A DNA stretch of 29,714 nt from a virus, in the IMG/VR virus record IMGVR_UViG_3300031977_000438, positions 1-29,714 of that record; one strand, written 5' to 3'. Below the pieces are notes generated by a model, which had not been told where the DNA came from, did not search any database, and saw only the letters and a program-made list of their open reading frames with translations. Positions 1 to 29,714 of the stretch are shown piece after piece (within the stretch, counting starts at the first letter, position 1; every line of letters begins with the position of its first letter). Both the position numbers and the translations under genes were made by a program.

Positions 1-1
1 C

Positions 2-745
2 ATTAACCTGTCCGGCTTCAACGATGATCTTACAAGCGGGTTAGGGTTTATTAGTGATGTTGTTGATGATACTACGCCACAGCTTGGCGGCGGTCTTGAT
101 CTTAACAGTAACAATATTACTGGTACAGGTAATATCAGTATTACTGGCACAGTAACATCTGACGGGTTGGTTTTAGGCGATAGCGAAAACTTGAACATCG
201 GTGTCGGCACAGACCTTCAATTGTATCACAATGGTACAGACAGCTTCATCGAAAACAATACAGGTGAACTGAACGTTCAAGGCGACGGTATCACGCTCCG
301 TAGCGATACAGGCACCGAAACGTACATCGCTATGGACGTTAACGACGGTGTTGACTTGTACTTTGACAACAACAAAAAGTTTGAAACTATTTCAACAGGT
401 GTAACGGTAACAGGACGTGCTTTGAGTTCAGACGGAACCAACGCCATAACAACCGACTCACCAAGTGCCAATGTCATCACTTTTGATTTGACTGACAACA
501 CCAACTTCCAAGCTACCACAACAGGTGATGATGAACTTACCTTTAGCAACACTGTAGCTGGTCAATCGGGTAACATCTTCCTAACTACTGGTGGTGGAAC
601 AATCAGTGCTAACGCTATGGTAGCTATCAACGCATCAGCACTAACTAGCCTATCTACTGCTGGTGTATATCACCTAGCCTATTTTGTAAAAGCTGCAACA
701 GGCGACAATAGAGTTTTGGTTTCTGTATCGGGGGCATTAACATAA
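2..745 (+). CDS. Tail fibre protein, 3' part (5' end outside window)
   Basis: The reading frame is open from the left edge, so this is the C-terminal about 247 residues of a longer protein; the TTG at 167 is internal. The visible part has the Asn/Thr/Gly/Asp-rich beta-repeat seen in many marine phage fibres: segments like LDLNSNNITGTGNISITG, then a unit with LQLYHNGTDSFIEN, a LRSDTGTETYI strand, VDLYFDNNKKFETISTGV and TVTG. The C-terminal about 80 residues (QATTTGDDELTFSN to VLVSVSGALT) resemble the compact cap that ends such fibres. It is a likely extracellular receptor-binding or fibre-shaft component. The lectin-like tail gene follows 1 nt later, so the two are probably cotranscribed. The family-level call is firm; the exact role in the fibre is inferred. 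Confidence 0.75.
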   Translation: MNLSGFNDDLTSGLGFISDVVDDTTPQLGGGLDLNSNNITGTGNISITGTVTSDGLVLGDSENLNIGVGTDLQLYHNGTDSFIENNTGELNVQGDGITLRSDTGTETYIAMDVNDGVDLYFDNNKKFETISTGVTVTGRALSSDGTNAITTDSPSANVITFDLTDNTNFQATTTGDDELTFSNTVAGQSGNIFLTTGGGTISANAMVAINASALTSLSTAGVYHLAYFVKAATGDNRVLVSVSGALT

Positions 746-746
746 G

Positions 747-3188
747 ATGAGCATTCTTCAAGCTAATGGTGCTGGACTAGGTGGTGCTGGTGATCCCGGC
801 GGCGCACTAGGTTCATTTTACAGCACAACCATTGACCAGTCTCTGCGGTTTGAGGAAAGCGGAGCCGCAAACCTTACCTTTACCCCTTCAAACAATGGCA
901 CTGATAATAAAAAATTTACTTATTCTGTGTGGATAAAACGTGGTCAATCAAGCGCAGATGACCAACATTTAATCCAATCAAAAAACACTGGTAGCGGAAC
1001 TGGTCAAGGACACGTTGGATTTATTTTAGATACGTCAGATTCGTTAGATGTATACACTCAAAACGGTGGCGCAAATCCTACAGGCACAAGATTGTTGCGT
1101 GACCATTCTGGATGGTATCACTGTTGCTTTGTATATGATACTACAGAGGCAACAGCGTCAGACCGTGTTAAAGTTTATATAAACGGCGACAGAGATACAC
1201 TTTCGGGCAGTTTTCCGCCTTTGAACAGCGTAATGTCCAGTATGAACTACAATGGACAGGAACAATATATTGGTAAATATGTTGCTGGCTCTACCCGCTA
1301 TTTCAATGGTTATATGGCTGAAATCCATATGGTTGACGGTCAGGCATTGTCACCGACTGATTTTGCAGAAGAAGTGAATGGTATATGGGTGCCAAAGGAA
1401 TATGTGGACAATGGCGCAACCAGTCACGGTGTTAATGGTTATCACTTAGATTTTGCAGATAGCGCGAATATAGGCAACGATGTGTCTGGCAATAACAATG
1501 ACTGGACTGCAAACAACCTAGCCGCAAGCGATGTCGTGCCGGATAGCCCTACGAATGGGTTTGCTACATACAATCCCTTACCTAATTCATCAAGTTTTAG
1601 AGCTAATTTAAGTAACGGTAATTTATATAATAACCCCGGAAATAACTGCACAGGCTTTGGAACTATTGCTTTAACTACTGGTAAAAAATGGTATATGGAG
1701 GGAATTGCAACCAATGCCTATAATACAACTATGGGTATATTTGAAGTTAATGATGCTAATGCAATACAAAATAGCTTAAATACAATTTATTACAATAACA
1801 CAAGTTATAAGTCTGCATTTTATCATAGAGATGGCACGAAATATATTGATGGTGCTAATTCTTCTTATGGTGCTGCCTTTACTACAGGTGATTTAATAGG
1901 GATGGCAGTGGATTTAGAATCAGCTACAAATACTATAACTTTTTATAAAAACAATGTTTCTCAAGGTTCGTTTAATTTAGGTGCTAATGGATTAGATTAT
2001 TTATTTTGTATGTCTAGAGGTTCAAGTGGTGGGGGTTGGCATATGAACTTCGGTCAGGACGATACCTTTTCTGACAGCAAAACCAGCGGTTCAGCAGAAG
2101 CACAAGACGCAAATGGTATTGGTGATTTTTATTACACGCCACCCGCAAACCACTTAGCCCTCTGTTCAGCCAACCTGCCAGAACCAGCAATCGGGCCGAA
2201 CAGCACCACAACGAGTGACGAAAACTTTAATACGGTGCTTTACACTGGCACAGGCGTTGCACGTTCTATTACTGGCGTTGGTTTTCAGCCCGACTTTTCT
2301 TGGTTTAAAGAGCGAAGCAGCACAAGCGGTCATCTTTTATTTGATTCAGTTAGAGGGTCGGGTAAAAGCATTAATTCGGACTCGACTGCCGCTGAATTTA
2401 CGTCTGCTGTCACTTTGACATCTTTTGACAGTGACGGTTTTTCTCTTGGAACAAGCACTGGTTTAAATCAAAGCGGCGTCACAAATGTCGCTTGGAACTG
2501 GAAAGCTGGCGGCGCAGCGGTCAGCAACACTGATGGCAGTATTACGTCAAGCGTGTCGGCTGCACCCGATGCGGGTTTTTCGATAGTAGGATTTACATCA
2601 ACAGGCAACACGGAAACTGTTGGTCACGGATTATCACAGGCACCCGAACTTTACATCAGAAAATCTAGAACAAACGCTGAAAATTGGGTCAACTTCTTTA
2701 CTGTTGTTGACGGAACTTTAGACTTTATGAACTTCAACACAACTAATTCTGCATCTGGTTCTGGGGCTTCGCTGCCAACGTCTACTGTTTTTTCAATCGG
2801 GGGTGGTGAAACCAACGGTGAAACGCACGTTTGTTATTGTTTCCACAGCGTTTCCGGCTACTCAGCCGTTGGCAGCTATGTCGGCAACGGTTCCGCAGAT
2901 GGCACGTTTGTCTACACAGGGTTTAGGCCAGCGTTTTTACTTTTGAAAAAATCATCAGCGGCTGGTGACAACTGGTCAATGTATGACAACAAACGTGATA
3001 TAGATAATGTTGTTAGAGAATATTTAATACCTAATCAAAATGCGGCAGCAGCTTCTACAGACACGGTGGATTTTTTATCTAACGGTTTCAAAGTCAGAAA
3101 CGCAGGGGCTTACATAAACACTAGCGGCGCAACCTACATCTACCTCGCCTTTGCCGAAGCCCCATTCAAATACGCCAACGCACGATAG
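747..3188 (+). CDS. Large tail protein with lectin-like (LamG and SPRY-like) domains
   Basis: An 813-residue protein starting 1 nt after the upstream fibre gene. After a Gly-rich N-terminus, residues about 25-220 look like a concanavalin A/LamG-type jelly roll (SVWIKRGQSS, VKVYINGDRD, FNGYMAEIHMVDGQALSPTDF). Residues about 300-435 resemble a SPRY-type sandwich (KKWYMEGIA, IGMAVDLESATNTITFYKNN). The C-terminal half has a module common in marine phage tails (VLYTGTGVARSITGVGFQPDFSWFK, then NVAWNWKAGG, VGHGLSQAPELYIRK). Such domains bind sugars or other surface ligands, so a host-recognition adhesin is likely. There is no signal peptide or membrane segment. This is the longest coding stretch (2.4 kb) free of the AACCGAC heptamer found elsewhere, which may reflect separate acquisition. 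Confidence 0.75.
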   Translation: MSILQANGAGLGGAGDPGGALGSFYSTTIDQSLRFEESGAANLTFTPSNNGTDNKKFTYSVWIKRGQSSADDQHLIQSKNTGSGTGQGHVGFILDTSDSLDVYTQNGGANPTGTRLLRDHSGWYHCCFVYDTTEATASDRVKVYINGDRDTLSGSFPPLNSVMSSMNYNGQEQYIGKYVAGSTRYFNGYMAEIHMVDGQALSPTDFAEEVNGIWVPKEYVDNGATSHGVNGYHLDFADSANIGNDVSGNNNDWTANNLAASDVVPDSPTNGFATYNPLPNSSSFRANLSNGNLYNNPGNNCTGFGTIALTTGKKWYMEGIATNAYNTTMGIFEVNDANAIQNSLNTIYYNNTSYKSAFYHRDGTKYIDGANSSYGAAFTTGDLIGMAVDLESATNTITFYKNNVSQGSFNLGANGLDYLFCMSRGSSGGGWHMNFGQDDTFSDSKTSGSAEAQDANGIGDFYYTPPANHLALCSANLPEPAIGPNSTTTSDENFNTVLYTGTGVARSITGVGFQPDFSWFKERSSTSGHLLFDSVRGSGKSINSDSTAAEFTSAVTLTSFDSDGFSLGTSTGLNQSGVTNVAWNWKAGGAAVSNTDGSITSSVSAAPDAGFSIVGFTSTGNTETVGHGLSQAPELYIRKSRTNAENWVNFFTVVDGTLDFMNFNTTNSASGSGASLPTSTVFSIGGGETNGETHVCYCFHSVSGYSAVGSYVGNGSADGTFVYTGFRPAFLLLKKSSAAGDNWSMYDNKRDIDNVVREYLIPNQNAAAASTDTVDFLSNGFKVRNAGAYINTSGATYIYLAFAEAPFKYANAR

Positions 3189-3199
3189 GAGATAAGACG

Positions 3200-3772
3200 A
3201 TGGCATGGAAACATGGATTACAAACCTTAAAGCCGGGAAAGGCTTGGACAGACTCAGCGGGTCGGTTGCATCCAAAGGTATGGATGCGCTACTCTGCCGA
3301 AACAAAGACACGTTACAATATCGTGTGGGAAGAGCCACCTGCAAGCGAAGCACCCTTCGACAACCGCTTCTACTGGGGTCGCCAAGCAGATGGCACCTTA
3401 ATACCACGTTCCCTCACTGACATCAACGAAGTCGATGAAAACGGTGATCCCCTTTTGGATTCGGATGGAAACCAAATGGTTACGCTTGGCCTCAAGTCGA
3501 TTCACAAAGCACGGACAAAAGAACAGGCAGGTTCACTGCTTGCCCCCACTGATTGGCACGTTGTCAAGGCGACAGAAGTAGCGGCTTACTCAGTCCCTGC
3601 AAATATCAGTCAATACCGCACCGATGTCCGCGCTGCAAGCAACACAATCGAAACTGCAATCGATGGGGCAGCAGACTTGGATGCTTTCATTGCCCTGTTC
3701 GATACCCCTGTAGATGCAGATGATAATCAGACGGGTAACGCACCAATCAGTGACTGGCCTGATGCAATCTAA
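3200..3772 (+). CDS. Tail-fibre-associated protein
   Basis: 190 residues, preceded by a good ribosome site (AGGAG, 9 nt from the ATG). The N-terminal half is aromatic and charged (MAWKHGLQTLKPGKAW, WMRYSAETKTRYNIVWEE). The C-terminal half holds a helix with the pattern VPANISQYRTDVRAASNTIE followed by LDAFIALFDTP, resembling the end of phage tail-fibre assembly or DUF4376-like proteins encoded just after fibre genes. Its position downstream of two fibre genes supports a fibre assembly or accessory role. The stop overlaps the next start by one base (TAATG), indicating coupled translation. No catalytic motif is visible, so the function is inferred from position and this weak resemblance. Confidence 0.55.
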   Translation: MAWKHGLQTLKPGKAWTDSAGRLHPKVWMRYSAETKTRYNIVWEEPPASEAPFDNRFYWGRQADGTLIPRSLTDINEVDENGDPLLDSDGNQMVTLGLKSIHKARTKEQAGSLLAPTDWHVVKATEVAAYSVPANISQYRTDVRAASNTIETAIDGAADLDAFIALFDTPVDADDNQTGNAPISDWPDAI

Positions 3773-3996
3773 TGGAGATGACCAGTCTCATAGATACGCT
3801 TATTGGCTTGGTTGTAGCAGGACTTGCTTGGTTCTTATCTGAACAAACCAAAGAAACTAAGCGTTTGAACATCCTTCTTAACAAGACACGCGAAGAATAT
3901 GCGACTCGCATGGAACTGCGCGACGACATGAGTAAGGTTATGGACGCTTTGCACCGGGTCGAGGATAAGCTAGATAAAGTATTGAGTAGGGATTAA
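3772..3996 (+). CDS. Small membrane/coiled-coil protein
   Basis: 74 residues. One hydrophobic segment (about residues 6-23, LIDTLIGLVVAGLAWFLS) is followed by a charged, probably coiled-coil helix (KETKRLNILLNKTREEY to VEDKLDKVLSRD). The start is translationally coupled to the upstream gene (TAATG); a second ATG lies two codons later. A short N-terminal membrane anchor plus coiled coil is the shape of spanin-like or holin-associated phage proteins, and genes after the fibre genes often serve lysis. No endolysin is visible in this window, so a lysis role is only a possibility. It could also be a virion component. Confidence 0.6.
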   Translation: MEMTSLIDTLIGLVVAGLAWFLSEQTKETKRLNILLNKTREEYATRMELRDDMSKVMDALHRVEDKLDKVLSRD

Positions 3997-3998
3997 GT

Positions 3999-5336
3999 AT
4001 GGCAACAATTACCACAGACCAACAGTTACAACAGGAAGTGGGTGCCCTTGCAGGTGCAGGTGTTCCTGCTATGGTTCCGGCTCAACAGACCGTACAAACG
4101 GGCGAACTACAGACTACTGCTGGCACACAGTTGCAACCGACGGGTCAACAAGCCGCTACTGCAACCGCCAGCCAAACAGGCTTACAAGCCCCTCTCCCTA
4201 CTCCTTCTGGACAAAACATCGGGCAAATTGCCAATACATCTCTTGCACAAGTTACGCCACAGATTGGTACGATGCAAGCAGCCCAGATTACACAGCCTGT
4301 ACAAGTTGATATGACTGGCGTACAAGGCGGTCCATCTGCAGGGGCTATCGGTACTGCCGCAACGCAACAGCTAGATCCGCAAGCTACCACTCAGTATCAG
4401 CTTGGTCAATTGATGAACAGCATCCAGCAAGGCCAGCCGATGCCCCCGTGGGCGGCTCCTGCAGTTCGTAAGATTGGCGGCATCATGCAAGCACGTGGCT
4501 TGGGTGGCTCTAGTATGGCTGCAGCGGCTATGACACAGGCTGTGCTAGAGTCTGGTATCACGATTGCAGCCGACGACGCAAAGAAATACGCAACTATCCA
4601 GCTTGCCAACTTGAACAACGAACAGCAGATGGCTCTTTCCAACGCCGCAACTTTTGCCGCAATGGATAAGCAAAATTTGAATGCTCGTTTGACTGCTGCC
4701 GTAACCAACGCACAGTCCCTGCTTGCCACCGAAACAAAGAACCTCGACGCACAGCAGCAAGCCAACACCCTTTCATACAACGCCTTGACTCAAGGTATCT
4801 TCAAGGATGCGGCAGAAGAAAACGCCCGTCAGCAGTTCAACGCAAAGAATGAATTACAGGTAGAGCAGTTCTTTTCTGAGTTAGGCTCACAGGTTGAAAC
4901 AGCCAATGCAAACCGTATGGCTGCAATGGAACAGTTTAACGCTGGCGAAGAAAACGCAATGAACCAGTTCAACTCTGCAATGGCGGATAACCGACAGAAG
5001 TTCAACGCCAACATGCAGTTTGCTGTGGATCAATCGAACACACAGTGGCGCAGACAAGTCAACACGGCTAACACTGCTGCCCAGAACGAAGCAAACCGAC
5101 AAAACGTACAAAACGCCTTTAACGCATCACAAAACGCACTAAATAATCTGTGGCAACAATACAGGGATAACGCAGCTTGGAATTTCCAAAAGGGTGAATC
5201 GCAGCTTCAGCGACAGCACGAAGTCGGTATCATGGCTATGGAATTTGCCAATAGCGAGAAGCTATATGATAAGCAGCAAAAGGATAACTTGGCTGCGGGT
5301 ATTGGTAACTGGATTGCTGCTTGGATTGCAAGTTAG
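3999..5336 (+). CDS. Virion protein with Gln/Asn/Phe repeat helices
   Basis: 445 residues with a clear ribosome site (AGTAGGGA). Residues 1-140 are Gln/Thr/Ala/Pro-rich and probably disordered. Residues about 145-190 form an Ala/Gly-rich segment (PPWAAPAVRKIGGIMQARG, SSMAAAAMTQAVLE). From about residue 190 the protein is a long Ala/Asn/Gln helix with recurring F-N-A units (QFNAKN near 278, QFNAGE near 311, QFNSAM near 322, KFNANM near 333, AFNASQ near 370), indicating an internally duplicated rod. The C-terminus is Trp/Ala-rich (IGNWIAAWIAS). No enzyme motif is present. The context, a run of virion genes in one direction, supports a structural or DNA-ejection protein. Confidence 0.65.
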   Translation: MATITTDQQLQQEVGALAGAGVPAMVPAQQTVQTGELQTTAGTQLQPTGQQAATATASQTGLQAPLPTPSGQNIGQIANTSLAQVTPQIGTMQAAQITQPVQVDMTGVQGGPSAGAIGTAATQQLDPQATTQYQLGQLMNSIQQGQPMPPWAAPAVRKIGGIMQARGLGGSSMAAAAMTQAVLESGITIAADDAKKYATIQLANLNNEQQMALSNAATFAAMDKQNLNARLTAAVTNAQSLLATETKNLDAQQQANTLSYNALTQGIFKDAAEENARQQFNAKNELQVEQFFSELGSQVETANANRMAAMEQFNAGEENAMNQFNSAMADNRQKFNANMQFAVDQSNTQWRRQVNTANTAAQNEANRQNVQNAFNASQNALNNLWQQYRDNAAWNFQKGESQLQRQHEVGIMAMEFANSEKLYDKQQKDNLAAGIGNWIAAWIAS

Positions 5337-5347
5337 GGAAATAAGAT

Positions 5348-5839
5348 ATGAATTGGTCTAGTTTAGGTAACATTGCTACTACGGCATTTGAATTTGGTAA
5401 AGATTTGTTGTTTGGTAATCCTGCTACCTACTTTCCTTCAGGAAAACCGGGAAGTCAGGCAACTAAGGGTTTGATTGGATCTGGCGGACAAGCAAACTTG
5501 AGCGGCTTTATAAAAAAGGGCGCACAGATGTACTTGAAGGGCACAGGTGCTGGGGACGAAGGGGGATACTTCCAAGCCCCTGACATCAATATAAGAGAAC
5601 GTCCCCGCTCTGTAGAAGAGTTGACTCGTGGTCAAGCTGTCGGTCAAGTTCAACTCAGCGACATTCAACGCACCTTATATTCTATGCCGGAAGTACAACG
5701 GGCTGCACAGATGTTACAATCATCTAACAATAGTCACATTGCAAACCTTCGTGCCGCAACAGGCGTAGAACAAACAATTCGTCAGGGACGCAAGACACTT
5801 GCTACTGAAACGCCCGAACTACGGGAGATAGATGTATAA
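5348..5839 (+). CDS. Hypothetical virion-cluster protein
   Basis: 163 residues, starting 11 nt after the repeat-rod gene with AGGGAAATAAG as ribosome site. The N-terminus is aromatic and hydrophobic (MNWSSLGNIATTAFEFGKDLLFGN), followed by a Gly/Ser-rich linker and a charged helical C-terminal half (ERPRSVEELTRGQAVGQVQL, MPEVQRAAQMLQSS). I do not recognise the family. Its stop shares a base with the next start (TAATG), and it lies inside the virion gene run, so a minor structural role is the best inference. Confidence 0.55.
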   Translation: MNWSSLGNIATTAFEFGKDLLFGNPATYFPSGKPGSQATKGLIGSGGQANLSGFIKKGAQMYLKGTGAGDEGGYFQAPDINIRERPRSVEELTRGQAVGQVQLSDIQRTLYSMPEVQRAAQMLQSSNNSHIANLRAATGVEQTIRQGRKTLATETPELREIDV

Positions 5840-6402
5840 TGAAAATAGATCCGTCGAAAGCCCCTCGTGGTAGCATAGAGGCAAAAGACCCGTTTGCAAT
5901 GGCACCACCGGGATACGGCCTAACATCTGACAATCAACAGTGGCCGTGGGGACAACCCCCACAAATTGTAGATCCACAGGAAGCTTTACAATCTGCAATA
6001 ACCAAACTAAACCGCAAAAAGAACAAGCGTGAACTGATGAAGCTGTTGATTGTCGGCGCGTCGGTTGAGGTGCTTGTCGAAGGATACATCTTTCAGGCGT
6101 TTTCTCAAGGCGAGTTCACGCCGGATGTCGGTTTGTTGATCAAGGGGCCGCTTGCAATGGTTATTGCTGGTATGGCTGAAGATGAAGGTATTCCGTACCG
6201 TTTCTTTGAAAACGACAACGAACTTGAAAAAGATGAGATGGATGACGCAACCTTCTTCCGTATGATGAAGCAAAACAATCCGGGTATGTTCTCTGTTATC
6301 CGTGAAAAAATTAACGAAGACATTCGTAGTGGCTACATTCCAGAAGAGCCACAAGAAGAAAACTTTATGAACATGAAACCGACTATGGAAGAGGCGGAGT
6401 AA
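5839..6402 (+). CDS. Hypothetical virion-cluster protein, acidic C-terminus
   Basis: 187 residues, coupled to the preceding gene through TAATG. A Pro/Gly/Trp-rich N-terminus (FAMAPPGYGLTSDNQQWPWG) is followed by a basic stretch (KLNRKKNKRELMKLLIVGAS), a moderately hydrophobic centre (VEVLVEGYIFQAF, LLIKGPLAMVIAGMA) and a strongly acidic C-terminal third (DNELEKDEMDDATFF, PEEPQEENF). The centre might be a buried or membrane-active helix. No catalytic motif is seen. It is probably a virion or ejection component on context alone. Confidence 0.55.
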   Translation: MKIDPSKAPRGSIEAKDPFAMAPPGYGLTSDNQQWPWGQPPQIVDPQEALQSAITKLNRKKNKRELMKLLIVGASVEVLVEGYIFQAFSQGEFTPDVGLLIKGPLAMVIAGMAEDEGIPYRFFENDNELEKDEMDDATFFRMMKQNNPGMFSVIREKINEDIRSGYIPEEPQEENFMNMKPTMEEAE

Positions 6403-6405
6403 GCT

Positions 6406-8403
6406 ATGGGTATTGGCGCAGCGTTTGCTACTGGCCTTGTAAAAGGCTTCACACAGAACATCCAAGAAGAAAAGGCACGTCGGTTAGCCGAACAGCAGAA
6501 GATTGACGCATTCGAACAAACTGCTCTCCAGTCGGTTTTGACGGGCAAGGCAACCAAGTCGGGTTATGCTTCAGTGTCCAAGCTTATTAAATCTGCCCAA
6601 CAGCAGATTGATGAGCGTCCCAATATCGACATCTTTGGTCGTGCAACCGACGCGATTGATATTGACTTTGCAAGCTTGCAGAGTACCTTAGAAAGTGCTG
6701 GTGATTATGGCACGACTTTTGGTACGGGGGCTAATCAAATAGGGTTTCAAGTTGATATCTCAAAAGGTATCGATGCAAAGCTAGGCCGCAGCTATTTATC
6801 TGAAATTGCAGGTTTTGCAAATTCGACAGGCTTCGATAAAAAATTAGATGCATTATCTGATCAGGAATTCAATAGTCTCTATGCAAGCATGAGCGGAGCA
6901 CGAGGGGCTTTAGTACAAGCCTCTAAGACAGGAAAAGACCCGTCCTTGTACGAAAGCATAGATGTTATGGGAACCGAAAAAAGTGATATGTTTCGCGGTC
7001 TGTCCAAAATAGATGAATACTACAATAAGCGTTATGGCGGTCAATCTGCAACAGGTACGATACCACCAAACAAGATAAGCACCGTAACTTCATCTATTGC
7101 AGCTTTGCATCAACAAAAAACAGGCAGAGTTCCAGATTCAGTTGGTATAGTTACGGGACAAAACGGAAACGTTCAATACCCTGTATTGGAATTTACGGAT
7201 CAAGCTTCAAAGGAGCAGCTACAGCTCATTTCAAGAAACTTCGGCGTAGAACCTTTAGATTTGCTTGCGTATTGGCAGACAGATTTCATGCGTATTCCCG
7301 GAATTAATTCACAGGATCAAGTCGATATTTTAGAAGGCTCTGTGTATTTGGGAACATCCGTAAAGTTTATCGACGGGTTAGACCCTGATAAAGATCTTAG
7401 AATGCTCAATCAGGAATCTATAGATTATATGGTAAAACAAGCGGACGCTGCTTTGTTGAAAACAGGCTATACGGGAACAAACCGACTTGAAGCTCTTTCG
7501 TATATGCTTGCGCCTTATATGGAAGGGCCAAAAGGGCCAAGCAAACCTCGCACGTACGGAACAACTAGAACAGTAAAATCAGACTCTGTTCAAAGGTACA
7601 TCTTAAAACGTGTATACGGAGAAGACAAAGCTGATCAAGTTAGCTTCAAAGATTTTCGTGATGGTCAAACAGCTTTAGAAAGCACCTACACAAGAATAGG
7701 CGAACTTGAAACGGAAATAAAGGGCTTAGATGCCCCTGCTGCGTACGACGCATTCAAAGGAAAGCTGTCTGCAATATTTGATCCAGAACAAGGTATATTC
7801 GGTGGTGTCCTTAAAGATTTAGGTATCACTGTCGGTCGTGCTGGGGAATTAAACTTAAATGATAACGAAAATTTGACAGTAGAATATAACGCTGAACTTA
7901 ATAGGCGTATAGAAGAAGCAGGTAAGTCTGGCGTACAGTTTGCACAATTAGAAGCTATGCGTATCTCTCTTGCCTTTGAAATGGCACGTGCAGCAGATCC
8001 ATCAGGCAGATTGTCAAACCAAGATATCGAACAACAGCTTAAAAAGTTAGGTACAAACTGGCAAAATGTAGATCAGGCTATTGCCGCCATACAAGTTGCA
8101 AAGAAAGAATTTAAGATTAAGTCTGAACAGTACAAGATTTTTGTTCGATTAGGGGAATCTCAAAGAGAAGCAACAGAACGCGACTACAAGATTATTGATG
8201 CTACTATTTCAGCCGACTATCTTCTGCGTAATAAAGGTGTCAAACACACCACAGGAACTGCTTCAGATAAAACGCAGGTTGACACCAGCAATATCGTAAG
8301 GCTACCAAACGGCAATCTAGTGGATCAATCTACAGGATTACCAGCGACACAGGATCAGGTAACAGCCTTTGAAGCAACTCAAACAACAGAGCAGGGAATA
8401 TAA
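6406..8403 (+). CDS. Internal virion-like protein (665 residues)
   Basis: The ribosome site GGCGGAG lies 7 nt before the ATG, and the gene starts 3 nt after its neighbour. The N-terminus is Gly/Ala-rich and then helical and charged (MGIGAAFATGLVKGFTQNIQ, EEKARRLAEQQKIDAFEQ). The remainder is mixed alpha/beta without recognisable enzyme motifs and ends in a Thr/Gln-rich tail. Size, position and adjacency to a 1586-residue partner resemble the internal-core protein pairs of podoviruses (the T7 gp15/gp16 arrangement). That analogy rests on gene order and length; no sequence match to T7 is claimed. Confidence 0.6.
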   Translation: MGIGAAFATGLVKGFTQNIQEEKARRLAEQQKIDAFEQTALQSVLTGKATKSGYASVSKLIKSAQQQIDERPNIDIFGRATDAIDIDFASLQSTLESAGDYGTTFGTGANQIGFQVDISKGIDAKLGRSYLSEIAGFANSTGFDKKLDALSDQEFNSLYASMSGARGALVQASKTGKDPSLYESIDVMGTEKSDMFRGLSKIDEYYNKRYGGQSATGTIPPNKISTVTSSIAALHQQKTGRVPDSVGIVTGQNGNVQYPVLEFTDQASKEQLQLISRNFGVEPLDLLAYWQTDFMRIPGINSQDQVDILEGSVYLGTSVKFIDGLDPDKDLRMLNQESIDYMVKQADAALLKTGYTGTNRLEALSYMLAPYMEGPKGPSKPRTYGTTRTVKSDSVQRYILKRVYGEDKADQVSFKDFRDGQTALESTYTRIGELETEIKGLDAPAAYDAFKGKLSAIFDPEQGIFGGVLKDLGITVGRAGELNLNDNENLTVEYNAELNRRIEEAGKSGVQFAQLEAMRISLAFEMARAADPSGRLSNQDIEQQLKKLGTNWQNVDQAIAAIQVAKKEFKIKSEQYKIFVRLGESQREATERDYKIIDATISADYLLRNKGVKHTTGTASDKTQVDTSNIVRLPNGNLVDQSTGLPATQDQVTAFEATQTTEQGI

Positions 8404-8408
8404 ACGTA

Positions 8409-11400
8409 ATGGCAACTCCGGCAGTACAACCTTCTCCTGACCAAGACAACGAACAACAACAGGCTACTGGCAGTTCGCTTGGGCCTGTCCCTAGTCCAGT
8501 AGAAACTCTTGCTACTGGCTTGAAGACGATTACGGGTGGTGGTATCACAAAGGACGAACCTACCGGAACCGACCAAATGTTTCGAACAGAAGACGGTGCG
8601 ATAAAGTCTATCCAGCCAGCCGCAGAGCAAAGCATCGAACAGCAGATGCAGCCGATTTCTGAAGAAGAATTCAGGAACCGTATTCGTTCGGGTCAAATTC
8701 CTACCGTTGCAAAAATTCCTGAAGGCGTTCTGCAAAACTCTCTCGACCTGTTAGATGTCGAGTCGGTTTCTGCCGAAAACAAAGCCCGTGCAAACGAACG
8801 CTTGAGCAACGCCTATCAGCTATACACCATGCAGCAGGATCAGCCATCTGTTCCTGTTGAGTTTGGTCAGCAAACGGGGGAAGGTGAATATGTCTTTGCA
8901 CCGACAGAATCTGCTAAACAGAATCCAAAGGAACTAACCCTTCAACAAAACATATTTGAAGGCAAAAAAGCTGTTGCGCGAGTTGTAAGCGGGGCATTCG
9001 GTGACAAGCTAGGTTTAAACAAAGAAGATTCTGCTATCATTGAAAACATCTTCGTTCGTAACATTTCAACAGGTAGCTTCTGGGATAACCTAGTTGAAAA
9101 GGTAAACGAAGGTGCTGTGCGTGGAACAGCTATATATCTTCCTGATATCGTATTGAATTATGGTCTTCACGCCATTGAAGCAGCAGGGGCTGCAGCGGTA
9201 ACATATATGACACCTTTAGATAATAGAGGTTTCATGGAGCAGTGGGAAGATACTGCAGATACTCGTGCCGCTACTTCACGGTGGTGGAAGGGCTTCCTTG
9301 CAGATAATGTAGCTGTTAAAGAACTATCTGTTGTGATGAACGAGATGGTAGCTACCGACCTGAAGCGTCAGTTGGATGCCGAAGAAATCGACGAAGAAAC
9401 ATACAAAAGATTAACTAAGTCCACCATAACTACCCCGACAGGGGAGCCTGTAACTGTTGAAAATCAGTTTATCAACGAAGAGATGGCACAGACTCTTTTA
9501 AATACATCTATAGATCAGCTATCTGACAGCGAACAGTACGGGTTGGTTTTGGCTGAAGCTGGCCTTGCTATGATAGGTGTAGGTAAAGCAAAACAGATAG
9601 GTGGCGGTAAAGAGCTTACTACAATATCTGATAAGCTTGCAGAACTAAACCGACGTGCTGCTATGCCAGATGCAACTGCTGCAGAAATTCGTCTAGCAAA
9701 AAAATACGAGGGAATGACCCCTGTTCAAGCGGGTCGGGCTATGAAGCTAGAGGGCTTGATTGATAAGTTCAACGAAAAGTCAGTCTTGTACGCGATGGGT
9801 GCAGACCGTGCAACAGGCAACATCAAGCGTCTTTCTAATGAAAGAAACGATCTGTCTAGTCGTATGAATGAGTTCCGTGCAAGCGGCGGTAATGTAAAGT
9901 CTGCAGAGTACCGTGCTATGGAAGCCGAAAAGCGTCGCCTAGACGGCATGACTGTAAAGACCTACCTTACAGGTCGGTTTATTCCGAATGTAAAAGAAAA
10001 CTTTGTAGAAGCTGCACCGCTGTCTCTTGCTATGTATTTAGGCGGTGAATCAGAAACAATCAGGGGTTGGTTTGGTGACGATAGACTTGCAGCAGAAGGC
10101 ATGTCGGCAATGGCCTATATGTTTATTGGTAAACCTGCTGCTGTTCTTCTTGGTAAAGGTGCTTATTGGGTAAATCAACAAGGCGGGGATATCCTAAATA
10201 AAAGCTTGGGTCTGGTTGAAGCAATTGCAAACATACCCTTTAAGCTTGTTGGTCGAGATGTTATCAAAGGCTACCTTAAAGACGGCAGCGTAGAAAATTT
10301 TGAAAAAGCGTACATAGCGGCTACAGGAAACCGACTGGATAGACAAACCCGTGTCGCCCTAGATGTGATTGGTAGAGTATCTGGTGCCCTAGACGACGAT
10401 GGCCTAGAGCAAGTCGTATCGTCTATGGAAAAGCATCAAGATAGATTAAACTCTTTAGTCGGAGCGTTTCCACCGGAAGAACAAGGCGAAATTGCTGGCA
10501 TCCTGCAGGAAAGCTTGGCTATGACAACCAGCATCGGTTGGTTGCAATCTGCACAGAAGCTTGCAGGTTTCTCAGTAGATGCACGGGATGCAGGTTCACT
10601 GAAGAATATATCAGAACAGCTTCAAGCGCAGCGTCTGATTCAACAGCAAGCTTCTGGGACTTTACGCTTGGTTGAAAGGCTTCGGTCACAACTATCCGAC
10701 AGAACCGACCTAGAAGATGTAGGCGAAATGAATCGCTACATCGATACTTTAGAAGCTGGAATACAAAAGCACTTGGAGCAATTAAATACAGACAAGGCTC
10801 TTCTGAATAAACAAATCAATGAATTCAGAGAAAGCATCTTGACTGATCCAACGTCTGAACTTCCTGCCGGAATCACAGATAGCTTGGATGATATGGAATT
10901 TGAGTTGCAGTTATCTTTAAATCCAGACATGGATGAGATGGCCCTGATAAACGAACAGTTCCAGAACAACTCACAGGCTCTTGCCACTCGCGCAGAAAAC
11001 ATTGCATTGTTTAGAAATAATGATGTGACGCATATGAAGCGGACTGCTCGTAGTTTAGAAATGATGGTCCACAACAGATTTGCACGTATGCGTAAAAGAG
11101 CCAAGCGGGGTTTTGCAAAGGTAGATAAACGTGCTGCAGAGATGGGTGCATCTATCAGCATAAATGATATGATATTGGATTTGATGCGCTACGCACCCGA
11201 CGGGGATCAAGAACTGGGTCGGTTTTTCTCAAAGAACTCTCGCTTCTTTGTCGGTACGTTAGGCAAGCGTATGTACACGGTTGCTAACCGGATGGCCCAA
11301 CGTTCTTTAAATGCACTAGAAGGTAGCACGTACGACGAACTATATCGGTTGCACACCAATCCAAATTCAGGCGATTTGTTTTTGGGTGAAAACGCTCGTC

Positions 11401-13169
11401 CGCTAGATATCATGCTTTACTACATGGAACGTGGTGAGGCTCCTGACTTTCTTGCAACACCCGGCGAGGTGATGGATGTCTATTCAGCCTTCCGTGATTA
11501 TGCTGTTCGTATCGGAGATGAATCTCTTGCTTCACGGTATAGAGACTACGCCGAAACTGTAGCAGACACAGTAAAGAAACAGGCACCTGAATTATTCAAT
11601 GATTGGAAAGAGGCACGTGCAATTTATCAAGCGGAGTGGTTTGATAAATTACGTGTTGGTGGACCACTTACCAAGCTACACAAGTCGCAAAACGGGCCAG
11701 TTAAGGCAGTAAACAAACTAGATGAATCTGGTGAATCATTCTTCTTTGATGATGTTGCTATTGGCGAAGAGATACCAGAAGGGACGATGAGTGACCGCCT
11801 GTTCCGCGTTGCGTACAAGGGTGTCACTCCTATGGATGTATTCGACCCGATGGTTAAGAATATAAATGGCGCACTTCGGGGTGATGATGAAGCTTTAAGC
11901 ACACTGGTAAAATTCCGTGATCAGTTCATTCAGGAATTTAACGACAATCCTGTCGGTGAGGTATTTGACCTTACAGATGAAGCAAGTATAGCGGACTTCA
12001 ATATTTTACGAGCAAATCTCACAGAGTTGGTATATGCCAAATGGGGTAAGAATATTGCAACGCAGCTAGGTGAACGTGCTGACTTGGACATAGCTGCTTT
12101 GAAAAATGGCGGATATAACTTTGAACGTAGCGACAACCTTTCAGGAGTACAGGATCTGTTAACAGTTTCTGTAAAAATGCCGGGAGACACTAGGCCTCGC
12201 AAAGTAAAATTGGTTGACTTAGATCGCATGATCGAAGAAGAACGTAGCATCGAAAAGCTTGTACGTAAAAGCAACGAGATGGCTGCAAACATGACCAAGT
12301 ATCAGGGCCGTGTGTTGCGTGACTTGGAAGCTGTACAAACTAAACTTATCACAGACAGTCAAGTACGCGACGAAGGAATACGTGCAGTCACAAAGGCTGT
12401 AGGCACAGACAACCCACGTGCATTTTTTGAAAGGTACATTCTGGGTGGTGACAAGGCAAAGTTAGATAGAGTCCTTGACACTACACGTGCCAAACTGGGC
12501 GAGACATTTGAAATAGACGGTAAGGTATACGGTACAGACGAAGCGTTAGATCGTGGTATTACATACATGATCATACAAGGAATGCTAGATCATGGCGGTT
12601 TAGCCCCTGTGGCTGGTAGAAAATCTTTAGGATCAAACGGCAAAGAGTTCGTCACTCAGGCTATGTACAATCCAGAACGAATTGCCGAAGCTATGGAAAA
12701 TCCAAAGGTACGGGAAATCCTATCCGAATATATAGATTCTGATCATCAGGATTACCTAATTGAAATGGCAGATTACTTGAGCGACAACATGGCGGTATCT
12801 AAGGGTGCCTTAGACGCTATGCCAAGAATTGAAAATGTTGTTCGTCCTATGAATGTAAATCAGCTTATCTCTCGTGGTTTTAACCTTGCACGGGGTATGG
12901 TCAGCCCACAGTACGTTGCTGCTGAGTTAGGGGTGTCTCTTGCGACACAAGCTGGCTTAGATATGATGAAGCTTGCGGCAGGAAACAAAGAAGCTGCCGA
13001 CCTTATGCTTCAGCTTATGAAGAATCCAAAACAAATGACAAAGGCAGACTTGGATACGTTCGATAATCTTGTTACTGCTTTCGTCGTAACTGAGTTGGGA
13101 GAGTTAGGCGAAAAGGGTCGTGAAATTATAACAGATATTACAACTCCACCAGAAGGGGATAAAGACTAA
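8409..13169 (+). CDS. Giant internal virion / DNA-ejection protein (1586 residues)
   Basis: The largest gene in the window. It begins with a Pro/Gln-rich disordered N-terminus (MATPAVQPSPDQDNEQQQ). Moderately hydrophobic stretches lie near residues 245-275 (YGLHAIEAAGAAAVTYM) and 540-600 (PLSLAMYLGG, MAYMFIGKPAAVLLGKGAYW), separated by long charged helices, many with coiled-coil character. I see no lytic transglycosylase, protease or nuclease signature. Such size in a podovirus late operon fits a core or ejection protein that enters the cell with the DNA. The gene starts 5 nt after the 665-residue protein (AGGGAATATAAACG) and its stop overlaps the MMYGG gene (TAATG). Function is inferred from size and context. 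Confidence 0.6.
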   Translation: MATPAVQPSPDQDNEQQQATGSSLGPVPSPVETLATGLKTITGGGITKDEPTGTDQMFRTEDGAIKSIQPAAEQSIEQQMQPISEEEFRNRIRSGQIPTVAKIPEGVLQNSLDLLDVESVSAENKARANERLSNAYQLYTMQQDQPSVPVEFGQQTGEGEYVFAPTESAKQNPKELTLQQNIFEGKKAVARVVSGAFGDKLGLNKEDSAIIENIFVRNISTGSFWDNLVEKVNEGAVRGTAIYLPDIVLNYGLHAIEAAGAAAVTYMTPLDNRGFMEQWEDTADTRAATSRWWKGFLADNVAVKELSVVMNEMVATDLKRQLDAEEIDEETYKRLTKSTITTPTGEPVTVENQFINEEMAQTLLNTSIDQLSDSEQYGLVLAEAGLAMIGVGKAKQIGGGKELTTISDKLAELNRRAAMPDATAAEIRLAKKYEGMTPVQAGRAMKLEGLIDKFNEKSVLYAMGADRATGNIKRLSNERNDLSSRMNEFRASGGNVKSAEYRAMEAEKRRLDGMTVKTYLTGRFIPNVKENFVEAAPLSLAMYLGGESETIRGWFGDDRLAAEGMSAMAYMFIGKPAAVLLGKGAYWVNQQGGDILNKSLGLVEAIANIPFKLVGRDVIKGYLKDGSVENFEKAYIAATGNRLDRQTRVALDVIGRVSGALDDDGLEQVVSSMEKHQDRLNSLVGAFPPEEQGEIAGILQESLAMTTSIGWLQSAQKLAGFSVDARDAGSLKNISEQLQAQRLIQQQASGTLRLVERLRSQLSDRTDLEDVGEMNRYIDTLEAGIQKHLEQLNTDKALLNKQINEFRESILTDPTSELPAGITDSLDDMEFELQLSLNPDMDEMALINEQFQNNSQALATRAENIALFRNNDVTHMKRTARSLEMMVHNRFARMRKRAKRGFAKVDKRAAEMGASISINDMILDLMRYAPDGDQELGRFFSKNSRFFVGTLGKRMYTVANRMAQRSLNALEGSTYDELYRLHTNPNSGDLFLGENARPLDIMLYYMERGEAPDFLATPGEVMDVYSAFRDYAVRIGDESLASRYRDYAETVADTVKKQAPELFNDWKEARAIYQAEWFDKLRVGGPLTKLHKSQNGPVKAVNKLDESGESFFFDDVAIGEEIPEGTMSDRLFRVAYKGVTPMDVFDPMVKNINGALRGDDEALSTLVKFRDQFIQEFNDNPVGEVFDLTDEASIADFNILRANLTELVYAKWGKNIATQLGERADLDIAALKNGGYNFERSDNLSGVQDLLTVSVKMPGDTRPRKVKLVDLDRMIEEERSIEKLVRKSNEMAANMTKYQGRVLRDLEAVQTKLITDSQVRDEGIRAVTKAVGTDNPRAFFERYILGGDKAKLDRVLDTTRAKLGETFEIDGKVYGTDEALDRGITYMIIQGMLDHGGLAPVAGRKSLGSNGKEFVTQAMYNPERIAEAMENPKVREILSEYIDSDHQDYLIEMADYLSDNMAVSKGALDAMPRIENVVRPMNVNQLISRGFNLARGMVSPQYVAAELGVSLATQAGLDMMKLAAGNKEAADLMLQLMKNPKQMTKADLDTFDNLVTAFVVTELGELGEKGREIITDITTPPEGDKD

Positions 13170-13501
13170 TGAAACAGTACAATAACGGCCCCCGCAAGGG
13201 TATGATGTATGGCGGTGCAGCCCGTCGCAAACCAATGATGTATGGCGGCAAGGCAACCAAGCCTCGCAAGAAGGCACAGATGGGCGGCATGATGCCATCA
13301 AATCCAATGATGCAGTCGCAGCCGATGCAACAGAAACCGACTATGCAACAGCCAGCCTTGTCCATGAACATGGCAGGGGGTGGCGAGGCAAGCCTGAAAC
13401 CTGTACCTGAAGATAACAAAGGGCTAGGTAAACTACCAAAACCTGTGCGAAATAACATGGGCTACATGATGTACGGGGGAAAGGCTAAGAATCGTGGCTA
13501 A
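13169..13501 (+). CDS. Met/Gly-rich MMYGG-repeat protein
   Basis: 110 residues of low complexity. The motif MMYGG occurs three times (residues 12-16, 23-27 and near 100), usually followed by (G)KA or AA and basic residues. The middle is Met/Gln/Pro-rich (MMPSNPMMQSQPMQQ). Methionine makes up an unusual share of the protein. Short basic MMYGG-type proteins recur beside the ejection or core genes of marine podoviruses in my recollection, without an assigned function. Its start is coupled to the giant virion gene (TAATG), with AAGGGG upstream. It is probably a virion-associated linker or DNA-contacting protein; this is inference. Confidence 0.65.
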   Translation: MKQYNNGPRKGMMYGGAARRKPMMYGGKATKPRKKAQMGGMMPSNPMMQSQPMQQKPTMQQPALSMNMAGGGEASLKPVPEDNKGLGKLPKPVRNNMGYMMYGGKAKNRG

Positions 13502-13658
13502 CAAAATTGTTCGTGCTCCAAAGGGCTATCACTGGATGAAGAAAGGCAAAGAGTTTGTCCTAATGAAAAACCCCAAAGACGGTTATAAGCGTCATCGGGG
13601 TTCATTCTTGACTGCACGATTCGAAGTAATCAAGGAACAAAAAAAGAAAAAGACTTAG
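13494..13658 (+). CDS. Small basic conserved phage protein (54 residues)
   Basis: A GTG-start gene overlapping the MMYGG gene by 8 nt. It encodes VANKIVRAPKGYHWMKKGKE, then FVLMKNPKDGYKRHRG, and ends in a Lys-rich tail (EQKKKKT). The G-(Y/H)-H-W-M-K-K core and the basic composition look like a small protein common in marine phages; the family has no known role. It is the last plus-strand gene before the direction switches, and its stop overlaps the end of the opposing minus-strand gene by 4 nt. Short length and a non-ATG start make it easy to miss, but coding is supported by the overlap pattern and continuous sense frame. Confidence 0.6.
   Translation: MANKIVRAPKGYHWMKKGKEFVLMKNPKDGYKRHRGSFLTARFEVIKEQKKKKT
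13566..13602 (-). terminator. Candidate terminator of the leftward operon
   Basis: An interrupted hairpin is formed by AACCCC (13569-13574) with GGGGTT (13597-13602) and, inside it, GACG (13578-13581) with CGTC (13590-13593) around an 8-nt loop. On the minus strand it is followed by a run of five T. It lies about 50-90 nt past the last minus-strand gene, where an end signal is expected, but inside the coding sequence of the 54-residue plus-strand gene. No T-run follows on the plus strand. The internal 3x3 mismatch weakens it. Confidence 0.4.
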
Positions 13659-13879
13659 ATGTAGGTGCGGGATTTCTCCATCATTTCATCACCCATCGAT
13701 CTGAGGTATCTTAACAGGGATGCTATTGAGTGTGCACCTTCATACTCTGGCATCCCTTTATTCATTGCGGATTCAAACTCGCTAGGTGGTACGCCATCCC
13801 ACACGAGTTCCACGTTTCCATCCTGATTCAAGTATGCTGTAAATTGAAATAGGTTAGCCTTATGCTGCTTCTTTGCCAT
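13655..13879 (-). CDS. Hypothetical protein, end of replication operon
   Basis: 74 residues (MAKKQHKANLFQFTAYLNQD to MGDEMMEKSRTYI). The N-terminal half has a beta-strand pattern (FQFTAYLNQDGNVELVWDG) and the C-terminal half is helical (ASLLRYLRSMGDEMME). I do not recognise the family. It overlaps the upstream nuclease-like gene by 20 nt and its stop overlaps the convergent 54-residue gene by 4 nt, so it is the last gene of the leftward operon. Confidence 0.6.
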   Translation of the reverse strand: MAKKQHKANLFQFTAYLNQDGNVELVWDGVPPSEFESAMNKGMPEYEGAHSIASLLRYLRSMGDEMMEKSRTYI

Positions 13880-14348
13880 TGACAGTCTCTAGTTCTTGTA
13901 TTGCTAGGTTGTAACAGTCAGCCTTGAAAACAAAGCCGTTGGCAGGATCAACATCACCCACCTGATATTTGATTGCCTTCTTGTAGTAGTCTGCTTTAGG
14001 TATTTCCCCAAGTATCCACGCTTTACTGTGGTCGGTAAGGATGCGGACAAAGACATAGCTATCACAGTCTTGCTTCGTACCGTGTGCCGCCACAGAACAA
14101 TCGTAGTTAGGTGCCGGGGTTGTGTTGCACCGCTTAGTCTTTACGTCAACACGTCGGTTTCCTACCATCAAGTCAAAGTCCTTGCTGTTGGCTTCGATAC
14201 CGCCAGTGTAATCCTGTACGATAATCTCACCAATAGCACCGACAACATTAGATAGACTGCCCGTTATGCTGCCCTGTAGTACACCTACAGAGGCGGCTTT
14301 CTTTTTGGCACGGGCAATGATGCTAGGAGTTATTTTTATTTGTATCAT
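13860..14348 (-). CDS. Probable PD-(D/E)XK-fold nuclease
   Basis: 162 residues with GAGAAGAAG directly before the ATG. The arrangement fits a restriction-endonuclease-like core: a helix with Glu41 (VVGAIGEIIVQDYTGG), then Asp59 on a strand (KDFDLMVGN), then Asp68-x-Lys70 (RRVDVKTKR). The later part has strands and aromatic residues (SYVFVRILTD, KAWILGEIPKADYY). Such small nucleases in phage operons degrade host DNA or process phage DNA; which applies cannot be said. It overlaps the zinc-ribbon gene upstream (26 nt) and the 74-residue gene downstream (20 nt). Active-site assignment is by motif only. Confidence 0.6.
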   Translation of the reverse strand: MIQIKITPSIIARAKKKAASVGVLQGSITGSLSNVVGAIGEIIVQDYTGGIEANSKDFDLMVGNRRVDVKTKRCNTTPAPNYDCSVAAHGTKQDCDSYVFVRILTDHSKAWILGEIPKADYYKKAIKYQVGDVDPANGFVFKADCYNLAIQELETVNGKEAA

Positions 14349-14490
14349 CTTCTTCTCTGGGTAAATAGACTAAAACAAACGAGCCGCAGTTGGCACAACT
14401 AAGGTTGGTGACCATAGAATGATCTGGATCATCATCCGTATCATGGTCACCGCCCCAAGTCAAGTTGTAACTACAATGCCAACAGTTCAT
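14323..14490 (-). CDS. Small zinc-ribbon protein (55 residues)
   Basis: This gene fills the space between the RNR and nuclease genes. It encodes MNCWHCSYNLTWGGDHD, then acidic residues, SCANCGSFVLVYLP and a polar tail. Two CxxC pairs (C3/C6 and C32/C35) make a zinc ribbon, a fold used for nucleic-acid or protein contacts. The ATG overlaps the RNR stop (ATGA, 4 nt), a typical coupled start, and the 3' end overlaps the nuclease gene by 26 nt. The exact partner is unknown. Confidence 0.7.
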   Translation of the reverse strand: MNCWHCSYNLTWGGDHDTDDDPDHSMVTNLSCANCGSFVLVYLPREEDDTNKNNS

Positions 14491-16415
14491 GCCGCGTTCA
14501 AATCCACTACTTCACACACACCAGCAGTACATGCCAGTTCTCTAGATCCAGTAGTGTTATCCTCTTTTTCAAACTCTGTCAACTTGTTCCAGTCGATAAC
14601 AACGTCCTTGTACTGTTCGCGCCATTCTAGGTATTCATCTGGTTCGATGTCCTGATACGGGGCTTGTTGATATGTGTGATCGCTGTGAGGCAAGAATGAT
14701 ACCCCTGACGCCACGTCAAAGTTTTCATACACCCACGCACCAACTTCCATCCACTCGTTTTCTTTTACCGTAACGGTGATAGAAGGCTTGTGTTCGCACC
14801 AGTGAATTGCGTACGTCTTCCACAGTTCTAGCTGTTGAATAGCTGTCATCTGTGTACGTGTCACTGCACCCTCTGGTGACTTCATAGCAAACGAGAACAC
14901 GGTAACACTATCAGGCTTCATCATGTCACGCTCGTTGTGCAGTCCCTGCTCAATGAGGAACTGTGTCAAGGGGTCTTTGTTGTCACCACGAACTGTGCGG
15001 ATGTAGTAATCGTTGTGTCGTGCGTGAATACCACTAGCTGCGTCCACGAGTTGAGATACAGTACCCGATGGCTTTACACAGGTGATTGCTGCACTCTGTG
15101 GTATTCCAAGCATAAGGGCAAATTTCTCGTTCGTATCGACTGCCTCTTGTCGCATTTCTTCTAGCCAACGCTTGCTGTCTACGTTCTTTGAAAGCACGGG
15201 ATGATCCATGATACCAGTCAAGGATACGCCTAACAAACGCTCTTCCTCTGTGTTGTCCTTCCATATTTTCCTCAAATATTTAAAGTCCGTCAAGGTAGAT
15301 TGTAGGGTTCCCAAGATAGTTGCAAGACGAACCTTACGCTTGAGGTCATCCAACGAGTCGGCTTCACGAACCACAACCTCTGACAAGTTACAGAACTGAT
15401 AGCCACGCAAGATAATTTCAGAACACGGGTTGGTTCCCCACATGTGACCTTGCTCACGGCGTCCGTTACGACCGACTTGCTTGTCTGCCGCTTCACGGTT
15501 GAACATACCACGCTCACCGGACTTGCTGTCATACAAGGCAAGCCACTCACGCATAAACGTACCCATCTCTGGCTTTGTTTTATACGCTACAGAGTTGTTT
15601 GCCAGTGCACGTTGTCCTTCGTTTTCCCACCACATGCCCGATTTAGCGTGTGCCATTTGATCGTCGTTTAGGTTAGATAAACTAATCAGTGCAGAACGAC
15701 GTACGCCACCTACAACTACAACCTCGCCTATCTTACACATGATGTCGTGGCATTCGATAGGAAACAACCGACGCCCTTTAGCTTTCTTGAATATACTAAC
15801 AGTAAAATCAAATAGGTCTAACAGCGGCTGTGGTCCGCTTGCACGTCCCCCCATCACTTTCAAACGTGCCCCTGCTTCCCGTATAGCAGACACATCCCAT
15901 GTAGGAATCTGTCCCGCATATAGCAAAGCAATAAGTTCACGCAGAGCTTTTGCCCATCCCGGCTTACTGTCAGCTACTGAAATAACGATGTCAGAACGAC
16001 CAAAATTATCGGATACAACAGGTAATCTATCCACATTTTCTCTCTCCACACTAAACCCAACACCAGTACCACACATCAAAATATACATACATTCATCGAA
16101 CGCACGGGGACTATCAACAGGAATGTAGCTACAATTATAGCCGCAGATATTGTCACGAGCAAGAGCCGGACCTGCTGTCATCATTGCTCTCATAGATGGC
16201 ATGACATCAAGACTTAATATAGCTTCACGCAGTTCGTCTGCTGTTTCTTTATCTAGTCTGATACCGCACTTGCCTTGAATCTGGTTGTCCATGAAACCGA
16301 CGTATCGATCCACAGTCTCGTCCCAGTTTTCACGGCGTTGTTCATCGTCTAGCCAACGTGCATAGCGTGACTTGTGAATGAATTGTTGATATGATGTTGG
16401 TAGCATGTTGCTCAT
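14487..16415 (-). CDS. nrdJ: Adenosylcobalamin-dependent (class II, monomeric) ribonucleoside-triphosphate reductase
   Basis: 642 residues. It reduces ribonucleotides to deoxyribonucleotides for phage DNA synthesis, using a B12-derived radical. Visible active-site features match the monomeric RTPR family: an N-terminal Cys in NCSY (C95), CGTGVGF (115-121), NPCSE (N329, C331, E333), a second substrate-side Cys 11 residues on (C342), the KPSGTVSQL loop (448-456), and the C-terminal redox pair C629/C634. No intein or intron interrupts it. At 642 residues it is shorter than the Lactobacillus enzyme (739). The ATG follows GAGAAGGAATAAGAC, 3 nt after the DUF3310 gene. All required Cys residues are present, so it is probably active if the host supplies cobalamin. 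Confidence 0.92.
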   Translation of the reverse strand: MSNMLPTSYQQFIHKSRYARWLDDEQRRENWDETVDRYVGFMDNQIQGKCGIRLDKETADELREAILSLDVMPSMRAMMTAGPALARDNICGYNCSYIPVDSPRAFDECMYILMCGTGVGFSVERENVDRLPVVSDNFGRSDIVISVADSKPGWAKALRELIALLYAGQIPTWDVSAIREAGARLKVMGGRASGPQPLLDLFDFTVSIFKKAKGRRLFPIECHDIMCKIGEVVVVGGVRRSALISLSNLNDDQMAHAKSGMWWENEGQRALANNSVAYKTKPEMGTFMREWLALYDSKSGERGMFNREAADKQVGRNGRREQGHMWGTNPCSEIILRGYQFCNLSEVVVREADSLDDLKRKVRLATILGTLQSTLTDFKYLRKIWKDNTEEERLLGVSLTGIMDHPVLSKNVDSKRWLEEMRQEAVDTNEKFALMLGIPQSAAITCVKPSGTVSQLVDAASGIHARHNDYYIRTVRGDNKDPLTQFLIEQGLHNERDMMKPDSVTVFSFAMKSPEGAVTRTQMTAIQQLELWKTYAIHWCEHKPSITVTVKENEWMEVGAWVYENFDVASGVSFLPHSDHTYQQAPYQDIEPDEYLEWREQYKDVVIDWNKLTEFEKEDNTTGSRELACTAGVCEVVDLNAA

Positions 16416-16418
16416 GTC

Positions 16419-16739
16419 TTATTCCTTCTCTGTTGTTTCGATCAGTTTGTTGAGGTACCACTGGGCTTTTTTAAGGTCTTCGATTCCGTTTTTGTATCTG
16501 TACCGCCAGAGGTATTTGATGATGTTTCCTTGCAGGTAGTATTCAAACCCATCGTCTGTCGCCGCCGCGATTGCTTCAATGCACTCGACACCTGCTTGAT
16601 TGTAGTGTGCCGGACTGTTGACAAGATCTACACCCCCGTATGCTTCTTTACCCGCTTGTTCTGCTAGATCATAAGATGGTGGGTAGTCTTCTATGCTACC
16701 TACATCTATCTTAGATTTCATAAATTGTTCGTGTCTCAT
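16419..16739 (-). CDS. DUF3310 protein
   Basis: 106 residues. From about residue 38 the sequence follows the DUF3310 pattern: VNSPAHYNQAGVECIEAIAA, then a Phe/Tyr-rich helix and GNIIKYLWRYRYKNGIEDLKKA, ending WYLNKLIE. The family is small, helical and common in phages beside nucleotide-metabolism genes; its biochemical role is not established. Its position immediately before the RNR (3-nt gap) fits a nucleotide-pool connection, but this is inference. The start overlaps the upstream stop (ATGA). A second in-frame Met six residues in could also serve. Confidence 0.85.
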   Translation of the reverse strand: MRHEQFMKSKIDVGSIEDYPPSYDLAEQAGKEAYGGVDLVNSPAHYNQAGVECIEAIAAATDDGFEYYLQGNIIKYLWRYRYKNGIEDLKKAQWYLNKLIETTEKE

Positions 16740-17089
16740 TGTTCTGTACCAAAGTCCACTCTAATCACATTGTCTTCAACCGACTTGATAAGCTTGGGGT
16801 CTTCGATCTCTGCTTCATCAAGCATCTCTTGCCCTGCCAAACGAAACTTCACAGACGCTACACCTTGATCGTACAGTTCATCCGTATGAAGTCGTATCAT
16901 ATCAATTGCACCTTCTTGTATCAACATAGCAGGGTTGAAGTCTTCATCGTCATCGTATGTATTGCCTGTCGTATCGTATGCTGACAGAGTAAATTCTCCG
17001 TTACCCGTCGGTCTTAGTATGATGTAATACCTGTCTGGTAATAGGGATGCTGCTTCCATAGCCTGATTAAATTCGTCGTTGTCGCTCAT
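16736..17089 (-). CDS. Hypothetical acidic protein
   Basis: 117 residues, strongly acidic (TGNTYDDDEDFNPAML, MLDEAEIEDPKLI). The N-terminus suggests alternating strands (DRYYIILRPTGNGEFTLSAY), followed by helices. No motif or family is recognised. It is coupled on both sides by 4-nt ATGA overlaps, with endonuclease I upstream and DUF3310 downstream, so it is part of the replication operon and probably expressed at similar levels. Confidence 0.6.
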   Translation of the reverse strand: MSDNDEFNQAMEAASLLPDRYYIILRPTGNGEFTLSAYDTTGNTYDDDEDFNPAMLIQEGAIDMIRLHTDELYDQGVASVKFRLAGQEMLDEAEIEDPKLIKSVEDNVIRVDFGTEQ

Positions 17090-17454
17090 TTTTTATACCA
17101 ATCTGTGGGTATCGTACCTTCTGCCCACTCAAATTTATAACGTTCACACCATGCAGCATACGTTGTCTTACTGCCTTTGTAAATCTTATTCGACGCTCTT
17201 AGGAATACAAATCGTATATCCAAATCCGGGTGTTGCCTCTTTACAAGCAACATCTTTACCCTGTCATCTTTGGTCAGGTGCCCCTTTGCTTCGACGTATA
17301 TGTCGCTTTCAGGAAGATAAAAATCTGGCGTATAGTTACGAGGTTCAGGAATATACTGGAATTTAGAATTTTCATATTCAAAAGGAACTTTATTATCTGT
17401 AAGTATTCTAGCTAAATTAAGTTCAAACTGTGATCTGTATCCCGCCTTTTTCAA
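17086..17454 (-). CDS. T7-type endonuclease I (Holliday junction resolvase)
   Basis: The match to the phage T7 gp3 family is clear over the whole core: a YRSQFE helix, PFEYE, YTPDFYLP, YVEAKG, the DDRVKMLLVKRQHPDLDIRF stretch, YKGSKTTYAAWCE and a final IPTDW. The predicted metal-binding residues correspond to T7 Glu20, Asp55, Glu65 and Lys67 (here Glu in SQFE, Asp in PDF, Glu and Lys in EAK). It cleaves branched DNA and in T7 also breaks down host DNA. I chose the TTG at 17454, giving 122 residues. It overlaps the upstream stop, has AGGA 8 nt before it and gives a family-like N-terminus. An ATG at 17562 would add 36 residues but overlap the upstream gene by 112 nt. Confidence 0.87.
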   Translation of the reverse strand: MKKAGYRSQFELNLARILTDNKVPFEYENSKFQYIPEPRNYTPDFYLPESDIYVEAKGHLTKDDRVKMLLVKRQHPDLDIRFVFLRASNKIYKGSKTTYAAWCERYKFEWAEGTIPTDWYKK

Positions 17455-17831
17455 AACTCTAATCCTATCGACTGAAATCTTTTTATCAAGTACCCTGCCA
17501 GTTTTGGGGATAGTCTTTCGATGTTGGTAAGTTCTGTTGTTAAAGGGTGCATCGGCACACATACATAAGCCCCGCTAAATGATGTTCTACTGATTTTTTG
17601 TAATTCTTCTTCTGCAGTTCGTATGTCTCGCGCTTCAGTTTCTGCTTGAAGAGATCCGGCCTTGCTGTAGTTGTTCACAAGAGTGAGGGGTAGCCCGTTT
17701 TCATGCAAGCGCATCTGGGCTACCCGGCGTTCTCCCCCAGACTTGGAAGCCGACTCGATATAGATATGATGCAAGCTTTTATTCATGCTCATCAGATCCA
17801 CCTCATAGTTTTTAACAAACAAGTACGGCAT
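17451..17831 (-). CDS. Hypothetical protein
   Basis: Up to 126 residues, from an ATG that shares a base with the upstream stop (TGATG). A second candidate ATG at 17792 (MSMNKSLHHIYIESASKSG) has a better ribosome site, GAGGTGG 5 nt upstream, and may be the true start. The protein has a short strand (LHHIYIESASKSGGERRVAQ), a charged helix (AETEARDIRTAEEELQKIS) and a C-terminal helix (SPKLAGYLIKRFQSIGLEF). I do not recognise it. It sits between two nuclease genes in the operon. Confidence 0.6.
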   Translation of the reverse strand: MPYLFVKNYEVDLMSMNKSLHHIYIESASKSGGERRVAQMRLHENGLPLTLVNNYSKAGSLQAETEARDIRTAEEELQKISRTSFSGAYVCVPMHPLTTELTNIERLSPKLAGYLIKRFQSIGLEF

Positions 17832-18724
17832 CACACGTCTTTCTTCTTCAAACTAGAATACCAAACTTGCGGTGGATTCTTAGCCCGTGACGTAACACGG
17901 TCGTGTAAAATCGCGTTAGGCCAACAGTGATGTCTGTAACCACACAGATTACATTCTTTAGGCAGTAGTTTATTCCCAGTCTCTACAATCTCGCCACCCT
18001 TTTTGTATGTTTCAGGCACTGCTTTGTATGGCTTGAATGGCTTAACGTCTGGGTTGTTAAGAAACTTAATACGCTCCGCCGCATCCTTCAGGTATTCTTC
18101 TTTGTCATCTTGTGACCAATCAGGAACTTCAACAATAGCTACCTGACCGTTGGATTTGTTAACGACAATCCATCCGCCAAACGGCATGTTGGTTGCTTCG
18201 GCATACAAGAATCCCTGCATAAGATAGCCAAAGGGATCATCTTCCTTTAGCTTTTCATATCCGCCTAGTCCTGTAAACTTATAGTTGAATGCCCAATCAC
18301 TGGCTGACTTGACATCCCAAACCTTTTCAACGCCCATCTCATCCCGGATGATAACGTCAAGGGTTCCGTTTACAATCTCATCACCAATCTTCAATTCAAC
18401 AGCACGTTGGTAGTCAACGATGTCTACCCCCGCCTCTTTCATAATTAGCATGATGATAGATTCGGTTAGATCGCCGAACATAAACCTGAACAGGGTATTG
18501 TATTCCATCTCTTCCTTGATGCCCTGCTTATCCAACACCTGTTGGCAAAGAGGACGACCCAAGCCCGACATACGAATACGGTAACCACCACGTTCAGTTG
18601 TAAGTTGTTTAACTACAGAGTCGCTGCATTCTTTTTGAAAGGCAGCAAGAGTCTCAGGGGAGACAGTAGTTTCCCCCCTGAGAGCCTTAGTCATGTAGTC
18701 TTGTATTTTAAGCAGCGTTAGCAT
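17831..18724 (-). CDS. Cas4/RecB-like exonuclease with Fe-S cysteines
   Basis: 297 residues from the ATG at 18724; an upstream in-frame start at 18757 would overlap the neighbouring gene by 50 nt. It has a PD-(D/E)XK nuclease core: a helix with Glu88 (FGDLTESI), Asp123 (NGTLDVII), Asp137-x-Lys139 (VWDVKSAS) and a Q170-x3-Y174 motif typical of RecB/Cas4 nucleases. One Cys before the core (C60, GRPLCQQ) and three after it (C258, C261, C267 in CNLCGYRHHC) match the 4Fe-4S cradle of Cas4, AddB and Dna2. It probably resects DNA ends in replication or recombination. No Cas1/Cas2 or CRISPR array is nearby, so this is a phage recombination nuclease rather than an adaptation gene. Confidence 0.8.
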   Translation of the reverse strand: MLTLLKIQDYMTKALRGETTVSPETLAAFQKECSDSVVKQLTTERGGYRIRMSGLGRPLCQQVLDKQGIKEEMEYNTLFRFMFGDLTESIIMLIMKEAGVDIVDYQRAVELKIGDEIVNGTLDVIIRDEMGVEKVWDVKSASDWAFNYKFTGLGGYEKLKEDDPFGYLMQGFLYAEATNMPFGGWIVVNKSNGQVAIVEVPDWSQDDKEEYLKDAAERIKFLNNPDVKPFKPYKAVPETYKKGGEIVETGNKLLPKECNLCGYRHHCWPNAILHDRVTSRAKNPPQVWYSSLKKKDV

Positions 18725-19568
18725 CTTCGAAGTCCGCCGCCAGATCAATGTCGTCATCGTCAGCGATAAGCTTTACAGCTTCACGATACTGATTCATAAC
18801 GTTCTCATTGTGACCCTTTACAGTCTCTGCAAACAAGCCCATGAGTTCCTTGTCCTGATCTGTGATATCGACTTCTTTCTCCAATGCTGGTACAGGAGTC
18901 CAGAAAGTTACGCTACCATTTTTATGGCGGTGTGTAGTAAGGGAGATTTCACACTTTTGCATAAGCTTCTTCTGCTTAGACAAACCGCGAATAAAATCGT
19001 TGATGGGGATAAAGCCGGAACGCTTAAAGTATGCAACCACTGGTTGATCTTCGACCTTCACGTCAGTTCCTTCTGCTGTCTTGAAGTCACCAGATATCTT
19101 ACCATAGATAACCTGATTACAATTAACGGCACGTGATCGCAAGTAGGCAGGATCATCTTTCGACAGTTTCTCTTCCTCTTCACGAGTCAGTCTTCCAGCC
19201 TTATTGATACCATCGGTTGATGGGAACATACCAGACAGCGTCGGTTTTTGTACCGACTTAGATGAAAAAGCACCACTCTCCTGATCCCACAGGCTATATT
19301 CAAATGTACGCAGTATAAATCTCATGCTTACTTTCTCTGCGTAGATAAACCGACCATCTAGGTACATCTTCCAAGAACCACGAGGCAAGGTCTGACCATC
19401 TTCAGTCTCTGTATCGTAGTTAATATTAATGCGGGGCAAACCGACCTGACGGTTGCTATTACCGCCTTGACCGCTTGCTTCCATTAGGGCTTCAGCATCG
19501 TCGTTATTAAATGCTGAAACAATTGCGTCCATATCGTCAATATTCATTACGTCTGTCCCTGTATCCAT
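18708..19568 (-). CDS. Possible single-stranded DNA-binding protein
   Basis: 286 residues. The N-terminus and C-terminus are acidic, with a terminal tail (LIADDDDIDLAADFED) like those of phage SSBs such as T7 gp2.5. The middle alternates strands and basic or aromatic residues (PRININYD, SWKMYLDGRFIYAEKVSMRF, CEISLTTHRHKNGSVTFW). No sequence signature proves it; the call rests on the acidic tail and its place directly after the polymerase gene. The ATG at 19577 is only about 1 nt from AAAGGAG, while the one at 19568 is 10 nt away, so I chose 19568. Confidence 0.45.
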   Translation of the reverse strand: MDTGTDVMNIDDMDAIVSAFNNDDAEALMEASGQGGNSNRQVGLPRININYDTETEDGQTLPRGSWKMYLDGRFIYAEKVSMRFILRTFEYSLWDQESGAFSSKSVQKPTLSGMFPSTDGINKAGRLTREEEEKLSKDDPAYLRSRAVNCNQVIYGKISGDFKTAEGTDVKVEDQPVVAYFKRSGFIPINDFIRGLSKQKKLMQKCEISLTTHRHKNGSVTFWTPVPALEKEVDITDQDKELMGLFAETVKGHNENVMNQYREAVKLIADDDDIDLAADFEDANAA

Positions 19569-19606
19569 GATAATCATGCTCCTTTTTCTAGGGTTGTAGA
19601 TAGATA

Positions 19607-21148
19607 TTACAGTTCTATTTCTTCTGAGTCAAGCCAATTTTTGCCTATTTTTAATTCTATTCCGACAGGCATGTCATACTCGACACCATACCGATTAACT
19701 GTTTCTTCAGGTAAACTCTGCATAGCATAGGCTAATAGGTTGATGCAAGCCTCTTTTTCATCTGGGTGTACATCCAATACAATCGAATCGTGCACGGTGT
19801 TGCAGATTACAGAATTTAATTTTCTTGATCGCATCATCTTATCTAGGCGAACCAATGCGGCTGGCAACAAGTCGGCTGTTGCAAACCCTTGTACTGGGTA
19901 GTTGCATATAGCCGTACGGTTTGTAGCTGTACCCCACTCAGTCCAACGTGCAGATGGGAAAGCGTACTGTCTACCGCTTGGTAGGGTAATTACTTTGGTT
20001 CGTACTGCTTCTTTCTGCAGTTCCTTGTGCCACTCAGTAACACCCTCATACTTTTCCTTAAACGCACGGTAATAGCGTTGCTGGTTTTCTGTACCGCTGA
20101 CACCACCATACAAAGGTTTGAACGTGTGCGCCTTTGCTTCTTGACGTGTGCATCCGATAACACTTGCAGTATAGCTGTGAACATCTGTACCATCCTTCAC
20201 ATCGATGTAGGCTTGCCCGTCTTTAGACAGGAAGCCAGCCACCCTAAACTCTAGTTGCGAGTAATCCCCTTCAAGTATAAAACCGCCCGTGAAGCGGCTC
20301 TCGACAACCTTCCGTATAGCGAAGGTACTTCCACGCGGCATATTCTGAAAGTTAGGATTTCTAGACGAAAGACGACCCGTCGCCGTAATACACTGCATGA
20401 ACTCTGGATGGATGAAACTATTCGCGTCAACATTATTCTTCATTCCTTCTACAAAAGTTGACAGGTAAGTACGCAAAGCACTGTAGCGCACATAGGCTAC
20501 AACGAACTCGTGGGCATCACCAGACAAGTCGGTTTGTCGGTTTTCCAAAGTGGCCTTGTCGGTCTTGAACCCTGCCGATGCTGTGTCCATTGGGTCACGA
20601 GGTATCAGTTTAAATCCAGCTACCTCTCGTGTAGGTATGTAAAGAACACCAGCCCCGTCACACCGCCGACAGACACGAACAGCCTTTCCTATCGTGCCAT
20701 CCTTCTTGCGTGGATGAAACCGACCTTCACCTCTACACTCATCACACTGCTGACCCCGTGTCTTGTACACAACCTCAGTCATGTTCTTTACGGCAGACTT
20801 GAACTCGCCGCGCTTCATGCGGGTTCGTTGCTTGGGCTTCATCGTGTTGCCCCGCATCTCGTGCCCCAAGTTAAAGATACGTGACCATGTCTTCTTGTCT
20901 TTAACACGCCGGGAATAGAGCAACACGCTCCTGTCATCGGGGCTAGACAGGTTGACGGGGGTATCACCCATAGCGTCTCGTGCAAGGCGTTCTAGGCGAA
21001 CCTCAAGCTCATCCATTTCCTGCTGGTATTCGTGCCGTATTTCTTCTAGGGTTTCTAGGTTAATCTTCAATCCGTTCCGCTCCATACGAGCCAGAACGTC
21101 CGTCATCTCAAGCGACAGTCTTAATGTCGGTAGCAAAGTCCGCTGCAT
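19607..21148 (-). CDS. Family A DNA polymerase (polymerase domain only) with DnaJ-like zinc insertion
   Basis: 513 residues. Palm and finger motifs are clear: motif A DYSQLEFR (D295), motif B R335-x3-K339-x3-F343-x3-Y347-G, and motif C VHDSIVLDV (H453, D454, Ser455 where Glu is usual). The residue equivalent to E. coli Phe762 is Phe. Between NLSSP and the KTDKATL segment, in the predicted thumb region, lie CDECRGEG (C135/C138) and CRRCDGAG (C160/C163), two DnaJ-type CxxCxGxG zinc motifs, as reported for phage HMO-2011. There is no exonuclease domain; that is encoded by the overlapping upstream gene. The start at 21148 has GAGG 9 nt upstream. Alternatives are 21184 and 21106, the latter just after the exonuclease stop. 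Confidence 0.93.
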   Translation of the reverse strand: MQRTLLPTLRLSLEMTDVLARMERNGLKINLETLEEIRHEYQQEMDELEVRLERLARDAMGDTPVNLSSPDDRSVLLYSRRVKDKKTWSRIFNLGHEMRGNTMKPKQRTRMKRGEFKSAVKNMTEVVYKTRGQQCDECRGEGRFHPRKKDGTIGKAVRVCRRCDGAGVLYIPTREVAGFKLIPRDPMDTASAGFKTDKATLENRQTDLSGDAHEFVVAYVRYSALRTYLSTFVEGMKNNVDANSFIHPEFMQCITATGRLSSRNPNFQNMPRGSTFAIRKVVESRFTGGFILEGDYSQLEFRVAGFLSKDGQAYIDVKDGTDVHSYTASVIGCTRQEAKAHTFKPLYGGVSGTENQQRYYRAFKEKYEGVTEWHKELQKEAVRTKVITLPSGRQYAFPSARWTEWGTATNRTAICNYPVQGFATADLLPAALVRLDKMMRSRKLNSVICNTVHDSIVLDVHPDEKEACINLLAYAMQSLPEETVNRYGVEYDMPVGIELKIGKNWLDSEEIEL

Positions 21149-21689
21149 TATATAGTTCCTCAAAGGTAGTGCCAAAGGCTTCAAGCTGTTTTAATGCTAT
21201 TTCTTCTGTAGCAAGTACGTCAGCTATACCGTACTCTTCTACTATCTCCCACGGTATGTCGTAGAATGTTTTGCCCGATTTAAGATACGGCTCCACAAGG
21301 TCTTTCTCCTTACGGGTAACGTCATACTTTTCTGCAAGAGCAGCAAGTCCAAGAGGCCAACGCTGGGCTTTGGCAAGAACATATTCCGCCACCATCGTAT
21401 CGTAGATCTCACCATCGTAAACAAAACCACACTCCCGTATCCATGATAAATCAAACTTGATGTTTTGTCCCACAACAATGTCAGCGCAGTCAAGTTCCTT
21501 TTGAAAAGTCTTAAAGGCATTGTCGTGAGGTTCTCTGTCTGCATGATAGTAGCATTGATAGTGGACACTGCATCCTAGCCACTTGTATCCAATAGAAACG
21601 AGTCGGTTTCCAAAGTATGGCAGGGCAGTAGTGCCGCCGCTATCCTTGTGTATGTGGGTTGTTTCCACATCAAATGTTAATACGTTCAT
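21108..21689 (-). CDS. DEDDy 3'-5' proofreading exonuclease (separate from polymerase)
   Basis: 193 residues from the ATG at 21689, which has AAAGGCGGGG just upstream; a longer frame to 21770 would add an unlikely hydrophobic leader inside the HNH gene. The DnaQ-like motifs are complete: D7-x-E9 (TFDVETTH), D80 (GQNIKFD) and Y153-x3-D157 (YGIAD). This is the domain normally fused to the N-terminus of family A phage polymerases. Here the polymerase starts 41 nt before the exonuclease stop in another frame. It probably works with the polymerase as a two-polypeptide proofreading enzyme. The 5' end overlaps the HNH gene by 20 nt. Confidence 0.88.
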   Translation of the reverse strand: MNVLTFDVETTHIHKDSGGTTALPYFGNRLVSIGYKWLGCSVHYQCYYHADREPHDNAFKTFQKELDCADIVVGQNIKFDLSWIRECGFVYDGEIYDTMVAEYVLAKAQRWPLGLAALAEKYDVTRKEKDLVEPYLKSGKTFYDIPWEIVEEYGIADVLATEEIALKQLEAFGTTFEELYNAADFATDIKTVA

Positions 21690-21981
21690 GCCCCGCCTTT
21701 CTAAGCTCTTCTTCAGCAGATACAATAAAATGACAATTAGCACATAGCACACGACACTTACGAAGTTCAAGCATCAAGTTCTCTAGTGACCCCAGTATCA
21801 TACGAGATACGGGTTTTATTTTTGTATCTGAATTTAAGTGATCAAAGTGTAAAGCATACGGACTTTTATTATAGCCACATAATTCGCATGACTTAGCTAA
21901 TTTATACTTGTTTAACCAGTGCTTCCGCCTTGCTCTTCTACGCCTCATCCACCGCCTCTTATTTTCTACATCGAACACCAT
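21670..21981 (-). CDS. HNH endonuclease
   Basis: 103 residues with a very basic N-terminus (RRWMRRRRARRKHW). The HNH core shows C32/C35 (SCELCG), H45-F-D47-H48-L-N, and C80-x2-C83-H84 (VLCANCH); the paired cysteines form a structural zinc site. Free-standing HNH genes of this type in phages are usually homing endonucleases that cleave related genomes lacking them. The start is coupled to the helicase stop (TGATG) and the end overlaps the exonuclease gene by 20 nt, so it is closely fitted into the replication operon. No intron or intein boundary is visible around it. Confidence 0.87.
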   Translation of the reverse strand: MVFDVENKRRWMRRRRARRKHWLNKYKLAKSCELCGYNKSPYALHFDHLNSDTKIKPVSRMILGSLENLMLELRKCRVLCANCHFIVSAEEELRKAGHERINI

Positions 21982-23210
21982 CAGTAATATATTCCGCGTT
22001 CTATATCTATCTGCCCATGCACCATGCCATGATACCCATTTAGTTTGTTTTTTGATATACATATGTGACGCACAGTATTATCTACCTCACTAGAGCCTGT
22101 CTTACCAATACCAATTATTATGTCAGCCTCACCTGCTTTGCCTGTACGTGAGTTATCCATCATAGAGTAATCAATCCACTGTCGATCATGTGCTTCATAG
22201 TTTGCTTGACTAACAGCCCACACTAAGGTCTTGTTTCTTTTAGCTATTTCCCGTGCGTACACGTAAGTTTCCTTGAGCCGTTCATCCCCACGATTGAACT
22301 CGCCAGCGATACGAAACTTATCTAGCTGGTCGCAGAACATAACGTCCGGCTTGTTTAGCTTGGCGTATTCATCAACCTCTTCAACCGACGTGCCAACTGA
22401 ATCCATAATTGTAAGCAAGGGTGCGATCTCATCTGCATACTTTGCACACAAAGCAACACGATCATCTTCCATTTCTTTACGTGTCAGGCCAAAATAGGAT
22501 TGTATTAAACGAAGCTTAATTTTTGGTGCAGGTTCTTCGTTTGCCCAATACACAACTTTAAAACCCTGCTTGATGTAAGACGCCGCAAGAAAACAGCAGA
22601 AAGTTGTCTTGCCCGATTCTGGTCTTGCAAATAGTATACCTAAGTTTCCTCTGTCCAGACCTGACACGTTCTCCGCAATCAGGTCATAAGTGAAAGGGAA
22701 GTCGGGTTCACCAGCCTCATTATCTAGCAAAGATTCAAGATCATCCTCTACCTTTGTGTAGGTAGTTTTGTCACTAATGCGTCCATCCTCGACAGTATCG
22801 ATAAGACGACGCAACTCTCCAAATTCGTCACTGTCACCCGTGAATATGTCAATGGCCTTTTCACCTATCTGCCGTGCACGATCACGCAACCAGAAATTGT
22901 GTACCAAGTCTAGGTGCAAGTCAGCATTGTCAGCGTTACCAACGTCTAGGGTTGCAATAGTTTCTTGCACTTTGTTACGAGCCGCATCTGGCATGGCAGG
23001 GTTGCGATCATTGAACAGACTGGCTAACTCGTTGATAGTTAAGTCTTTTCCGTACTTGGTGTGCGAATATGTCAACGTGTCAAATATGTCACGCATCTCT
23101 TTTTCAAACATTGTCCTGTCGATAATGTTCTTGACACTACCAAAGAAGTTAAAGTTGAGACAGAAACCAAGTATCTGTTTATCTATTGATATGGGATTGT
23201 ATGAACTCAT
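21981..23210 (-). CDS. Replicative DNA helicase (DnaB / T7 gp4-like)
   Basis: 409 residues. A helical N-terminal domain (about residues 1-150) is followed by a RecA-like core: Walker A ARPESGKTT (195-203), Walker B DVMFCD (D294), the motif with Gln335 (WAVSQAN), then SRTGKAGEADIIIGIG and the ISKNKLNG segment near the C-terminus. This is a hexameric 5'-3' helicase that unwinds the fork, loaded with the separately encoded primase upstream (in T7 both are one protein). GAGGAACGAG precedes the ATG, and the gene overlaps the primase end by 32 nt. Its stop is coupled to the HNH gene. Confidence 0.92.
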   Translation of the reverse strand: MSSYNPISIDKQILGFCLNFNFFGSVKNIIDRTMFEKEMRDIFDTLTYSHTKYGKDLTINELASLFNDRNPAMPDAARNKVQETIATLDVGNADNADLHLDLVHNFWLRDRARQIGEKAIDIFTGDSDEFGELRRLIDTVEDGRISDKTTYTKVEDDLESLLDNEAGEPDFPFTYDLIAENVSGLDRGNLGILFARPESGKTTFCCFLAASYIKQGFKVVYWANEEPAPKIKLRLIQSYFGLTRKEMEDDRVALCAKYADEIAPLLTIMDSVGTSVEEVDEYAKLNKPDVMFCDQLDKFRIAGEFNRGDERLKETYVYAREIAKRNKTLVWAVSQANYEAHDRQWIDYSMMDNSRTGKAGEADIIIGIGKTGSSEVDNTVRHICISKNKLNGYHGMVHGQIDIERGIYY

Positions 23211-23982
23211 CTCGTTCCTCGTTGTTTAGGTTTTTTAAATCACGATCAAGTACCATCAATCGCGTCGGTATTTTTCTACATAGAATCTTTACCATGTCAA
23301 GTGCCTTGTCGGTTGCATCTTTGTCAAGCGCGACAAAAATCCTTTTGTACTTGGATAAAAAATCAACGTGTTCATCTAGCAGGTTTGTGCCTAAGATTGC
23401 CACCCCCGTGACAAGATTGCTAACACTACAAGCACTAGCAGCATCTTCCATAACAATGGCAGTATGTTTTCCTCTATCAGAAACAAAAGGATATTTACTA
23501 TTTCCATACCTGTACCACTTCGCCCCTCTTCCATCTAGTGATCGACCAACCGCATCAACCACCTTGCCTTCATGTTTGACAAGGTAAGCGACACGATTAC
23601 GTTTGAAATCATACCGGATATCTGCACGACCAGACAAATACGCATCGTAGGCATGTACAGATCTTACATAAAGTTCGGCGTCTAAGTTTCTGGAAAGACT
23701 GGTAAATGTGTCAGGAATAACAAACTTATCCGGTGCGGCAGGTGCAACACTAGGCGTCGGTTTCTTGATTGCAATCTTTGCAAAATCTTTAGATAAGACT
23801 ATGCCTGTTCGACCAGACACGTTGCAGTCTGCATGAAAGCAGAACCACATGCGTTGCAATCCGTCGTCGGTTACGCTAAACGTATTCGACTTGCCACACA
23901 CAGGACAGTCAGACCTATAGCGTCCCAACGGCTGGATGTCCAGCGACTCAACATAACCTTTTAGCCAGTTCGGTGATTTCAT
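23179..23982 (-). CDS. DNA primase (zinc-binding plus TOPRIM)
   Basis: 267 residues from the ATG at 23982. The N-terminus has a zinc-binding module: GRYRSDCPVCG (C26, C29), then WFCFHADC (C48, C53, with H50 as another possible ligand). A TOPRIM core follows with E179 (AIVMED), GVAILGTNL and ALDKD (D220, D222). It synthesises RNA primers for lagging-strand synthesis together with the downstream helicase. The N-terminal SPNWLKGY segment looks like a natural start. Frames reach back to an ATG at 24024 and a GTG at 24039, but those would run through the promoter region; no strong ribosome site settles this. It is the first gene of the leftward operon. Confidence 0.9.
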   Translation of the reverse strand: MKSPNWLKGYVESLDIQPLGRYRSDCPVCGKSNTFSVTDDGLQRMWFCFHADCNVSGRTGIVLSKDFAKIAIKKPTPSVAPAAPDKFVIPDTFTSLSRNLDAELYVRSVHAYDAYLSGRADIRYDFKRNRVAYLVKHEGKVVDAVGRSLDGRGAKWYRYGNSKYPFVSDRGKHTAIVMEDAASACSVSNLVTGVAILGTNLLDEHVDFLSKYKRIFVALDKDATDKALDMVKILCRKIPTRLMVLDRDLKNLNNEERDEFIQSHINR

Positions 23983-24095
23983 GCCACAAGGAATAATCGA
24001 TACAACAAACCTTGTCAACTGCATTTTTTTGGTTGACACGACTTGACAGGCCGTGCTACCTATTTATTTAACATACCCTATGGGGATAACCTACT
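23983..24095. promoter_or_regulatory. Divergent promoter region
   Basis: This gap separates the leftward replication operon from the rightward early genes. It contains three sigma70-type -35 hexamers TTGACA: on the plus strand at 24033-24038 and 24043-24048, and on the minus strand at 24018-24013. The rightward pair leads into the AT-rich TATTTATTTAACAT (24061-24074), and the leftward one has TATTCC at 17-nt spacing. The -10 matches are only partial (3-4 of 6), so start points are uncertain. The ribbon-helix-helix gene just downstream is a natural candidate to regulate here. Confidence 0.5.
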
Positions 24096-24245
24096 ATGAA
24101 AACATATAATAAAATAAACCCGATAGCTAAACTATTAGGGGATAGGAAATATAATAAACAGGTTATACCCAATAAGAAGAAAAGTAAATTGGATAAACTA
24201 TCTAAAAAGGAAATGAAGGATGGCTCGACCACCAAAGATAGATGA
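24096..24245 (+). CDS. Small basic protein (49 residues), first early gene
   Basis: Encodes MKTYNKINPIAKLLGDRKYN, then KQVIPNKKKSKLDKLSKKEM and a polar tail. It is Lys-rich, with an NP(I/V)AK...V(I/V)P(N/D)KK pattern that I recall from small uncharacterised proteins of marine T7-like phages. GGGGATAACC lies upstream as a weak ribosome site. It overlaps the ribbon-helix-helix gene by 26 nt. As the first rightward gene after the divergent promoter, it may be an early host-directed protein, but nothing in the sequence proves a role. Confidence 0.55.
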   Translation: MKTYNKINPIAKLLGDRKYNKQVIPNKKKSKLDKLSKKEMKDGSTTKDR

Positions 24246-24426
24246 GCCGACTAAGACATACGTTCTGTTGATGAAACAAAAACAGTTTGATGAATTGTCG
24301 GTTTTTGCTAAAGAGATGCAGAAGAAAAGCTTAGAACAAGTAGCAGTGGCAGACTTGATTAGGGAAGCTATAGATATTTACTTAGACGCTTTGAAAGAGG
24401 AATCAGATGAAGTCGTTGAAGACTAA
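24220..24426 (+). CDS. Ribbon-helix-helix DNA-binding regulator
   Basis: 68 residues with AAGGAAATGAAGG before the ATG. The layout fits an Arc/CopG-type ribbon-helix-helix fold: a Lys/Pro-rich start (MARPPKIDEP), a strand (TKTYVLLM), a first helix (KQFDELSVFAKEMQ), a turn and a second helix (ADLIREAIDIYLDALKEE), then an acidic tail. Such proteins bind palindromic operators as dimers. Next to the divergent promoter and 320 nt before a near-perfect 18-bp palindrome (24743-24760), it is a likely repressor of early transcription. The specific operator is inferred. It overlaps the next gene by 20 nt. Confidence 0.65.
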   Translation: MARPPKIDEPTKTYVLLMKQKQFDELSVFAKEMQKKSLEQVAVADLIREAIDIYLDALKEESDEVVED

Positions 24427-24661
24427 AAAACTTGAAATAGAAATTGTCGAACGCAACGATTACAAGTGGTCTTTGTGTGTTCCTGTATCATCTGTGCGTA
24501 TTGGTGAGACAGATCGTGAATTGGTGAAGTCAAAAGATTGTGTGGACTATCTGCGTCACGTTGTATTGTTTGTCGGAAAAAGTCGGTGGGAATGTAAAAA
24601 ATGGCTTGACGAACACAAACAGGTGGTGCTAAAACTAGGGATACCTTACGAGGTTGCGTAA
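24407..24661 (+). CDS. Hypothetical protein, last gene of first early unit
   Basis: 84 residues with GAGGAATCAG as ribosome site, overlapping the regulator gene by 20 nt. It starts with a basic strand (MKSLKTKKLEIEIVERNDY) and ends in a helix rich in Trp/Lys (RWECKKWLDEHKQVVLKLG). No family is recognised. A strong intrinsic terminator follows 26 nt after the stop, so this closes the first early transcription unit. Confidence 0.6.
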   Translation: MKSLKTKKLEIEIVERNDYKWSLCVPVSSVRIGETDRELVKSKDCVDYLRHVVLFVGKSRWECKKWLDEHKQVVLKLGIPYEVA

Positions 24662-24686
24662 GGTTGTTTCGTTCGTTGGTTGGGGA

Positions 24687-24726
24687 GCGGGGTTGGAATT
24701 AATTTTCCAGCCCCGTTTCTTTTTTT
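24687..24726 (+). terminator. Intrinsic terminator after first early unit
   Basis: A 12-bp stem (GCGGGGTTGGAA at 24687-24698 with TTCCAGCCCCGT at 24705-24716, including G-T pairs) encloses a 6-nt loop TTAATT and is followed by TTTCTTTTTTT. Stem, loop and T-run are all typical of a rho-independent terminator in the rightward direction. There is no T-run on the other strand. Confidence 0.9.
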
Positions 24727-24727
24727 G

Positions 24728-24760
24728 TTGACAGGGTGTTTGATAACCGATATTGGTTAT
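24728..24760 (+). promoter_or_regulatory. Promoter with palindromic operator candidate
   Basis: TTGACA (24728-24733) lies directly after the terminator, with a possible -10 TATTGG (24751-24756) at 17-nt spacing. Overlapping the spacer and -10 is ATAACCGATATTGGTTAT (24743-24760), an 18-bp palindrome with a single mismatched pair at the inner G/T. A dimeric repressor bound there would block RNA polymerase. The eight bases TTGACAGG are shared with the divergent promoter at 24043-24050. The regulator is unknown; the ribbon-helix-helix protein is the nearest candidate. Confidence 0.5.
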
Positions 24761-24762
24761 GT

Positions 24763-24792
24763 ATCGTTAATCAATGAAGGGAACGAACGATG
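24763..24792 (+). promoter_or_regulatory. 5' leader hairpin with Shine-Dalgarno in the loop (copy 1)
   Basis: ATCGTT (24763-24768) pairs with AACGAT (24786-24791); the right arm covers the first two bases of the start codon. The 17-nt loop AATCAATGAAGGGAACG contains the ribosome site AAGGGA. The loop matches the leader of the DUF932 gene (27798-27814) at 14 of 17 positions, while the stem sequences differ but stay complementary. Confidence 0.5.
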
Positions 24793-25026
24793 GCTAAAAT
24801 GACTGAACAACAAATATTTGCTAGAATGTCTGGACACTTTCTATGCCAACATTTGCCTGATGATTGGGCAGACTGGCCTGAAGAAAAGTTAGATAAGTTT
24901 TTTGAGGACAACGCATGGGAACCGCTAGAATATTGGCCTGTCAATGATGTTTATGAATTGATTGACAGCCTGACTAGGGATGTGATGAACCTGATGGGCG
25001 TTGATGGTACTGACCAACTACTGTAA
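24790..25026 (+). CDS. Hypothetical acidic Trp-rich protein
   Basis: 78 residues, the first gene after the terminator-promoter block. It is acidic and rich in Trp/Asp (HLPDDWADWPEEKLDKFFED, EPLEYWPVNDVYELIDSL). Negatively charged small phage proteins sometimes mimic DNA, but no known family is recognised here. Translation probably starts from the loop-exposed AAGGGAACG site. It may be an early protein because of its own promoter. Confidence 0.6.
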   Translation: MAKMTEQQIFARMSGHFLCQHLPDDWADWPEEKLDKFFEDNAWEPLEYWPVNDVYELIDSLTRDVMNLMGVDGTDQLL

Positions 25027-25035
25027 GGGAGATTG

Positions 25036-25248
25036 ATGATGAAGTTTGATTCAGATAAATCCTACAGCGTACTCGTATGGGATATGCCTGTCGCTGTATT
25101 TGACAACGAACTGGATGACTACATTCGTAATGAAGATGGCACAGTAAAGCTGTTCAACATATCCAACTATGACTATTCATATATCTGTGATGATGTGGAT
25201 GTGGATGAACTGCAGGAACGTAACAAGGGAGATGACTACGATGGCTAA
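25036..25248 (+). CDS. Hypothetical acidic protein
   Basis: 70 residues. AAGGGAG sits 5-8 nt before two adjacent ATG codons (25036 and 25039); a TTG at 25033 is less likely. The product is Asp/Tyr-rich (FDSDKSYSVLVWDMPVAVFD, NYDYSYICDDVDVDELQE), with two strand-like stretches. No family is recognised. The stop overlaps the next gene by 8 nt. Confidence 0.55.
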   Translation: MMKFDSDKSYSVLVWDMPVAVFDNELDDYIRNEDGTVKLFNISNYDYSYICDDVDVDELQERNKGDDYDG

Positions 25249-25522
25249 AAAACTAGAGAACATGACGATTGATGAACGCATGGCCTATTGGGAAAACCAA
25301 CGGGAAAAGGAACGCATACAGCGCAGAAACCGCATTGGTAAACTGTCTATGGAACAACGGTGCGCTGTAATTGAGGTACAGAAGTGGCTTGATGATGTCT
25401 TGGACTTGGCATTATATCCTGACATGGGCGGTATCAAATGTGTGTCAGCATACGCATTGCAAGAGTTGTCAGATGCACGGGACAAACTAAAGTTTGAGTT
25501 TAATTTAGATGAACGTAGCTAG
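25241..25522 (+). CDS. Hypothetical helical protein
   Basis: 93 residues. The start at 25241 is chosen because AAGGGAG lies 10 nt upstream and it overlaps the preceding gene by only 8 nt; an upstream start would overlap it by 80. It is mostly helical and charged (MTIDERMAYWENQREKERIQ, MEQRCAVIEVQKWLDDVLDL, LQELSDARDKLKFEF). No known motif is visible. It overlaps the next gene by 14 nt. Confidence 0.55.
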   Translation: MAKKLENMTIDERMAYWENQREKERIQRRNRIGKLSMEQRCAVIEVQKWLDDVLDLALYPDMGGIKCVSAYALQELSDARDKLKFEFNLDERS

Positions 25523-25784
25523 ACCCAAAGAAGCCGCGTGGGACAACGCCAAGCTGTACCGCGTGGATTTCTTCGACATGAGATTACCAGTATCCGGCAC
25601 ACGGCTCGTGTGGGCTGTTGTCGGTTACAAGTGGGTTCGCATTTGCACACCAGTACAAAACAAGAAGTTTCGTATGCGGCGTGGCGAATGGGACAAAATG
25701 TCAACACAGTTAATAGAGGAAACCGATGATGAACGTACCGACATTCAAGGAACTGAAGCGGGACTTACAAATCCTAGAGATTGA
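25509..25784 (+). CDS. Hypothetical protein
   Basis: 91 residues (MNVARPKEAAWDNAKLYRVD to EAGLTNPRD). The centre suggests beta-strands with aromatic and basic residues (RLVWAVVGYKWVRICTPV, KKFRMRRGEWDKM), followed by an acidic C-terminus. There is no strong ribosome site; it overlaps the gene before it by 14 nt and the one after it by 59 nt. The family is not recognised. The alternative frame over 25538-25729 looks like a shadow. Confidence 0.5.
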   Translation: MNVARPKEAAWDNAKLYRVDFFDMRLPVSGTRLVWAVVGYKWVRICTPVQNKKFRMRRGEWDKMSTQLIEETDDERTDIQGTEAGLTNPRD

Positions 25785-25899
25785 ACCAGAATATGATCGT
25801 ATGGGGCGAATCAAGTTGACAGGCAATCGCCCAGTCAATAGTAGGATTGCTAAACTTATGATGCAGGAAAAGAACAATGAAGAGAAAATTTGTAGTTGA
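25726..25899 (+). CDS. Small hypothetical protein (57 residues)
   Basis: Starts at tandem ATG codons after GAGGAAACCG, a good ribosome site. The product is MMNVPTFKELKRDLQILEIE, then PEYDRMGRIKLTGNRPVNS and RIAKLMMQEKNNEEKICS. It is charged and helical with a short basic middle, and no family is recognised. It overlaps the genes on both sides (59 and 23 nt), consistent with the packed early region. Confidence 0.5.
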   Translation: MMNVPTFKELKRDLQILEIEPEYDRMGRIKLTGNRPVNSRIAKLMMQEKNNEEKICS

Positions 25900-26068
25900 T
25901 GTCGTCGCGTCGGTTTCAGCCCGTGTACCTATTGGGGCTGATAGTGAGGATGAAGCAAAGGAATTAGCCATAGAATCATTCAAGCTAGACCCGTTGATAA
26001 ATGGGTTGATTGTTTCAGATTACATTGATACGTTTGATTATGACATACATGATATAGGCGAGGTGTGA
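25877..26068 (+). CDS. Small hypothetical protein (63 residues)
   Basis: Begins MKRKFVVDVVASVSARVPIG, then ADSEDEAKELAIESFKL, and ends in an acidic Tyr/Asp segment. The strand, helix and strand pattern with SEDEA at the helix start recalls small cold-shock- or ferredoxin-like phage folds, but no firm family is seen. AGGAAAAGAACA precedes the ATG. Its stop lies 2 nt before the next ATG. Confidence 0.55.
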   Translation: MKRKFVVDVVASVSARVPIGADSEDEAKELAIESFKLDPLINGLIVSDYIDTFDYDIHDIGEV

Positions 26069-26070
26069 CG

Positions 26071-26274
26071 ATGGGTAAAATGAAAGCATTGGCAATGGAC
26101 AACGAAGACAAATGGTTTGACATTGCCGGATCAGTCATTGGCGGCTGTGAGTTTGTCGGTGAGTTTATGCAACAGATGGAACCACACCGTGACCTGATGG
26201 CGCACTTCACTGACAATGAACTGAGCGAATTGATGCGGGAAACTTGGGATAACTTTTGGGAAGACAAACGATGA
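26071..26274 (+). CDS. Hypothetical acidic protein
   Basis: 67 residues with GAGGTG 5 nt before the ATG at 26071, which favours this start over the GTG at 26065. It is acidic and helical (MGKMKALAMDNEDKWFDIAG, FTDNELSELMRETWDNFWED). No motif is recognised. The end overlaps the following ATG by 4 nt. Confidence 0.55.
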   Translation: MGKMKALAMDNEDKWFDIAGSVIGGCEFVGEFMQQMEPHRDLMAHFTDNELSELMRETWDNFWEDKR

Positions 26275-26474
26275 ACTTTTATATTGATCCTATCTATCCT
26301 GACAAGGCAAGCGACCCACGCCTGACAAACGTGGCTGACAAATGGCGGACACTGAACAGACAAATCAGTGATGCTGACTGGCATGACAAGCCTGTGACAA
26401 AAGCACAACGTGACAAACTGGCAACACTTAGACAAATGGTGCGACATGGCAAACTATACACACCAAATTTCTAG
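26271..26474 (+). CDS. Hypothetical protein
   Basis: 67 residues starting MNFYIDPIYPDKASDPRLTN. The ATG at 26271 is coupled to the previous stop by a 4-nt overlap. The middle and end are basic and helical (DKWRTLNRQISDADWHDK, KAQRDKLATLRQMVRHGKLY). I do not recognise the family. It overlaps the zinc-ribbon gene by 29 nt. Confidence 0.5.
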   Translation: MNFYIDPIYPDKASDPRLTNVADKWRTLNRQISDADWHDKPVTKAQRDKLATLRQMVRHGKLYTPNF

Positions 26475-26640
26475 ACAAACACCTGACAAACGAACCACAC
26501 TATCAAGAGATTATCCGTGCTATGATTGCGGCGAACCATCAATGGTTTATGTAGATAGTTTGTTTTATTGTCCTAAATGTTATCTAAAAAAACAGGGTGC
26601 CAAAATAAAACCGCTTGACCATCGCGGATTTTATCCGTAA
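26446..26640 (+). CDS. Zinc-ribbon protein
   Basis: 64 residues from the ATG at 26446; a GTG at 26410 is possible and neither has a strong ribosome site. A basic, Thr-rich N-terminus is followed by YPCYDCGEPSMVYVDSLFYC and PKCYLKKQGAKIKPLDHRGF. The two CxxC pairs form a treble-clef or ribbon-type zinc site around a short beta-hairpin. Such proteins often contact nucleic acid or RNA polymerase, but the role here is unknown. The stop codon region forms the left arm of the next leader hairpin. Confidence 0.6.
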   Translation: MANYTHQISRQTPDKRTTLSRDYPCYDCGEPSMVYVDSLFYCPKCYLKKQGAKIKPLDHRGFYP

Positions 26641-26679
26641 CGTTTGCGAACCAACAAACGAAAAGGAACCAACGTTATG
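26638..26679 (+). promoter_or_regulatory. 5' leader hairpin with Shine-Dalgarno in the loop (copy 2)
   Basis: TAACGTT (26638-26644, beginning at the upstream stop codon) is complementary to AACGTTA (26671-26677, ending at the A of the ATG). The loop carries CAAACGAAAAGGAACC, close to the loops of the leaders at 24763 and 27792. A second small inverted repeat (CGTTTG 26641-26646 with CAAACG 26655-26660) could compete with it. Confidence 0.4.
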
Positions 26680-26928
26680 AAAAAACGAATTCACATAAAC
26701 CAGCACGTCATTCGTGCAAATAAGAAAAACGGGACAACCGACCCCGTGATTACTGTTAAAACCAGCCAGCGCAATATCTATGCCGACCGTGTCGAGATTC
26801 GCGGTGCGTCTAATGTTGTTTATTCACCCGATAAACCATTGTCATGTGGTGCCCGTGTTTGGATTGAAACAGAAGCACCCATATTTTGTGAGAGTGGCGG
26901 CAAAATTATTTTGATTAGCGGGGTTTGA
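26677..26928 (+). CDS. Conserved phage protein, beta-rich
   Basis: 83 residues starting MKKRIHINQHVIRANKKNGT, then DPVITVKTSQRNIYADRVEI, a PDKPLSCGARVWIET segment and a Gly-rich end. It is mostly short beta-strands. I recall similar small proteins (IHINQHVI... then PLSCGARVWIET) in other marine phages, without a known function. The start is set by AAAAGGAACC; an upstream frame back to 26644 lacks a ribosome site. The next gene starts 4 nt after the stop. Confidence 0.6.
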   Translation: MKKRIHINQHVIRANKKNGTTDPVITVKTSQRNIYADRVEIRGASNVVYSPDKPLSCGARVWIETEAPIFCESGGKIILISGV

Positions 26929-26932
26929 TGTG

Positions 26933-27547
26933 ATGCAATCTGTAATTAAAATTTCTAAAATGTCCGGCAAGCTTGACGGGTTGCGTGCTATCAGTACCAA
27001 CACCTTAACAAATCCGTTTTGCATCAAAATGAATGCCAGCAAAAAACAAGATAACATATGCACCAAATGTTATAGTGTAGCTATGTTAAATGGGTTGCGC
27101 CGCAATTGCGCCCCAGCTTGGCAACACAACAGCGATATGCTTTCCGGCGGCATCATACCAAAGCACATGTTGCCAACTATATTGGATGCATTCTTTCGGT
27201 TTTCTGCACATGGTGAATTGATCAATCTTGTTCATTTAGAAAACTTGCACAACATCGCGCTTCATAACCCGCATTGCAGTTTTGCGTTATGGACTAAGCG
27301 CAAAGATTTTATCCGTAAGTTTTACAGCCAGCATCAAAAGCCAGCCAATTTAATCTTGATATATAGCAACCCGACCATCAATCGCGTCATGCAATCCCCG
27401 CCTGAATTTTTCGACCGTACTTTCAATAATGTTGAAAAGCACTTTGCAGGTATTGAACAGAATTGCACGGGGCAAAAATGCCGTGATTGTCTGCTTTGCT
27501 ATACTATCGGCAACGGGGTTCAAACAATTGTCGAGGCGGTAAAGTGA
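26933..27547 (+). CDS. Cys-rich phage protein resembling GP88/radical-SAM-like barrels
   Basis: 204 residues. Cysteines cluster at C30, C43-x2-C46 (NICTKCYS), C59, C115, and a ferredoxin-like C-terminal set C178-x4-C183-x2-C186-x2-C189. The centre alternates helices and strands (HGELINLVHLENLHNIAL, CSFALWTKRKDF, ANLILIYSNPTIN) in a pattern recalling TIM-barrel radical SAM relatives and the phage Gene Product 88 family, which also carry a CxxCY element. A canonical CxxxCxxC is absent, so radical SAM chemistry is not established; an Fe-S or zinc protein is the safer statement. The stop codon lies inside the first copy of a 21-nt direct repeat. Confidence 0.5.
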   Translation: MQSVIKISKMSGKLDGLRAISTNTLTNPFCIKMNASKKQDNICTKCYSVAMLNGLRRNCAPAWQHNSDMLSGGIIPKHMLPTILDAFFRFSAHGELINLVHLENLHNIALHNPHCSFALWTKRKDFIRKFYSQHQKPANLILIYSNPTINRVMQSPPEFFDRTFNNVEKHFAGIEQNCTGQKCRDCLLCYTIGNGVQTIVEAVK

Positions 27548-27599
27548 CAAACGGGGCGACACTAAACAAAACCGACTTGTGACAAACGGGGCGACACTA
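27544..27599 (+). repeat. 21-nt direct repeat, two copies
   Basis: Copies at 27544-27564 and 27579-27599 are identical over 21 nt (GTGACAAACGGGGCGACACT plus one A) with a 35-nt period. The first copy contains the TGA stop of the Cys-rich gene. The second continues into TATAGT, giving CGACACTATAG, which partly resembles the core of T7-type promoters. The repeat may be a protein-binding pair, a promoter element or a small duplication. Confidence 0.8.
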
Positions 27600-27693
27600 T
27601 AGTTTTTTTGGGGTGCCATGCCGCATCGGTTGTTGGTTCCGGCGGCGGTGGCATCATCGGGCAAGTTGAGTAGCGGGGCTTGCCCAACGGGGC

Positions 27694-27724
27694 GGGGCGG
27701 GATTTTTTCCCGCCTCGTTTTTTT
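27694..27724 (+). terminator. Intrinsic terminator before the DUF932 gene
   Basis: GGGGCGGG (27694-27701) pairs with CCCGCCTC (27709-27716) around the loop ATTTTTT, and a run of seven T follows at 27718-27724. The stem is eight pairs with one G-T. A second hairpin lies just upstream at 27659-27685 and may assist. It ends transcription of the 24.8-27.5 kb unit. Confidence 0.85.
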
Positions 27725-27750
27725 ATCTGAATTTTTTTTGCGTTGGGGGG

Positions 27751-27778
27751 TTCCCATTACGTCAAATCGGTGTATGAT
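27751..27778 (+). promoter_or_regulatory. Promoter candidate for the DUF932 unit
   Basis: TATGAT (27773-27778) matches the -10 consensus at five of six bases; TTCCCA (27751-27756) is a four-of-six -35 at 16-nt spacing. It lies between the terminator and the leader, about 15 nt before the leader hairpin, which is where a promoter is needed. Confidence 0.45.
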
Positions 27779-27791
27779 TCGTGTATGTTAA

Positions 27792-27823
27792 ATGTTCAAT
27801 CAACGAAAGGAACCGAACATATG
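27792..27823 (+). promoter_or_regulatory. 5' leader hairpin with Shine-Dalgarno in the loop (copy 3)
   Basis: ATGTTC (27792-27797) pairs with GAACAT (27815-27820), which abuts the ATG. The 17-nt loop AATCAACGAAAGGAACC holds the AAAGGA ribosome site. It has the same loop length and 14 of 17 bases in common with copy 1, but a different, still complementary stem. Confidence 0.5.
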
Positions 27824-28834
27824 TTTGATTTAATCCAACCTGAATATAAAAACGAAGGCGGCGCGACCGTCTATGAACATGCCAACATTGCCGATATATC
27901 TATTTTTAAAGATATGGGTTCGGTGCGGCGGGTGCCTATTGAGGCGGTGACCGCTCAACATTATAGTGATGTTGAATTGTGCGAGTATCAGCCGATGCCC
28001 GATTACTCGGCTTTGCAAAATACCGCAACCGGGGAAGTGTTAAAGACCCGTCCTGTCGGTGCCAGTTATAAACTTGTGCCGCATGATGAACTATTCGCCA
28101 ATCATGCCGACGTGCTGGGTGCAACCGACTTGCCGACCAGCAATGTTGCGGTCATGGATCGCATCTACGACGGGGGGTTGCGTGCTCATAGAACTGTCCA
28201 CTTTTTAGACTTGCAACATGGCGTCGGTGAAAAGCAGGATAATGTTGTTTGCCGCATGGATATTTTCAACAGCATTGATATGAGTTGGGCTTTCCAGATA
28301 TTCAGCGGGGCATATCGTGACTTGTGCCGCAATACGCTAGTTTTCGGCGGGGAAAAGGCTTACCACCAAAAATCGAAACATACTAAAAACCTTGAGCCAA
28401 CCGCGCTTATCAGCAAGGCGGCAATGGGTTTGTCTATGTGGGAAAACCAGCTTGACCAGATGCAATTGTGGCAGGGTGCCAAATTATCGGATGAACAATT
28501 CGGGGATATTTTGGCGCAATCCGTTTGCTATAAATCTGGGGCAGCAGCCGAACAAGGCAAGGTGAAACCAGTCAACGAACGTTTGTTCAATTACCTGATG
28601 CACCAATTCAACGCTGAAAAGCAGGAACTGGGCGCGACCATGTGGGCGGCTTATAATGCTCTGACGCATTGGGCAACCCATACAAATGTGACATGGACGG
28701 GTGCAGATGGCATTGACCGGCAGACTGGGAAGAACACAGCCAGCCAGCATATGGTTCAGCGCAAACGCAACGAAGACGTGCGGAACGTTATCACGTCACC
28801 GTCATGGCTATATCTTGAGGGGCTGGCGGCATAA
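27821..28834 (+). CDS. DUF932 (phage/plasmid-like) protein
   Basis: 337 residues starting MFDLIQPEYKNEGGATVYEH. The sequence follows the DUF932 pattern: an N-terminal segment with the Tyr-rich YKLVPHDELFANHADVLG, a central HRTVHFLDLQHG and VVCRMDIFNSIDMSWAFQIF, then GAYRDLCRNTLVFG with a His/Lys-rich stretch and AALGLSMWEN-like helix, and a C-terminal helical domain with LTHWATH. DUF932 occurs in phages, plasmids and mobile elements, often near anti-restriction or replication genes; its function is unknown. It has its own promoter and terminator upstream. The start follows AAAGGAACCGAACAT. Confidence 0.8.
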   Translation: MFDLIQPEYKNEGGATVYEHANIADISIFKDMGSVRRVPIEAVTAQHYSDVELCEYQPMPDYSALQNTATGEVLKTRPVGASYKLVPHDELFANHADVLGATDLPTSNVAVMDRIYDGGLRAHRTVHFLDLQHGVGEKQDNVVCRMDIFNSIDMSWAFQIFSGAYRDLCRNTLVFGGEKAYHQKSKHTKNLEPTALISKAAMGLSMWENQLDQMQLWQGAKLSDEQFGDILAQSVCYKSGAAAEQGKVKPVNERLFNYLMHQFNAEKQELGATMWAAYNALTHWATHTNVTWTGADGIDRQTGKNTASQHMVQRKRNEDVRNVITSPSWLYLEGLAA

Positions 28835-28835
28835 C

Positions 28836-28916
28836 ATGGAAGCCATTTTATTTCTTTACCGGACAGCGGTGCTGGTATTTCTGATCTTGTTAATCACCGC
28901 TTTCTTGTCAATTTAA
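28836..28916 (+). CDS. Membrane micro-protein (26 residues)
   Basis: A 26-residue frame, MEAILFLYRTAVLVFLILLI plus TAFLSI, starting 1 nt after the DUF932 stop. Nearly the whole peptide is one transmembrane helix with a single Arg. There is a weak GAGGGG upstream, so translation may depend on coupling to the DUF932 gene. Short hydrophobic peptides in phage early regions can affect host membranes, but this remains speculation. It may also be a chance frame. Confidence 0.45.
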   Translation: MEAILFLYRTAVLVFLILLITAFLSI

Positions 28917-28941
28917 CTGGAAGAAAGGAACCAGAACGATG
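28917..28941 (+). promoter_or_regulatory. Ribosome site in a short hairpin (related leader)
   Basis: CTGG (28917-28920) and CCAG (28931-28934) flank the loop AAGAAAGGAA, which carries the ribosome site, and GAACG follows immediately before the ATG. The GAAAGGAACC element is shared with the leaders at 26665 and 27804, but the stem is only 4 bp. Confidence 0.35.
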
Positions 28942-29331
28942 ACAACCAACAACGAACACATCAAAGAGCTTTGCAACCAGCTTGTTTCGGCTGTCCGTGC
29001 CGACGTAAAGCAGGATTTATACCAGCGGTTTAAGGCTGAGTTTGATTTTCAAACTGGTATGCACGGGGAACCTATCAACCAACCGCGGCAGAAAACGCGG
29101 GGGCAGCGGGGCAAAGATAAACGCCCGTTTCGTGCTAATTCCCCGCTTGCCAGAATCTATCGGACTCTTGCCAGCCGTAAACATGGCGTCAATATCAACA
29201 CGCTTTGCCGTGAAACTGGGTGCGATAGAAAGGCGGTGCAAAACGCCATTCATAGGTTGCGGGGGCATGGTTATGAAATCGTGAGTGTCCGGCGGGGATA
29301 TCGCTTGCCTAAATACAAGCTTGCAAGCTAA
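28939..29331 (+). CDS. Winged-helix DNA-binding protein
   Basis: 130 residues. Residues 1-45 are helical, then a basic Arg/Gln-rich linker (QPRQKTRGQRGKDKRPF), then a C-terminal winged helix-turn-helix: LARIYRTLASRKHGVNINTL, CRETGCDRKAVQNAIHRLRG as turn and recognition helix, and a beta-wing HGYEIVSVRRGYRLPKYKL. It probably binds DNA and regulates phage or host transcription. The start is set by GAAAGGAACC. Its target is unknown; the operators noted in this window are candidates only. Confidence 0.65.
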   Translation: MTTNNEHIKELCNQLVSAVRADVKQDLYQRFKAEFDFQTGMHGEPINQPRQKTRGQRGKDKRPFRANSPLARIYRTLASRKHGVNINTLCRETGCDRKAVQNAIHRLRGHGYEIVSVRRGYRLPKYKLAS

Positions 29332-29413
29332 TCCGAAACCGACTAATACTATTGGGGCTGGCGGCGCGGTGTTGCCAGTCTCACTTGAAACCGACAAAGA
29401 AGGAACCGACGAT

Positions 29414-29659
29414 ATGAAAAGCACAATTTCACTTGATAAAGATAATTTCGAAACCGACGCAAAACGCGTGGTTGCTATTACCACAGTCGAAGCCGATCTG
29501 ATCTTGCAGTCTATTGAAGCACTCGAAACACAGGCATCGGCGGCAAAGGCATTGCTTCGAACTTTGGGCTTCGATCATTATACCCATGCAACCGACAACC
29601 CGCGCACCATTGCACGGTTGAACCTGACAGTTAAAGAGGCCAGCGATGACAGCAACTAG
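29414..29659 (+). CDS. Hypothetical helical protein
   Basis: 81 residues from the ATG at 29414, preceded by AAGAAGGAACCGACGAT; the upstream frame to 29285 lies inside the winged-helix gene and is rejected. The product starts MKSTISLDKDNFETDAKRVV and is mainly helical (TVEADLILQSIEALETQASA, KALLRTLGF). No motif is recognised. AACCGAC occurs at 29389, 29404 and 29452, that is, in the leader and the first codons. Confidence 0.55.
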   Translation: MKSTISLDKDNFETDAKRVVAITTVEADLILQSIEALETQASAAKALLRTLGFDHYTHATDNPRTIARLNLTVKEASDDSN

Positions 29660-29714
29660 TATCATCATGCTGGTGTTGCTGGCATGGGTTTTGATTGCTT
29701 GTTGGTGCCTATTT
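29646..29714 (+). CDS. Small membrane protein, 5' part (runs off window)
   Basis: The ATG at 29646 overlaps the preceding gene by 14 nt, and the frame is open to the right edge (23 codons). It reads MTATSIIMLVLLAWVLIACW and continues hydrophobic, indicating a transmembrane segment. Full length and function cannot be judged. Confidence 0.45.
   Translation, partial: MTATSIIMLVLLAWVLIACWCLF

Follow-up and report, generated by a model that had tools for sequence, protein, structure and literature searches.

We suggest that a 204-residue protein of a marine phage, encoded on a stretch of viral DNA of 29,714 nucleotides (IMG/VR record IMGVR_UViG_3300031977_000438; the whole stretch is called the window below) is, with good probability, a compact, stand-alone member of the GP88/DUF5131 branch and thereby a putative two-cluster radical-SAM-like enzyme. 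The individual parts of this proposal do not carry the same weight. That the protein is a radical-SAM-derived metal or Fe–S protein appears highly probable, and we also predict, with somewhat less assurance, that it is catalytically active. Its action on nucleic acid or nucleotide is a guess which we regard as slightly less probable than its opposite; this substrate class is favoured only because the protein has a pI of 9.4 (median among its relatives 9.2) and because a DNA lyase, an RNA methylase and viperin are found among the fold matches of DUF5131.

On the plus strand, the gene extends from the ATG at 26933 to the TGA at 27547; its frame and coordinates were verified, and a GTG at 26930, three bases 5′ of the ATG, is an alternative start. 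It is a genuine gene under selection, with a dN/dS of 0.05–0.07 for the two closest relatives (∼80% nucleotide identity), which corresponds to strong purifying selection. Relatives are common among the phage contigs of public metagenomes: in IMG/VR, a search with the single protein retrieved 68 of them, and one with its alignment at least 515. The features of the gene and of its surroundings are compiled in Table 1.

Table 1. Position of the gene for the 204-residue protein, its conserved motifs and adjacent elements in the window
Feature	Position	Strand	Basis
Small gene, 94 aa, no family	26644..26928	+	Precedes the gene for the 204-residue protein; stop 5 bases before its ATG
Gene for GP88-family radical-SAM-like protein, 204 aa	26933..27547	+	Open reading frame, conservation, GP88 profile, fold
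N-terminal trio C30-x12-C43-x2-C46-Y47	27020..27073	+	106/106 relatives; after strand 1 in the model; DUF5131 alignment
R89-F-S-A-H-G94-E95 after predicted strand 2	27197..27217	+	R89, G94 and E95 in 106/106 relatives; strand 87–90
W120-T-K122-R123, end of predicted strand 3	27290..27301	+	Conservation; DUF5131 counterpart LTKR
C-terminal C178-x4-C183-x2-C186-x2-C189-Y190	27464..27502	+	106/106 relatives; present in HGTV-1 GP88
Terminator-like hairpin	27689..27721	+	Downstream of the gene for the 204-residue protein

The protein is rich in cysteine (4.4% of its residues versus 0.9% in 14 other genes of the window, about fivefold; binomial P ∼1e-4). The sequence-only reading had described nine cysteines including C30-x12-C43-x2-C46-Y and a C-terminal C-x4-C-x2-C-x2-C, and all of these are exactly present in the translation (positions 30, 43, 46, 59, 115, 178, 183, 186, and 189). 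Conservation of the cysteines in relatives, which that reading had named as a check of its proposal, was found for a part of them: C30, C43, C46, C178, C183, C186, and C189 are each present in all 106 distinct relatives, a set that was fetched partly by Cys-containing peptide patterns and therefore biases the Cys counts upward. C59 and C115 vary (C in 37 and 75 of the 106 sequences, respectively), so only seven of the nine cysteines matter. The same seven are kept in three orthologues found by plain tblastn, namely Roseobacter phage CRP-5 gp02, Pelagibacter phage Greip gp26, and a protein of the methanogen virus vir526, and the protein of the haloarchaeal virus HGTV-1 (17% identity) retains the C-terminal four cysteines and has an N-terminal trio. 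The spacing between C30 and C43 is x12 in 86 of the 106 relatives and x10, x11, x17 or x20 in the rest, a variability that fits a loop. The C43-x2-C46 spacing is constant, and the C-terminal group reads C-x4-C-x2-C-x2-C in 98 relatives and C-x3-C-x2-C-x2-C in the other 8. Further invariant residues include R89, G94, E95, N104, N112, W120, K122, P137, N139, and S145. We propose that the N-terminal trio is the site of a SAM-cleaving [4Fe-4S] cluster and that the C-terminal four cysteines form a second (auxiliary) cluster or metal site.

The AlphaFold model of the protein (pLDDT 94.4, pTM 0.91) has six strands, which comprise residues 18–20, 87–90, 116–121, 140–145, 162–167, and 198–202. Strand 1 is followed by the cysteine trio, a helix and strand 2, and directly thereafter by the invariant G94-E95. 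The order of strand 1, cluster loop, strand 2, and GGE-like motif is typical of radical SAM enzymes, and a further feature of this class, three conserved cysteines in the loop after strand 1, is present in the model and in the 106 relatives. As G94-E95 takes the place of the radical SAM GGE-like motif immediately after strand 87–90, it may be functionally equivalent to this SAM-binding motif. In a profile alignment that was not significant, the whole stretch R89-F-S-A-H-G94-E95 was aligned to the radical SAM GGE, and we propose it as the counterpart of that motif.

The protein belongs to the Pfam GP88 group (PF17338), as had been supposed from the sequence. It reaches 23.9 bits with the GP88 profile, 0.5 bit under the curated cut-off of 24.4 bits, and its orthologues at 62%, 50%, and 38% identity reach 33.5–38.5 bits; the proteins of CRP-5, Greip, vir526, and HGTV-1 all exceed the cut-off. 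The profile matches 40 of 40 aligned relatives at E ≤ 1 (best 1.6e-12). In addition, the best viral structural matches of the model are GP88-domain models from BFVD (E 4e-8, TM ∼0.7, range 0.65–0.74). The likeness to PF17338, which includes GP88 of Halogranum tailed virus 1 (HGTV-1), thus concerns profile and fold, and the HGTV-1 protein also has the C-terminal C...CxxCxxC and an N-terminal cysteine trio. Another GP88 clade (the L144 type) has C-x6-C-x3-C and is devoid of the C-terminal cysteine group; the profile comparison with this narrow set was not significant, unlike that with the broader Pfam model. The literature searched contained no paper that mentions PF17338 or DUF5131 by name.

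Direct comparison of the protein with radical SAM enzymes yields weak fold and profile matches. The top VIA-align row for the model is QueE (Z 5.3, rmsd 4.6, 141 aligned residues) and the other best rows, lipoyl synthase (LipA), ChlB, EpeE, and BtrN, are all radical SAM proteins, but ordinary TIM barrels score nearly level with QueE, and spore photoproduct lyase is not among the rows. Foldseek of the model against the PDB gave no match under 0.001, PDB sequence searches gave nothing, and no match for the protein itself was obtained in NCBIfam, PHROGs or PADLOC. A profile comparison with 27 mixed radical SAM proteins reached 0.6% probability, short of significance, with CxxC and GE in register. 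Neither the window nor nine related phage records contain a match to the profile PF04055, which fails to detect many divergent radical SAM enzymes as well. Neither of the two outcomes that the sequence-only reading had named as refuting its proposal came about: the key cysteines are conserved, and the fold of the model cannot be called unrelated to that of radical SAM enzymes, although the direct match is weak. The missing CxxxCxxC, in place of which the protein has C-x12-C-x2-C, was noted correctly, yet this absence is compatible with the radical SAM class and does not exclude it, since the stretched motif CX14CX2C occurs in QueE, whose core is small and six-stranded and whose radical SAM nature is proven by structure (PMC4389238).

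Because the direct fold and profile matches are weak, the radical SAM link of the protein rests on a bridge via DUF5131 (PF07505, phage Gp37/Gp68). The DUF5131 profile has no match in the window at E ≤ 0.001 and matches 35 of 40 relatives weakly (best 3.4e-4). Profile–profile comparison of the family with a cleaned DUF5131 set by hhalign gave 93.7% probability and E 2e-7 (6e-7 in a second comparison); an initial value of E 1e-40 was an artefact, as 12 members of the window family were inside the DUF5131 set. In the alignment CxxCY falls on CxxCY and WTKR on LTKR, and the second and third cysteines of the trio pair with the second and third of DUF5131. Both families thus share a cysteine trio ending in CxxCY, the order of the motifs after strands 2 to 4 and the LTKR/WTKR motif. 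They differ in that DUF5131 has the spacing C-x6-C-x2-C, a longer barrel and no C-terminal four-Cys group. According to its model (pLDDT 93.6), DUF5131 clearly has a radical SAM fold: the top 33 rows are all radical SAM proteins, the first barrel outside this class follows at Z 8.7, and spore photoproduct lyase (Z 13.2, rmsd 2.9) stands ∼2 Z units above the remaining matches. The matches include enzymes that act on DNA (the lyase), RNA (the methylase) and CTP (viperin), and Foldseek of the DUF5131 model gave E 3e-4. The NCBIfam model TIGR04471, "radical SAM mobile pair protein A", matches DUF5131 at 1e-27 and 5 of 40 relatives weakly (best 3.8e-5); the matches of the 204-residue family are far under the cut-off, and the partner protein B is absent from the window and nine other records. 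Given the two strictly conserved cysteine groups and the radical SAM ancestry via the sister family, the protein is probably an uncharacterised Fe–S enzyme made during infection.

For the mechanism we suggest the following. C30, C43, and C46, located in the stretched loop after strand 1, would coordinate a [4Fe-4S] cluster, and SAM would bind to the free iron of this cluster, aided by the G94-E95 motif. One-electron reduction would then split SAM, giving a 5′-deoxyadenosyl radical that would take a hydrogen from the substrate. C178, C183, C186, and C189 may hold a second, fully ligated electron-transfer cluster or, alternatively, a structural metal. The phage would express the protein from an early, accessory region, and nucleic acid or nucleotide would be the likeliest class of substrate. 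The analysis establishes the gene and its selection, the invariance of seven cysteines, the GP88 kinship, the tie to DUF5131 and, from predicted models, the radical SAM fold of DUF5131; the type of cluster, the cleavage of SAM, early expression and the substrate are what we infer.

The protein could instead be a non-catalytic zinc or Fe–S binder, such as a regulator or a protein that interacts with the host, whose radical SAM barrel has degenerated and lost SAM cleavage. The weak direct similarity to radical SAM enzymes and the absence of PF04055 would agree with such a binder, and many early phage genes encode binders for host takeover. However, the N-terminal cysteines, G94-E95, and a dozen more polar residues are invariant among sequences of ∼36–90% identity, as is expected of an active site, and dN/dS is as low as 0.05; a binder is therefore rather unlikely. 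At the other extreme, a chance Cys-rich reading frame without function has nothing in its favour beyond the lack of characterised homologues and is refuted by conservation: with more than 500 relatives in IMG/VR, strong purifying selection and a confident fold, its probability is negligible.

Two more specific enzymatic activities have to be considered. A DNA repair or modification enzyme which resembles spore photoproduct lyase and acts directly on phage or host DNA would suit a basic family that is common in metagenome phage contigs, and among the fold matches of DUF5131 the lyase ranks first, by the margin given above. Nevertheless, this is a match of the sister family and not of the protein itself, the Z gap is modest, and the second cysteine group is absent from DUF5131. 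Spore photoproduct lyase is not known to have this group either and carries the canonical CxxxCxxC, and we consider this activity improbable. Still less probable is that the protein, as a divergent QueE-like enzyme, takes part in 7-deazaguanine synthesis and thereby in the modification of DNA or tRNA. It is true that QueE provides the top VIA-align row, that its cysteine motif is similarly stretched and its six-stranded core small (PMC4389238), that it has homologues in phages, and that a viral QueE-like entry is among the viral model matches. But the Z score is level with that of unrelated barrels, no sequence match to the QueE models of Pfam or NCBIfam was found, the 204-residue protein has the extra C-terminal four-Cys site, and QueC is present neither in the window nor in the nine other records, three of which are whole viral records.

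The putative two-cluster enzyme is encoded among small genes that are divergent from a replication block with primase, helicase, PolA, and class II ribonucleotide reductase. Its orthologue is gene 2 in CRP-5 and lies within a divergent early-like block in Greip. From gene position alone we infer that the gene is expressed early. The 94-residue gene in front is probably co-translated with it, as its stop sits five bases before the ATG. When a conserved partner was sought at 125 loci, the commonest neighbour family occurred in 37 of them and mostly on the opposite strand, which argues against an obligate partner. Furthermore, the window and the nine other records, some of which may be fragments, contain no QueC, TcmP, radical SAM mobile pair protein B or other PF04055 protein; TcmP, with which DUF5131 is sometimes paired and which stands beside the one DUF5131 gene examined, is thus found in 0 of 10 phage records with the gene. 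As neither a partner family nor any of these proteins was found, the gene looks like stand-alone cargo, and it is best read as cargo that many marine phages and some archaeal viruses carry in an early region.

GP88 is without known function, and its placement near radical SAM enzymes leads to a testable mechanism, which would cover a gene present in over 500 viral contigs, with relatives in Roseobacter and Pelagibacter phages among them. Enzymes of the radical SAM class often achieve reactions that would otherwise be impossible; a small phage version with two cysteine sites could therefore reveal a new modification of DNA, RNA, nucleotide or protein. A more far-reaching interpretation, which we consider possible but doubtful, is that the proteins form a widespread, unrecognised two-cluster radical SAM family of phages and archaeal viruses. 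Its members would combine a stretched motif like that of QueE with a ferredoxin-like site of four cysteines at the C terminus and would carry out a new nucleic acid or nucleotide modification during infection of aerobic marine bacteria.

Some additional observations concern the surroundings of the gene and the sister family. Two genes upstream, positions 26410–26640 encode a 76-residue protein with a zinc-ribbon-like CxxC...CxxC, and a small protein resembling it lies directly 5′ of the gene in ∼10 related loci. At 27544–27599 a 21-nt sequence (GTGACAAACGGGGCGACACTA) is present as a perfect direct repeat, its two copies lying 35 bases apart; the first copy overlaps the stop codon, and the sequence occurs nowhere else in the window and exceeds chance expectation. 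On the 3′ side of the terminator-like hairpin follows a DUF932 gene (27743–28834), and a DUF932-like neighbour is seen in ∼30 related loci. In the replication block the ribonucleotide reductase (14487–16415) is of the B12-dependent class II, and in the DNA polymerase A (19607–21184) a CxxCxGxG-like zinc motif (DnaJ-type, E 6e-4) precedes the polymerase domain. At locus L146 (439–2103) the DUF5131 gene adjoins the TcmP gene, and the two proteins are matched by the PADLOC models PDC-M41 and PDC-M30, which stand for candidate defence. With its clear radical SAM fold in the model, nearest to spore photoproduct lyase, this DUF5131 protein may deserve study ahead of the phage gene.
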